A stretch of DNA of 64,000 nt from positions 27,648 through 91,647 of the forward strand of contig CAILUU010000005.1 of assembly GCA_903837525.1 (NCBI GenBank), given 5' to 3'. The DNA comes from an uncultured Bacteroidota bacterium. Its GTDB lineage: Bacteria; Bacteroidota; Bacteroidia; Chitinophagales; Chitinophagaceae. The number at the start of each line of letters is the position of its first letter. Position 1 is the stretch's first letter. The translations under genes and the position numbers were made by a program. This document shows positions 1 through 64,000 of this stretch, one piece after another. The notes beneath the pieces were generated by a model, which made no database searches, was not told the origin of the DNA, and was given only the letters and a program-made list of their open reading frames with translations.

Positions 1-135
1 TACGATAAATGGTATTTAAAAGGATTAAATAACAGAGAAAATTTATCTGCTTTTTTAAATAAAATTCCCTGCAAAAGTGTTGATTGTATACTTAATAGTA
101 AAAATATACTAGTATGCACTACAACAAACGTTTAG
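1..135 (+). CDS. Possible C-terminal fragment of an upstream CDS running off the window edge
   Basis: Frame 1 is open from base 1 (YDKWYLKGLNNRENLSAFLNKIPCKSVDCILNSKNILVCTTTNV*), overlapping the ATG at 114 by 22 nt; no family recognised. Confidence 0.35.
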   Translation, partial: YDKWYLKGLNNRENLSAFLNKIPCKSVDCILNSKNILVCTTTNV

Positions 136-1136
136 GTATTCTTTTTTGTTTGCTTTTTCCCTTACAACTTTTTGCACAAGATATTACTGGTTTATGGAAA
201 GGAGTACTCTATAATGATACTACCCAAAAAACACTACGCTACGAAATTGCCATTAGCCAAAAAGGAAAAAAATTATATGGTTACAGTTATACCTTTTTTA
301 TTTACGAAGACAAAGTTTATCAAGGCTTAAAAAAAGTAAAAATTAAAAAGGTAGACGATAAAATTATTATTGAAGATGATGGATTAATTGCACATAACTA
401 CCCAATTCCACCAAATAAAAATATACGTCAATTAAATGTACTTACCCTACTTATAGAAGATAGTGTAATGAGAATGATAGGAGCGTTTTCAACGAATAGA
501 ACAAAAGAGTTTCATAGTTTAACAGGTAGTATAGAGGTAAAAAGAAAAAATGATTTTTACAAACAATCGGCCTTAATAGCACATTTAGAAGAATTAGGAT
601 TAGCTAAAAATTTATCCTTTATACAAGAGGAGGAAAAATTAGTTGCTTTATTAACTATACAAAATATAAAAATTGATACCGAAAAAAAAGAGGTTAAAAT
701 AGAAAACGCTACAACAACGAGTAACAACAAACAACAAATAGTCATTACTACGCCTTCCATAAAAAGTACTATTTTACCTGCGGCAGATGTGTTAAATAGA
801 AATATTGAAACCATACAATCGGTTTATTATAAAAGTGATAGTTTAGAAATAACCTTGTATGACAATGGCGAAGTAGATGGCGATACCGTTAGTGTACTTA
901 TAAACGGAACTATTATTATGCCAAAGGTTGGATTAAGTACTAATGCCGTTCGTAAAAAAATAAGTACGGCAAATACAGGAGATAGTATTCAATTAATAAT
1001 GTATGCCGAAACATTAGGAAATCTTCCTCCTAATACAGGTTTGCTAATTGTGTATGATGGTGCAGAGCGTTATGAAATACGTTTTAGTGGAGATCTGCAA
1101 AAAAGTAGTGCGATAGTTTTTAGGAGAAAGCAATAA
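114..1136 (+). CDS. Hypothetical secreted protein
   Basis: 340-aa ORF with signal peptide (LGILFCLLFPLQLFAQ) and a beta-rich C-terminus. Confidence 0.75.
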   Translation: MHYNKRLGILFCLLFPLQLFAQDITGLWKGVLYNDTTQKTLRYEIAISQKGKKLYGYSYTFFIYEDKVYQGLKKVKIKKVDDKIIIEDDGLIAHNYPIPPNKNIRQLNVLTLLIEDSVMRMIGAFSTNRTKEFHSLTGSIEVKRKNDFYKQSALIAHLEELGLAKNLSFIQEEEKLVALLTIQNIKIDTEKKEVKIENATTTSNNKQQIVITTPSIKSTILPAADVLNRNIETIQSVYYKSDSLEITLYDNGEVDGDTVSVLINGTIIMPKVGLSTNAVRKKISTANTGDSIQLIMYAETLGNLPPNTGLLIVYDGAERYEIRFSGDLQKSSAIVFRRKQ

Positions 1137-1281
1137 GAGAGAACGCTGATGCTTATGATGATTAAGATTTGTTATGATTTTTATTTTGTCATTTCGACGA
1201 TAGGAGCAATCTATAGTTTACAAAAGCGTTAAAGTGTAATAAATCATTAGTACTCTAAATTTGCTTTTAGTACTTTTGAAT

Positions 1282-2334
1282 ATGGATGAAATTAAACTTA
1301 CCCAATTCTCTCATGGGGCAGGCTGTGGTTGCAAAATAGCACCACAAATATTAGAACAAATTTTACAGAGTAATAGTAGTTTTCCAAACGATAAAAAGTT
1401 GTTAGTTGGCAATAGCAGCAAAGACGATGCTGCTGTTTACGATTTAGGCAATGGTACCGCATTAATTAGCACTACCGATTTTTTTATGCCCATAGTTGAT
1501 GATGCTACCGACTTTGGAAAAATTGCTAGCGCTAATGCTATTAGCGATGTGTATGCTATGGGCGGTAAGCCATTATTAGCTGTTGCCATTTTAGGTTGGC
1601 CTGTAGAAAAATTACCTGTGGGGCTAGCACAAAAAGTTTTAGAAGGGGCAAGAGAAATTTGTTTACAAGCTGGTATTCCTTTGGCAGGGGGGCATAGTAT
1701 TGATAGTACCGAGCCTATTTTTGGGCTAGCTGTTACTGGCATTGTAAATATAAATAATTTAAAGCAAAATAATACCGCCAAGGAAGGCGACTATCTTTTT
1801 TTAACCAAGCCTATTGGCGTAGGCATTTTGGCTACAGCCCAAAAAAGAGGGTTGTTAAGTGACAAATTATTACAACTATTAACCACACAATTAACTTCGT
1901 TAAATAGTATTGGAGAGCAATTAGGAAAATTAAATAGTGTAACCGCAATAACAGATGTTACCGGCTTTGGCTTGCTTGGGCATTTAATTGAAATGGCTGA
2001 AGGAAGTAATTTAAGTGCAGAAATTTATTATAATAAGCTACCAATACTTGATGGCGCAACAGATTTTTTGAAGCAACGGATTGTACCCGATGCAACCTAC
2101 CGCAACTGGAATAGTTATAGCACAAAAGTAAGTTTTGATAAAGGCGTAAATGTACTAGAAGCCTTTAATTTATTACCCGACCCACAAACTAATGGAGGGT
2201 TATTAATTGCAGTTAACTCAACTAAAATAGAGGAAGTAAAAGAAAGATTTACTCAAAACGGGTTACAAAATTTTATTGAGCCTATTGGTCGTTTTATACG
2301 CAAAGAAGAAAAAGTTATTTTAGTTAGACAATAA
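1282..2334 (+). CDS. selD: Selenide, water dikinase (SelD), Cys form
   Basis: [18 protein letters not shown] active-site motif; start trimmed to ATG 1282, 3 nt after TACTTTTG. Confidence 0.93.
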
Positions 2335-2556
2335 CTTATCAATGTTTTCAGCTAGCTTTCTATCTTTAGCGGTAATAGTATTACCAGCATCATGGGTGCT
2401 TAGCCAAATTTCTACTTTATTGTAAACGTTTGTCCATAAAGGATGGTGGTCTGCTTTTTCAGCTTCTATAGCCACTCTTGTCATAAAAGCAAAAGCTTCG
2501 GGAAAGTTTTTAAATTCAAATTTTTTGTACAAGCTGTTATTTTCTTCTGTCCACAT
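2320..2556 (-). CDS. 4a-hydroxytetrahydrobiopterin dehydratase (PCD/DCoH family)
   Basis: 78 aa with [34 protein letters not shown]. Confidence 0.88.
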
Positions 2557-2616
2557 AATAAAATATTTATAGTGTAATTTTCTCCATCATAAGTTCCCCT
2601 GTAGAGGGCGGAGGGT

Positions 2617-3051
2617 TTAAAGTATTAGGTGTTGCTTGTTTTTAATTTTTTCACTCGTTAGTTCATTTATCAATTGTACGCCAGCTAAAGATTTTATTGC
2701 TTGTATTAGTATTTTTAAATCTTCTGCCTGCACAACATCTCCTTTAATCAACCATAAAAAATCTAGGTGCTTAAACTCTGGCAATAAATATTCACCATCA
2801 AATTGGTTGTTGTATAAATAGTGGGTTAAAGAGGTTGATGGGACTTGATACTCATAAATAGAAAAAAAATATTTTCGTTGCTTTTTTTTAAGTTGAATTT
2901 CAATATCGTTATTTACTCTAAAGTTAAAGCCTAGTAATTGATTTAGTTGCCAACTAAATTGATAATCTTTAATAGGCGCTACAATACCCAGAAGTATGGC
3001 ATCTTCAAAAAACTCTTGAGCTAATGTTTCGTTATCAATTTTAAGTTTCAT
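2617..3051 (-). CDS. IPExxxVDY family protein
   Basis: 144 aa; pattern FQWQLN-like ... FKHLDFLWLIKGD typical of this small Bacteroidota family. Confidence 0.65.
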   Translation of the reverse strand: MKLKIDNETLAQEFFEDAILLGIVAPIKDYQFSWQLNQLLGFNFRVNNDIEIQLKKKQRKYFFSIYEYQVPSTSLTHYLYNNQFDGEYLLPEFKHLDFLWLIKGDVVQAEDLKILIQAIKSLAGVQLINELTSEKIKNKQHLIL

Positions 3052-3107
3052 ACCCCTAGCCCCTAAAGGGGAATTATAATAAAATTAAGTGCACAATTTA
3101 TATCTTA

Positions 3108-4745
3108 TTAAAAAACAATATCAAACCACAACTCTTTATCCCCTCTTTTTACTTTTACTTTACTTGCTTCGCCTTTTTTAAACTTACCCAACGCACCCAT
3201 ATAGCCTTGTACATCTGTAAATTTAATATCGCCTAATTGCTCTACCACATCGCCTGTTTGTATGCCAACTTTTTGTGCAATTTTTCCATCGCTAACACCA
3301 TCTACTCTTACGCCACTTCCACTAAAGGTATAATCGGGCATTATGCCAAGTGTTACTTTAAAACTACTTTTTGCACTTGTTGCTGCTTCTCTAGTTTTTG
3401 TAAAAGTTAGTTTTTCTTTTTTATTTGTGGCTACTACAATATCATAAATGTAGTTTATAACTTTTAATTGGCCTGTGTAATTTATTTTATCTGCATCATC
3501 GCTTGGTTTATGATAATCGCTATGCACGCCAGTAAACAAAAATAATACAGGAATATCTTTTCTATAAAAACTAGTATGATCGCTTGGCCCAGTACCACTA
3601 CTATCAAACTTTATGGCAAAATAGTTATCTTTTGCATTAAGCATTTCACCCCAGGTTGGGGATGTGCCGTAGCCGCCAATATTTAATCCACGGGTACTAT
3701 CGTTTAGCCTACCTACCATATCTAAATTAATCATATAATTTGCGGTAGATAAATTTATGGTTGAATGTTCGGTAAAATATTTACTTCCATACAAACCCAG
3801 CTCCTCGCCGCTAAAGGCTATAAATAAATAATTGTATTTTTTTAGGTTTGCAGCTTTTATTAATTTACTCACTTCTATCATTGCTGAAGTACCACTAGCA
3901 TTATCATCTGCTCCATTATGTATAGCCGGCGTAGTGCCGGTAAATAATGAGTTATGATCTTCTCCAAAACCAAGATGATCGTAATGTGCTCCAATAATTA
4001 TGGTGTTAACTGCTCCGTTATCAATATACCCAATTACATTATGGCCGGTTCTAACTTTATTTCCAATGTCTATTTTAATTTTTATATCGTGTGTTATCGT
4101 TTCATCTTTAAAAAATTTATTGGCTATATTTTTTTGCACATAAACCACAGGTATGGTTGTAGTTTCTGTTTTTGCTTTAGCTTCAAATTTAAAATCGTCG
4201 TTAATGGTGCTAGTGTTGTAAACAATTAATCCGGTTGCGCCTTTTTCGGTTGCGCTACTTACTTTTGTTTTTAGGGCATCTTGTATATCAAAATGCGGAT
4301 TGTTTTTATTTTCCTCTAACACCTCATTTAAATTCCAAAAATGTAGGGTTCCTCTTTCTGGTAATGCAATGGCTGTAGCGGCTTCTACACTTTTATTTGG
4401 CGAAAACACAAATGGGAAATAGTCTTTATCCAATTGTAAATCGTTACCATCAATAATTAAATGCGTTGGTTTATTTACTTCTTTTCCTTCGTTTACTTCA
4501 AAAGCTTGTAAATAGGTGTTATTTTCTCCTTTAGCGGTTAACCCAGCTTTAGTAAATTCGCTGCTAATATATTCATACGCTAATTTTTCGCCATTGGTTC
4601 CTGTACGTCGCCCTTCTAACTTATCATCCGCTAAAAAGCTAATATGTTTTTGTAGATTAGTAAACACAACTTTATCTTTCTTTTTTAATTTTTGTGCTAC
4701 TGTAGTTTGTGCTAACAATACTAATAAAATGGTAATTCGTATCAT
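3108..4745 (-). CDS. M28 family metallopeptidase with PA insert and C-terminal PDZ domain
   Basis: IIGAHYDHLG...NGADDNASGTSAMIEV...SGEELGLYGS; PDZ-like QKVGIQTGDVVEQLGD. Confidence 0.92.
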   Translation of the reverse strand: MIRITILLVLLAQTTVAQKLKKKDKVVFTNLQKHISFLADDKLEGRRTGTNGEKLAYEYISSEFTKAGLTAKGENNTYLQAFEVNEGKEVNKPTHLIIDGNDLQLDKDYFPFVFSPNKSVEAATAIALPERGTLHFWNLNEVLEENKNNPHFDIQDALKTKVSSATEKGATGLIVYNTSTINDDFKFEAKAKTETTTIPVVYVQKNIANKFFKDETITHDIKIKIDIGNKVRTGHNVIGYIDNGAVNTIIIGAHYDHLGFGEDHNSLFTGTTPAIHNGADDNASGTSAMIEVSKLIKAANLKKYNYLFIAFSGEELGLYGSKYFTEHSTINLSTANYMINLDMVGRLNDSTRGLNIGGYGTSPTWGEMLNAKDNYFAIKFDSSGTGPSDHTSFYRKDIPVLFLFTGVHSDYHKPSDDADKINYTGQLKVINYIYDIVVATNKKEKLTFTKTREAATSAKSSFKVTLGIMPDYTFSGSGVRVDGVSDGKIAQKVGIQTGDVVEQLGDIKFTDVQGYMGALGKFKKGEASKVKVKRGDKELWFDIVF

Positions 4746-4887
4746 ATGTATAAAATAAATTTAAAGTACAAAGTTACCAATGCTTAGGGCTACTAATGCC
4801 AAATTAATGTAAAATTTGTTTCGCAATGTATAACCCTAGTTTCTTAATTCGTAAAAAACAATCACAAACAAGCATTATTTTTGAGTA

Positions 4888-7002
4888 TTGGCAAAACAGT
4901 TAAATATAGCATTGGTTGGTAACCCTAATAGTGGTAAAAGTTCATTATTTAATGAGTTAACGGGTTTAAATCAAAAAGTTGGAAATTTTCCTGGAGTAAC
5001 AGTGGATAAAAAAACAGGGGTTTGCAAAATTAATCAAGACCTTACTGTAAATTTTATTGATTTGCCGGGCACCTACAGCCTATACCCTAAACGTAGCGAT
5101 GAGTGGGTGGCGTATAAGGTTTTATTAAATCAAGACAAAGATGTAAAACCCTATATGGTTTTACTAGTTGCCGATGCCAGTAATTTAAAACGTAACCTTT
5201 TATTTTGCTCTCAAATTATAGATTTAAAAATACCCGTTGTTGTTGCCTTAACTATGATGGATTTAGCAAAACAAAAGGGCACACAAATAGATATTGCTGG
5301 GCTTGAAAGAGAGTTGGGTGTTTCAATTGTGCCGGTAAATCCTCGTAAAAATAAAGGCATACCACAACTTAAAAAGGCTATTGAAATAGCCCATCAAAAT
5401 TTACATATTGCTCCCTATAAAGATTTTATTAATAGCCAAACATTGGCTGGTGAGTCTATTGCAGCTATACAAAACTATTTACCCAATTTAAGTAAATACA
5501 CAGCTATTCATTACTTAATAAATCACGAAAATTTTTTATTAGATAAAAATACACAGGATGCTATTGAGCAAATTGAAATTGATACAAAATTTAATCCGAC
5601 AAAAACACAGGCAGAAGAAATAATGCAACGGTATAGTCGCATTAAACATATAATGCAACAAACTGTTGTGGAAAGCGATCCTTTACAAAAAGCATTACTT
5701 ACCGAAAAATTAGATACTATTTTACTCCATCGTACCTGGGGATATTTAATTTTAGTAGCAGTGCTTTTTATTTTATTTCAAAGTGTATTTTTTTTAGCAC
5801 AATTTCCAATGGATTGGATTGATGGTGGTTTTAGTAAAATGAGCCTTTGGCTTACAACTGTTTTGCCAGCCGGATGGTTTATCGATTTATTTATTAATGG
5901 AATTTTAGCAGGGTTAAGTGGCATACTTGTTTTTGTGCCACAAATAATGATTTTATTTGGCCTAATAACCATTTTAGAAGATACTGGCTACATGGCAAGA
6001 ATAAGTTTTTTAAGCGATAAACTTATGCGTAAAGTTGGGCTTAATGGTAAAAGTGTTATGCCTATGATAAGTGGTTATGCTTGTGCAGTACCAGCTATTA
6101 TGAGTGCAAGAAATATTGAAAATAAAAAAGAACGACTGCTTACTATTTTAATAACTCCATTAATGAGTTGTAGTGCCAGACTACCCGTTTACACAATTTT
6201 AATTGCGTTAGTTATTCCATCAAAATTTTATTTGGGGTTTATAAGTTTACAAGGCATGGTAATGATGTTGTTGTATTTATTTAGCACTTTTATTGCCCTG
6301 CTTGTTTCTTATATTTTAAAGTGGTTTATTAAAAGTACCGAACGTAGTTATTTTATTTTGGAATTACCTATGTACCGTAATCCTCGTTGGAAAAATGCTT
6401 TACAAACAATGCTTGAAAAAGCAAAGATATTTGTGTTTGATGCTGGTAAAGTAATCATGATAATAAGCATACTACTTTGGGGATTAAGTACCTATGGCCC
6501 AAAAAATAAAATGGCTGCTGTAACAACAACATACGATGCATTAGTTAGCCAAAACCCTACCCAAGCCGCTGTGTTTAATAAACAACGTAATACTGCTTTG
6601 TTAGAAAATTCATACGCAGGAATTTTAGGTAAAACCATTGAGCCTGCAATAAAACCATTAGGGTACGATTGGAAGATTGGTATTGCCCTTGTAACCTCAT
6701 TTGCAGCCAGAGAAGTTTTTGTAGGCACAATGGCAACTTTATACAGCGTTGGCGAAGAGGCTAATGATAATACCTTAAAACAAAAAATGGCTGCAGCTAT
6801 AAAAAGCGATGGCAGTAAAGTATACAGCCTTGCCACAGGTTTATCGTTAATGATATTTTATATGCTTGCCATGCAATGTATGAGCACACTTGCCATTGTA
6901 AAACGAGAAACTAAAACTTGGAAATGGCCTATTTTTCAATTGGTATATATGACCGGGTTGGCGTATTTATTGAGTTGGATGGTGTATACTATTTTTAAAT
7001 AA
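4888..7002 (+). CDS. feoB: Ferrous iron transport protein B
   Basis: GNPNSGKSSLFNELTG G1 motif, Gate domains; TTG start at 4888, 4 nt after TATTTTTG. Confidence 0.95.
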   Translation: MAKQLNIALVGNPNSGKSSLFNELTGLNQKVGNFPGVTVDKKTGVCKINQDLTVNFIDLPGTYSLYPKRSDEWVAYKVLLNQDKDVKPYMVLLVADASNLKRNLLFCSQIIDLKIPVVVALTMMDLAKQKGTQIDIAGLERELGVSIVPVNPRKNKGIPQLKKAIEIAHQNLHIAPYKDFINSQTLAGESIAAIQNYLPNLSKYTAIHYLINHENFLLDKNTQDAIEQIEIDTKFNPTKTQAEEIMQRYSRIKHIMQQTVVESDPLQKALLTEKLDTILLHRTWGYLILVAVLFILFQSVFFLAQFPMDWIDGGFSKMSLWLTTVLPAGWFIDLFINGILAGLSGILVFVPQIMILFGLITILEDTGYMARISFLSDKLMRKVGLNGKSVMPMISGYACAVPAIMSARNIENKKERLLTILITPLMSCSARLPVYTILIALVIPSKFYLGFISLQGMVMMLLYLFSTFIALLVSYILKWFIKSTERSYFILELPMYRNPRWKNALQTMLEKAKIFVFDAGKVIMIISILLWGLSTYGPKNKMAAVTTTYDALVSQNPTQAAVFNKQRNTALLENSYAGILGKTIEPAIKPLGYDWKIGIALVTSFAAREVFVGTMATLYSVGEEANDNTLKQKMAAAIKSDGSKVYSLATGLSLMIFYMLAMQCMSTLAIVKRETKTWKWPIFQLVYMTGLAYLLSWMVYTIFK

Positions 7003-7004
7003 TT

Positions 7005-7030
7005 AACCGCTAAGGCACAAAGACGCTAAG
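7005..7030. repeat. Dispersed micro-repeat AACCGCTAAGGCACAAAGACGCTAAG
   Basis: Shares ACCGCTAAGGCACAA with 62038-62055; both directly 3' of a stop codon. Confidence 0.6.
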
Positions 7031-7050
7031 TTGAAGTTGAAACCAACATA

Positions 7051-7076
7051 GTGCTGCCTTTTTGGGCGGCACTTTT
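7051..7076 (+). terminator. Probable Rho-independent terminator after feoB
   Basis: GTGCTGCC-TTTTTG-GGCGGCAC hairpin (one G-U pair) then TTTT. Confidence 0.65.
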
Positions 7077-7169
7077 ATAAGCGTTACTACCCATACAATA
7101 CCACAAACGCCCATAAAACATTAATCCCTTAAATTTGTATTCGCAAAAACTTATCATCAAATTAATAAA

Positions 7170-8255
7170 ATGCAAAATACACCCTTTACACACAAACACA
7201 TTGCGCTTGGTGCAAAAATGGCCGAATTTGCTGGTTACAACATGCCAATTTCCTACACAGGCATTAACGATGAGCATGCTGCTGTGCGTAACAATGCAGG
7301 CGTATTTGATGTAAGCCATATGGGAGAGTTTATTTTAAAGGGCGAAAACGCTTTAGACTTAATACAACGAGTAACAAGTAATGATGCAGCTAAATTAAAA
7401 AATGGTGACGCACAGTATAGTTGCTTACCCAATAAAGATGGTGGTATTGTAGATGATTTATTGGTGTATTGCATACAAGAAAACAACACCTATATGCTAG
7501 TAGTAAATGCTAGCAATATAGAAAAAGATTGGAATTGGATTAGCAGCTTTAATGATAAAGGTGTAGAGATGCACAACATTAGTGATAAAACTTGTTTGCT
7601 TGCCATACAAGGTCCAAATGCAACAAAAATTTTGCAAAGCCTTACCAAAATGGATATAATGAATTTAAAATACTATACGTTTACTAAAGGCAAATTTGCT
7701 GGTGTAGAAAATGTTTTAGTAAGTGCAACAGGTTACACCGGAAGCGGTGGTGTAGAAATTTATTTTGAACACGAAAACGATAATGCTAATAAAATTTGGG
7801 ATGCTATTTTTGAAGCTGGTAAAGCAAGTGGCTTAAAAGCAATTGGCTTAGGTGCAAGAGATACCCTTAGATTAGAAATGGGTTTTTGCCTTTATGGAAA
7901 TGATATAAATGACACTACAAGCCCTTTAGAAGCTGGATTAGGTTGGATAACTAAATTTACCAAAGCCTTTACCAACAGTTCCTATTTTGAAAAACAAAAA
8001 GCAGAAGGTGTTACTAAAAAATTAGTAGGTTTTGAAATGATTGAAAAAGGTATCGCAAGGCATGATTATGAAATTAAAGATGCAAGTGGAAATGCCATTG
8101 GAGTTGTAACCTCTGGTACGCAAGCCCCTAGCTTAAATAAAGCAATTGGTATGGGCTATGTAACCAAAGCTACTGCAGCTATTGATACCGAAATTTTTAT
8201 AGCCGTAAGAGATAGATTATTAAAAGCTAAAGTAGTAAAAGTACCTTTTGTATAA
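7170..8255 (+). CDS. gcvT: Aminomethyltransferase, glycine cleavage T protein
   Basis: [58 protein letters not shown]. Confidence 0.95.
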
Positions 8256-8728
8256 TGTGTACCATTCACCTAACTACATTTATTGCTGCACCTATTGAAC
8301 GTGTTTTTGATTTAAGCAGAAGTATAAGCCTACATAAAATATCTTCAGCTCATACCAATAAAGAGGCTATTGGTGGTATTACATCTGGCTTAATAAATAA
8401 AAACGAAACCGTTACGTGGAGGGCAAAACATCTTTTTAAAATAAGATATTTTACCACCCGCATTTCGGAGATGCAAACGCCAAATTTTTTTATTGATGAA
8501 ATGCAAAAAGGCGATTTTAAAAGCCTAAAGCATGAGCATCATTTTAAAAAAATAGATAACGGCACAATAATGATTGACATCCTTAATTTTGAAAGTCCTT
8601 ATGGTATAATTGGAAAATGGTTTAATAAAATATACCTAAAAAATTTATTGCAAAAACTTATTGTTCAACGCAATATTGTTATAAAAGATTATGCCGAAAC
8701 GGGCAAGTGGAAGGCCCTATTGAATTAA
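8255..8728 (+). CDS. SRPBCC family (ligand-binding SRPBCC) protein
   Basis: 157 aa, START-like fold pattern; ATG overlaps gcvT stop (TAATG). Confidence 0.8.
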   Translation: MCTIHLTTFIAAPIERVFDLSRSISLHKISSAHTNKEAIGGITSGLINKNETVTWRAKHLFKIRYFTTRISEMQTPNFFIDEMQKGDFKSLKHEHHFKKIDNGTIMIDILNFESPYGIIGKWFNKIYLKNLLQKLIVQRNIVIKDYAETGKWKALLN

Positions 8729-8802
8729 TACACAAATTCCCTCTCCTTTGTAGAACACTCCGATGCTTCCGTAGGAGAGGGATTGGGGTGAAGTTTCTGT
8801 CC

Positions 8803-8810
8803 TATCTTTG
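8803..8810 (+). promoter_or_regulatory. Bacteroidota -7 box TATCTTTG
   Basis: 4 nt before ATG 8815; a TTGG lies about 18 nt upstream. Confidence 0.5.
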
Positions 8811-8814
8811 CCCC

Positions 8815-10497
8815 ATGAGCAAAGTGCTACTTACTACACTTAATGCAAAATATATTCACCTTAATTTAGCAATTCGTATTTTATACGATTTAAATGCAGC
8901 GGAAGGCAATTTGTTTTGGAAAGAGTTTACTATTAAAGAGACCTCCCATACAATTGCTGAATATTGTAGCCAATATGATGTGGTTTGCTTTAGCTGTTAC
9001 ATTTGGAATATTACACCAACTATACTTGCTGCAGAAAAAATAAAAACATTAAATCCTAATTGCAAAATTTTATTAGGCGGCCCAGAGGTTAGTTACGATT
9101 GGCACGATAAGATTGCGTTGGATTGTGTAGATTATATTATTACTGGCGAAGGGGAAATTCCGTTTGCTAGCTTCCTAAAAAATTACCCTAATGTAAGCCT
9201 TGTTCCTAATTTAGTACGTAAACAAAACGAAGAAATACTATATCAACAACAACCCGTTGATTTCGATGTAAAAAATCTAGGCAACCGTAACCCTTATCAG
9301 TACGATGATACAGCAGAATTAAATAATAAAGTTTGTTATATAGAAACTAGTCGTGGCTGTCCTTACAAATGTGAGTTTTGTTTAGCAAGTTTAGATAATA
9401 AAGTTCGTTATCTACCTATTGATACCATAAAAGATAATTTGTTGTACTTAATGCAACATGGTAAGGTTATTAAATTTTTAGATAGAACGTTTAATATTAA
9501 AAAGGATTTTACCATAGATATTTTTCAATTTATTTTAGATAATCATAGGCCCGAAAATGTTTTTCAATTTGAAATTACGGCCGATATTGTACATCCAGAT
9601 ATCATAAAATTTATTGATGAAAAAGTACCCAAGGGGTTATTTCGTTTTGAAATTGGCATACAAACTGTAAATCAAAAAAGTAATTTAGAGGTTGGGCGTA
9701 AGCAAAATTTTGAAAAAACTAGTGGCATCATAAAACAATTAAATCATAAAATAGAAATGCACTTAGATTTAATTGTAGGCCTCCCTTTAGAATATTGGGA
9801 TGATTTAAAATATAGTTTCGAAAGCGTATTTAAACTTTTTCCGCCAGAGTTGCAATTAGGGTTTTTAAAGTTTTTAAAAGGCACACCAGTACGTGATAAG
9901 CATGAGCAGTATGGGTATGAGTTTGATATAAACCCGCCTTACCAGATAATAAAAAGTAATTTTTTAAGTGCTGCCGAATTACACCATGTTACACTTTTAG
10001 AAAATGCACTAGAAATTTATTGGAACAAAAAAAGAGCAAAGCATACCTTAAAATATATTACGGCTACGTACAGCATTTTTGATTTTTTGTTGGGCTTAGG
10101 TAGGCAATTTGATGCAACCTACAAATCGCAACATTATACGTTAAATAATATTTACACAACGCTAACTAAGTATGTTGCTGAACATTTTACTGAGGATATT
10201 ATTTTACAACAATTAATAGCTATTGATTTTTCGCTACAACACAAAGTAAAACCAAGCTCTTTTTTTTATTTAGAGATTGCTAAAGATGAAAAATTTAACA
10301 TTATCACTGCATTAAAACTCAATCATCATAAATACAGATATACAGCTCTTGCAATTGACTTTGATTGGGAGATATTTTTACAAACGCAAGCTATACAACC
10401 CTCAAAAAGCATTTTATTATTTGAGTATACTGGAGCACAGCTTCCTAGATTAATTGTAACAGCTTGCGAAACAACAGTAGAAGATGTAAGTGTATAA
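8815..10497 (+). CDS. B12-binding domain radical SAM protein (DUF4080-type)
   Basis: ETSRGCPYKCEFCLAS radical SAM motif with N-terminal B12-binding-like domain (LGGPEVSYD); start trimmed from the 8707 ORF start. Confidence 0.92.
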   Translation: MSKVLLTTLNAKYIHLNLAIRILYDLNAAEGNLFWKEFTIKETSHTIAEYCSQYDVVCFSCYIWNITPTILAAEKIKTLNPNCKILLGGPEVSYDWHDKIALDCVDYIITGEGEIPFASFLKNYPNVSLVPNLVRKQNEEILYQQQPVDFDVKNLGNRNPYQYDDTAELNNKVCYIETSRGCPYKCEFCLASLDNKVRYLPIDTIKDNLLYLMQHGKVIKFLDRTFNIKKDFTIDIFQFILDNHRPENVFQFEITADIVHPDIIKFIDEKVPKGLFRFEIGIQTVNQKSNLEVGRKQNFEKTSGIIKQLNHKIEMHLDLIVGLPLEYWDDLKYSFESVFKLFPPELQLGFLKFLKGTPVRDKHEQYGYEFDINPPYQIIKSNFLSAAELHHVTLLENALEIYWNKKRAKHTLKYITATYSIFDFLLGLGRQFDATYKSQHYTLNNIYTTLTKYVAEHFTEDIILQQLIAIDFSLQHKVKPSSFFYLEIAKDEKFNIITALKLNHHKYRYTALAIDFDWEIFLQTQAIQPSKSILLFEYTGAQLPRLIVTACETTVEDVSV

Positions 10498-10521
10498 ATA
10501 TTATTGTTTTATTTTTGTTCA

Positions 10522-11250
10522 ATGCAAACTAACAAACCCACCATACATACTTGCTTTTCGCCAGCACTTTTACATTTATACGATTTAAGCAATGCTGTTG
10601 TTGTAATTATTGATGTATTTAGAGCCACAAGCACTATTGCTGCTGCATTATACAATGGTGCAAAATGTGTAATACCGGTAGATGAAGTTGCCAAAGCTAT
10701 AGAAATAAGTAAACAAATTGATGGTATTGCTGCAGGCGAAAGAGATGGAAAATTAGCAGAAGGCTTACAACATGGCAATTCGCCTTTAGAGTACAGTAAA
10801 GATTTTATAAAAGATAAAACCTTAGTGTTAACTACAACTAATGGTACCAAGCTTTTACAAATGGCATTAGATAATAAGGCCAGTACAATTATTACAGGCT
10901 CTTTCCCCAACCTATCTGCTGTTTGTACTTTTTTAATTAATGAAAATAAAAATGTAGTGCTTGGTTGTGCTGGTTGGAAGGATAGATTTAATTTAGAAGA
11001 TACCCTATTTGCTGGTGCGGTTATTGCAAAAATAAAAGAAAGCTTTACCATACATTGCGATAGTAGCCTTACTGCAGAATTATTGTACAATCAACATAAA
11101 GATAATTTAATTGATTTTGCATCAACCCTTACCCACTATCACCGCTTAGTAGAACGCTTTGGCTTAATAGAGGACATTAAATTTTGCTTAACGCCCGATG
11201 GTGCAAATGTTTTGCCTTTGTACGAAAATGGAAAGTTAACGACAAACTAA
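10522..11250 (+). CDS. comB: 2-phosphosulfolactate phosphatase family (ComB)
   Basis: VVIIDVFRATSTIAAALYNGA...GERDG...GNSPLEY...TTTNGTKLL. Confidence 0.88.
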   Translation: MQTNKPTIHTCFSPALLHLYDLSNAVVVIIDVFRATSTIAAALYNGAKCVIPVDEVAKAIEISKQIDGIAAGERDGKLAEGLQHGNSPLEYSKDFIKDKTLVLTTTNGTKLLQMALDNKASTIITGSFPNLSAVCTFLINENKNVVLGCAGWKDRFNLEDTLFAGAVIAKIKESFTIHCDSSLTAELLYNQHKDNLIDFASTLTHYHRLVERFGLIEDIKFCLTPDGANVLPLYENGKLTTN

Positions 11251-11379
11251 AATAGTAAAAAAAGAGCTTAACAACACTTTTAACATTTTTAAATACTACT
11301 ATTAATGGTTTATTTTGTAGGGTAATTTCTCCACAAACTTCCCATCTACTCTCCAAATACCAAAAGTTTTACGTTACTT

Positions 11380-14300
11380 TTGCAAATTGCCTTTTTCCGA
11401 ACGGCTATTCGTACGTTTAAGCAAAACAATCTTAAAAATCTTACATCTAAAATCGCAGATCTTTTGGCTTTATCGCATTTAATAAAATATGTTTACAACA
11501 ACGGTTCCGATGAGGTTATACGCCGTGGAAAAAAAATTCATTCAAGTGGTTTTGTAGAGTTGGTAGAGCATGATCAATTAATGAACAGTGTTGTATTTAG
11601 AGTAAAAGATGATAGCTATGCTACGTTTTATAAAGTGTATATTCAAAAATACACTGACCCTAAAATAATGACGTTACGTTGTGCTTGCCCTTACAACCTT
11701 AGCGATATTTGTAGGCACGAAGCCGGTGCTCTATTGCGTTTGCAAGAAATGGTAGATAAAAATATGTTGGGCAATACTAACATACAATACAACCAACGCC
11801 ATACGGTTGCCAAAATGAAGATGATAGAGTTAAAAATGATTAAGCTATTATCATCCCCAGGTATATACAGCGAAGCCGAAAATATTTTACGGCAGTCAAA
11901 GGCCACAATTTTAAAAGCAAAAGATGAACGAGTAGAGGCAGAATTAGAAGTTAATGGTGAAACTTTTCCGCTGGTAATTCAAAAAAATGATGAACGAAAT
12001 TTTGATACCTCTTGTAAATGTCACGAAGCCGAACACCCGTTGTGTGAGCATAAGGTAATGTTATTTTTGCAATTGTTAAACGCATTTGGTCCTACTTATT
12101 TTGATAGTATTCGTAATTGGGATAAGGAAAAAAATAAGTTATTACAAATATATGGGTACTCTTTAACAGATGATTTAAAAGGAAAATTTGAATTTATTTA
12201 TAAAGAAGGTAAGCCCTTTTTAAAAGTGTTAGATACTAGTATTAAAAGGGTGGTAACTACTTTTATTGCTAGGCCTGAGCCAGAACTGATTTTTAAAACA
12301 AATTTACCAGAGCAGAAACTACAGGAGGAGGCGGCAGTTGCAGAAAAAAAAATAGGTATTGTTTTTAATTTTAGTACTGCACAATTTCCAAATTTTAGTG
12401 TAGATATTGTTGCTGGCGAACCCAACCACAGTAGAGAAAAATTTATTGGGAAAGTGGAAAAATTAGATCTTACAAAATTTGTATCAACCGATGTTTTTGA
12501 TGAGGATGATAAACAGCTTTTACAACAAGTACGTAAATTGCAAACGGCTGATGTAAATAAATATTTAGATAGAAACTCCCCATTTAGTGGCATTTGGGAA
12601 AATATAATTACTACCGATACAGATGAGCTACCAGAGGAAACAAAGTTTTTAATAGCGGAATATCTTCACCCAAAACTTAAAAAAACATTTGAGGAACAAG
12701 CAAGTAATCACTTTATTTTTTATCTCCCCCAAAAAAAAGTTTTTAAAACAGAGCATTTAAAGGAGATAGAAGTTAGCGACAAGCATATTTCTCCAATATT
12801 TAAAGTAGAGGCTAAAAACAATCATTTTGAAATTGTATGTATGGTAAAAGTGGGTAACACCACCATACCTTTTAGCGATAATGAGTGCGAAAGCAGTCTA
12901 TTATTTTTATACGATAAAATTTTATACACTTGGCAAAAGTTAGAAGATATACAACAAGCCGAAAAATTTTTAAAAGAAGGGAATATTAAATTAAGTAAGG
13001 CTAATTGGGCAGAAAAAATGCAAAAAAATATTTTGCCCTTAGTTAAAGATTATCAAGTAGAGTTTGATAAAAGTTTAGTTAAAGAAATAAAAGATACAGA
13101 GCCTGAGATTAAGGTTTTATTGCAAGAAAAAGGAGATTACTTATTATTTCAACCTATATATAGTTACAAAGGTTTTGAAACCAAAGCCAATGATAAAAAC
13201 ACCATTACTTTACCAGATGATGATAAAATTTTAATCATTCACCGTAATAAAGAAATTGAAAAAATTTTTATAAAAAAATTAGAAGCTCTTCACTCCTCAT
13301 TTGTATATGATGATGATAAAGCTAGTCTTATATTAAAAGGTGCCGATGTATTAAAAAATAACTGGTTTTTTTTATTTGTAGATGCTATGAAGGATATGAA
13401 AACTCCGATATATGGGTTTGAGGCTTTGAAAAATTTTAAATTTAATATGGCTAAGCCTAGTACACACATACATGTAAGTAGTGGGCTAGACTGGTTTGAT
13501 GCAAAAGTTGAAATTGAATTTGGAGAGCAACGAGTAGGAATAGACGATATTAAAAAAGCATTGCTTAATAAACAATCGTTTGTACAATTAGGCGATGGCA
13601 CATTAGGTATTTTACCAGATGAATGGCTAAAGCGATATTCGCTTTTGTTTAAAGTAGGCGATGGACGTAGTAATCAATTACGGTTATCAAAATATCACAT
13701 GAGTGTGATAGATGATTTGTATGAAAATAGAGATGAGACTGAACTGAGTTTTGAGTTAGATGAAAAATTTGAACGCCTTAGAGAGTTTAAAAACATACCA
13801 GAAATTGCAGCCCCCGAAACATTACAACCTATTCTTAGGCCATATCAAACATCGGGTTATCAATGGTTAAGTTATTTAAATGATGTAGGCTGGGGAGGCA
13901 TTTTAGCCGATGATATGGGTTTGGGTAAAACCATACAGGCCCTTACTATGTTACATTACTATAAAAGTAGTACAGGCGGTTTAAAAGCCATTGTTGTTTG
14001 CCCAACCACACTTATTTACAATTGGAAAAACGAGGTAGAAAAATTTACCCCATCGCTTACTTGGCATATACACCATGGTAGTTTGCGTAGCCGCAATCCT
14101 GAGGATTTACAAAAAAACAATGTTATTATTACCACATATGGCACACTGCGTAGTGATATACAAGTATTGCTAAAAATTAATTTTGATTATATTATTTTAG
14201 ATGAAAGCCAAGCTATAAAAAATCCTTCCTCTAAAGTAACCAAAGCGGCTTGTTTAATGAATGCAAAAAACAGGTTATGCATGAGTGGTACGCCGTTACA

Positions 14301-15222
14301 AAACAATACATTTGATATTTTTGCACAAATGAATTTTTTAAACCCTGGCCTATTAGGTAATATGGAGTTTTTTAGAAATGAGTTTGCCACACCTATTGAT
14401 AAATTTGGAGAGCAAGATCAAAAAGAGCATTTACGTAAATTATTATATCCTTTTATTTTACGCCGGACCAAAGAGCAAGTAGCAAAAGACTTACCCGAAA
14501 AAACAGAAACCATTTTATTTTGCGAAATGGAAAAAGAACAGCGTAAAATTTACGATGCATACAGAAACAGTTATAGAGATAAAATTTTAGGTGTTATTGA
14601 TGAGCAAGGTATTCAAAAAAGCCAGTTAACTATTTTGCAAGGCTTAATGAAGCTTAGGCAAATTTGCGATAGCCCAGCCATATTAAATGAGGAAGAAAAA
14701 TACCCGAATGAATCTATTAAGTTAGATGAGTTAACTAGAGAAATTACTGAAAATATTGGCGATCATAAAGCCTTAATATTTTCCCAATTTTTAGGTATGT
14801 TGGCTTTAATTAAACAAAAACTAATTGAGCATAGTATTCCGTTTGAATATTTTGATGGAAGCACAAGTGCCCCAGACAGAGAAAAAGCTATTCAAAATTT
14901 TCAAAACAATGATGAGTGTAGAGTATTTTTAATTTCGTTAAAAGCTGGTGGTGTTGGTTTAAATTTAACTGCTGCCGATTATGTATATATTGTTGATCCT
15001 TGGTGGAACCCTGCCGTGGAGCAACAAGCTATTGACCGTACACACCGTATAGGGCAAACAAAAAATATTTTTGCTTACCGTATGATTTGTATTGATACTA
15101 TTGAAGATAAAATTTTACAATTACAAGAGCGTAAAAAAACACTAGCAAAAGAATTAATTGCAGATGATAGTAGCTTTGTAAAAGCATTAAGTAAGGCTGA
15201 TGTAGAGTATTTGTTTAGTTAG
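11380..15222 (+). CDS. SNF2-family helicase with two N-terminal SWIM zinc fingers
   Basis: GGILADDMGLGKTIQALTML, DESQAIKN, DRTHRIGQ; CACPYNLSDICRH and CKCHEAEHPLCEH; exact start uncertain. Confidence 0.93.
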   Translation: MQIAFFRTAIRTFKQNNLKNLTSKIADLLALSHLIKYVYNNGSDEVIRRGKKIHSSGFVELVEHDQLMNSVVFRVKDDSYATFYKVYIQKYTDPKIMTLRCACPYNLSDICRHEAGALLRLQEMVDKNMLGNTNIQYNQRHTVAKMKMIELKMIKLLSSPGIYSEAENILRQSKATILKAKDERVEAELEVNGETFPLVIQKNDERNFDTSCKCHEAEHPLCEHKVMLFLQLLNAFGPTYFDSIRNWDKEKNKLLQIYGYSLTDDLKGKFEFIYKEGKPFLKVLDTSIKRVVTTFIARPEPELIFKTNLPEQKLQEEAAVAEKKIGIVFNFSTAQFPNFSVDIVAGEPNHSREKFIGKVEKLDLTKFVSTDVFDEDDKQLLQQVRKLQTADVNKYLDRNSPFSGIWENIITTDTDELPEETKFLIAEYLHPKLKKTFEEQASNHFIFYLPQKKVFKTEHLKEIEVSDKHISPIFKVEAKNNHFEIVCMVKVGNTTIPFSDNECESSLLFLYDKILYTWQKLEDIQQAEKFLKEGNIKLSKANWAEKMQKNILPLVKDYQVEFDKSLVKEIKDTEPEIKVLLQEKGDYLLFQPIYSYKGFETKANDKNTITLPDDDKILIIHRNKEIEKIFIKKLEALHSSFVYDDDKASLILKGADVLKNNWFFLFVDAMKDMKTPIYGFEALKNFKFNMAKPSTHIHVSSGLDWFDAKVEIEFGEQRVGIDDIKKALLNKQSFVQLGDGTLGILPDEWLKRYSLLFKVGDGRSNQLRLSKYHMSVIDDLYENRDETELSFELDEKFERLREFKNIPEIAAPETLQPILRPYQTSGYQWLSYLNDVGWGGILADDMGLGKTIQALTMLHYYKSSTGGLKAIVVCPTTLIYNWKNEVEKFTPSLTWHIHHGSLRSRNPEDLQKNNVIITTYGTLRSDIQVLLKINFDYIILDESQAIKNPSSKVTKAACLMNAKNRLCMSGTPLQNNTFDIFAQMNFLNPGLLGNMEFFRNEFATPIDKFGEQDQKEHLRKLLYPFILRRTKEQVAKDLPEKTETILFCEMEKEQRKIYDAYRNSYRDKILGVIDEQGIQKSQLTILQGLMKLRQICDSPAILNEEEKYPNESIKLDELTREITENIGDHKALIFSQFLGMLALIKQKLIEHSIPFEYFDGSTSAPDREKAIQNFQNNDECRVFLISLKAGGVGLNLTAADYVYIVDPWWNPAVEQQAIDRTHRIGQTKNIFAYRMICIDTIEDKILQLQERKKTLAKELIADDSSFVKALSKADVEYLFS

Positions 15223-15710
15223 ACTTTTACGAGCAAATAAAATCTTTCAATCGTTTAAACTCCTGGTTGTTTTAGATTTTAACATAGCATTGAATTTAAA
15301 TATAACTACAAAAATAATTTTGCTCTTAAGACTGGTCAAGAAAAGTTTTGCTAAATTTTGAGTTAAGTAAATCCTGATAGGTAATAAGTTACTTTACCAT
15401 GTGCATTTGCCAATTTTTGTGAAATTTACGATGCTTTTTATAATACTTAATGGGATAAATATCGGCTTTTTGAAAAAGCTTAGCTACTATTTTTTTAATT
15501 AAGTTAATCATAAAACGTAAATTTTTTGCCAAATTGGCTATTAAAAGTAAGTTAGTTAAAAGTAAACGTATCAATGCAAAACTTATTGTGTACACAGTTG
15601 TACTAGACATAACTAACTATAAATTCAATAAAATTTCTTTCCAATCTACCTATTCGGCAATGGCTTAGTGCAAAATATTATTATCAATTTGTACATTCGT
15701 AGTATAATTT

Positions 15711-16499
15711 ATGTCTGCACTTTCTATAACTACCATACAAACCAATTTAATTTGGGAAGATAAAGCTGCTAATTTATATGCCCTTGAGCAAAAAATTAAT
15801 AGTATACAAGACCCAACAGAAATTGTAGTGCTACCCGAAATGTTTAGCACTGGCTTTAGCATGCAGCCCAGCTTATTTGCCGAAACTATGGAGGGCGAAA
15901 CCCTTAATTGGATGAAAAAAGTAAGCACCCAAAATAAAATTATTTTAATGGGCAGTATAATAATTGAGGAAGAGGGAAAGTATTATAACCGCCTAATTTG
16001 GATGTTGCCCAACGGTGAATATGGCTATTACGATAAACGGCATTTATTTGCTTTTGGGCAAGAAGATAAATTTTATAACGCAGGCAACAAGCGTTTTATA
16101 GCACAAGTAAAAGGGTTTAAAATTAATTTACAAGTTTGTTACGATTTACGTTTCCCTGTGTGGGCTAGGCAGCAAAATAAAAGTGGCGGAATGGAGTACG
16201 ATGTACTAATCTATATTGCCAATTGGCCCGAAAAACGTAGCCATGCTTGGAAAACGTTACTTTGTGCAAGAGCAATAGAAAACCAATGTTACGTTGTTGG
16301 AGTAAACCGTGTAGGTACCGATGGTAATAATATTTACCACAGTGGTAATAGTTTAGTAATAGATCCTTTAGGGCAAGTGCTTTATCATACGCCCGATGAT
16401 GAAGATGTAAACACCGTTACAATTTCAAAAGATTATTTAAATGAAGTAAGAGAAAAGTTTCCGTTTTGGAAAGATGGGGATGGGTTTAGTTTGATATAG
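15711..16499 (+). CDS. Carbon-nitrogen hydrolase, omega-amidase (YafV-like)
   Basis: VVLPEMFSTGFSM, YDKRHLFAFG, LQVCYDLRFPVWAR (Glu-Lys-Cys triad). Confidence 0.92.
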   Translation: MSALSITTIQTNLIWEDKAANLYALEQKINSIQDPTEIVVLPEMFSTGFSMQPSLFAETMEGETLNWMKKVSTQNKIILMGSIIIEEEGKYYNRLIWMLPNGEYGYYDKRHLFAFGQEDKFYNAGNKRFIAQVKGFKINLQVCYDLRFPVWARQQNKSGGMEYDVLIYIANWPEKRSHAWKTLLCARAIENQCYVVGVNRVGTDGNNIYHSGNSLVIDPLGQVLYHTPDDEDVNTVTISKDYLNEVREKFPFWKDGDGFSLI

Positions 16500-16587
16500 T
16501 TTTTTGCTCCCGCCGATTACGGAGATGACGCAGGAAAAAATATAATCTATTTTACATTTATTTTATTTATTGTTATTTGCTTATTGT

Positions 16588-18111
16588 CTATTGCTTATTC
16601 CCTTTTATCATCTCCATTACCACTACCATTTTTTTATCTATCCCTTTTAGCAAGGCATCGTAGCTTGTAGGCACAACTACATCGGGCAATACACCTGTAC
16701 CCGTTTTAGCTACATGATTATATTGTACTAATCTAAATAAAGGCAAGCGTACTCTTAGCCCCGTATTAGGCAATTTAATATCGGGTATTAAAATACCACT
16801 ATTGCCATGCCAGCCACCACCTGTTTCTTCGCCCAGTAAAGTAATGCCTTGTTGGCCTTTAATAGCATTACAAAATAAAGAAGATGCTGAAAATGTTTGG
16901 CCATTGGTAAGTACATACAAATTTCCATTAAAATGATTATGTGTTTTAGGTTTATATAATTTACGCTCCCAATGCCCAAAATGAAAATTACCATCGCTCC
17001 CTTTTTTACTAAAAAAGAAAAGACCTAGATTGTTAAATAGCTTTCCCTTTACATATTTAGTATATGGCTTTAACGACCTAGCCACGGCATAGGCTGTATC
17101 TGCTATTTTAAACGATTTTTTGGATACATATTTGGTCAACAAGGTTGAAGCATTTATTTTTCCTCCCCCATTGCTTCTTATATCTAACACTACATTTTTA
17201 ATATTTGCTTTTCGAATATATCTAAACGTTTGTCTAAAGAATTTACGCAGCCTCCCATTACTAAAGGTGTTTAATGTAACTATTGCAGTACTATTAATTG
17301 TATCAACCGCTAAAGATCGGGCTGTTAAAAACCTTTGTTGTTTTGATATTTTTTTTGGTTTGGCAAGTTGTGTTATTGTAGCTTTTTTTGTGGTATCTTT
17401 TATAAGTTCAAAAACAGGTAACCGTAGTTGCTTTAATTGCCCAGTACTATCAATATACTCAACATCATAATTTTTGCGTAAGCCATAAATATTACGATGA
17501 TAATAAGGAAAGTTACCACTAAGCCTGATGTAGTTTATGTTATTAGCATAACCATCTTCGCTTAAATAATTAAACATATCAGCAATAAGGGAAGATGTTT
17601 TTTTGCCATTAATTGCAGTTACAATTATACCTCTTTTAAAAATGCTGTCTTTGCGGTTAAGGTTTGCGGTTACCGCTAATGTATCGTTCCAAACTTTAAA
17701 AAATAAAGGAAAACTAGGTAAGCGCTTATCTGCCACCCATTTATTGTACTCTTTACTCATTAAAAAACTTGTGTGTCCACAATGTATATTACTTAATAGG
17801 GGTGCTAAAATTTTCCATCCGTATTGGTGCTCTGTCATACTATCCTTAATTGTTCCATAGTATTTATCAAAATAATAATCCATACTATCTTTAGTAGTAT
17901 ACCAATATAAAGCAGGGTGATTTTGCTGTAAAATATTTCTTAATAAAGTATAATCTTTTTGTAATTGTTGTTTAGGATAATTTTTATTGGGGTTGTAGTT
18001 TTGGGTAACCTTACAAGAGGAAAAAAAAATAATAGTGCAACAAATAAATAAAATAGTACGCCATCTAAATTGAACGACGTATAAATGCATATTACCAAAA
18101 AAATTAATCAT
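16588..18111 (-). CDS. S41 family peptidase, predicted lipoprotein
   Basis: FFSSCKV lipobox; VVLDIRSNGGG, NGQTFSASSLF, GEETGGG; start trimmed to avoid thiL overlap. Confidence 0.85.
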   Translation of the reverse strand: MINFFGNMHLYVVQFRWRTILFICCTIIFFSSCKVTQNYNPNKNYPKQQLQKDYTLLRNILQQNHPALYWYTTKDSMDYYFDKYYGTIKDSMTEHQYGWKILAPLLSNIHCGHTSFLMSKEYNKWVADKRLPSFPLFFKVWNDTLAVTANLNRKDSIFKRGIIVTAINGKKTSSLIADMFNYLSEDGYANNINYIRLSGNFPYYHRNIYGLRKNYDVEYIDSTGQLKQLRLPVFELIKDTTKKATITQLAKPKKISKQQRFLTARSLAVDTINSTAIVTLNTFSNGRLRKFFRQTFRYIRKANIKNVVLDIRSNGGGKINASTLLTKYVSKKSFKIADTAYAVARSLKPYTKYVKGKLFNNLGLFFFSKKGSDGNFHFGHWERKLYKPKTHNHFNGNLYVLTNGQTFSASSLFCNAIKGQQGITLLGEETGGGWHGNSGILIPDIKLPNTGLRVRLPLFRLVQYNHVAKTGTGVLPDVVVPTSYDALLKGIDKKMVVVMEMIKGNKQ

Positions 18112-18116
18112 GTATT

Positions 18117-19145
18117 TTATTTCAAATGATTCCACCCTTGTGCAACCAGCTCATGTTTATTACCACCTCTTGTTATAATATTTTTACCCTCACTAGCTTC
18201 GGTTATGTAGCCAATAACGCTTAGCCCATTGTTTTCATTTATTTTTTCGTAATCTGCTTGGCTTATGGTAAATAGCAGTTCATAATCTTCCCCACCACTT
18301 AATGCACAGGCTGTAGGATCTAGCTCAAGCTTATAGGCAAAGTCTTTCATATCCTCATTAAAAGGTATTTTTTCTTCGTGTAGTACACAGCCCACATTAC
18401 TTTGTTTGCAAATATGCAACAACTCACTACTAAGCCCATCGCTAATATCCATCATACTTGTAGGCATAATGTTATGCTCTGCAAAATAGTCAACTACATC
18501 TTTGCGGGCTTCTGGTTTTAGCATACGCCCTACAATGTACGTTTGGTTTTCAAGATCGGGTTGTGCACCTGTTTGTTCAAAAATCTTTCTTTCTCTTTCC
18601 AAAATGGTTAAGCCTAAAAATGCTGCGCCCAAATCGCCACTTACACAAATTAAATCGTTTGGTTTTGCACCATCTCTTTTTACAAATTTATTTTGTGCTA
18701 CCTCGCCAATAGCTGTAACGCTTATTACAAAACCCCGTTGAGATGTTGTGGTGTCTCCACCCACTAAATCCACATTATATTTTTCACAAGCAGCATATAC
18801 ACCCTCATAAAATTCATCCAAAGCTTCTACACTAAATTTATTACTAATAGCAATGCTTAACACAATTTGTGTGGGCGTAGCATTCATGGCATAAATATCG
18901 CTAATGTTTACCACTACACTTTTATAGCCTAGGTGTTTTAGCGGTGTGTAGCTTAAATCAAAATGAATGCCTTCTATCAATAAATCGGTACTAATAACAG
19001 TTTGCATACCCCCATGGTCTATTACTGCCGCATCGTCCCCAATAGATAAAATGGTTGACGATTGTTTTATTTCGTTATTTTTAGTAAGACGGTCTATTAA
19101 ACCAAACTCTCCAAGAGAGGCTATTTCTGTACGTTGATTACTCAT
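18117..19145 (-). CDS. thiL: Thiamine-monophosphate kinase
   Basis: SLGEFGLIDRL, SIGDDAAVI, VGGDTTTS, MDISDGLSSEL, SGGEDYELLF. Confidence 0.95.
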   Translation of the reverse strand: MSNQRTEIASLGEFGLIDRLTKNNEIKQSSTILSIGDDAAVIDHGGMQTVISTDLLIEGIHFDLSYTPLKHLGYKSVVVNISDIYAMNATPTQIVLSIAISNKFSVEALDEFYEGVYAACEKYNVDLVGGDTTTSQRGFVISVTAIGEVAQNKFVKRDGAKPNDLICVSGDLGAAFLGLTILERERKIFEQTGAQPDLENQTYIVGRMLKPEARKDVVDYFAEHNIMPTSMMDISDGLSSELLHICKQSNVGCVLHEEKIPFNEDMKDFAYKLELDPTACALSGGEDYELLFTISQADYEKINENNGLSVIGYITEASEGKNIITRGGNKHELVAQGWNHLK

Positions 19146-19247
19146 TTTCTATGCTAACTAATTAAAGAAATTTTTGCAAAGATACTATTCCATTTTTTAT
19201 ACATAGTAGGTTGGTTAAAGTTGAATAAACAATGTGTAAATTTGAAA

Positions 19248-20657
19248 ATGGAAAGAAAAGAATTTTTAAAAACAGCTTTACTAGTTAATGCAGCAATTAT
19301 AGCTAAGCCTTTATTGGCAATGGCAAAAGGGTTTGTAATTGCCGATTTTCCATTATCTAACAATAATGTTACCTACTATAAAAAATCCGATGCCCCTTAC
19401 GATTTATTACGTAAAGGATTTAATAAACGAATAGAAAAATTTCCTCAAATTATTGCATTGTGTAGCACTAAAGAGGGTGTAGCACAAGCCGTAAAATATG
19501 CCGTTGCAAATAAACTACCCATTGCTATAAAAAGTGGGGGTCATTGTATGGAAGGTTTTAGTAGCAACAATGGGGGTATGGTAATTAATCTTTCTTTATT
19601 AAACAAGTTGGAATGGGTAGAAGATTTTGTGGTGAAGGTTGGACCAGGTTGCACCCTAGCTAACTTATATAATAACATTTTACCTAAGCAAAAAATACTA
19701 CCAGGCGGTAGTTGTGCTGGGGTTGGTATTAGTGGTTTAGTAACGGGTGGTGGATATGGATTAATGAGCCGCTTGTTTGGATTAACTTGTGATAGTTTAC
19801 AAGAAGTAACCATGATAGATGGTAAGGGTAATAGCGTAAATAGTAAAGATAACCCCGAGCTATTGTGGGCCTGCAAAGGTGGTGGTAGTGGCAACTTTGG
19901 TATTGTAACTGAATTAAAATTCAAGCTACATACTGCACCTAAAACTATGCAAAGTGTTCGCTTTAAAACAAAAAATGCAACTGCACAAAAAGCCAAACAA
20001 ATTTTTAAAACCTGGTTTGAAGAAAGTAAATTATTGCCTAATCATTGTTTTAGCGCTTGCCTATTAAATGGCAAAACGGTGTATATTTTACTAACCAACA
20101 CCAGTAAAACAACAGCTGCGGTACAACGTTTCATTAATACCCTTTCGGCAGCTAGCCAAACTACGAGTAAAACGGCAGCACAGCCTTTGGCCACTGCATT
20201 AAAAACGTATTATGGTAGGCAAGCCCCAATGAATTTTAAAAATGCTTCTGCAGGTTTGTACAAAAGCTTTAACGAAATTGAACCTTTTATAGAAGAGGTG
20301 CTACAAAAAGTAATTAATACACCTGGAATGATTTACCAAGTAAATACCGTTGGCGGCGCTGTACAAAATGCCGAGTTTGAAAAAACAAGCTGTTTTGCAC
20401 ATAGAAGTTATTTTTATTTTAGTGAGTTACAAGCCTATTGGGAAACGCCTACACAAGGCAATAAATTAATGGCTAGGTTTGAGGAGGTGCAACAACTTTT
20501 CAGCAAAAACAATATTACTGCACAATACAGAAACTACCCCGATGTAAATTTTAAAAATAGTTTACAATTGTACTATGGTACTAATTTAGAACGATTAAAG
20601 GCTGTAAAGAAAACGTATGATCCAAATAATGTACTACAGCATGAGCAAAGTATTTGA
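19248..20657 (+). CDS. FAD-binding oxidoreductase (PCMH/BBE type)
   Basis: IKSGGHCMEGFSSNNGGMVINL, GVGISGLVTGGGYGLMSR, C-terminal YYGTNLERLKAVKKTYDPNNVL. Confidence 0.9.
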   Translation: MERKEFLKTALLVNAAIIAKPLLAMAKGFVIADFPLSNNNVTYYKKSDAPYDLLRKGFNKRIEKFPQIIALCSTKEGVAQAVKYAVANKLPIAIKSGGHCMEGFSSNNGGMVINLSLLNKLEWVEDFVVKVGPGCTLANLYNNILPKQKILPGGSCAGVGISGLVTGGGYGLMSRLFGLTCDSLQEVTMIDGKGNSVNSKDNPELLWACKGGGSGNFGIVTELKFKLHTAPKTMQSVRFKTKNATAQKAKQIFKTWFEESKLLPNHCFSACLLNGKTVYILLTNTSKTTAAVQRFINTLSAASQTTSKTAAQPLATALKTYYGRQAPMNFKNASAGLYKSFNEIEPFIEEVLQKVINTPGMIYQVNTVGGAVQNAEFEKTSCFAHRSYFYFSELQAYWETPTQGNKLMARFEEVQQLFSKNNITAQYRNYPDVNFKNSLQLYYGTNLERLKAVKKTYDPNNVLQHEQSI

Positions 20658-20763
20658 GGAACTATTAATGAGGTTGATTTATCAACTATTTTTAATCTGG
20701 GTTCATTCTTTTTTGATTAATCCCTAAAAAAACCGTAATTCGTATTTAATTAATAATCAGCTA

Positions 20764-21969
20764 TTGCAACTATCTATCATCATAGTAAATTATAATGTAA
20801 AATACTTTTTAGAACAATGTTTACAATCGGTTTTGCTAGCTACTAAAAATTGCACAGCAGAAATTTTTGTTGTTGATAATAATTCCACTGATGGTAGCAA
20901 GCAATTTTTAGAGCCTCTTTTTAAAGAAGTACATTTTATATGGTTACCTAAAAATATTGGCTTTGCTAAAGCAAATAATATTGCCTTAACAAAAACAAGT
21001 GGAGACTATATTCTTTTTTTAAACCCCGATACCATTGTTGCTGAAGATAGTTTTGAAAAAACAATTGCTTTTTTACAAAACAATACCGCTATTGGCGCAT
21101 TAGGTGTAAAAATGATTGACGGAAGTGGACAGTTTTTAAAAGAAAGTAAAAGAGCTTTTCCATCGCCAAGTATATCGTTATTCAAAATTTTAGGCTTAGC
21201 CAATCTTTTTCCTAAGTCAAAATTATTTGCAAAATATCATATGGGGCATTTATCCGTAAATGAAAATAATGAAGTAGATGTTTTAGCGGGGGCCTTTATG
21301 CTTGTGCCAAAAGTAGTATTAAATGTTGTTGGTAGCTTTGATGAAGCTTTTTTTATGTATGGAGAAGATGTTGATTTAAGTTATCGGATTCAAAAAGCAG
21401 GATATAAAAATTATTATTTTGCCAAAACTACTATTCTTCATTTTAAAGGAGAGAGTACAAAAAAAGGTAGTTTAAATTACGTAAGCTTATTTTATAAAGC
21501 AATGAATTTGTTTGTACACAAGCATTATAAAAGCGGCAATGCTGCAGTATTTACTTTTCTAATTAATATTGGCATTTGGTTTAGGGCTTCCTTAGCAACG
21601 CTTACAAGTGTTTTTAAAGTTGATAAAAAAACATTTATTAAAGACAAAGATAATTTTATTATTTCCGACGAAGTAAATTATACCAAAGTAGTAGAAATAT
21701 TAAGTGTACATAACGAAAGTGTTATGGATAGAGTAAATATTTTTAACAACGATAAAAAAAATACCATAAACGATATTAGTACAATTCAATCCTACTTAAA
21801 AAGAGATACAGCAGTTGTTTTTTGTCAAAATCATTTATCGGTTTCAAAAATTATTCAATTGGTACAGCAGTTCCCTGTAGGTATTGTTAAACGATTTCAT
21901 TTAGCAAATACAAAAAGTATTGTAAGCAGCCATAGTAAAGATGGTAGAGGAGATAGCATTGGATTATAA
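20764..21969 (+). CDS. Glycosyltransferase family 2 with C-terminal extension
   Basis: SIIIVNYNVKYFLEQCLQSV, VDNNSTDGS, FFMYGEDVDLSYRI; TTG start. Confidence 0.9.
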   Translation: MQLSIIIVNYNVKYFLEQCLQSVLLATKNCTAEIFVVDNNSTDGSKQFLEPLFKEVHFIWLPKNIGFAKANNIALTKTSGDYILFLNPDTIVAEDSFEKTIAFLQNNTAIGALGVKMIDGSGQFLKESKRAFPSPSISLFKILGLANLFPKSKLFAKYHMGHLSVNENNEVDVLAGAFMLVPKVVLNVVGSFDEAFFMYGEDVDLSYRIQKAGYKNYYFAKTTILHFKGESTKKGSLNYVSLFYKAMNLFVHKHYKSGNAAVFTFLINIGIWFRASLATLTSVFKVDKKTFIKDKDNFIISDEVNYTKVVEILSVHNESVMDRVNIFNNDKKNTINDISTIQSYLKRDTAVVFCQNHLSVSKIIQLVQQFPVGIVKRFHLANTKSIVSSHSKDGRGDSIGL

Positions 21970-22983
21970 AATCTTTTGCAAATTAAATTCATGTTGATTT
22001 ATAAAAATAAAGTGCTCTTTTTTCTCCAATAATTTTGCCAAATATTCTTGCTCGGTTTGGCCGGGAGTTGGCACAAGTACTGCTTTTTTTTCTAGTACTT
22101 CTAAATCCATAATGGTGCTATAGCCGCTTCTACTAATAATTAAGGAAGATTGTAGCATTACCCTATTTAATTCGTCCGTTGCCAAAAAGTTACAGATTAC
22201 TACGTTTGGTTGTGAGCAATTAAGTATAGACTTATGTTGAGGCAACCCTCTAACCAAAATAATATTTTTAGTGGTATTTTTTAGTTGAGCTAAAATAATA
22301 TTTTCAAAAATAGTTCGTTGTGGCTCTGGACCGCTTAAAATAATAGCTGCGTCATAAATAACAGGCATTTCTTTACGGATAAATCTAGTTAGTGGGTTTA
22401 TATACTTTACCGGAATTGTTGGTTCTATTTTTGGATGAGATAAATCACCTGCTAAATTATTTTCCCCTTCATAATCGGGTACCCAACATTCGGTAAATTT
22501 ATTTATAAACTTGTAGTGTAATTTTTGTAAGTGCCTTTCTATAAAACTAAAATTAGCCTTTATGGTAAGTTGGTGGGTAAGGTAAATTGATTTTATTTGT
22601 TTGGAATATAGTCCTGGTCTGTTATCCGAAATAATTAATTCAATATTGTATTGCTCAATTATTTGCTGCAACCATTTCTTTTCCTTTTTTATACAACGGG
22701 CAATTTTGGGCAATTGAGTAATTAATTTTATCCATAGGCCTACTTTAGTTTTACTATAGGTGATATTATACCCATCAATAGGTAAAAAAGTTAGTTGAGG
22801 AAATTCATTTTTAAGCAATGCCTCGGTAAACTTGCTTGCAGCAATTAACACAGTATAATTTAACTTAATGAGCTCTTCAATAATAGGAATACAACGGGTA
22901 GCATGGCCTAGTCCCCAATCTAGCGGAGCTACTAAAACACAGCTTTTGTTGCCTTTTATGTTAAAATTTTTTGGTAATTTCAA
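21964..22983 (-). CDS. GT28/MurG-like glycosyltransferase
   Basis: DWGLGHATRCIPIIEEL, IISRSGYSTIMDL, LVPTPGQTEQEYLA. Confidence 0.85.
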   Translation of the reverse strand: MKLPKNFNIKGNKSCVLVAPLDWGLGHATRCIPIIEELIKLNYTVLIAASKFTEALLKNEFPQLTFLPIDGYNITYSKTKVGLWIKLITQLPKIARCIKKEKKWLQQIIEQYNIELIISDNRPGLYSKQIKSIYLTHQLTIKANFSFIERHLQKLHYKFINKFTECWVPDYEGENNLAGDLSHPKIEPTIPVKYINPLTRFIRKEMPVIYDAAIILSGPEPQRTIFENIILAQLKNTTKNIILVRGLPQHKSILNCSQPNVVICNFLATDELNRVMLQSSLIISRSGYSTIMDLEVLEKKAVLVPTPGQTEQEYLAKLLEKKEHFIFINQHEFNLQKIL

Positions 22984-23036
22984 AACAATACAATAATTGT
23001 GTGTGAAAATAGTTTAATTTAGTAATTGAAAGAATT

Positions 23037-23162
23037 ATGAAGCAATTAATTAAACTAACCTTAGTTCTAACTTTTATTATTAGCATTACAGCAATTGGCT
23101 GTTCGTCATCTAAAAAAAGCCAATGTGGTTGCCCTAATAAGCAAGGTATGGTAGGGTACTAA
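23037..23162 (+). CDS. Small predicted lipoprotein, 41 aa (absent from ORF track)
   Basis: ATG-TAA ORF MKQLIKLTLVLTFIISITAIGCSSSKKSQCGCPNKQGMVGY with signal peptide and lipobox. Confidence 0.75.
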   Translation: MKQLIKLTLVLTFIISITAIGCSSSKKSQCGCPNKQGMVGY

Positions 23163-23174
23163 TTTACTACGTGT

Positions 23175-23426
23175 ATGAACCGACAATCTAACAGAGATTT
23201 ATTGGTTTTATTTAATCAAACAATAATGTCGTCACAAGCTATTGAGCAAGAGGTGGAATTATTGAATACCCTTTTGGGTAACGTGGAGCGACTTGAAAAC
23301 TTAGTTGCTGCACACGAATTAATAAATATAAACAAATATCGTGTTATTAATAAGTCGTTAACATTGCGTACTTATTTTAGAGAGCGAAAAGATAAGCCCT
23401 TTGTATTTTTAAGTTGTAAAAATTAG
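23175..23426 (+). CDS. Hypothetical 83-aa protein
   Basis: ORF 12 nt after the small lipoprotein, not antisense to a known gene. Confidence 0.65.
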   Translation: MNRQSNRDLLVLFNQTIMSSQAIEQEVELLNTLLGNVERLENLVAAHELININKYRVINKSLTLRTYFRERKDKPFVFLSCKN

Positions 23427-23432
23427 TTTAGG

Positions 23433-24698
23433 TTATTTCAGTTTTTCCAACGCACTTTTCAACATTCCTAACATTTCGTCTATTTCTTCTTTTTTGCAAG
23501 TGCCCACACTAAGCCTATACCAGTTACTACTTCGGCTAGCGCCAAAAGCGTAGAAAGGCACAATCGCTATTTTAGCCTCGTTTAAAATGTAACTCGTAAC
23601 ATCACTTTGGGCTTCTAACACAGTGCCATTGGGCATTTTTTTACCCACCATATTTATTTGTATGGTTAAATAAATTGCGGCTTGTGGAGTTATGGCATCC
23701 ACATCAAACCCTTGTACTTTTAATTGTTGAAAACCTACATAAATTCGTTGTAAACGCTCTTCAATTTCGGCTTTAAATGTAGTAAAGTAGTTATCTATAT
23801 GTTCCGTTTGTACAAGGTAGTTTGCTGTTGCTTTTTGCTCTGCCATTGGGGCCCAAGCGCCTACATGGCTGTTAATTGCTTTCATCTTATTAATAACATT
23901 AGCAGGGCCCATTGCCCAACCCACTCGTACCCCTGTAGCGGCAAATGCTTTGCTTATACCATCAATAAAAATGGTGTACTCCTTCATTTTAGGATTAATG
24001 CTTACAGGATTGTAATGCTCGGTATCGCCAAAAGTAAGTGCCCAATAAATTTGGTCAAACATTACATACAGCTTCTTTTCATAATCGCCTCTGCCTTCAT
24101 TTTCGGTAATAACTAAATTGCAAATAGCGGTTAACTCTTCTTTTGAAAAGGTTGTACCAGTTGGGTTTAACGGACTGCACAAGGCTAGTAAAGATGCACC
24201 TTTTATATGTTCGGCAATTTCAATAGCAGTGGGCATAAAGTTATTTTCAAACTTACTTTCTATAACAACATGCGCTGCCTCGGTAAAATGTACATAGTGA
24301 TTATTATTCCAACTAGGTACTGCATAAATAATTTTATCTCCTTTATCTACTACGGCTCTAAATACACTATAAATTAATGGACGACCACCTGCAGCAATTA
24401 AAATTTCGTTGGTGTCATAATGTATATGCTCTCTATCTAAAATAAAACTAGAAACGGCCTGGCGTAATTCTAAACTTCCTTCTGCTGGCGGATAGGTAGT
24501 AAAACCTTCTTTAAAAGATTGTATTATTTCGTTTTCAAAAACCTGTGGTATTCGAAAAATTGAAGAATCAAAATCGCCAATTGTAAAATTATAAATTTTA
24601 TTCCCTTGCTTAATTTTTTCTTTAATTTCTGCCCCTAATTTTACAATTTCACTACCAATTAAGGTTTCGGCTAATTGGCTTAATTTACTTGAACTCAT
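23433..24698 (-). CDS. PLP-dependent aminotransferase class I/II
   Basis: LCSPLNPTGTTFSKEEL, IDGISKAFAATGVRVGWAMG, Arg-containing C-terminus. Confidence 0.93.
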   Translation of the reverse strand: MSSSKLSQLAETLIGSEIVKLGAEIKEKIKQGNKIYNFTIGDFDSSIFRIPQVFENEIIQSFKEGFTTYPPAEGSLELRQAVSSFILDREHIHYDTNEILIAAGGRPLIYSVFRAVVDKGDKIIYAVPSWNNNHYVHFTEAAHVVIESKFENNFMPTAIEIAEHIKGASLLALCSPLNPTGTTFSKEELTAICNLVITENEGRGDYEKKLYVMFDQIYWALTFGDTEHYNPVSINPKMKEYTIFIDGISKAFAATGVRVGWAMGPANVINKMKAINSHVGAWAPMAEQKATANYLVQTEHIDNYFTTFKAEIEERLQRIYVGFQQLKVQGFDVDAITPQAAIYLTIQINMVGKKMPNGTVLEAQSDVTSYILNEAKIAIVPFYAFGASRSSNWYRLSVGTCKKEEIDEMLGMLKSALEKLK

Positions 24699-24822
24699 AC
24701 GTAGTTATTAAGGGGTAAAAGTAGGTGTTTTTTTTGAGCAGTAAATGTTAGGTACAAGTACAGACTTACATCGTAAATTTTTTTACCTTACAAAACAAAT
24801 AAAATATTTTATTTATATTTTA

Positions 24823-25320
24823 TCACTTACTCCCTTCAAATTTTAGTATTACAGAATTTATACAATATCTTAATCCTGTTGGCGGCGGGCCATCTTCAAA
24901 CACATGCCCTAAATGGCCTTTACATTTACCACAAACTACTTCTGTACGTTTCATACCATGTGTATTATCTGGCAAATAAATAATACTCCCTTTTGTTATG
25001 GGTTCAAAAAAACTTGGCCACCCACAACTACTTTCAAATTTGCCATTACTTTTAAATAATGGATTACTACAAGCTATGCAGTAGTAGGCTCCTACTTCTT
25101 TATGCTCATTATATTTTCCGGTAAACGCTCTCTCCGTTCCTTTATTACGAGATATTTCATAAACCTCTTCTGGCAATATTTTTTTCCACTCTTGGTCTGT
25201 TTTGGGCAAATTAGTAGTATCTACCGCTATACTTTTTTCTTCCATACTTGTTTTATTTATAGATTTTTTTGGGCTACAAGCCACAAATAGTGTTACAAAA
25301 ATAAAAAGATATTTATACAT
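24823..25320 (-). CDS. msrB: Peptide-methionine (R)-S-oxide reductase, predicted lipoprotein
   Basis: [37 protein letters not shown]-terminal LFVACSPKK lipobox. Confidence 0.95.
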
Positions 25321-25468
25321 AGTATTTAAACAATAGTTTAGATGTAAAGTTATTTACGTAATTACATAATTAAATAGTTTTTAAATATTTGGTTAAATTG
25401 TTAAACAAATTATAAAATCCAATTTGTATTTTTGCTATCTTCATAACGTAAGTAGTATATAGATATAT

Positions 25469-26050
25469 ATGTTTAATTTAATTCTTTTTGGCCCTCCTGG
25501 AAGTGGTAAAGGCACACAGAGCGAAAAGCTAATTGCAAAGTATGGGCTTAACCATTTAAGCACAGGCGATTTACTACGCAGTGAAATAGCTGCTAAAACT
25601 CCACTAGGTTTAGAGGCTAAAAATATTATGGATAAAGGGCAATTAGTGCCTGATGAAGTAGTAATTGGTATGATAAGTTCTGCATTGGATGCTAACCCAA
25701 CTGCCAAAGGTTTTTTGTTTGATGGTTTTCCTAGAACGGGTGCACAAGCACAAGCTTTAGATAATTTATTAGAACTAAAAGAAGCTAGTATAAATGTAAT
25801 GTTAGCCTTAGATGTTAGCGAAAAGGAATTAGTAAAACGTTTATTAAAACGTGGCGAAACAAGTGGTAGAAGTGATGATACCAATGAGCATGTTATTAGA
25901 GCAAGGATTACAGAGTACCACAATAAAACAGCAATTGTTGCAGAGTATTACAGGCAGTTTAATAAAGTAGTTTTGATAAAAGGTGAGGGGTCAGTTGATG
26001 ATATTTTTGCCGCTCTTAGTAAAGAAATAGATGAACGAAATAAAGAATAA
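25469..26050 (+). CDS. adk: Adenylate kinase
   Basis: LFGPPGSGKGTQSEKL, GFPRTGAQAQAL, GRSDDTNEHVIRARI. Confidence 0.96.
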   Translation: MFNLILFGPPGSGKGTQSEKLIAKYGLNHLSTGDLLRSEIAAKTPLGLEAKNIMDKGQLVPDEVVIGMISSALDANPTAKGFLFDGFPRTGAQAQALDNLLELKEASINVMLALDVSEKELVKRLLKRGETSGRSDDTNEHVIRARITEYHNKTAIVAEYYRQFNKVVLIKGEGSVDDIFAALSKEIDERNKE

Positions 26051-26060
26051 ATAACTCTAC

Positions 26061-26087
26061 ATCCTGCCTAAAAAGCAGGATTTTTTT
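26061..26087 (+). terminator. Rho-independent terminator downstream of adk
   Basis: ATCCTGC-CTAAAAA-GCAGGAT followed by TTTTTT; next ATG starts at 26088. Confidence 0.8.
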
Positions 26088-26684
26088 ATGCAAGACTTAG
26101 CCAACCAAAAAATTATTTTAGAAAATAATAGCGTACAGTTAGTACCACTCAACCTTGAGCATACAACTGAATGTATACACTACGCTTTAACCGAACCAAC
26201 TATTTGGCAGTACAGTATGGTAAACCCAGGCGGTAGTGCCTCGCCTATGGAAAGATACATTGCTTTTGCAATAAATGAAAGAATAGAAAATAAAGGCTAT
26301 CCCTTTATAGTTATAGACAAAACTACCAATCAGCTGGCTGGCTGCACTCGTTTTTACGATATTGATTTTAATAACAAAGCCGCTTCAATTGGCTATACTT
26401 GGTACGCGAAAAAATTTCAACGTACTGGCTTAAACCGCCATTGCAAGCTATTACTACTCACCCATGCTTTTGAAGTATGGAATTTAGAAAGAGTAGAATT
26501 TAGGGCCGATATTAATAATACAGCCTCTATTAATGCCATGAAAAATATTGGTTGCATTGAAGAAGGAGTTTTACGTAACCATGCCAATATAGAAAATGGT
26601 AGACGAACATCCATTATTTTAAGCATATTAAAAGATGAATGGTTTGGCGGTGTTAAAGAAAATTTAGTAAAGAAGATTTATTGA
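26088..26684 (+). CDS. GNAT N-acetyltransferase (RimJ/RimL-like)
   Basis: LAGCTRFYDID...KFQRTGLNRHCKLLLL...VEFRADINNTASINAMKNIG. Confidence 0.9.
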   Translation: MQDLANQKIILENNSVQLVPLNLEHTTECIHYALTEPTIWQYSMVNPGGSASPMERYIAFAINERIENKGYPFIVIDKTTNQLAGCTRFYDIDFNNKAASIGYTWYAKKFQRTGLNRHCKLLLLTHAFEVWNLERVEFRADINNTASINAMKNIGCIEEGVLRNHANIENGRRTSIILSILKDEWFGGVKENLVKKIY

Positions 26685-26722
26685 GCATTCCCTTTGTAGC
26701 TTTGCCAAAACGTTTTTTGCAT

Positions 26723-28792
26723 ATGAATAAATTGGGGAACTACATTACGGGTAATTGGATTAATGGTGATGGTGATGGGCAACTTTTATACAATGCTGTA
26801 ACTGGCGAACCTATTTTTAGTACCACTACAAAAGGCTTAGATTTTAAAGCCATGTTAGATTATGGCAGAACTGTTGGTAACCCTGCGTTACGCAAAATGA
26901 CTTTTCATGCAAGAGGAAATATGCTAAAAGCATTGGCCTTGCATTTACAAAAACATTTACCTACGTTTTACGAAATAAGTTATAAAACTGGTGCCACAAA
27001 AGCCGATAGCTGGGTAGATATTGAAGGAGGTATAGGTAACTTATTTGCAAACGCCTCTTTACGAAGAAAATTTCCTGACGATGTAATTTGTATTGATGGT
27101 GAAAGCCACAACCTTAGCAAGAATAATACCTTTATGGGCACACATATTTTAAGCCCTAAAGAAGGTGTGGCAGTACATATAAACGCCTTTAATTTTCCGG
27201 TATGGGGTATGTTAGAAAAAATTGCAGTTAATTTATTGGCTGGTATGCCTGCTATTGTAAAGCCTGCAAGCGTAACCAGTTATTTAACAGAAGCTGTAGT
27301 TAAAGAAATTATAGCAAGCAACATTTTACCCAAAGGTGCTTTACAATTAATTTGTGGTAGTGCTGGCGATTTGTTGAACCATGTTACCAGTCAAGACGTA
27401 GTAACGTTTACAGGTAGTGCAACAACGGGGTTATTATTAAAATCTAACAAAAACATTTTAGAAAATAATACACCCTTTACCGTAGAGGCAGATAGTTTAA
27501 ACTGTATAGTATTGGCAGATGATGTAACACCAGCTATGCCAGAGTGGGATATTTTTATAAAAGAAATTCGAAAAGAAATGACGCTTAAAGCTGGGCAACG
27601 TTGCACCGGTATTAGACGAATTTTTGTACCTCAAAACAAAATGGAAGATGTACAAATAGCCTTAGGTAAAGCATTGAGCCAAACCGTAATTGGTAATCCA
27701 TTAAATTCAACAGTAAGAATGGGTAGCCTTGCAGGCGAAATACAACGTAACGAAGTAAAGGAACAAGTACAAAAACTATTAGCATCTTCACAACTAATTT
27801 ATGGTAGTTTGGATAGTGTAGAAGTGGTAGATGCAGATGCATTGAAGGGTGCATTTATAAGCCCTCTTTTATTATTAAACCAAAACCCATTTAATAGTTT
27901 TGAGCCTCATAATATTGAAGCCTTTGGCCCAGTTAGTACATTAATGCCGTACACGACTATAGATGACGCTATTGCCTTAAGTAAGTTAGGTAAGGGTAGT
28001 TTAGTAAGTACTATTGTAACAGCCAGTGCAAAAATTGCAAGGCAGTATGTTGTAGGTGCTGCAACACATCATGGTCGAATTTTAATTTTAAATAACGAAT
28101 GTGCTAAAGAAAGTACTGGACATGGTAGTCCTTTACCCTTACTTACACATGGTGGCCCAGGCAGGGCAGGTGGCGGAGAGGAAATGGGAGGTATACGTGG
28201 TGTTAAGCATTATTTACAACGTACTGCAATACAAGGAAGCCCCACAACCCTAACAGAAGTTACACAAGTGTATCAACCTAATGCAAAAGGAAAAGATGGA
28301 GGTAAACATCCATTTAAAAAATATTTTGAAGAGCTTGAAATTGGTGAGCAGATTATTACCGAAAAAAGAATCATCACAAGCGAAGACATAGATAAATTTG
28401 CAGACCTAAGTGGCGATAAATTTTATGCCCATTTAAAAGAAACCAATTTTGACGGCACTATGTTTACCCACCAAGTGGCGCACGGCTATTTTATTATGAG
28501 TATTGCTGCTGGGTTGTTTGTAGATAGTTTTGAAAAAAACCCGGTACTCTTAAATTATGGGATAGATGAATTGCGTTTTACAAAACCTGTTTACCCTGGA
28601 GCTGAAGTTTACATTCGTTTTACTTGTAAAGAAAAATTACCCAATGATAAACGCATTATAGAAAACCCCGAAGATTTTAAAAGAGGAGATGATATTGAAA
28701 AAGGAATAGTAAAATGGCTAGTAGAATTTTTGGATGAAACCGATGAAATTACTGGTGTAGCAACAATACTGACGATGGTAGAAAAAAAATAA
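26723..28792 (+). CDS. paaZ: PaaZ-type bifunctional aldehyde dehydrogenase / enoyl-CoA hydratase
   Basis: N-terminal ALDH ([15 protein letters not shown]) plus C-terminal MaoC ([29 protein letters not shown]). Confidence 0.92.
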
Positions 28793-28865
28793 CTGATATA
28801 ACAAGAAGAGTACCTGCCTTAAGACAAATGCTTTCCTGAATTTACCTTAAACAGAACTTGTTGCT

Positions 28866-29034
28866 TTATTCTACCAGTATTTTTTGAACATCTACTTTAT
28901 TTTCACTTATTACCCTCACCATATATTGCCCGGGTGCCAATAAAGTAGCAATATATATACTAATGCTTCCCATAAAGTTTGTTGTATTGCTATACACCAC
29001 CTGCCCAATGGTATTAATAATTTCTGTTTGTAGA
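28866..29034 (-). pseudogene. Remnant of a T9SS type A C-terminal sorting domain
   Basis: Minus-strand LQTEIINTIGQVVYSNTTNFMGSISIYIATLLAPGQYMVRVISENKVDVQKILVE*, preceded by an in-frame stop (ESL*Y). Confidence 0.7.
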
Positions 29035-29189
29035 TATTACAAACTTTCTAGAGTGCATTTTTTGGTTATAAATGATATAAAAAAAATATTCAATATTCAT
29101 TATTTTTCTTTTTTTATTGGTAGAAAGATAATTTTTAAACAGCATTCCAATTACGTTAAAGCCTAAATTTGTAATCTAAATAATTTACA

Positions 29190-29948
29190 ATGGATCAAGC
29201 GTATGTAAAATCAGAAACTCATCAAGGCATTACAACAATCGAATTTTTTCATCCGCAAAGTAATAGCTTGCCAGGTAAAATTTTAGAAGAACTAGCCAAA
29301 GAAATTGACATTGCTGGTACCCATAACGAAACCAATGTTATTATTTTAAAAAGCGCTGGCGACAAAACATTTTGTAGCGGTGCAAGTTTTGATGAATTAA
29401 TGGCTATAAAAAACGAAACCGAAGGATTACAGTTTTTTAGTGGCTTTGCCCATGTAATAAACGCCATGCGTAAATGCCCTAAACTAATTATTGGGCGTAT
29501 ACAAGGTAAATGTGTTGGAGGAGGCGTGGGCCTTGCCGCTTCGGTTGATTATGCCATTGCTACTAATAAAGCCGATGTTAAATTAAGTGAGCTAGCGGTT
29601 GGTATTGGCCCTTTTGTAGTAGGCCCTGCGGTAGAGCGTAAAATTGGTACTGCCGCTTTTAGTGCACTAGCTATTGATGCTACCATGTGGCGTAATAGCG
29701 ATTGGGCAATGCTTAAAGGGTTATTTAGCGAAGTGCATGAAAGTATTGAAAATATGGATGAGGCTATTTTTAAATTATCAAACACTTTAGCCAACTCATC
29801 TCCTCAAGCAATGGCCGAAATGAAAAAAATATTTTGGAAAGATACTGCACATTGGGATGACCTTTTAATTGAAAGAGCAAAAATTAGCGGCAAATTAGTT
29901 TTAAGCGATTTTACAAAACAAGCCATCGAAAAATTTAAGAAAAAATAA
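29190..29948 (+). CDS. Enoyl-CoA hydratase/isomerase family protein
   Basis: FCSGASFDEL, GRIQGKCVGGGVGLAASVDYAIA, KLSELAVGIGP; next to paaZ. Confidence 0.9.
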   Translation: MDQAYVKSETHQGITTIEFFHPQSNSLPGKILEELAKEIDIAGTHNETNVIILKSAGDKTFCSGASFDELMAIKNETEGLQFFSGFAHVINAMRKCPKLIIGRIQGKCVGGGVGLAASVDYAIATNKADVKLSELAVGIGPFVVGPAVERKIGTAAFSALAIDATMWRNSDWAMLKGLFSEVHESIENMDEAIFKLSNTLANSSPQAMAEMKKIFWKDTAHWDDLLIERAKISGKLVLSDFTKQAIEKFKKK

Positions 29949-30014
29949 TCCTTATTCATTTTTCTCTTCAAAACCTATATGGATATAGAATTGTTATCGT
30001 ATCTTTGAAAAACT

Positions 30015-30314
30015 ATGAAAAAGTTATTTGCTTTACTTTTAATAACAGTATTTGTAAGCAGTTCGTTTGTAAAACTTTATAAAGATTTTACAAATGACTG
30101 TAGCATCTCTTTTTCATTATACGATACCGAAGATGATAATGAGGAAAAAGAAATTGAAAAAGACAACGACTTAAAGAAAGATAAAATTATTATTGATTTC
30201 TTAATTTCTTCTCCTTTGGGTTTATCAGAAACTCAAAAATTTTATATTACACATTTATATTTTCTGCCAACCCCCTACATCGCAGAAGACATAATTCCTC
30301 CAAATAAAGCATAG
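30015..30314 (+). CDS. Small secreted acidic hypothetical protein
   Basis: 99 aa, signal peptide MKKLFALLLITVFVSSSFV then DTEDDNEEKEIEKDNDLKKDK; TATCTTTG box 7 nt before ATG. Confidence 0.75.
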   Translation: MKKLFALLLITVFVSSSFVKLYKDFTNDCSISFSLYDTEDDNEEKEIEKDNDLKKDKIIIDFLISSPLGLSETQKFYITHLYFLPTPYIAEDIIPPNKA

Positions 30315-30373
30315 GCTTTACTTCTCTTTTGTGCCTTGTGCATATCTACATTATTTTATACTTTTTATTTATT

Positions 30374-32005
30374 ATGACAAAGAAACGTTTATTTGCCAAT
30401 GCTGGTAAAGATATACCTGCAGGTTTAGTAGTATTTTTAGTAGCACTTCCCCTTTGCTTAGGGATATCAATTGCTAGTGGAGCAACTCCATTTAGTGGTC
30501 TTATTGCTGGTATTGTTGGTGGTTTAGTTGTAGGGGCTTTAAGCAACTCTCCTTTAAGTGTAAGTGGTCCTGCTGCTGGGTTAGCAACATTAGTATCGGG
30601 TGCTATTTTAGCCATTGGCGGTATAGAGCATTTTGATATGTTTTTATGTGCAGTAGTTATTGCTGGTTTAATACAAATTAGCTTAGGTGCTTTAAAACTC
30701 GGTGGTATTGCTAACTACATACCTAGCAGTGTTATTAAAGGTATGCTTACTAGTATAGGTATTTTAATTATTGCCAAGCAAATACCACATGCTTTTGGAA
30801 AAGATAGAGATGATAAAGGCGTAATTACCGAACTTTTTGAGTATGGCAATGAAGATTGGCATGAATTATTAATCCCCTTACAAAATATTGAAATAGGTGT
30901 GTTTTTAGTTGCCATTTTATCAATTATAATAATGGTTTTGTGGGATAAATCTAGTCTAAAAAAGAAACTACCTTTTATACCTAGTGCTTTAGTGGCAGTT
31001 GTTTTTGCTGTTATACTTAATCAACTATGGATTAGTATGAGCAGCAAACTTCAAATAATAGAAAGCTCACATTTAGTAAATTTATCTATTGCAAAATCGC
31101 CAACCGAATTTTTAAGTTTTTTTACATTCCCCAACTTTAGTGGTTTTACAAATAGTACGGTAATTATGTATGGTTTTATTATTGCGATAATTGCAAGTTT
31201 AGAAACCTTGTTAAGTATTGAAGCCGTAGATAATTTAGATCCAGAAAGAAGAGTTACCAATACCAATAGAGAATTGTTTGCACAAGGAGTGGGCAATACA
31301 ATCTCCGGCTTAATTGGTGGCTTACCCATTACTAGTGTTATTGTACGAAGTAGTGCCAATGTAAATGCTGGTGCAAAATCAAAATTATCTACTATTTTTC
31401 ATGCTTCGTTACTACTAGTTAGTGTTATAGCAATTCCTTTTGTTTTAAATAAAATACCTTTAGCCGCTCTAGCCGCAATACTTATACTTACAGGATGGAA
31501 ATTGGCTAAGCCTAAGGTATTTATTAATTTTTGGAAAGCAGGGAAATATCAGTTTATACCATTTATTGTAACCGTAGTGGTCATTATTGCTATCGATCTA
31601 TTTAAAGTATTACCCATATTAAGCGGTAAAGGATTAATCATTGGGGTATTTGCAGGTATAATAGCTGCTATTGGAGCCATATTGCACGGCAACTTAAAAA
31701 ATAGTTATTACTTCAACAAACAAAAGCATAAGGAAGGTGATGTAATAAAAATTAAACTTTCTGAAGAAGTATCTTTTTTAAACAAAGCCTCTATAAGAGA
31801 AACACTTGACCATATGCCTGAAAATTCATCGGTAATTATTGATGCTTCTAATAGTAATTATATTGACTTTGATGTATTAGAATTAATAAAAGAATTTAAA
31901 GATATAAAGGCACCATTAAAAAATATTAACTTAGAGTTATTAGGCTTTAAGGAAAAATATAACATTCATAACGAAACTAGCGTAACATCATCACAAAAAA
32001 AATAA
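30374..32005 (+). CDS. SulP family inorganic anion transporter with STAS domain
   Basis: KDIPAGLVVFLVALPLCLGISIASGATPFSGLIAGIVGG; C-terminal STAS-like VIIDASNSNYIDFDVLELI. Confidence 0.95.
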   Translation: MTKKRLFANAGKDIPAGLVVFLVALPLCLGISIASGATPFSGLIAGIVGGLVVGALSNSPLSVSGPAAGLATLVSGAILAIGGIEHFDMFLCAVVIAGLIQISLGALKLGGIANYIPSSVIKGMLTSIGILIIAKQIPHAFGKDRDDKGVITELFEYGNEDWHELLIPLQNIEIGVFLVAILSIIIMVLWDKSSLKKKLPFIPSALVAVVFAVILNQLWISMSSKLQIIESSHLVNLSIAKSPTEFLSFFTFPNFSGFTNSTVIMYGFIIAIIASLETLLSIEAVDNLDPERRVTNTNRELFAQGVGNTISGLIGGLPITSVIVRSSANVNAGAKSKLSTIFHASLLLVSVIAIPFVLNKIPLAALAAILILTGWKLAKPKVFINFWKAGKYQFIPFIVTVVVIIAIDLFKVLPILSGKGLIIGVFAGIIAAIGAILHGNLKNSYYFNKQKHKEGDVIKIKLSEEVSFLNKASIRETLDHMPENSSVIIDASNSNYIDFDVLELIKEFKDIKAPLKNINLELLGFKEKYNIHNETSVTSSQKK

Positions 32006-32015
32006 TGAAATAAAT

Positions 32016-32699
32016 ATGAAAGCGCATACTAAAGAAACACAAGCCAATTTAACACCCCGAATGGCATTAGAAATATTAAAAGAAGGAAATGATAGATTTT
32101 TAAAAAATTTAAAGAAACAAAGAAATTTATTAGACCAAGTAAACGATACTAGAAATGGTCAATGGCCTTTTGCAACCATATTAAGTTGTATTGATAGTAG
32201 AACAGGAGCCGAGTTAATTTTTGACCAAGGATTAGGCGATATATTTTCGGTACGAATAGCTGGCAATATTGTAAATACCGACATTATAGGCAGTATGGAA
32301 TTTGCTTGTAAAATAGCAGGTTCAAAGTTAATAGTTGTATTGGGACATACAGGTTGTGGTGCTATAAAAGGAGCCTGTGACCATGTAGAAATGGGTAATT
32401 TAACTGAGTTACTTTCTAAAATACAACCTGCAGTATACCAAGAAAATAAGACAAAAAAAGATAGAACTTCTGGGAATGCAGTTTTTGTAGACAATGTAGC
32501 AACAATAAATGTAAAAAGAGCAGCAGAGCAAATTATTGAACGTAGCTATATACTAGAGCAGCTATTAGAAAGTGGTAAAATAGGAGTGGTAGGTGCAATG
32601 TATAATGTTCAAACTGGAAAAGTAAGTTTTTGTAAGGATGTCTTGTATATAAAAGATGAAAAAAACCCAAAATTTTCGTTGGACGATTTTAGAAGTTAA
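32016..32699 (+). CDS. Beta-class carbonic anhydrase
   Basis: CIDSR and GHTGCGAIKGA Zn-ligand motifs. Confidence 0.95.
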   Translation: MKAHTKETQANLTPRMALEILKEGNDRFLKNLKKQRNLLDQVNDTRNGQWPFATILSCIDSRTGAELIFDQGLGDIFSVRIAGNIVNTDIIGSMEFACKIAGSKLIVVLGHTGCGAIKGACDHVEMGNLTELLSKIQPAVYQENKTKKDRTSGNAVFVDNVATINVKRAAEQIIERSYILEQLLESGKIGVVGAMYNVQTGKVSFCKDVLYIKDEKNPKFSLDDFRS

Positions 32700-32710
32700 A
32701 TCAAAAGAAT

Positions 32711-35236
32711 ATGTCAAATAAAATATTTGAGGAGCAGCATGTGCTGCATGAATTAAAACATTACTTACCTACTCAACAGGCGTTAAAAGATTTTATTCAT
32801 CACAATTCTTTACATGCTTTTCAGCATATGAAGTTTTATGATGCTATTAATAAGGCAAGCAAAATTTTTGGTTTTCAGGTTAGTATAGAGCTTAAAGATT
32901 TTAGAGAATTATATAAAACTAAAAGAATAAGAGAAGATATTTTAGATAAAATAATTTCCGAAAAAAAAGGTAGTAATGTTGTAATAGAGTGGAAACAAAA
33001 ATTGCTTAACGCCGAATACGATACTATTAACCAGCCTCGTGTTGGGCAATTGCGTAAATATTGGAAAGAGTATTTTTATATTGATTTAGATAATGAAGTG
33101 CATCCATTATTATTTAGAATTATTTGCAGTTTTTTAGACCAAGGTGTTGCTATAGAAAATTATCCTGTGGCTAATAAATCGTTTATAGAAAGCATTAAAG
33201 ATATTGAGCAAAATAGTTTTGTAAGTTTTTTTAAAACAAAAAAAGTAAAAGAGCTTTTTTTAAGTGGAAATTATTCTATAGAATCTTTATTGCAACTAAT
33301 TGTTGGTAAACAAGAATATTTTGAGCAGTATTTATTTGATCAAGCATTTGCACACCATGGTTGGAGTGGGTTTATAAGTGCGGTGGAAGATAATCCACAA
33401 ACTTTATTAGACCCTAAAAAAATAAATTTAAACGAATTTATTGTTTTTGAATTATTGCTTGAGTTAGATGCACTTAATAATAAGTTAGGTAATAATTGGA
33501 AACCCATTGCAACTGTTACAAAAGAAACAGCAATTGATTTATTTGCCGATGCTCCAAAAAATGAATTAGCCAAAGTAATAGAGATATGGCAAGATGCTTT
33601 TGAATTTAGTTATTACGATACCGTAATGGCTGGAATTTTATTAGCTGGCGGAGAAGATGAGAATGAAAATAAAAAAAGCTTTGCTGCCATTTTTTGTATA
33701 GATGAAAGAGAATGTTCCATTCGTCGCCACATAGAAGCTACAGACAATACTTGTGTAACTTTTGGTGCACCAGGTTTTTTTGGTGTGGAGTTTTATTTTA
33801 AACAGCAAGACAATTTATTTTACGATAAACTTTGCCCTGCACCAGTTACACCTAAATTTTTAATTAAAGAATACGATGCAATCACAAACAAAAAAAGCGA
33901 ACCCATTTATAGCAAAGATGCCCATGGTTTTTTAAGTGGTTTTTTATTAAGTATACCGTTTGGTTTTTGGGCATTTACAAAAAAAATACAGTTATTGTTT
34001 TTTCCTAAAATGAGTCCAGCCATCAGCGATGCTTATTCTCACATGGATAACCAATCTGTTTTAACCATAGAAAATAAAAATGCCAGTGATGTAGAAAATG
34101 GATTGCAAATTGGTTACACCATTGATGAAATGGTAGCCAGAGCCGAAGGTTTTTTACGTGGCATTGGGATGGTTAAAAATTTTGCACCTATTGTGTATGT
34201 TGTAGCACATGGTAGTAGTAGTGCAAATAATCCACACCATGGTGCACATGATTGTGGTGCTTGCAGCGGCAGGCCTGGTGCAACTAATGCAAGAGTAATG
34301 TCGTATATTTTAAATAATCAAAAAGTAAGAGAAGTGCTTGCTGCAAAAAGTATTAACATCCCATCATCAACACAATTTATTGGTGCAATGCATGATACTG
34401 CTGCAGATGTTATGGGTTATTATGATGCTACTATTTTAAACGATGTAAATAAAATTCAACATCAAAAAAATATACAATCGTTTGAAACAGCACTCGATTT
34501 AAATGCAAAAGAACGTAGCCGTCGTTTTGCATCTATCAATACAAAAAACGAATTACAACAAGTACGTAAAGCAATATTAAATCGCTCTGTTTCTTTATTT
34601 GAGCCGAGGCCAGAGCTTGGCCATGGTACAAATACTTTAGCCATTATTGGAAGAAGGGATATGACCAAAGGTTTGTTTTTAGATAGAAGAGCTTTTTTAA
34701 ATAGTTACGATTACAGCACCGATCCCGATGGTGCCATATTAACCAATGTAATGAAACCTATTGGCTTAGTTTGTGGGGGTATTAATTTAGAATATTATTT
34801 TAGTAGGGTTGATAATATTAAAATGGGAGCAGGCACAAAGCTACCCCATAATGTAATGGGTTTGTTTGGTGTAGCCAATAGTAGCGATGGTGATTTACGC
34901 CCTGGCTTACCTTGGCAAATGATTGAAGTGCATGACCCAGTAAGATTATTAGTGATTGTAGAACATAAGCCTGAGGTTGTTTTAAAAGCCATTCAATCAT
35001 CGGATGAAGTTTTTGAATGGTATAAAAATGAATGGGTACACATTGCGGCATTCCACCCTACAGAAAAATGTTTTTACTATTTTAAAAATGGCGTATTTGA
35101 AAAATATATGCCATTAACTAATGCATTAAATACCATTGATGATATGCAAGCTTTTATTGAAAGTGCAAAAGAAATGGAAACTAATCATATTGTACATGCT
35201 ACTAAAGAAAATTTAGAAGTGCATTTGCTAAATTAA
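32711..35236 (+). CDS. dabA: DUF2309 / inorganic carbon uptake protein DabA
   Basis: 841 aa; FCIDERECSIRRHIEA and VAHGSSSANNPHHGAHDCGACSG carry the putative Zn-site Cys/Asp and His/Cys. Confidence 0.92.
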   Translation: MSNKIFEEQHVLHELKHYLPTQQALKDFIHHNSLHAFQHMKFYDAINKASKIFGFQVSIELKDFRELYKTKRIREDILDKIISEKKGSNVVIEWKQKLLNAEYDTINQPRVGQLRKYWKEYFYIDLDNEVHPLLFRIICSFLDQGVAIENYPVANKSFIESIKDIEQNSFVSFFKTKKVKELFLSGNYSIESLLQLIVGKQEYFEQYLFDQAFAHHGWSGFISAVEDNPQTLLDPKKINLNEFIVFELLLELDALNNKLGNNWKPIATVTKETAIDLFADAPKNELAKVIEIWQDAFEFSYYDTVMAGILLAGGEDENENKKSFAAIFCIDERECSIRRHIEATDNTCVTFGAPGFFGVEFYFKQQDNLFYDKLCPAPVTPKFLIKEYDAITNKKSEPIYSKDAHGFLSGFLLSIPFGFWAFTKKIQLLFFPKMSPAISDAYSHMDNQSVLTIENKNASDVENGLQIGYTIDEMVARAEGFLRGIGMVKNFAPIVYVVAHGSSSANNPHHGAHDCGACSGRPGATNARVMSYILNNQKVREVLAAKSINIPSSTQFIGAMHDTAADVMGYYDATILNDVNKIQHQKNIQSFETALDLNAKERSRRFASINTKNELQQVRKAILNRSVSLFEPRPELGHGTNTLAIIGRRDMTKGLFLDRRAFLNSYDYSTDPDGAILTNVMKPIGLVCGGINLEYYFSRVDNIKMGAGTKLPHNVMGLFGVANSSDGDLRPGLPWQMIEVHDPVRLLVIVEHKPEVVLKAIQSSDEVFEWYKNEWVHIAAFHPTEKCFYYFKNGVFEKYMPLTNALNTIDDMQAFIESAKEMETNHIVHATKENLEVHLLN

Positions 35237-35290
35237 TTTCCCTAACTCAAATGCGTTTTTAAAGAAAATTAAGTTTAAAGAAAATATAGA

Positions 35291-37147
35291 ATGAACCAGC
35301 TTTTACCATTATTTATTGTGTTGCCTTTTATTGCATTTATATTCAATTTATTTTTTGCCAATAAAAAAGAAAAAGTAATTGCTGCTATTGCAGAAATTGG
35401 CACAAGCTTATACATTTTGTCTGCTATTAGCTTTGCAATTATGTGGTTTATTAATGGTTACACACCCATCAATCAAAAATTAATTACCTTATACAAAACC
35501 GATGGTTTTGAGTTTGTACTTAATTTTTATTACGATCATATCACAGCTGTATATAGTGTTGTAGGAGCTTTTTTGTTTTTCTTTGTAGCAAGGTTTAGCC
35601 GTTATTACATGCATAGAGATGAAGGGTTTAAACGTTTTTTTAATACCTTTTTATTTTTTCTATTAGGCTTTAATTTAATTATTTTTTCAGGCAATTTCGA
35701 AACCTTATTTATTGGATGGGAAGTTATTGGTTTATCTTCTTTTTTATTAATTGCCTTTTATCGCAACAGATATTTACCTGTAAAAAATGCGTATAAGGTT
35801 TTATCTATTTACAGATTAAGTGATATAGCTTTAATACTTGCTATGTGGATGTTGCATCATCTTACCCATCAAAATATTTCGTTTACACAATTGACAAAGG
35901 CCAGTGCAACTGCGGTAGAACATCAACATACAGGCATGGCATTGTTTATTGCATTAATGTTTGTGTTAGCAGCGGTAGCAAAGTCGGCACAGTTTCCTTT
36001 TACCACTTGGTTGCCAAGGGCAATGGAAGGACCAACAAGTAGCAGTGCAATTTTTTATGGTTCGTTAAGTGTTCATATTGGGGTGTTTGTATTGTTACGT
36101 ACATACCCTTTTTGGCAAGATATTTTGTTAGTAAAGATTATTATTATTTGCGTTGGAGCAATTACCGCCATTGTTTCATCTTTAATTGCAAGAGTACAGC
36201 CAACTGTAAAAACCCAAATTGCCTATGCAAGTGCTGCACAAATTGGTATTATTTTTATTGAAGTAGCAGTCGGTTTGCATTGGTTAGCATTAATTCATTT
36301 TGCTGGTAATGCTTTTTTAAGAACATACCAATTATTGGTATCTCCTTCAGTATTAAATTATTTAGTGCATCATCAATATTTTCATCACACAGCCAACACT
36401 TCAACAGCCGATAACAAATTAAAAAACTCTATTTATACACTCAGTATTAAAGAGTGGAATATGGATAGCATTTTGCATAATTATCTTTGGATGCCGTTTA
36501 AATGGATTGGAAGGCAGGTAGGTTTTTTTGAAAATATTATTGGCAGAGTAATTATTATTGTATTAGGGCTTTTAGCAATTGCTGCTACATTTTTATATCC
36601 AATTATTTTTGAATCTATAAATATTTATTTGCCAATAGCTTTTATGTTAGCAGCTTTGCTTATAATTTTATGTTCATTTTCGTCTCGTAAATCCTCAAGA
36701 GTTGCATGGGGAAATTTATGGATAGCTCATGTATTTATTATTTGTGCTATTGTAAAAAATACAGGCGTATTAAATTGGCAACAAGTAGCTATGTATGCAA
36801 GTGGCGTTACGGTGGCAAGTATAGTAGGCTCAATTTGTTTGTATAAAATTAAAAAAATAGATAGCGATATTAGCCTCAATAATTATCATGGCTATGTGTA
36901 CGAACAAAAGAATACAGCATTTATATTTTTATTATCTGCTTTGGGTTTGTTAGGCTTCCCTATTACAGCTGCTTTTATTGGCATAGATGTTTTTTTTACA
37001 CATATAGGTGCTAATCAATATGCACTAATTGCGTTATTGGCCTTATCCTTTTTGTTCATTGAGTTAGCAGCTATACGAATTTACTTACGCATATTTTTAG
37101 GATTACACAAAAAATTAGATCATCCTGTAGCGTTTAGAAGTAGTTAA
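35291..37147 (+). CDS. dabB: DabB-like NuoL/MrpA-type proton-conducting membrane protein
   Basis: 618-aa polytopic; FIGWEVIGLSSFLLI, AAVAKSAQFPFTTWLPRAMEGPTSSSAIFYGSLSVH; adjacent to dabA. Confidence 0.88.
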   Translation: MNQLLPLFIVLPFIAFIFNLFFANKKEKVIAAIAEIGTSLYILSAISFAIMWFINGYTPINQKLITLYKTDGFEFVLNFYYDHITAVYSVVGAFLFFFVARFSRYYMHRDEGFKRFFNTFLFFLLGFNLIIFSGNFETLFIGWEVIGLSSFLLIAFYRNRYLPVKNAYKVLSIYRLSDIALILAMWMLHHLTHQNISFTQLTKASATAVEHQHTGMALFIALMFVLAAVAKSAQFPFTTWLPRAMEGPTSSSAIFYGSLSVHIGVFVLLRTYPFWQDILLVKIIIICVGAITAIVSSLIARVQPTVKTQIAYASAAQIGIIFIEVAVGLHWLALIHFAGNAFLRTYQLLVSPSVLNYLVHHQYFHHTANTSTADNKLKNSIYTLSIKEWNMDSILHNYLWMPFKWIGRQVGFFENIIGRVIIIVLGLLAIAATFLYPIIFESINIYLPIAFMLAALLIILCSFSSRKSSRVAWGNLWIAHVFIICAIVKNTGVLNWQQVAMYASGVTVASIVGSICLYKIKKIDSDISLNNYHGYVYEQKNTAFIFLLSALGLLGFPITAAFIGIDVFFTHIGANQYALIALLALSFLFIELAAIRIYLRIFLGLHKKLDHPVAFRSS

Positions 37148-37164
37148 CTAATTTACTGTCTTAC

Positions 37165-37896
37165 ATGAAAATATCTATCACCTTTTTTATTGTTTTTCTT
37201 TCGTTGCAATCTACTGCACAAAACGATAGACTAAATGATTATAATAATTTAGTTTGGCTGCAAAGTTTTAATACTATTGCAGGAAATAAAAAGTGGAGTA
37301 TACATGCCGAGTACCAATGGCGGAGAGATAATGGCTTAAAAAATTGGCAACAAAGTTTACTACGAGTTGGTGCAAATTATAAAATAAGTGATAACGTAAT
37401 TGTACATACTGGTTATGCTTGGGTTGAAACATTTTCGTATGGCAAATATCCTATTGCTAACAATGGTACTTTTCCAGAGCATAGAATTTATGAGCAATTA
37501 ACCTTACGCCAACCGCTAAATAAATTTTTACTTACCCATCGATTTAGAGTGGAGCAACGCTGGCTTGGCAAAGTAAAAGCTGGTACAGATAGAGAAATAG
37601 AAGAATGGTTATTTCTTCATCGCTTTCGGTATCAATTTAGAACACAATATTCGTTAAACAAAAAAATGTATGCCGCTGTGGCAGATGAAATTTTTATTGG
37701 TGCTGGTAAAAATGTAGGGGTAAATATTTTTGACCAAAATAGATTGTTTTTATTAGTTGGGTATAAACTAAATAAAAATGTAAATATAGAAAGCGGTTAC
37801 TTTAATCAAACTTTACAACAAGGAAAGCGTATAAATAACCAAACCATAATGCAACGAAATAATGGACTGCTAGTAAGTTGCATTACAAATTTTTAA
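37165..37896 (+). CDS. DUF2490 family outer-membrane beta-barrel-like protein
   Basis: Signal peptide; alternating aromatic strands (WSIHAEYQWRRDNG, LLRVGANYKI, HRFRVEQRW, YKLNKNVNIESGYFNQ); 17 nt after dabB. Confidence 0.8.
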   Translation: MKISITFFIVFLSLQSTAQNDRLNDYNNLVWLQSFNTIAGNKKWSIHAEYQWRRDNGLKNWQQSLLRVGANYKISDNVIVHTGYAWVETFSYGKYPIANNGTFPEHRIYEQLTLRQPLNKFLLTHRFRVEQRWLGKVKAGTDREIEEWLFLHRFRYQFRTQYSLNKKMYAAVADEIFIGAGKNVGVNIFDQNRLFLLVGYKLNKNVNIESGYFNQTLQQGKRINNQTIMQRNNGLLVSCITNF

Positions 37897-38043
37897 TTAT
37901 TTTTTTTCTCACTAAAATATTCGTTTAATTTAATTGGGTTGCTTTTTTATTGTAATAAAATTGTAAAGTAGTTAACAATTAAGTAGTTATTTTGTTGTAC
38001 TTTATTAATAAATAGCTTTTTATACGCTCAATCCATATTAATT

Positions 38044-38679
38044 TTGAATCGTTTTTCTACTGAAACATTTACTAACATTTGTACGTTGTTGGCTAAAAAA
38101 GATGAGGATTTAGCTGCCATAATAAAACAATACGGCTTTCCACCCATGTGGATTAGGCCGGCTACGTTTCAAACCTTAATACTCACTATTTTAGAACAGC
38201 AAATTTCCTTAGCAAGTGCTTATGCCGCTTTTAAACGATTAAAAGAAAAAGTAGGTTATGTAACGCCACAAAAAATATTAGCCTTAACCGATGAAGAATT
38301 AAGGACATGTTATTTTACAAGGCAAAAAATAGTTTATGCCCGAGGGTTAGCAAAAGCCATTAAAACAAAAAAATTAGTGTTAGGTAGGTTAACTAATTTA
38401 CCCGATGAAGCAATAAGAGCAGAATTAAAAAAACTAAAAGGCATTGGCGATTGGACGGTAGATGTGTATTTAATGCATGCCTTGCAACGCAGCGATTTAT
38501 TTCCGCTTGGCGATATTGCTTTGGTAAACAGTATGAGGGAACATAAAAAATTAGGTAAAGATTTTCCTAAAGAAAAAATGCTACAACTTGCCGAGCCTTG
38601 GAAGCCCTACCGAACGGTAGCTACCATGATTTTGTGGCATGCTTATATTAAGAAGAGGGGGATGAAGATATTAGGTTGA
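38044..38679 (+). CDS. DNA-3-methyladenine glycosylase (AlkA-like HhH-GPD)
   Basis: ILTILEQQISLASAYAAFKRL, LKKLKGIGDWTVDVYLMHAL. Confidence 0.92.
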   Translation: MNRFSTETFTNICTLLAKKDEDLAAIIKQYGFPPMWIRPATFQTLILTILEQQISLASAYAAFKRLKEKVGYVTPQKILALTDEELRTCYFTRQKIVYARGLAKAIKTKKLVLGRLTNLPDEAIRAELKKLKGIGDWTVDVYLMHALQRSDLFPLGDIALVNSMREHKKLGKDFPKEKMLQLAEPWKPYRTVATMILWHAYIKKRGMKILG

Positions 38680-38683
38680 TCCT

Positions 38684-39950
38684 TTATAAATTCATTAATA
38701 AGTAAACGCCAGCACCCCCAAAAAAGCCAATTAAAGCCAACCAGCTTATCTTTTTTAAATACCAAACAAACGTAATTTTTTCCATACCCATAGCGGCTAC
38801 ACCTGCGGCCGAACCTATAATTAATGCACTGCCCCCAGTACCTGTTGTATAAGCTAAAAACTCCCAAAAGAAATGATCGGTTGGGTATTGTGTTAAGCTG
38901 TACATACCTTGTGCAGCGGCTACTAAGGGTACATTATCTACCACTGCACTTAGTAAACCAATTCCTGTTACAATAGCTGTTTCGTTTTTTACCGTGGCAG
39001 TAAGCCATTGGGCTAGTTGCGTAAGTTGCCCCGTTGCTTGCAAAGCAGCAATACTAATTAATATACCTAAAAAAAAATAAAATACTTGGTGTATCAATAC
39101 GTTGTAATGCTCTTGCCACTGTTAGGCTATCTTTTTCATCATCATCTTTCTGTTTGTGCAAAATTTCGGTAGCAATCCACAATACACCTAAGCCAAATAA
39201 TATGGCCATAAATGGAGGTAAATGTGTTACTGTTTTAAAAATAGGCACAAATAATAAAATACCAATACCTAGGCAAAAAACTAGTGTTCGCTCAAACTTA
39301 GGCCGAAGAGTATGATTTGTGTTTTTAGATGATGGCTGGATAACTCCTTTTAACCTAAAAGAAACAATAATTAGGGGCAAAAGCAAACAAACAACACTTG
39401 GTAAAAAAAGCATTTTAATTATTTGACCTGCAGTAATTTGATTACCAATCCAAAGCATGGTGGTTGTAACATCTCCCAACGGGCTCCAAGCACCGCCTGC
39501 ATTGGCAGCAATAACTGTAATACCTACAAAAAATAATCGTTGCTCCTTATTATCTATTAATTTGCGTAGCAGCGATACTATTACAATTGTTGTAGTAAGG
39601 TTATCTAGTACTGCACTTAAAAAAAAGGTTAGTCCGCCAATAATCCAAAGTAGTTTAACCGCACTTTTGGTTTTTATACGTTCCGTAATTACTTCAAAGC
39701 CATCATGGGCATCTATTAGCTCTACCACCGTCATTGCGCCTAATAAAAAAAACAAAATACCAGCTAATTCGCCTAAGTGTTCCATTAATTGATGGCTTAC
39801 TACTTGCTTATTAGGTGTAAATAAAATATAAACTGTCCAGCAAAGTACACCAGTTACCAATGCGGTTGCAGCTTTATTAATATTTATGTTGTGTTCAAAA
39901 GCAATAGCAAAATAACCTAGTATAAATATGACGATAATAGCAATAGACAT
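38684..39950 (-). pseudogene. nhaD: NhaD-type Na+/H+ antiporter, split by a frameshift into ORFs 39054-39950 (N-term) and 38684-39097 (C-term)
   Basis: LSAVLDNLTTTIVIVSLLRKL, ANAGGAWSPLGDVTTTMLW in N-part; LLSAVVDNVPLVAA in C-part; A9 run 39069-39077. Confidence 0.88.
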
Positions 39951-39960
39951 GATTATTTTT

Positions 39961-40001
39961 TAACCACAGATAGCATAGATTTTATCACAGATAACACAAA
40001 A
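39961..40001. repeat. Intergenic ACAGATARCAYAGATT-type repeat
   Basis: TAACCACAGATAGCATAGATTTTATCACAGATAACACAAAA; related inverse copy at 42644-42661. Confidence 0.45.
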
Positions 40002-40052
40002 CAATTCTTTGCAGCTGTTAATTTATTTAAAGTATTTTAAGTAATGTAAAAA

Positions 40053-40808
40053 TTATATATTTAACCCACCACAAGCACTAATAGTTTGCCCAGTAACATA
40101 ACTACTTAAATCGCTAGCCAAAAACAACGTAACATTTGCAATATCCTCTGCACTAGCAAACCTACCTAACGGAATACCAGCTTTGTATTTATCTGCCCCT
40201 TCTCCATCTTTTAAATAACTCGTCATATCGGTTTCTACAAAACCTGGTGCAATAGCATTGCAACGAATATTACGGCTACCCAACTCCTTTGCCACACTTT
40301 TTGTAAACCCAATAACACCGGCTTTACTAGCCGCATAACTACTTTGCCCAGCATTACCAATTTCGCCAATAATACTACTCATATTTATAATGCTGCCAGT
40401 ACGGGCTTTCATCATTGGTTTTATAACTTGCTTAGTCATATAAAACACACTATTTAAATTTACATTTATTACCTCGTTCCATTGCTCTGGCGTCATACGC
40501 AATAGCAAATTATCTTTACTAATACCAGCGTTGTTTACACAAATATCAACGTTGCCAAATTCTTTAAGCACATCGTTTACAAAACTTTCGCATGCTGCAA
40601 AATTGGCTGCATTGCTTTGGTACGCTTTTGCTTTTACCCCTAATGCAATTAATTTTTGCTCCAAGGCTTCGGCTTTTTCTTTACTACTATCGCTAATGTA
40701 TGTAAATGCTACGTTACAACCATGTGCTGCAAATTTTAGAGCAACGGCCTCGCCAATACCACGGGCTGCACCAGTAACTATGGCTGTTTTTCCTTGTAAT
40801 AAGTTCAT
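40053..40808 (-). CDS. fabG: 3-oxoacyl-ACP reductase
   Basis: TGAARGIGEAVA, NNAGISKD, SSYAASKAGVIGFTKS, APGFVETDMT. Confidence 0.94.
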   Translation of the reverse strand: MNLLQGKTAIVTGAARGIGEAVALKFAAHGCNVAFTYISDSSKEKAEALEQKLIALGVKAKAYQSNAANFAACESFVNDVLKEFGNVDICVNNAGISKDNLLLRMTPEQWNEVINVNLNSVFYMTKQVIKPMMKARTGSIINMSSIIGEIGNAGQSSYAASKAGVIGFTKSVAKELGSRNIRCNAIAPGFVETDMTSYLKDGEGADKYKAGIPLGRFASAEDIANVTLFLASDLSSYVTGQTISACGGLNI

Positions 40809-41323
40809 GTGTATGTTTTTAATTTTGGTAACAGCAAAAGTACAACTATCCTTATTCTTGCACCTTATTAATATAAAAATACAAACGGCCTTTTATATGT
40901 TGATGTATAAATTAGCGTTGTTTGTATTTTGCTAATTTACTTAACTTTAAGTAACAAATTACCAAAATATAAAACTTGAATTATTTTTTACAAGCATAAC
41001 AAGTTTTGGTTTTTTAGTAAACACATACCGGTACAACCACCACAATAGACCCTGCAAAAAAAGACAGAATAACCACAATTACTGCCGGTTGGGATATGAC
41101 ATAAAAAAGTAGGCGCCACTACCACAAATAGACCGTACCCAAAGATGATAAGCAGGGTTATAAGCAGGCATCTTTGCAGAGGCGATGAAAAAATACCGCT
41201 TCAAAGTATCTGGATAATTTTTGAACTTTAATATATTATTAAATTTTTAAAAGAATCAAGTTCTACGTTCTAAGTAAAGCAATTGAATTATATTTGGAAA
41301 ATTATAAAACTAAAAAAATCAAA

Positions 41324-41842
41324 ATGAAAAAAAGTATTCAATTATTTGCTTTGCTAGTAGTCTCTTCTGTTGTGTTATTTTCTTGTTCTAACAGCCAAAA
41401 ACCAGAGGATGTAGCAAAACAATTTACAAAAGCTTTGATTGAACAAAAATGGGAAGAGGCAAAGAAATTATCCGACGATGATACAAAAAGCCTAATACAA
41501 TTAATGCAATCATTTAGCGGAATGGGGGGAGCTGCAATATCTAAAGATTCAGCAGCTAAATTAAATGCACAGGTAGAATTTGTAAAATCTGAAGTAAAAG
41601 ATTCTACTGCTACCGTTTACTTTAAAGATAAAGCATCCTCATCAGAACAACCACTTACATTGAAAAAAATTAATGGCAAATGGTTAGTTTCTATGAAAAA
41701 AGAATCTATGAATAAAGAATCTATGAAAAAAGAAGGAAAGGAGGGTGAAAATCCAGCCAATGCTTCAGGCGATAGCACAGGACTGCTACTTAATGGTGAT
41801 AGTACGCTACTTCAAAGTACAGACACCAGCGACCAGCAATAA
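41324..41842 (+). CDS. DUF4878-like lipoprotein with K/E-rich tail
   Basis: SSVVLFSCSNSQKPEDVAKQFTKALIEQKWEEAKKL; lipobox. Confidence 0.75.
   Translation: MKKSIQLFALLVVSSVVLFSCSNSQKPEDVAKQFTKALIEQKWEEAKKLSDDDTKSLIQLMQSFSGMGGAAISKDSAAKLNAQVEFVKSEVKDSTATVYFKDKASSSEQPLTLKKINGKWLVSMKKESMNKESMKKEGKEGENPANASGDSTGLLLNGDSTLLQSTDTSDQQ
41693..41737 (+). repeat. Three tandem 15-bp units (ATGAAWAAAGAAKST-like)
   Basis: ATGAAAAAAGAATCT / ATGAATAAAGAATCT / ATGAAAAAAGAAGGA, encoding MKKES MNKES MKKEG. Confidence 0.85.
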
Positions 41843-41884
41843 AGCTCATTAATATTTATTAAATAATTTTACTCCAATAATAAA

Positions 41885-42556
41885 ATGAAACTTAAAATAT
41901 TTTATTTTATTATTGGAGTATTTTTTTTTATACTAATTGGTATAAAAATATTTTTCTATCTTGATGCCTTAGAAGAAAAAAGAGAAGTAAAAAACAAATT
42001 CAATTACCGTAGGATTTCACCCACTGAAATTGCTAAAATACAAGAAGGAGACTTTATTCTAAGAAGGGGATTTGGCTTTTTTAGTGATGTAATAGCAACT
42101 CGACTCAACCAAGCTCCTTTTGATTTAACCCATGCAGGAATAATAGTTATCGACCATGGGAAATGGGCGGTAGTCCATTCACTTTCATCAGATGTTTCCA
42201 AAATAGATGGAATACAGATTCAATATTTAGATGAATTTTTGAAATATTCCCAACCAAACAAAATAGTAATCACTCGCTTTAAATCACCCTCCACTAATAC
42301 CAATTCTCAAATAGCTAGTTTGGCTAAATACCATCTTAATAAAAAAATCCCCTTTGATCATTTCGGTGATTTCGAGGATTCCACCTCCATGTATTGTACA
42401 GAACTAATCTTACACATACTAAACAAGGACTTAAAAATATTGAAAATAGATAAAACAAAACAAGAAAAACAGGACTTTCTTTTCACCATGAAAAAAATGT
42501 ATGATACCAATTATTTTAAACTAGTGGTGAATACGTACCATTCAAATAAAGAATAG
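41885..42556 (+). CDS. YiiX/YebB-like NlpC/P60-superfamily (permuted papain-like) hydrolase
   Basis: IQEGDFILRRG...DLTHAGIIV...MYCTELILHI. Confidence 0.82.
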   Translation: MKLKIFYFIIGVFFFILIGIKIFFYLDALEEKREVKNKFNYRRISPTEIAKIQEGDFILRRGFGFFSDVIATRLNQAPFDLTHAGIIVIDHGKWAVVHSLSSDVSKIDGIQIQYLDEFLKYSQPNKIVITRFKSPSTNTNSQIASLAKYHLNKKIPFDHFGDFEDSTSMYCTELILHILNKDLKILKIDKTKQEKQDFLFTMKKMYDTNYFKLVVNTYHSNKE

Positions 42557-42670
42557 TAATTATAGCAATAAATCATTTTTTATTTCTTAGGAAAAAGAAG
42601 AACAGTCTATTTAGTAAGGATATTTTATTTTTTAATAAAGAATTAGTCTGTGTAAATCTGTTTTTTTATT

Positions 42671-44176
42671 CTAACGCATGGCTAAAATTTCCTCCACCAC
42701 ATTTCGTTCGTTACTTAACCTTGGTACTTTATGTTGGCCTCCTAGCTTGCCTTTGCTTCGTAACCATTCTTTAAATATTCCTTTTTTTGCGGCGTGTACT
42801 ATGGGCATACGTAAGGCAATATCTTTATAACGCTTGGCCTCATAATCGCTATTAATAGTTTTAAGGGCCGCATCTAACTCGGTTGTAAATAGTTGTAAAT
42901 TTTGTGGTGGTACATCAAACTCTATTAACCACTCATGTGTACCATTGCTACTTTCGCTAAAATAAACGGGAGCTGCGGTATAGTCGTTTACCACAGCATT
43001 TGTTTTTGCTGCAGCCCATGCAATTGCTTTGTCGGTATTATCTACCATTACCTCTTCGCCAAAGGCGTTCATGTAATGTTTTAAACGGCCTGTTACTTTT
43101 ATTTTGTACGGGTTAAGATGTGTAAATTTTATAGTATCGCCAATGATATAACGCCAAAGCCCACCCGTAGTACTTATAACCAGCGCATAGTTTTTATCTA
43201 GTTGTACATCTTTTAATCCTACTGTTTGCGGCTTAGGTTTACCATATTCTTCAACAGGCATAAACTCGTAAAAAATACCATGTTCGGTAAAAAGTAATAA
43301 GCCATCATCGTTAGGTGTTTGTTGCCCCGCTATAAAACCTTCGCTAGCATTATATATTTCTAAGTAGTTTATTTTTGTGCCAAGTATTTTATCAAACTGT
43401 TCTTTATAGGGTACAAAAGATACACCTCCGTTTATATATAATTCTAAATTTGGCCATACTTCGTTAATGGTTTTTTTTTCTTTTATTTCTAGTATTCGTT
43501 TCAGCAATAGCAAGGTCCAGGTGGGTACACCAGCAAGCGATGTTACATTTTCGTTTGCGGTTATTTGTGCTAGTTGCTCTATTTTATTTTCCCACTCATC
43601 TAACAAGGCTACACTAAGCTCGGGCGTACGAATCCACTGCCCCCAAAAGGGCGTATTCTGCATAAGTACTGCACTTAAATCACCAAATTGTATATCATTA
43701 TTTAGTTTACTTATTTGGTGGCTGCCGCCAACCACTAACCCTTTACCGGTAAGTAAATTGCTACTAGGAAAAAATTTGTAGTAATTACTTAAGACATCTT
43801 TACTGGCTTTAAAATGATTTTGTTGCAGGCTCTCATCGCTTATAGGAATAAATTTACTTTTTGCAGAACTTGTTCCACTACTTTTTGCAAACCAAAATAC
43901 AGGTGTATTCCATAAAACATTTTCCTCGCCTTGCATCATTCTATTAATGTAAGGCTCTACATCATTATACTCTTGTAAGGGTACTTTTTGTTTAAATTCT
44001 TTTACACTAAATAGTTTATTAAAGCCATATTTTTTCCCAAATTCGGTGTATTGGGCTGCAGTAATTAGCTCTTGTAAAACCTCTCGTTGGGTAGCAACAG
44101 GGTTGTTGCTCCAATTATCTATACGCCAAAGCCTCATTCGGGCTATTTTAGATATTATAGAGGAGAGAAGATTCAT
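42671..44176 (-). CDS. GH3 auxin-responsive promoter family protein
   Basis: FAKSSGTSSAKSKFIPIS, YNASEGF, TGGLWRYIIGDTIKFT, GGQHKVPRL. Confidence 0.9.
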   Translation of the reverse strand: MNLLSSIISKIARMRLWRIDNWSNNPVATQREVLQELITAAQYTEFGKKYGFNKLFSVKEFKQKVPLQEYNDVEPYINRMMQGEENVLWNTPVFWFAKSSGTSSAKSKFIPISDESLQQNHFKASKDVLSNYYKFFPSSNLLTGKGLVVGGSHQISKLNNDIQFGDLSAVLMQNTPFWGQWIRTPELSVALLDEWENKIEQLAQITANENVTSLAGVPTWTLLLLKRILEIKEKKTINEVWPNLELYINGGVSFVPYKEQFDKILGTKINYLEIYNASEGFIAGQQTPNDDGLLLFTEHGIFYEFMPVEEYGKPKPQTVGLKDVQLDKNYALVISTTGGLWRYIIGDTIKFTHLNPYKIKVTGRLKHYMNAFGEEVMVDNTDKAIAWAAAKTNAVVNDYTAAPVYFSESSNGTHEWLIEFDVPPQNLQLFTTELDAALKTINSDYEAKRYKDIALRMPIVHAAKKGIFKEWLRSKGKLGGQHKVPRLSNERNVVEEILAMR

Positions 44177-44229
44177 TTTGTAGCAAAATACAAAATGAAA
44201 GTGAGATTAATTCGTTATCTCATTGAAAA

Positions 44230-44994
44230 TTACTGTGCGGCCTCGTCATGCAAATAATCCTTTCTCTTCAATTCAAAATTTCTACCAAGGTATAAACGAC
44301 GCACTTGCTCATCGCCAGCTAATTCTTCGGCAGTGCCATGTTTAAATATTTTACCATCAATTAATAAGTATGCTCTATCGCAAATACTTAAGGTTTCGTT
44401 TACATTATGATCGGTAATTAATATACCAATATTTTTATATTTTAATTTAGCTACAATAGCTTGTATATCTTCAACAGCAATAGGATCAACCCCCGCAAAG
44501 GGTTCATCTAATAAAATAAATTTAGGGTCAACAGCTAATGCTCTTGCAATTTCAGTACGGCGGCGTTCGCCACCACTAAGCGTATCGCCATTATTTTTTC
44601 GTACTTTTTGTAACCTAAATTCATCTAACAAGCTTTCTAATTTTTCTTTTTGTTGTGCCTTATTTAGTTTGGTCATTTCTAAAATAGCTGTAATGTTTTC
44701 TTCTACACTTAGTTTTCTAAATACGCTTGCCTCTTGTGGTAAATAACCAATACCCATTTGTGCCCGTTTGTACATAGGCAATTTGGTAATATTAATATCG
44801 CTTAAAAACACTTCGCCTTCATCGGGCTTTACTAAGCCTATCACTTGATAAAAGGAGGTGGTTTTACCTGCGCCATTTGGCCCAAGTAGACCTACAATTT
44901 CTCCTTGGCTTACATTAAACGACACATTGTTTACAACAGTGCGGCTGCCATAAGCTTTTACTAAATTTTTGGTATGTATAGTTAAATTCAAAAC
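44230..44994 (-). CDS. lptB: LPS export ABC transporter ATP-binding protein
   Basis: [53 protein letters not shown]; start trimmed to about 44994. Confidence 0.94.
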
Positions 44995-45141
44995 TTGTGT
45001 TTTTACAAAAATAACGTAAAGCATTGAATGAATAAACAAGCGAATACATTTAACAACTGTTTGTGCTTTACTACATCTTAGCTATGTTTGCATTTAATTT
45101 ATTATTAACTTAAAATAATGGGGGCCATAAGGGGTTAGGGT

Positions 45142-46095
45142 ATGAAGGTTACAGACCATATTGCACAAGCTAAAGAAACATTAATGTCGTTTGAGGTACT
45201 GCCTCCTTTAAAGGGAAAAGGTATTGAGGCCTTGTATACACACTTAAACCCATTAATGGAGTTTAAACCAGCTTTTATTAATGTAACCTATCATAGAAGT
45301 GAGCATGTTTTTAAAAAACGTGTTGATGGTACCTTTGAAAAAGTTATTGTTCGTAAACGCCCAGGTACCGAAAGTATTTGTGCTGCTATTATGAATAAAT
45401 ATAATGTTGATACTGTACCCCATTTAATTTGCGGCGGTTTTAATATAAACGATACAGAAGATGCCTTAATTAATTTACGTTATTTGGGTATTGACAATGT
45501 TTTGGTGTTACGTGGCGATGCTGCAAAAAACGAAACTGCTTTTGAGCCAGAACTTGGTGGACATAAATATGCTAGCGAATTACTTAAACAAGTAGTGGAT
45601 TTAAATGCTGGTATTTATTTAGATGATGAATTGAAAGGTACACATAAAACCGAATTTTGTATTGGTGTAGCTGGCTACCCCGAAAAACATTTTGAAGCCC
45701 CAAACCTAGATACTGATTTACAATATTTAAAGGCTAAGGTTGATGCTGGTGCAGATTATATTATTACGCAAATGTTTTTTGATAATAAGAAATACTTTGC
45801 TTTTGTTGATGCTTGTAAAGCTGCTGGTATTAATGTACCTATTATACCAGGGTTAAAACCCATTTATACAAAAAAGCAATTAACTATTTTACCTAAAACG
45901 TTTAGTATAGAATTGCCTACCGATTTAAGTAACGAAGTATTAAAATGTAAAAGCGATGAAGAGGTAGAAAAAGTAGGTGCTGCTTGGTTGTTACAGCAAA
46001 GTAAAGAGTTAAAAGAATATGGGGTACCGGTATTACATTATTATACCCTGGGCAGGCCAGTTTTAATTGCCGATGTGGTAAAACAACTTGTTTAG
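45142..46095 (+). CDS. metF: Methylenetetrahydrofolate reductase
   Basis: SFEVLPPLKGKGIEALY, VLRGD, GVAGYPEKH, ITQMFFDN, IPGLKPI. Confidence 0.95.
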   Translation: MKVTDHIAQAKETLMSFEVLPPLKGKGIEALYTHLNPLMEFKPAFINVTYHRSEHVFKKRVDGTFEKVIVRKRPGTESICAAIMNKYNVDTVPHLICGGFNINDTEDALINLRYLGIDNVLVLRGDAAKNETAFEPELGGHKYASELLKQVVDLNAGIYLDDELKGTHKTEFCIGVAGYPEKHFEAPNLDTDLQYLKAKVDAGADYIITQMFFDNKKYFAFVDACKAAGINVPIIPGLKPIYTKKQLTILPKTFSIELPTDLSNEVLKCKSDEEVEKVGAAWLLQQSKELKEYGVPVLHYYTLGRPVLIADVVKQLV

Positions 46096-46135
46096 TAATA
46101 AAAAAGACCACGGATTATTATAAAGTACGTTAACT

Positions 46136-48082
46136 TTATTTCAACAAAGATTTGAACACGTTTTCATTTACTTTAACTGGGTATTTCTTTTTTAATTCGC
46201 TCAGCCATTGTTCCTCTACAATAGTTTGGTAATCGTTTATAATTAACCCCTTAGCCTCATCAAAACTACGTTGTTCGTTGGCGTTATATAACTTTAAGAT
46301 TTTTACAAAACTTGCTGTTCCGTCTAACGCATTTATAATAGGCTCTGTAGTATTTCCAATAATTAAAGTAGCGCCTTCTTTTACAGGTATTTGTGTAAGC
46401 TCATAACGAGCACTGTCTGCTTGTATGGTATTATTAGCCTCTTCGGTAATATTTTTCCAAGATTTTCCTGCATTTAAATCTAGTATTACTTTTTTAGCTG
46501 TTGCTTCGCTAGTACAATTAAATAAAAGCACTAAAGCACTTGCCGCCCATTTATATTTTGCTTTGTTTGCTTCATAATATTTCTGTAACCCAACATTATC
46601 GTTAGATGCTTTGCTCCAAACTTTACGTTCCATAATTTCAAACAGCATATTACCTTCTTTAAACTCCAGCATTTGATATTTATAATCGGCATTATACGTT
46701 TCTAAATTCTTTTTATAAAAATCTAAAGCACTGGTATTAACAAATTTTGTTAGTAGGCTAGCGTTATTTTCTCCTTGATAAAGCTCATTATTGGTTTTGT
46801 ATTCCTTTATAAAGTTTAGCCAATTTGTCCCAGTAAACGTTGTTTTATTAAACGAAAAAACGGTTTTATTAGCAATAGGAAATTTTGTACTTGCGATGTT
46901 AGGGTTTTTGGTTATACTGTCGGCATATTTAAATAAATCAGCTTCTTTTGTTGCTGAATTTTTTTTGTAGCCAAGTTTACTTAAAATTTCTTGAGCAAAT
47001 TTTTCTTTGGCTGTATTTATTCTACCATCTTGTTGTACACGTTGTTTTAGCTCCATTAAAAAATTAGAGGCATCGGTGGTAGAGGGTGTAGGTGTTTGCT
47101 CTAAGCGCTTTATAATATGATAACCAAAGGCGGTTGTAAAAACTAGAGAAACATCTCCATTTTTGCTTAGCTTAAAAATTTCTTTTTCAAACGATGGTTG
47201 AAATTTTCCTGTGGTAAATTCAGGAAGCTCTCCTCCGGCAGCATAGGTCATTTTATCATCGCTATATGTTTTTGCTAAAAAGGCAAAGTTGCTACCATTT
47301 TTTACTAAGTCGTAAATAGAATCTGCTTTTGCTTTTATTTCTGGAGTGTTACTAGCATCTTGACCTGGAGCAAAAGCCAATAGAATTTGTGCTATACGCC
47401 ATTTACCTGCACTTTTTCTTTCCTCAATATTTTTAAAAATATGTATGCCTTTTTTAGACCGAAAGATAGCAGACGTTTGCCCAGCGCCTAGTTTATAAAT
47501 AATATTTTCATATTCGTATGGTACAGAAAAAGCTGTTACAAAGCCAATATCGCCATGCTTTACAACACTTATTTTTGATGCATCGGTTGCTATTTGGTTA
47601 TACGCAGTATTGCCTTCTTTTAATTGTTTGCCAATTTCTTTTAATGCTTCATAGGCTTTAAGGGTATCGGTAGGTGTTGCGTCGTCCTTAATGGGTCCAA
47701 AAAAATAATACGTATGCACATCTTTCTGTATTCTTTCAAACGCTTCGTTGGTTAATGCTTCTACACTTTTTTCATCGCTCATGTAGCTATCTTCCACCTG
47801 CGTTTTAAAGCTTTGCAAATCGTATTGTAGTTGCGGCAAGGTATCAATACCTAAATCTTGTGCTGCCTTTACTTTTAGCTTAAATTTTGTATACAGCTCT
47901 AAGTATTCTTTTAAAGAGGCTTGCTTATCTACAACTACTATTTTGTTTTTATTATATGCTTTTAAAAACTCTTCTTTACTAACAAGGTTAGTGCCATAGC
48001 TAAAAAGTGTTTGAGCAACTAATGTATTTGCAGTACTTAATAAAAAAGAAAAAAATACAATAAACTTCAGTTTGTTTAACAT
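46136..48082 (-). CDS. Periplasmic peptidylprolyl isomerase (SurA/parvulin type)
   Basis: Signal peptide; two parvulin-like domains (SDDKMTYAAGGELPEFTTGKFQPSFEKEIFKL..GYHIIKRLE). Confidence 0.9.
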   Translation of the reverse strand: MLNKLKFIVFFSFLLSTANTLVAQTLFSYGTNLVSKEEFLKAYNKNKIVVVDKQASLKEYLELYTKFKLKVKAAQDLGIDTLPQLQYDLQSFKTQVEDSYMSDEKSVEALTNEAFERIQKDVHTYYFFGPIKDDATPTDTLKAYEALKEIGKQLKEGNTAYNQIATDASKISVVKHGDIGFVTAFSVPYEYENIIYKLGAGQTSAIFRSKKGIHIFKNIEERKSAGKWRIAQILLAFAPGQDASNTPEIKAKADSIYDLVKNGSNFAFLAKTYSDDKMTYAAGGELPEFTTGKFQPSFEKEIFKLSKNGDVSLVFTTAFGYHIIKRLEQTPTPSTTDASNFLMELKQRVQQDGRINTAKEKFAQEILSKLGYKKNSATKEADLFKYADSITKNPNIASTKFPIANKTVFSFNKTTFTGTNWLNFIKEYKTNNELYQGENNASLLTKFVNTSALDFYKKNLETYNADYKYQMLEFKEGNMLFEIMERKVWSKASNDNVGLQKYYEANKAKYKWAASALVLLFNCTSEATAKKVILDLNAGKSWKNITEEANNTIQADSARYELTQIPVKEGATLIIGNTTEPIINALDGTASFVKILKLYNANEQRSFDEAKGLIINDYQTIVEEQWLSELKKKYPVKVNENVFKSLLK

Positions 48083-48087
48083 ATCAA

Positions 48088-49524
48088 TTAGTTCGTTTTA
48101 TTTTTTTTAATTTTTTCTTCAAGCAATTCATTCATTTGTTGTATGGTTAATTTTTTGCCTACTATACGCTTGTCTTTATCTAACAAATACAAAATGGGGG
48201 TACTTGTAACATCATACAGCTGCCTAAAGCTCGGTTTTTGTGCAGCATTGTCAGCGGCTATCATTGCTTTAGTTTGGTAAGCATGTTGCCAATCGGCAAT
48301 TTTATTATTCCCAATAAATTTTAACCATTCTGTATTTCCGATGGGTTCGTTTTCGGGTGTGTATACTGCAAATATTTTTACCCCCTTGCTTTTCCAACTA
48401 GCCCTGTAAATACTATCTAGCCTTGGAACTTCTATTTTACAATGCCCACAGTTTGGGTCCCAAAAACAAACAACTGTAAAATCGGCATTTACGGTATATA
48501 AAGAGGTTGGTTTGTCTGCTGTATCAATCATATCTAAATTAGCAGCTTGCTCACCAATTAAATTACTCATAAGCATATACGCTCTTCGGCTAATATATTC
48601 CGTTTGAGTACTATTTAGCCAGTAGCTAGCTCCCTTACTGTGATAGTTATTAAACAAATGAACCAAAACAGCATCTTGCCCCATATATTTTGGGTTTAAA
48701 TAAAAATCGGTGTACCAGTTTAATAAATATTTATATAACTCTGGGCTACTACGGGCCAATAATAATTTGTAATCAATATCTTTTATAAGGCTGTCTGCAT
48801 TAATTTCTACTTCGCCATAAAAACGTTGAAGTTTTGGTAATAAGAAAGGTGTACGAATTAATCTATCATCCATAAACGTTATACCATCCCAAAAATGTTT
48901 TTTATAATAATAAAAATTAGCTGCACTATCTTCTCTTGTTTTTGGATTTTGCATTAAAGCAGGCGTTTCTTTCATTGCTAATAAAAGTGAAGCCATCATA
49001 GATTCTGGCTGATTTTTAACAATACTCTCTCTATACACACTCATTTCGTTACTATAAGCATTATACTTGTTTTCGTGTAAAATAGAGTCGGCTTTTGTAG
49101 TACTTGCTAAATAAGCTTTGCCTTCGGCATCTCTTAATCTACCTTTAGTAGTTACTGTTTTTTGATATTGTTGATACAATATATTTTCTTTTGAGCCTGT
49201 AATTACGGTTTTAAAAACTAAGTCAGATGAGTCTAAAGTGATGTTTATTTTTTGTTCTTTATCAATTAAAAAATCTACCCTACGCCTATCGGGTAATACA
49301 AGTACATAAATACCCCCAAGCAGTTTTGTTTTTCCGGCAAATGTTATACTGCCATCTTTTTTAATAATGCCACTATCTTGTATATTTAAGTTGCTGCCAT
49401 TATAATAGGTAAAATAGGTTAGGCCTTTTGTATACCCTTTAGCTTTTACGCTTATTAAGTAAGCCTGTGCAAAAGCAATTTTTGCAACGAATAAAATAAA
49501 AAATGTTGTTACTAGCTTTTTCAT
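48088..49524 (-). CDS. TlpA-like thioredoxin-fold protein (DUF4369/DUF5106 type)
   Basis: Signal peptide; VVCFWDPNCGHCKIEVPRLDSIY. Confidence 0.88.
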   Translation of the reverse strand: MKKLVTTFFILFVAKIAFAQAYLISVKAKGYTKGLTYFTYYNGSNLNIQDSGIIKKDGSITFAGKTKLLGGIYVLVLPDRRRVDFLIDKEQKINITLDSSDLVFKTVITGSKENILYQQYQKTVTTKGRLRDAEGKAYLASTTKADSILHENKYNAYSNEMSVYRESIVKNQPESMMASLLLAMKETPALMQNPKTREDSAANFYYYKKHFWDGITFMDDRLIRTPFLLPKLQRFYGEVEINADSLIKDIDYKLLLARSSPELYKYLLNWYTDFYLNPKYMGQDAVLVHLFNNYHSKGASYWLNSTQTEYISRRAYMLMSNLIGEQAANLDMIDTADKPTSLYTVNADFTVVCFWDPNCGHCKIEVPRLDSIYRASWKSKGVKIFAVYTPENEPIGNTEWLKFIGNNKIADWQHAYQTKAMIAADNAAQKPSFRQLYDVTSTPILYLLDKDKRIVGKKLTIQQMNELLEEKIKKNKTN

Positions 49525-49737
49525 TGTATAATTAAGGATAGCAAATGTATTTAAAATGGTTGATTTAACTATGGTTTACTTAAAGGCAACTATATATGGA
49601 TTGCCTATTATTAACAACTATTTTACAAATAAATTTATCAAAAACAAACGACGAGAACAAAGAGTCCCAGGTTTTAACTAAATTATTTCCTTTTTTGCTT
49701 TGTATCGTTGTGTGCAACAAAAAAGTATTTTTGCCTT

Positions 49738-51156
49738 GTGAAAAAAGAAAAAAAGCGAATTGTACTAGAAAATATTATAGTAACTGACTATGCGGCAGAA
49801 GGTAAGGCCCTAGTAAAAATTGATGGAAAGGTAATTTTTATTAGTGGCGCTGTCCCTGGCGATGTGGTGGATGTTTTTTTAACCAAAAATAAAAAAGACT
49901 GGGCAGAGGCAAGAGTTATTGAAATAAAACAACCTTCTACAGAAAGGCAAGTACCCTTTTGTAAACACTTTGGTTTATGTGGTGGTTGTAAATGGCAAAT
50001 GTTACCCTATGCAAAACAACTACAATATAAACAACAAGAAGTTGAGCAAAACTTAAAACGAATTGGCAAAGTAGATTTGCCCGAGTTAATGCCTATTGTT
50101 GGCGCAGATGATGACAAACATTACAGAAATAAATTAGAGTTTACATTTAGCAATAAAAGATATTTATTGCCCGAGGAAATGGCTACTGAAGAAACCACCT
50201 TACAATCCAACGCATTAGGCTTTCATGTACCTCGTTTATTTGATAAAATAATTGATATACAAGAATGCTTTTTAATGGATGATGTAAACAATAGCATTCG
50301 AAACACTGTTAGAGATTTTGCTTTACTACACAATTTTACTTTTTACGATGTAAGGCAGCATACTGGATGGTTACGCAATATTGTAATTCGTTATTGCACC
50401 ACTAGTGAGTTAATGGTAAATATTATTTTTAATAACGAAGATGAAGAAAATAGAAAATTATTATTAGATGATTTATTGTTAAAGGTTCCATCAATCTCAA
50501 CATTACTATATACCATTAACCCAAAATTTAACGATACTATTTACGATTTAACCCCAGTAACCTATTTCGGCAAAGGTTACGCCATAGAAAAATTAGAAAA
50601 TTTTTCATTTAAAATTTCTCCTAAATCATTTTTTCAAACAAATACCAAACAAGCCGAAAAGTTATACCAAATTACCAGAAATTTTGCAGGACTAACTGGT
50701 GACGAAGTGGTATACGATTTGTATTGTGGCACTGGAAGCATAGGAATTTTTTTAAGCCAAGGAGCAAAAAAAATAATTGGAGTAGAAGCTATTGAAGATG
50801 CTATTGAAGATGCTAAAGAAAATGCAGCGCTCAATGCTATTAACCACACCCATTTTTTTGCTGGCGATGTTATTAAAATTTGTAACGATGAATTTTTTGC
50901 CACACATGGCAAGCCAGATGTAGTTATTACCGACCCTCCAAGAGCAGGAATGCATGAAAAATTAGTAAATAAATTACTAGACATTGAGGCTCCAAAAATT
51001 ATATATGTTAGTTGTAATACTGCTACACAAGCAAGAGATATTGGTTTACTTAACGAAAAATATAGTGTAAAAAAAATACAGCCTGTAGATATGTTTCCGC
51101 ATACCCACCATATTGAATGTGTGGTGCTATTGGTATTGAGGCAAAAGGTGTTATAG
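49738..51156 (+). CDS. rlmD: 23S rRNA (uracil-C5)-methyltransferase (RlmD/RumA family)
   Basis: TRAM domain; CKHFGLCGGCKWQ cluster motif, VYDLYCGTGSIGIFL, DPPRAGMH, YVSCN; GTG start 4 nt after TATTTTTG. Confidence 0.92.
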   Translation: MKKEKKRIVLENIIVTDYAAEGKALVKIDGKVIFISGAVPGDVVDVFLTKNKKDWAEARVIEIKQPSTERQVPFCKHFGLCGGCKWQMLPYAKQLQYKQQEVEQNLKRIGKVDLPELMPIVGADDDKHYRNKLEFTFSNKRYLLPEEMATEETTLQSNALGFHVPRLFDKIIDIQECFLMDDVNNSIRNTVRDFALLHNFTFYDVRQHTGWLRNIVIRYCTTSELMVNIIFNNEDEENRKLLLDDLLLKVPSISTLLYTINPKFNDTIYDLTPVTYFGKGYAIEKLENFSFKISPKSFFQTNTKQAEKLYQITRNFAGLTGDEVVYDLYCGTGSIGIFLSQGAKKIIGVEAIEDAIEDAKENAALNAINHTHFFAGDVIKICNDEFFATHGKPDVVITDPPRAGMHEKLVNKLLDIEAPKIIYVSCNTATQARDIGLLNEKYSVKKIQPVDMFPHTHHIECVVLLVLRQKVL

Positions 51157-51203
51157 GCTAAGTTTTTTGCCCATTGATTTTATAAAATTTTAAAAATTAA
51201 TTT

Positions 51204-51866
51204 ATGTCATTTTTTAATACTGGAAATAGAGTGCAAAAAGATACACCTATTGTTTTAAATTTAGTAATTATAAATGTGTTGGTTTTTATAGCACAAAATT
51301 TATTCAATAAAGAAGATTTGTCTCTCTCGGATAAGCTAGCCATACACAATTACTCTTCGGATTATTTTGAGCCTTACCAAATCGTAACCAATATGTTTGC
51401 CCATGGCGGCATAGGGCATATTTTTTTTAATATGTTTGCTTTATACACCTTTGGCTCAATATTAGAAAGAGTTTGGGGACATAAACGTTTTTTAATTTTT
51501 TACCTTATTTGTGGGTTGGTTGCAAGTATTGCATCTATGTTTTTTTTAAAAGATCAACTTTTTTTTGATAGTGTAAATAATCAAAATGTTTTACAAGTAG
51601 GCAGCGCTTTGGGTGCTTCTGGTGCTATTATGGGTTTGTTTGCTGCTTTTGCCTATTTGTTTCCAAATACCGAATTGTATATTATGTTTATTCCTGTACC
51701 CATAAAAGCAAAATGGGCGGTAGCATTAATGGTGGCCTTAGATTTATTTGGCCAGTTTGGACCCGTAAAAACTGGTATTGGGCATTATGCACATTTAAGT
51801 GGTTTAATCACTGGTTTTTTAATGGTTTTATATTGGAATAAAAATAATAAGAAAACATTCTATTAA
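51204..51866 (+). CDS. Rhomboid family intramembrane serine protease (apparently active)
   Basis: GHIFFNMFALYTFG, GASGAIMGL catalytic Ser, GHYAHLSGLITG catalytic His. Confidence 0.93.
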   Translation: MSFFNTGNRVQKDTPIVLNLVIINVLVFIAQNLFNKEDLSLSDKLAIHNYSSDYFEPYQIVTNMFAHGGIGHIFFNMFALYTFGSILERVWGHKRFLIFYLICGLVASIASMFFLKDQLFFDSVNNQNVLQVGSALGASGAIMGLFAAFAYLFPNTELYIMFIPVPIKAKWAVALMVALDLFGQFGPVKTGIGHYAHLSGLITGFLMVLYWNKNNKKTFY

Positions 51867-51920
51867 TACTTAACAATAAGTTGAGTAAACTGTTAGTAAT
51901 TTTACATAAACATATTTTTT

Positions 51921-52895
51921 ATGGGTGAATCGGAAAGATATATTGATTTTAAAAATAAAGGCAATTATAAAAAACGTACGACCTTTACACTTGGCGACCC
52001 TAATAATGCAGTTATGAGCATTGTTACGGTAAACATTATATTTTTTTTATTAATACTAGTTACGAGAGTTTTTTATTTATTTACTCATCAGGGGCAGGGC
52101 ATGCAAGCGTTAGATTTTGATGCTATTAAATGGTTTGCCGTACCTGCTAACTTAGTGGAGTTTAGCGAAAAACCTTGGACCCTATTAACCTTTATGTTTT
52201 CTCATGGAGGTATGCCCACTTTTCCATTATTATTAAATGTGTTAAGTAGTATGCTTTGGCTTTGGGCTTTCGCTTATATTTTACAAGACTTATCGGGTAA
52301 TCGTTTTATTTTTCCTATTTACATTTATGGTTCGGTTTTAGGTGCTATATGTTTTGTTATTGGCTGTTACAGCATCCCCTCTTTTAAACAAAATATGGGA
52401 GGTTTATTTTTAACGGGCTCCACCATGGGCACTACAGCTATTGCTTTAGCCGTTACCACATTATCTCCAAACTACAAAATGTTTCGTAATATTCGTAATG
52501 GTATTTCGGTGTGGATTTTAACCTCGTTGTATTTGGTGCTAACGTTTATAAGTGCCGTGCTATTTAATAACGTAAGTAGTTTTGCAGTACTGGGTAGTGC
52601 ATTAGTCGGCTTTTTGTTTATTTATTTTTTACAAAAAGGTAAAGATGGTAGTGTGTGGATGATTAATTTTTACAATTGGGCTACCAATTTATTTAACCCT
52701 GCAAAAAAAGAAGATCGTAGATCCGTTAAAGAAAAAATATTTTATACTACTGGAAATCGTCCTCCCTATGAAAAAAAGTCGACAATTACACAGCAACGAA
52801 TTGATGAATTATTAGATAAAATAAGCCAAAAGGGATATCACTTTTTAACAGATGAGGAAAAAGAATTTTTGAAAAGAGCTAGTAAAGAGGGCTAA
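51921..52895 (+). CDS. Rhomboid-family protein, probably catalytically inactive, with DUF6576-like tail
   Basis: GSTMGTTAIAL replaces GASG; AVLGSALVGFL lacks His; tail RIDELLDKISQKGYHFLTDEEKEFLKRASKE. Confidence 0.82.
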   Translation: MGESERYIDFKNKGNYKKRTTFTLGDPNNAVMSIVTVNIIFFLLILVTRVFYLFTHQGQGMQALDFDAIKWFAVPANLVEFSEKPWTLLTFMFSHGGMPTFPLLLNVLSSMLWLWAFAYILQDLSGNRFIFPIYIYGSVLGAICFVIGCYSIPSFKQNMGGLFLTGSTMGTTAIALAVTTLSPNYKMFRNIRNGISVWILTSLYLVLTFISAVLFNNVSSFAVLGSALVGFLFIYFLQKGKDGSVWMINFYNWATNLFNPAKKEDRRSVKEKIFYTTGNRPPYEKKSTITQQRIDELLDKISQKGYHFLTDEEKEFLKRASKEG

Positions 52896-52898
52896 ATT

Positions 52899-53557
52899 TT
52901 ATTCAATAGCTGCATTCAGAAAATCAAGCATTGGCTTTAATTGCTTAAAAGTGCTTTCAATATTTTTTAGTATTTTTTTATCGGTAAGTGCTGCATTGGT
53001 TAAGGGTACACTTGCTATAAAACTCTTCATTTTTAAATAAGCAATTGCAGGGTTTGTTTCGTCATACCCTTTTGGTGGTCGTACTAAATAATCTACCCCT
53101 TCAACACCATTAGTAAAAACTTTTTTGAATGATTTACTAAATACAATTTTTTTAAATTCGGTAAAATTATAATCAATTTCTTGCCTTATTTTATTTAAGT
53201 CTGGAGGCATTGGCATATACAAACCGCCGCCTAAAAAACTTTTTCCAGCTTCTACATGTAAGTAATAACCTGCATTCTGTACTTTTTTTCCTCCCTTATT
53301 AAAACTTGCACCCATATTGTTTTTGTAGGGGCTTTTATCTTTACTAAAACGTACATCTCTATTAATTCTAAATACACATTTTTTTGGCTCAAGGCCAATT
53401 AAGCTGTTATCAAAAGTGGTAACTAATTGTATGGTTTTATCTACCAGTTGTAAAAAATCTGCTTTAGCTTCTTCGTATTTTTTTCGGTTAGCATCAAACC
53501 ACAGCTTATTGTTATTTTTAGTTAATTGTGCTAAAAAATTTATTGTAGAGGGTTGTA
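52899..53557 (-). CDS. DUF2461 family protein
   Basis: NFLAQLTKNNNKLWFDANRKKYEEAK, RINRDVRFSKDKSPYKNNMGA. Confidence 0.9.
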
Positions 53558-53592
53558 ACATCGTTTTAATTTTTTGCAATTTAAAAAACATT

Positions 53593-53670
53593 TGTCATTT
53601 CGACGAAGGAGAAATCTGAATGCGAACTACAATTTTCCTTTTATAGATTCCTCCTATCGTCGAAATGACA
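53593..53670. repeat. Palindromic TGTCATTTCGACGA...TCGTCGAAATGACA repeat
   Basis: Inverted arms TGTCATTTCGACGAAGGAGAAATCT and AGATTCCTCCTATCGTCGAAATGACA. Confidence 0.9.
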
Positions 53671-53728
53671 GAAAAACTATTTATCATTTTAACAATAATA
53701 AAAGATGCATAATCATTAACTTTATGGT

Positions 53729-54856
53729 ATGCCTAAAAGCCTATTTAGACGATTTACCAAAAAGTTTTTTATTATTATCAATCTAATAATTGCCGTATTA
53801 TTTTTATTAGGCTGCTATAGCAATTGGTTTAACCCAACTAGCTTTTGGTTTTTAGGGTTGCTTACATTAGGTGCATTTTATTTATTACTTTTATTACTAG
53901 GCTTTATTTTATTTTGGTTATTTATAAAACCAAGTTGGTGTATTATTTCTTTAGCAACTATGCTTTTAGCGTACAAGCCTATTACACAAATTATTCCGTT
54001 GCGTTTATCCTCCTCATTTGTAAAAACAAAACAACCCAATAACATAAGGGTAATGAGTTGGAATGTGGAGCATTTTGATATTTTAGAATATAAAACACAT
54101 CCAGAAAAAAAACAGCAAATGTTAGATTTGATAAATGAATACGAACCAGATATTGCTTTTTTTCAAGAAATGGTTGGAGGGATTAAAAATGAACAGGCTA
54201 TTAATTATATACCAAAAATGGTAAATCAATTAAATTTTGAAGATTATCATTATAGCTTTAACGATAAGTTAGATTTTGATGCTAATCATCATTTTGGTAT
54301 TATATTATTTTCAAAATACCCTATTATAAAAAAACAAACCGTACAATTTTTTCCGAACGATTATAATTCAATTTTTCAATATGCCGATGTTATAAAAGAT
54401 GCAGATACGTTTAGAGTTTTTAATATACATCTTCAATCCTTAAAATTTAGCAATAGCAATTTGCAATACATTGAAAAACCAACGGTAAAAGATGAAATTG
54501 ATTTACAAAAAACAAAAAACATTATTAGTAAATTAAAAACTGGGTTTATAAAACGTAAGGTACAAGCCGATAGAGTTGCAGAAGAAATTGCAAAAAGCCC
54601 TTACCCTGTAATAATTGGTGGCGATTTTAATGATTTAGCTAATAGTTATGCTTATAACACCATTGGTAAAAACCTAAGTAACAGTTTTGCCGAAAAGGGC
54701 AGCGGTTTAGGCCGTACCTTTAGTGGTATAAGCCCAACTTTACGTATCGATAACATTTTTACTAGCAAGCAGTTACAAGTTTTGCAATACACTTGCCTCA
54801 AAAAAAAGCTTAGTGATCATTACCCCATAATTGCCGATTTTAAATTTGTAAAATAG
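53729..54856 (+). CDS. Endonuclease/exonuclease/phosphatase family protein with N-terminal TM segments
   Basis: RVMSWNVEHFD, FFQEM, FNIHLQS, IIGGDFND, SDHYPI. Confidence 0.93.
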   Translation: MPKSLFRRFTKKFFIIINLIIAVLFLLGCYSNWFNPTSFWFLGLLTLGAFYLLLLLLGFILFWLFIKPSWCIISLATMLLAYKPITQIIPLRLSSSFVKTKQPNNIRVMSWNVEHFDILEYKTHPEKKQQMLDLINEYEPDIAFFQEMVGGIKNEQAINYIPKMVNQLNFEDYHYSFNDKLDFDANHHFGIILFSKYPIIKKQTVQFFPNDYNSIFQYADVIKDADTFRVFNIHLQSLKFSNSNLQYIEKPTVKDEIDLQKTKNIISKLKTGFIKRKVQADRVAEEIAKSPYPVIIGGDFNDLANSYAYNTIGKNLSNSFAEKGSGLGRTFSGISPTLRIDNIFTSKQLQVLQYTCLKKKLSDHYPIIADFKFVK

Positions 54857-55011
54857 TAGTATCTTTAACCAATAATGAAAAAATACTCTTCATATTTACA
54901 ATTGTGTTGCCCTTGCGGCATTCTATAATATCTTTGTTGTTACACAGCATTTAATATTCAAATCTTTTAGCTTTTATTAAACACCAAATGTGTTGTTCTT
55001 AAATTTAATTT

Positions 55012-56499
55012 ATGTCTTTAAAAATATATAACACCTTAACCAGAGAAAAAGAAGTATTTACTCCTATTAACAAAGGCTATGTAGGCATGTATGTATGTGG
55101 ACCAACGGTGTATAGCGATGTACACTTAGGCAACTGCCGTACATTTATTTCGTTTGATATTATTTATAGATACTTAAAATATTTAGATTATAAAGTACGC
55201 TATGTACGTAATATTACCGATGCTGGACATTTAGAGGGCGATAGAGATTTAGGCGATGATAAGTTTACCAAAAAAGCAAAGTTGGAAAATTTAGAGCCAA
55301 TGGAAATTGTACAAAAATATACGTTGGGATTTCATGATGTAATGCGAATGTTAAATACTTTGCCGCCAAGCATTGAGCCAACGGCAACTGGGCATATTAC
55401 CGAGCAAATAAAAATGACGGAACAAATTATTACCAATGGTTATGCATACGAAGTAGGTGGTACCGTTTATTTTGATGTTGAAAAATATGATAAAGAAAAA
55501 CCTTATGGCATTTTAACCAACCGAAAATTAGAAGATTTACTAGAAGGTACTAGAGACCTTGGTGGACAAGAAGAAAAAAGAGGTAGGTTAGATTTTGCCC
55601 TTTGGATAAAAGCTAAGCCAGAACATTTAATGCAATGGCCAAGCCCTTGGGGAATGGGTTTCCCAGGTTGGCATATAGAGTGCAGCGCTATGAGTGAAAA
55701 ATATTTAGGTAAAAAATTTGATTTACATGGTGGTGGAATGGATTTAGCAGCTACACATCATACCAACGAAATTGCACAAAACCAAGCTTGCAATAATACA
55801 AGCCCAGCCAATATTTGGATGCACACTAACATGCTTACCGTAAATGGTGCAAGAATGAGCAAAAGCGCTGGCAATGGTTTTTTGCCAGGTGAGTTATTTA
55901 CAGGTAACCACCCTTTGTTAGATAAGGCCTACAGCCCAATGGTGGTTAAGTTTTTTATGTTGCAAACACACTACCGTAGTACGTTAGATTTTAGTAACGA
56001 AGCATTACAAGCAAGTGAAAAAGGTTTAAAGCGTTTGTGGGAGGCATATGAATTTATAGGTAAGGTTGAGCATGTTGAACGTGTTGAAAATATTGATGCT
56101 GAATTAAACGATAAAATTTTAGCCGCATTAAACGAGTTTGATACTAGTATGAACGATGATTTTAACACAGCAAAAGTATTAGCCAATATGTTTGAGTTAG
56201 TTCCCATTATTAATTCTATAAAAGATAAATTGATTGATATTAATACCATTCAATCCTCTACCATAACATTAATACAACAAAAATTTAAATGTTATTTAGA
56301 AGATATTTTTGGTTTACTACCTATTAACGAAATAACGAATAGTAAATTAAATGAAGTAGTGAATTTGTTAATTGAAATTAGAAAAGAAGCAAAAAATAAA
56401 AAAGATTTTGCCACCTCAGATAAAATACGAAATCAATTAGCCGAAATGGGTATTAACTTAAAAGATGAAAAGGGTGGAGAAATGACCTGGAGTTTATAA
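55012..56499 (+). CDS. cysS: Cysteinyl-tRNA synthetase
   Basis: VCGPTVYSDVHLGNCRTFISFD, GWHIECSAMS, GARMSKSAGN. Confidence 0.97.
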   Translation: MSLKIYNTLTREKEVFTPINKGYVGMYVCGPTVYSDVHLGNCRTFISFDIIYRYLKYLDYKVRYVRNITDAGHLEGDRDLGDDKFTKKAKLENLEPMEIVQKYTLGFHDVMRMLNTLPPSIEPTATGHITEQIKMTEQIITNGYAYEVGGTVYFDVEKYDKEKPYGILTNRKLEDLLEGTRDLGGQEEKRGRLDFALWIKAKPEHLMQWPSPWGMGFPGWHIECSAMSEKYLGKKFDLHGGGMDLAATHHTNEIAQNQACNNTSPANIWMHTNMLTVNGARMSKSAGNGFLPGELFTGNHPLLDKAYSPMVVKFFMLQTHYRSTLDFSNEALQASEKGLKRLWEAYEFIGKVEHVERVENIDAELNDKILAALNEFDTSMNDDFNTAKVLANMFELVPIINSIKDKLIDINTIQSSTITLIQQKFKCYLEDIFGLLPINEITNSKLNEVVNLLIEIRKEAKNKKDFATSDKIRNQLAEMGINLKDEKGGEMTWSL

Positions 56500-56520
56500 A
56501 TTACTTTTAAATAAAATGGG

Positions 56521-56562
56521 GGGTTAAAAGGCACAGAAAAACGGTATCCTTTTAACCCTTTT
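56521..56562 (+). terminator. Terminator after cysS
   Basis: GGGTTAAAAGG ... CCTTTTAACCC followed by TTTT. Confidence 0.8.
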
Positions 56563-56623
56563 ATTTTGTATTGCTAGCCAGTTTAATAAAAGTTAAACAA
56601 CTCACACTTTTAATTTATACAGT

Positions 56624-57112
56624 TCACTCAACCATCTCCACCACCATCTCCAAATAAACTTTATCTACCTCATCAAATTGATCAAGTAATTCGCTATCTA
56701 CATCTAACACGCCAACAACACTATTATTACGAATAATGGGTACTACAATTTCGCTTTTGCTTAAACTGCTGCAAGCAATATGACCAGGAAATTTTTCAAC
56801 ATCGGGCACTATTAATGTTTGTGCTTGTTGCCAACTTGCTCCACAAACTCCTCTATTTTTGCGTATTCTTGTGCATGCTATTGGCCCTTGAAATGGACCT
56901 AATACTAATTCATCATCATTACCATCTACCGTTTTTTTAACTAAATAAAAACCAACCCACAACCATCCAAATTGCTCTTTTAATGCTGCAGTAATATTAG
57001 CAAGGTTGGCTATTAAATCTGGCTCGCCGGTTAACACCGCTTCTATTTGCGGTAATAACGATTGGTAAATTTCTTCTTTTGTGCCTTGTGTTATTTGTAG
57101 ATGTTCTGCCAT
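56624..57112 (-). CDS. GAF-domain free methionine-(R)-sulfoxide reductase (fRMsr)
   Basis: GPFQGPIACTRIRKNRGVCGASW...HIACSSLSKSEIVVP with the three conserved Cys. Confidence 0.92.
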   Translation of the reverse strand: MAEHLQITQGTKEEIYQSLLPQIEAVLTGEPDLIANLANITAALKEQFGWLWVGFYLVKKTVDGNDDELVLGPFQGPIACTRIRKNRGVCGASWQQAQTLIVPDVEKFPGHIACSSLSKSEIVVPIIRNNSVVGVLDVDSELLDQFDEVDKVYLEMVVEMVE

Positions 57113-57132
57113 TTGGCAAAGGTAAATAAACT

Positions 57133-57203
57133 TGTCATTTCGACGAAGGAGAAATCTATACCACTACAAAACATAAAGAGATTTCGCCTTCGTCGAAATG
57201 ACA
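57133..57203. repeat. Palindromic TGTCATTTCGACGA repeat, second complete copy
   Basis: TGTCATTTCGACGAAGGAGAAATCT ... AGATTTCGCCTTCGTCGAAATGACA. Confidence 0.92.
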
Positions 57204-57210
57204 GGATTAA

Positions 57211-57240
57211 AAAGCCGCTAAAATTTAACTTAGCGGCTTT
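57211..57240 (-). terminator. Terminator for the minus-strand S46 peptidase gene
   Basis: AAAGCCGCTA...TAGCGGCTTT hairpin, T-run on the minus strand. Confidence 0.8.
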
Positions 57241-57269
57241 ACATTTTTCTTTCCTTAGTGGGGTGGAAA

Positions 57270-59432
57270 CTATCTCACCAACTTTAATTCATCTATTAAA
57301 TTTTTAGCACCACCCAATTTATCTATACACCATAATACATAGCGTACATCTACACAAATAGTACGGTTTAAATCTTTATCAAATGCGATTTTGTGGCTTA
57401 GGGCTTCGTAGTTACCATCAAAAGCCAACCCTAATAAATTACCGTTTGCATCAATAACTGGTGAGCCACTATTGCCACCGGTTATATCGTTAGTGGTAAT
57501 AAAAGTAACTACTAAATCTTTTGTACGCTTATCGATATATTGCCCAAAATCTTTTTTGCGCAACAAGTCAACTTGCTTTGCTGGTAAATCAAATTCGTAA
57601 TCGCCGGCTTTATATTTTTCTAAAATTCCTTTGCTTGTACAAACGTAATCGTAAAATACCGCATCTCTTGGGCGATAGCTTTTTACATTGCCATAACTTA
57701 CTCTCATACTAAAATTAGCATCGGGGTACATTTTATTTACGGCGGCTGGGTTCATTTCCATAATGCCTTTTAAATACGCTTTGCCCAACTCATTATTTTT
57801 ATTTACAAATGCAGTATACGTTGGGGCATATTTAACATTGTAATTTTTTGTAAACGCTGCTGCATAAGCAAAAGCAGGGTCATCTTGCAAGGTTGTTGCT
57901 AAAGGGTCTTTTACAAAAGCCGCCCATTTAGCATCGTCTAATATCATGGTATTTGAAAAAACACTCTTTGCCCATTTTTGGTAGGTTGCCTCTTCTTTTA
58001 AACTACCAAAAGTGCCTTTCATGCCTTCGTAAAAACCAATGGGGTGTTGGTTTTTATCAACATCATTATAATACATCATTGTAACGGCAGCCATAATTTT
58101 TTCATCGCTTGGCTTATCAGCAGCTTCTAAATAAGCAGTTCTGTTTGCTGTAGCGGCATCTAATGCTTTTTTTAAATCTGCTGCTGAGGTATTTGTTTTT
58201 AATAATTTATCTTCTAAGCTTATTAAAGCTGCGGCAAAGGCTGCTAAGGGAGAGCCCAAAATACCTTCGTTTATAAATTGGCGTTGTTTACTGTAGGGTG
58301 TCCAAGTAGCATAGTTTTTGGCATAGTGGGCAAAAATATTTTCATACTCAGGTTTGCCTTTTGCCCAACTTGTAAATTTATCTTCGTAGGCTTTTTTCTC
58401 TGCTTCGGTATTAAACTTTTTGAGTTGTTTTGTTTCTCCTTCAAAAAATTTCCAGTAGTTGGCAACGTTTGCGTAATTGCCTGCTAGTTTTAATTTTACT
58501 GCAGGGTCTTTAATCATTTGCTCATACATATACTTCAAACGCATATCTCTTAAGCCAACCAATGTTGGGTTTTCAATATCGTTTTTTAATTTTATTCCGT
58601 TGCTATTTTCGTAACGGTTTGTACTACCTGGGTAACCATATATCATTGCATAATCACCATCTTTAAACCCTTTAATGCTTACAGGTAAAAAATGCTTTGG
58701 CTTAAGCGGTGTATTATCTTTACTAAAATCTGCTGGCTTTCCATCTGCACTTCCATACACTCTAAACACACTAAAATCGCCGGTGTGCCTTGGCCACTCC
58801 CAGTTATCAGTATCGCCACCAAACTTACCAATACTTTCTGGCGGTGTACCTACCAAGCGTACATCTCTGTATCTTTTAAATACATACATAATAAATTGAT
58901 TGCCCTTAAACATACTAAATATTCTAGCTTCTAATCCATTTTCTTTATCGGCCATTTTATCGGTAATGGCCTTGTATACTTCTGGTAATTTTTTTACTCT
59001 GTCTGCCCAAGACAATCCTTTTACCGCATCCTCAACGTCTTTTGTTACATCAATAATTTTATCTAAAAATTGTACCGTTAATTTGGTTTGAATTTCTTGG
59101 TCTTTATTCATTGCATAAAAACCATCTCTTAAGTAATTATTTTGTACACTACTTGCTGTTGCAATAGCATCGTAACCACAATGGTGGTTTGTAAAAATTA
59201 ATCCTTGGCTGCTTACAATTTCACCTGTACAACCGCTTCCAAAAATTATAATAGCATCTTTTAACGATGATTTATTAACGGAGTATAATTGCTCTTTTGT
59301 TAATTTTAATCCACGTTTTACCATATCGTTATACACTTGTTGGCCTAATAACATGGGTAACCACATACCTTCGTCGGCAGTGGCTTTTAGTAGGGAGATT
59401 GTTAAAACAATCGAAACAAAAAACTTCTTCAT
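57270..59432 (-). CDS. S46 family dipeptidyl-peptidase (DPP7-like)
   Basis: GEIVSSQGLIFTNHHCGYDAI, NDITGGNSGSPVIDANGNLLGLAFDGN. Confidence 0.93.
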   Translation of the reverse strand: MKKFFVSIVLTISLLKATADEGMWLPMLLGQQVYNDMVKRGLKLTKEQLYSVNKSSLKDAIIIFGSGCTGEIVSSQGLIFTNHHCGYDAIATASSVQNNYLRDGFYAMNKDQEIQTKLTVQFLDKIIDVTKDVEDAVKGLSWADRVKKLPEVYKAITDKMADKENGLEARIFSMFKGNQFIMYVFKRYRDVRLVGTPPESIGKFGGDTDNWEWPRHTGDFSVFRVYGSADGKPADFSKDNTPLKPKHFLPVSIKGFKDGDYAMIYGYPGSTNRYENSNGIKLKNDIENPTLVGLRDMRLKYMYEQMIKDPAVKLKLAGNYANVANYWKFFEGETKQLKKFNTEAEKKAYEDKFTSWAKGKPEYENIFAHYAKNYATWTPYSKQRQFINEGILGSPLAAFAAALISLEDKLLKTNTSAADLKKALDAATANRTAYLEAADKPSDEKIMAAVTMMYYNDVDKNQHPIGFYEGMKGTFGSLKEEATYQKWAKSVFSNTMILDDAKWAAFVKDPLATTLQDDPAFAYAAAFTKNYNVKYAPTYTAFVNKNNELGKAYLKGIMEMNPAAVNKMYPDANFSMRVSYGNVKSYRPRDAVFYDYVCTSKGILEKYKAGDYEFDLPAKQVDLLRKKDFGQYIDKRTKDLVVTFITTNDITGGNSGSPVIDANGNLLGLAFDGNYEALSHKIAFDKDLNRTICVDVRYVLWCIDKLGGAKNLIDELKLVR

Positions 59433-59640
59433 ATAGTTTATTTTTTAAGTAACAAACTTAGGTATAATTTTTTGTTTGGGGGCAATGGCTTTTTATAGCT
59501 ACAGTATTGGCGATGTTCCGCTTAACAGTAGAAAAATGGGGTCTTTAAGGCCTTTTAAATAAAATGAACCATCTATGTTTTAGGTTATATAAAAAGTGTT
59601 TACTATTAGTTATATTTGTCCAAAACCTTTAGAACTATAA

Positions 59641-61167
59641 ATGGCAATAATTGATATTAGGCTTCCAAAAAGTATAGCAAGAGCACTTAACATTCCAATA
59701 AGTGATCCAAGGAGGCAACAAATAAAAGTGCTTAAAAAATTGCTTAAAAAAGCAAGGTTTACCGAATTTGGTCAGCGCTACCGTTTTGATGAAATTGGTT
59801 TTAGCAAACATCCTGGAAAAAGATTTCAACAAGAAGTACCTACATCCAATTATACTAAAATTTACGATGCGTGGTGGTATAAGGCCAAGGAAGGTATATC
59901 CGATGTTTGCTGGCCAGGAAAAATAAATTACTTTGCCTTAAGCAGTGGTACTAGCGATGCCACAAGTAAATACATACCTATAACAAAAGAATTAATACGC
60001 AGCAATACTATTACCAGTATTAAGCAACTACTTAGCATTGCCCATTACGAAAATGTACCAAAAACTGCTTTAGGAAAAGGTTGGCTGATATTGGGCGGTA
60101 GTACCGAGTTGCAAAAGGGGCCTACATATTTTGCGGGTGATTTAAGTGGTATTCAACAAAAAAATATTCCATTTTGGTTTCAAGGGTTAGGCTTGTATAA
60201 GCCAGGCAAAAAAATTGCAGCTGCAAAAGATTGGACAAAAAAATTAGAGGATGTAGTGGCAAATGCCCCTAATTGGGATATTGGTTTTATTTTAGGGGTG
60301 CCAGCTTGGCTTCAATTATGTATGGAGAAAGTTATTGAAAAGTATAACTTAAATAATATACATGAAATATGGCCTAATCTTGCTTTTTATGTTCATGGTG
60401 GGGTTGCAATGGATCCTTATAAAAAAGGATTTGAAAAGGTATTGGGCAAACCTATTACCTACATAGAAACATATTTAGCTAGCGAAGGATTTTTAGCTTA
60501 TCAAAACAGGCAAGGCGCTGTTGGTATGCATTTGGTTTTAAACAACAATATTTTTTTTGAGTTTGTACCTTTTGATGAAACCAATTTTGATAGCGAGGGT
60601 AACATGGTGGATGAGCCAGAGGCTTTAATGATTCATGAAATTGAGGAACAAAAAGATTATGCACTCTTAATAAGTACTAATGCTGGTGCTTGGCGTTACG
60701 CTATAGGTGATACCGTTAAATTAGTTAATAGAACGAATAGTGAAATAATTATTACGGGGCGTACCAAACATTTTTTAAGCCTTGTAGGTGAGCATTTAAG
60801 CGTAGATAATATGAATAAAGCGATAGAAATGGTTAGTGCGGAGTTGAATATTTCTATTCCGGAGTTTACGGTGGCTGGCATACCACACAATAACTTTTTT
60901 GCTCACCAATGGTATTTAGCTACTGATGATAAGGCTAATGCCGATGACTTACGCCAACGCATAGATGATAAACTAAAAGAATTAAACGATGATTACGAAA
61001 TAGAACGTAAGTATGCGTTAAAAGATATTTTTGTAACCGTACTACCCGAGCGAACTTTTATGGATTTTATGAAACATAAAGGTAAAATTGGCGGGCAACA
61101 TAAGTTTCCACGAGTATTAAAGGGTAGTATGTTAAAGGACTGGCAAAGTTTTTTAGAGAATTACTAA
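59641..61167 (+). CDS. GH3 auxin-responsive promoter family protein (second copy)
   Basis: FALSSGTSDATSKYIPIT, TYLASEGFLAYQ, NAGAWRYAIGDTVKLV, KIGGQHKFPRV. Confidence 0.9.
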   Translation: MAIIDIRLPKSIARALNIPISDPRRQQIKVLKKLLKKARFTEFGQRYRFDEIGFSKHPGKRFQQEVPTSNYTKIYDAWWYKAKEGISDVCWPGKINYFALSSGTSDATSKYIPITKELIRSNTITSIKQLLSIAHYENVPKTALGKGWLILGGSTELQKGPTYFAGDLSGIQQKNIPFWFQGLGLYKPGKKIAAAKDWTKKLEDVVANAPNWDIGFILGVPAWLQLCMEKVIEKYNLNNIHEIWPNLAFYVHGGVAMDPYKKGFEKVLGKPITYIETYLASEGFLAYQNRQGAVGMHLVLNNNIFFEFVPFDETNFDSEGNMVDEPEALMIHEIEEQKDYALLISTNAGAWRYAIGDTVKLVNRTNSEIIITGRTKHFLSLVGEHLSVDNMNKAIEMVSAELNISIPEFTVAGIPHNNFFAHQWYLATDDKANADDLRQRIDDKLKELNDDYEIERKYALKDIFVTVLPERTFMDFMKHKGKIGGQHKFPRVLKGSMLKDWQSFLENY

Positions 61168-61373
61168 TACTTCATTACCGAGCAAACAATATCTTTATTT
61201 TTCTTTCCAAATTTATATATAGTACCAAGTGCTGTGGTAGTTATCTTTTTTAGTTGGGCTTACAGCTTGACTAATTCTATTATTTTATAGGTTGATAACG
61301 CAGCCGTTTATAAAGAATTGCTTTGCAAAAGTTAAAGAAAATAGAATAAGGTTTTTTAACGTATTTTTATTTT

Positions 61374-62030
61374 ATGATTGAGGCTTTTATAAAAGGATTT
61401 GCTTTGGGCCTACTACTTGTATTTTCGGTTGGCCCAGTAATATTTACCATTATTAAGCAAAGTATTAATCATGGTAAGAGGGGGGGATTTAGCTTTGTTG
61501 CTGGGGTTTGGTTTAGCGATGTTATTTGGGTTGTGTTAAGTAATGGTTTTAGCGAAATTATAAAATCGTTATTAAATTTTAAAGTACCCATCGGTATTGC
61601 AGGTAGTTTATTTTTAATAGGAATGGGAATATATTTTGCCTTTATAAAAAAAATAGAATCCAAAAAACAACAAGAGGCTATTGAAATTAAAGGTGACGAA
61701 ATTTTTGTTGGAGGAAAAATTAAGCCAAACTATATCGCCCTATTTTCATCGGGGTTTTTAATTAATACCCTTAACCCTGCTGTAATTGCTTTTTGGATGG
61801 CAATGGCTGTGTCGTTATCGGCAGCCTATACCTTACAACAACGTGTGGTAATTTTTGTTACTTGCCTTGGTATAAATATGTTGGCAGATGTGGGTAAAGT
61901 TTTAGGGGCTGGCAACATTGGTAAAAAATTAAGCACTAAAAATGTTTTATTAATTAACAAAATTAGTGGTTACTTGTACTTGGTTTTTGGCTTAGTTGTA
62001 TTAGGTGGAATTATTTACTCCTTGCTATAG
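61374..62030 (+). CDS. LysE family translocator
   Basis: FIKGFALGLLLVFSVGPVIFTIIKQSINHGKRGGFSFVAGVW; NTLNPAVIAFWM. Confidence 0.9.
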   Translation: MIEAFIKGFALGLLLVFSVGPVIFTIIKQSINHGKRGGFSFVAGVWFSDVIWVVLSNGFSEIIKSLLNFKVPIGIAGSLFLIGMGIYFAFIKKIESKKQQEAIEIKGDEIFVGGKIKPNYIALFSSGFLINTLNPAVIAFWMAMAVSLSAAYTLQQRVVIFVTCLGINMLADVGKVLGAGNIGKKLSTKNVLLINKISGYLYLVFGLVVLGGIIYSLL

Positions 62031-62037
62031 TTTACAT

Positions 62038-62055
62038 ACCGCTAAGGCACAACGC
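62038..62055. repeat. Dispersed micro-repeat ACCGCTAAGGCACAACGC
   Basis: Matches 7005-7030. Confidence 0.5.
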
Positions 62056-62074
62056 ATACAAATTATTTTTCTTT

Positions 62075-62962
62075 ATGTTCAAAAAAAATTACTGGGCAAT
62101 ACTTAAAAAAATATTTTTTTGGATATTTATTGCTCACTTTTGTTGGTTTATTGTTTTTATTTTTCAAACCTCAATTTACGAGCCATTTATAGGTTCATTT
62201 AAGCAAAAAGTTATTATTTATTTATTTATTATCGGTATAATTTCTCTTCTTTATTATTTTTTTTTAAGAAAGTTTATGGTTGTAAAAAAGATAGCTACAT
62301 TTTTGAAAAATGGTTTTTTTATTGTTTATATTTTTTCTTTTTTTTATTTAGTTTATGGTATAGTTTTTAATCCGCCAATTACACTTACGCAATTAGGTAG
62401 CCTTGTTACAGCAAAAGGGCTGCATAGAGATTACATCAGTTACAGCAACATGGGTAGCAATATTAAACTAGCTGTAATTGCTAGTGAAGATCAGCTTTTT
62501 CCTGACCATGATGGGTTTGATATTAAAGCTATAAAATTGGCCATAAAATATAATAAACGCCACCCCAACAAAGTGCATGGCGCTAGTACCATTAGCCAAC
62601 AAACAGCAAAAAATATTTTTCTATTTCAGGGTGGTGGTTTTATACGCAAAGCCCCCGAAATGTTTTTTACATTTAGCATAGAGCAGCTTTGGACAAAACG
62701 CACTATACTTGAACGTTACTTAAATATTGCCGAAATGGGCAGTGGTATTTTTGGTGTGCAAGCTGCAGCAAAAAAATATTTTAATAAAGATGCTAGTGCG
62801 TTAACAAGGGGCGAAGCGGCTCAAATTGCAGCATGTTTACCAAATCCTAAAAAATATACAGTAAAGCCTTTAAGTTCGTATGTTGCTAACAGATATGATG
62901 ATATAATGCGACAAATGAATAATTTAGAGGGAGATGTGGATGTGCAGGAGATAATAAAATAA
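62075..62962 (+). CDS. mtgA: Monofunctional biosynthetic peptidoglycan transglycosylase
   Basis: ASEDQLFPDHDGFD, HGASTISQQTAKNIFLF, ERYLNIAEMGSGIFGVQAAAKKYF. Confidence 0.93.
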   Translation: MFKKNYWAILKKIFFWIFIAHFCWFIVFIFQTSIYEPFIGSFKQKVIIYLFIIGIISLLYYFFLRKFMVVKKIATFLKNGFFIVYIFSFFYLVYGIVFNPPITLTQLGSLVTAKGLHRDYISYSNMGSNIKLAVIASEDQLFPDHDGFDIKAIKLAIKYNKRHPNKVHGASTISQQTAKNIFLFQGGGFIRKAPEMFFTFSIEQLWTKRTILERYLNIAEMGSGIFGVQAAAKKYFNKDASALTRGEAAQIAACLPNPKKYTVKPLSSYVANRYDDIMRQMNNLEGDVDVQEIIK

Positions 62963-63020
62963 ATGCAACAGACCTGTCTGCCGATAGGTAAGTTTTGGAG
63001 CTGACGTAGAAATTTTATTT

Positions 63021-63569
63021 TTATAATTTATCAATTGCCGAAATTGCTTTTTGCAAACGCTCTTCATAATTTCCGCTAATATCTACCCAAGGAGTGTGTT
63101 GATTTACTAAAATATCTTTATAGTGATGATAAAGTTTTTCCCTTGTTGTTAAATCAGGATATTCTCTTAGTTCATCTTTTACCCAAGGCAAATCAATATT
63201 ACAAAGCAAATACAAATCGTATGGACGTTCTACAATTCTATTTAATATCCAATGATGGCATTGGCCAAAAACAAACTCACACCACACTTTTAGTACATAC
63301 ATATCGGTGTCAATAATCAATGGTGAGTGGTGGGTAGTGAGTGGTGAACTGGATTGTGCTGCTAGATTTTTGATTCCTATTTCTTCATTACCTACCTGTC
63401 CTTTGGCAATCGTTAATAAATTTTCAAATGAATAGACTGTTCCATTTTTAAGTAAATATTCTCTGGCATATTCTTTTACCCAAGCAGTTTTATAGTGTGC
63501 AGCCAGGTTTTTACAAAGTGTACTTTTTCCGGTGCTTTCGGGCCCAATAATTACTATTTTTTTAACCAT
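63021..63569 (-). CDS. NadR-like AAA ATPase / nicotinamide ribonucleotide kinase-type protein
   Basis: VIIGPESTGKSTLCKNLAAHYKTAWVKEYAREYL; pnuC lies just upstream. Confidence 0.9.
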   Translation of the reverse strand: MVKKIVIIGPESTGKSTLCKNLAAHYKTAWVKEYAREYLLKNGTVYSFENLLTIAKGQVGNEEIGIKNLAAQSSSPLTTHHSPLIIDTDMYVLKVWCEFVFGQCHHWILNRIVERPYDLYLLCNIDLPWVKDELREYPDLTTREKLYHHYKDILVNQHTPWVDISGNYEERLQKAISAIDKL

Positions 63570-63741
63570 TTTCTTTTTTATACTTTGTATAATCAATAAT
63601 AAAAGTAACTACAAAAAATAATAGCATTGCAAAGCGGATCCACTTTCGGGTATTTGTCATACCGGGCTGTAAATAAAAAGATGCAGTAATAATAATAATT
63701 ACAACAGCTTTAAGTATTAGGCTTAATTTTCTATTTCTCAT
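63562..63741 (-). CDS. Small membrane protein, 59 aa (absent from ORF track)
   Basis: MRNRKLSLILKAVVIIIITASFYLQPGMTNTRKWIRFAMLLFFVVTFIIDYTKYKKENG*; overlaps the next ATG by 8 nt. Confidence 0.65.
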   Translation of the reverse strand: MRNRKLSLILKAVVIIIITASFYLQPGMTNTRKWIRFAMLLFFVVTFIIDYTKYKKENG

Positions 63742-63844
63742 TCCACGCAGGTTTTGTTTTTAAAATTTTTTTATAAATAGGGTAAGTTATATCTCATGTT
63801 ATTTTTTATTTGAAATACATAGAAACATAGTATTTCCTATTTAG

Positions 63845-64000
63845 CTATGTGCTTATCTGTTTTTTAATTACTTTTTTCCAGCTAACATAACCCATATAAG
63901 CCATTATTAAAAATAACACATACATTAATGTAAATAACATAAATCCTTTATAAAAATTTAAAGGAATAGCAATTATATTACTAAATATCCAAGCATGCCA
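63845..64000 (-). CDS. pnuC: Nicotinamide mononucleotide/riboside transporter PnuC, C-terminal part (runs off window)
   Basis: Minus-strand WHAWIFSNIIAIPLNFYKGFMLFTLMYVLFLIMAYMGYVSWKKVIKKQIST*. Confidence 0.8.
   Translation of the reverse strand, partial: WHAWIFSNIIAIPLNFYKGFMLFTLMYVLFLIMAYMGYVSWKKVIKKQIST

Follow-up and report, generated by a model that had tools for sequence, protein, structure and literature searches.

An inorganic-carbon operon of Chitinophagaceae bacteria, its separate class of DabAB and the candidate regulatory nascent peptide at its head

There is a genuine inorganic-carbon operon, conserved and of a known kind, in the window (the whole 64,000-nt stretch of DNA that was analysed, from contig CAILUU010000005.1 of the assembly GCA_903837525.1 of an uncultured Chitinophagaceae bacterium, Bacteroidota), and it is accompanied by a distinct class of DabAB and by a specific, unnamed leader open reading frame (uORF), which is its most interesting part (Table 1). 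Our preferred reading, which we consider probable on balance, is that this is a heterotroph's inorganic-carbon supply operon, serving carboxylation and controlled by a nascent-chain leader. Tentatively, and with some doubt, we also put forward a more far-reaching proposal, in which the SulP, beta-carbonic anhydrase (CA) and DabAB genes of the Chitinophagaceae are controlled by an exported uORF peptide stalling at PP(P)[N/D/E], and in which this peptide would govern, in the Dab-bearing members, a second class of complex, linked to protons and hydrating CO2, with an active site and a proton path unlike those of DAB2.

Table 1. Features of the operon and its leader in the window (numbering from the first nucleotide of the window).
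Feature	Positions	Strand	Evidence
Promoter -7-like box TATCTTTG (TAnnTTTG), ending 7 nt upstream of the uORF start	30000..30007	+	
uORF, 99 aa, candidate regulatory nascent peptide	30015..30314	+	positional counterparts, motif
Codons CCT CCA AAT (Pro95-Pro96-Asn97), putative stalling motif, three residues before the TAG stop	30297..30305	+	
Leader gap from the uORF stop to sulP, with weak hairpin TGTGCCTTGTGCATA	30315..30373	+	p 0.033 versus shuffles
sulP, anion transporter of the SulP family, presumably importing bicarbonate	30374..32005	+	PF00916 (Sulfate_transp), 212.6 bits
beta-carbonic anhydrase, signal peptide not apparent	32016..32699	+	Pro_CA, 135.7 bits; NF011765
dabA, type II, Zn site intact	32711..35236	+	PF10070, 664.7 bits over 2-747/747
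dabB, type II, NuoL-like, 618 aa	35291..37147	+	Proton_antipo_M/N, 127.4/34.7 bits
DUF2490 protein, sporadic operon passenger	37165..37896	+	PF10677, 163.2 bits

The identities of SulP, beta-CA, DabA, DabB and DUF2490, all on the same strand as originally predicted, are in agreement with Pfam, and the gaps of 10, 11, 54 and 17 nt between them (from SulP to DUF2490) are found again when the ORF coordinates are re-read. The Zn motifs of DabA, as seen in the alignment with DabA2, and the CxDxR/HxxC motifs of the CA (CIDSR and HTGC in the translation) are also intact, as had been claimed. The label SulP-STAS holds for its SulP part, and no STAS domain scores in Pfam at E<=1e-3. The open frame of sulP begins at TTG 30329, and ATG 30374 is the likelier start. 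The genome of the window (2.17 Mb in 55 contigs, listed as 100% complete) was predicted to be without visible autotrophy genes; this stands for RuBisCO, the sole autotrophy gene searched, which is absent in the genome-wide search. The DabA of the operon is the only one of the genome, as is its beta-CA (Pro_CA gene), and the genome has several genes for carboxyltransferases like those of acetyl-/propionyl-CoA carboxylases. The proposal that the locus supplies carboxylases is plausible, carboxyltransferase genes being present in this genome without RuBisCO, and the clustering of SulP, CA, DabA and DabB is kept in relatives.

This clustering was compared in 36 named loci and 31 further stretches from the family and the phylum. 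DabA scores above the Pfam cut-off in 5 of 61 genomes of the family and in 30 of 396 of the phylum, and the named carriers of the closest DabA relatives are Chitinophagaceae (for example, Ferruginibacter, Terrimonas and Flavisolibacter). SulP and/or CA are encoded immediately 5' of dabA in all 36 named relatives, as the original prediction would have it. A fixed order SulP-CA-DabA-DabB is rejected, as the order upstream of dabB is SulP-CA-DabA in 16 of these 36 loci and, about equally often, CA-SulP-DabA (15 loci), with SulP or CA alone in the other 5. The predicted module of six genes is not fixed either: DUF2490 lies immediately 3' of DabB in only 4 of the 36 named relatives (L041, L048, L056 and L057) besides the window, it is widespread in the family (44 of 61 genomes), and SulP is near none of 30 DUF2490 loci. 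DUF2490 is therefore rejected as a conserved sixth gene and as a SulP partner, and the module claim can be kept for the four core genes but not for DUF2490.

Some further genes were observed around the operon. Just upstream of it in the window (26681-29948) are the genes of an enoyl-CoA hydratase and of a PaaZ-like fusion protein; the hydratase recurs by the operon in eight loci and PaaZ in L039 and L046. On the minus strand (38684-39950) there is an NhaD-type Na+/H+ antiporter in two overlapping ORFs (39054-39950 and 38684-39097), with an apparent frameshift, and L041, L049 and L053 carry intact NhaD-like genes (~424 aa) on the 5' side of the operon. A carboxyltransferase gene (G000:C33:19242-20722, in L108 and L109) is likewise split into two overlapping frames, which may reflect indel errors in the assembly of the window genome.

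No part of the unit is as specific as its first gene. This gene was originally described as a flanking, secreted acidic protein; the small ORF is indeed present, and it looks like a regulatory uORF rather than a flanking secreted protein. As judged from its sequence, it is quite probably a regulatory nascent peptide. The encoded peptide has a hydrophobic N-terminus (mean hydropathy of 2.46 over 16 residues, the signal segment being judged from hydropathy alone), an acidic spacer and the C-terminus AEDIIPPNKA-stop; the corresponding C-terminus in L044 is AFHGELLVPPPNLA. Searches with the uORF in Pfam and NCBIfam give no convincing family match, and the leader has no match in Rfam. Of the 33 named loci in which the 5' flank can be read, 32 have a positional counterpart, the exception being L064. 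In the alignment of 26 uORF sequences the only invariant columns are M1, P95 and P96. The C-terminal Pro-Pro pair is three residues before the stop in 23 of the 33 loci (two to six in all of them), and it is followed by Asn in 24, Asp in 4, Glu in 3, Lys in 1 and Leu in 1 (N/D/E in 31 of 33). All four proline codons are used (33 CCC, 29 CCT, 19 CCA and 17 CCG), which shows that selection acts on the protein sequence. Pro-Pro occurs within the last 12 residues of 40 of 117 small ORFs with a hydrophobic N-terminus, versus 7 of 588 long ORFs.

The linkage of the peptide to its neighbours is also seen when the neighbours are disregarded in the search. The profile of the main-clade peptides, run against 150 Chitinophagaceae genomes, matches in 35 of them, which exceeds the share that carries DabA. 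SulP or beta-CA is encoded downstream of the peptide in 29 of 30 examined loci, the last of which ends 57 nt past the uORF, and where the flank is readable SulP or CA is the next gene in all 29 loci found by the profile. All 30 peptides found in this way end with PP or PPP, followed by Asn (16), Glu (8), Asp (5) or Lys (1). The peptide thus has a linkage to SulP/CA of its own. The uORF of the window is divergent: it is missed by the main-clade profile and was assigned from its position and motif. Since its leader is also short, the case rests on the family, and both properties of the window uORF count against the preferred reading.

The main-clade peptides are also conserved in mid-sequence, in the segments NPFGNNTEEKAP and SEEYLHD, as in a working protein, which likewise counts against the preferred reading. 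The small protein could be an accessory subunit of SulP or of SulP-CA, either membrane-anchored or periplasmic, with the PPPN end as a docking or sorting tail; these middle segments, the specific linkage to SulP/CA and a conserved C-terminus, which suits a docking tail too, all agree with such a role. We nevertheless regard it as rather unlikely, since the small ORF is always the first gene and the gap behind it is long and bears hairpins, in contrast to the closely spaced genes within the operon, and since across divergent members only the Pro-Pro pair and a polar residue persist. Moreover, Pro-Pro followed by Asn, Asp or Glu is a ribosome-pausing context; in Escherichia coli, PPN and PPD are strong pause motifs and, among the PPX sequences, fall exclusively in the pausing set (PMC4140641).

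Five further small ORFs in the compared loci have a hydrophobic N-terminus and end in TPPPN or TPPPD (L039 16899-17180, L053 16963-17250, L062 16981-17268, L071 18086-18406 and L060 13832-14158), and in four of these five loci an ABC transporter gene from an exporter-like cluster comes next; such leaders may be a more general theme in Chitinophagaceae. In L070 (686-1075), a small ORF ending in LRAPPSLL (RAPP-type) lies directly 5' of another ORF, outside the Dab operon.

The 5' flank of the uORF suggests where the transcript begins. The consensus of the -7 promoter element in Bacteroidota is TAnnTTTG. A box of this kind starts 12-20 nt before the uORF in the window and in four relatives (L039, L063, L066 and L068), so that transcription probably starts at the uORF, as judged from this element. 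Within 260 nt upstream of the uORF such a box is found in 12 of 33 loci, the control frequency being 8.8%. A scan for sigma-70 promoters, which is uninformative for Bacteroidota, gives fewer matches than shuffled sequences.

The gap between the uORF and the first gene of the operon has a median length of 115 nt, versus 18 nt between the operon genes (p ~1e-13); in the window it is shorter than in most relatives. The leader hairpins are more stable than those of dinucleotide shuffles (mean z of -2.5 in 30 loci), and the excess is also found in the set obtained with the peptide profile (mean z of -1.9 in 28 loci, a few of which are from the same lineages as the first set). The 100% pairing in the extracted hairpins is by construction, and the evidence consists only of these z-scores and of the hairpin positions: one is located ~20 nt past the uORF stop, and in the CA-first loci a second one, with a stem sequence that varies among them, usually terminates 15-21 nt ahead of the start codon. 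A simple intrinsic attenuator between the uORF and the operon was considered and rejected, as there is no consistent T-run past the hairpins and none was called there in the window.

The SulP of the operon is presumed to import bicarbonate. It could also carry sulfate or another anion, its proximity to CA and Dab then reflecting pH or anion balance: PF00916 does not allow the substrate to be predicted, the best match among solved structures is 6ki1, labelled a low-affinity sulfate transporter, and the score with the BicA model NF050096 (127 bits) is far under the equivalog cut-off of 880. We consider this very unlikely, as no sulfate gene is found among the families recurring in at least five of the compared loci, and as the SulP-CA pairing recurs, also without Dab, in the loci from the peptide-profile search. 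SulP-CA fusions, moreover, were reportedly proposed as bicarbonate transporters by Felce and Saier in 2004.

The CA of the operon passes NF011765 (256.6 bits, with a cut-off of 221). A second, divergently oriented beta-CA gene, absent from the window genome, lies ~560-930 nt upstream of the operon in 14 relatives (L038, L040, L041, L042, L044, L045, L049, L051, L052, L053, L060, L067, L071 and L073). From the energetic point of view, a free cytoplasmic CA next to an accumulator is surprising, as it should leak CO2, yet this arrangement is conserved in the family; it is possible that the internal CO2 production of respiring cells is one reason for it. In Staphylococcus, co-expression of MpsAB and CA gave no benefit (PMC8552792), which, like the expected leak, counts against the preferred reading.

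In the tree of the sampled DabA sequences there are two groups, with one very long, fully supported branch between them; these are referred to as type I and type II, names coined in this analysis for a comparison that includes DabA2. Type I includes DabA2 of Halothiobacillus neapolitanus (the DAB2 complex, DabA2/DabB2, PDB entry: 9rd0), has the gene order dabB-dabA and carries S356, A376, mostly E444, and L658; no SulP or CA was found near type I dabB-dabA in the compared loci. Five haloarchaeal and proteobacterial plasmid copies have the type I residues and order, with a LysR gene beside dabB in four of them. Type II (44 sequences, the window included) has the order dabA-dabB. In six type II loci in which dabA is the first gene (L090, L091, L092, L095, L098 and L099), a different small ORF lies directly upstream and ends in an LYxLFHSWK-like motif near its stop; it is possibly a second leader class.

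The window complex is like DAB2 in its DabA and DabB families, in having a NuoL-like DabB encoded beside DabA, and in the Zn ligands and the Asp-Arg dyad: C329, D331, R333, H500 and C515 align with C351, D353, R355, H524 and C539 of DabA2, and the Cys/His/Cys ligands and the dyad are kept in all 44 type II DabA sequences. With its full-length DabA, these residues and the adjacent DabB, the window complex belongs to the family of complexes accumulating dissolved inorganic carbon (DIC), and it is a putative energy-coupled inorganic-carbon accumulator, as judged by sequence. It differs from DAB2 in the reversed gene order, in the adjacent SulP and CA genes and at four positions of DabA, where E334, P354, I415 and H638 correspond to DabA2 positions 356, 376, 444 and 658 (Glu for Ser356, Pro for Ala376, no Glu444 and His for Leu658). 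Among the type II sequences, Glu356 is found in 43 of 44, Pro376 in 42 of 44 and His658 in 44 of 44, and the column of the finger residue Glu444 has Glu in none of the 44. The window DabB (~620 aa, versus 551 in DAB2) keeps NuoL E144. E144, R175, D178 and K231 are each conserved in all 44 type II DabB sequences, and D566 in all 43 that are readable there, the alignment of D566 to the region of NuoL D400 coming solely from a weak phmmer segment. For DAB2, Glu444 is reported to be essential, Leu658 to be strictly conserved among 150 homologues, and the loss of the NuoL TM5 Glu in DabB to be an adaptation (PMC13144422). The window complex thus falls outside the DAB2 subtype on three hallmarks (Glu444, Leu658 and a DabB without the NuoL TM5 Glu), and the missing Glu444 counts against the preferred reading.

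The absence of Glu444 and the presence of His658 in every type II sequence, where beta-CAs use Gln or His, would also suit a carbonic anhydrase that is linked to the membrane and more freely reversible, or a device for balancing CO2 and protons, in place of an energy-driven, one-way hydrator of CO2. This reading is unlikely: the L658Q variant of DAB2 works in vivo without having CA activity in vitro (PMC13144422), so that reversible CA activity does not follow from His658 alone, and the NuoL charged pathway residues kept in type II DabB argue for retained proton coupling. Energy-coupled CO2 hydration stays the preferred function of the complex, in which type II DabB may conduct protons in a more NuoL-like way and DabA may use a beta-CA-like His. 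No description of the type II class was found in the searchable literature. It provides a natural variant for testing the published claim that Glu444 is the proton-coupling residue of DAB complexes, and it likewise makes testable the published claim that Leu658 is a fixed feature.

Taken together, the operon would work as follows. The locus would be one transcription unit supplying DIC to a heterotrophic Chitinophagaceae bacterium, in which SulP would import bicarbonate, type II DabAB would convert entering or respiratory CO2 into bicarbonate, driven by the proton gradient, and the cytoplasmic beta-CA would interconvert CO2 and HCO3- for biotin-dependent and other carboxylases. Transcription would start right before the uORF, whose nascent chain would be targeted to the membrane and would carry a stalling motif of the Pro-Pro-Asn type just before its stop. 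Stalling, or its release by the pulling force of export or by another signal, would then set the transcription or translation of the SulP/CA/Dab genes; secretion status, the proton gradient, pH, a metal and CO2/HCO3- are candidate signals. We know of no nascent-chain regulator of CO2/bicarbonate supply, and little is known of how heterotrophs sense and set their inorganic-carbon supply. If the proposal is true, regulation by arrest peptides reaches beyond protein export and copper and includes carbon supply, across a bacterial family.

Among the known systems, MpsAB of Staphylococcus aureus is alike in being a homologue of this type of complex (DAC) in a heterotroph, where, according to published work, it is used for growth in air; a SulP-CA operon was not found described for MpsAB in the searchable literature. 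For the leader, the closest parallels are with arrest peptides. The uORF shows the four features by which arrest-peptide uORFs have been screened (Fujiwara 2024, PMC10987492), being small and without an annotated function, with an N-terminal signal/TM segment (from hydropathy), a spacer of >30 residues and a conserved C-terminus, and it is a candidate for arresting ribosomes and regulating the next gene. These features are common to uA_LPPP and the other Sec/YidC arrest uORFs of that study, and uA_LPPP, whose stalling was mapped to its xPPP motif (PMC10987492), shares this motif with the uORF family; the likeness is without demonstrated homology, and the Sec/YidC uORFs head secA, secDF or yidC, whereas the present family heads SulP/CA/Dab. 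CutF, at the head of the cutF-cutO operon of Rhodobacter capsulatus (PMC9973294), is also an exported nascent peptide with a proline-rich C-terminal motif and a leader stem-loop, a likeness that is functional, without demonstrated homology. CutF has a CxxxC copper motif, whereas the window uORF has a single Cys. The CutF stem-loop masks the ribosome-binding site of the next gene, a role for which the hairpins described here give no clear sign by their position, since in most CA-first relatives they stop 15-21 nt ahead of the start codon; in the window the hairpin is weak. CruR (DUF2946) of Bordetella pertussis (PMC9426467) has RAPP and CXXC motifs, both absent from the window uORF, and none of 26 uORF members matches DUF2946; that the motif is not RAPP counts against the preferred reading. 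CruR is nevertheless alike as a small exported protein with a C-terminal proline motif, in which Pro-Pro is three residues from the end, and as the first gene of a transport operon, from which it is separated by a long intergenic gap.
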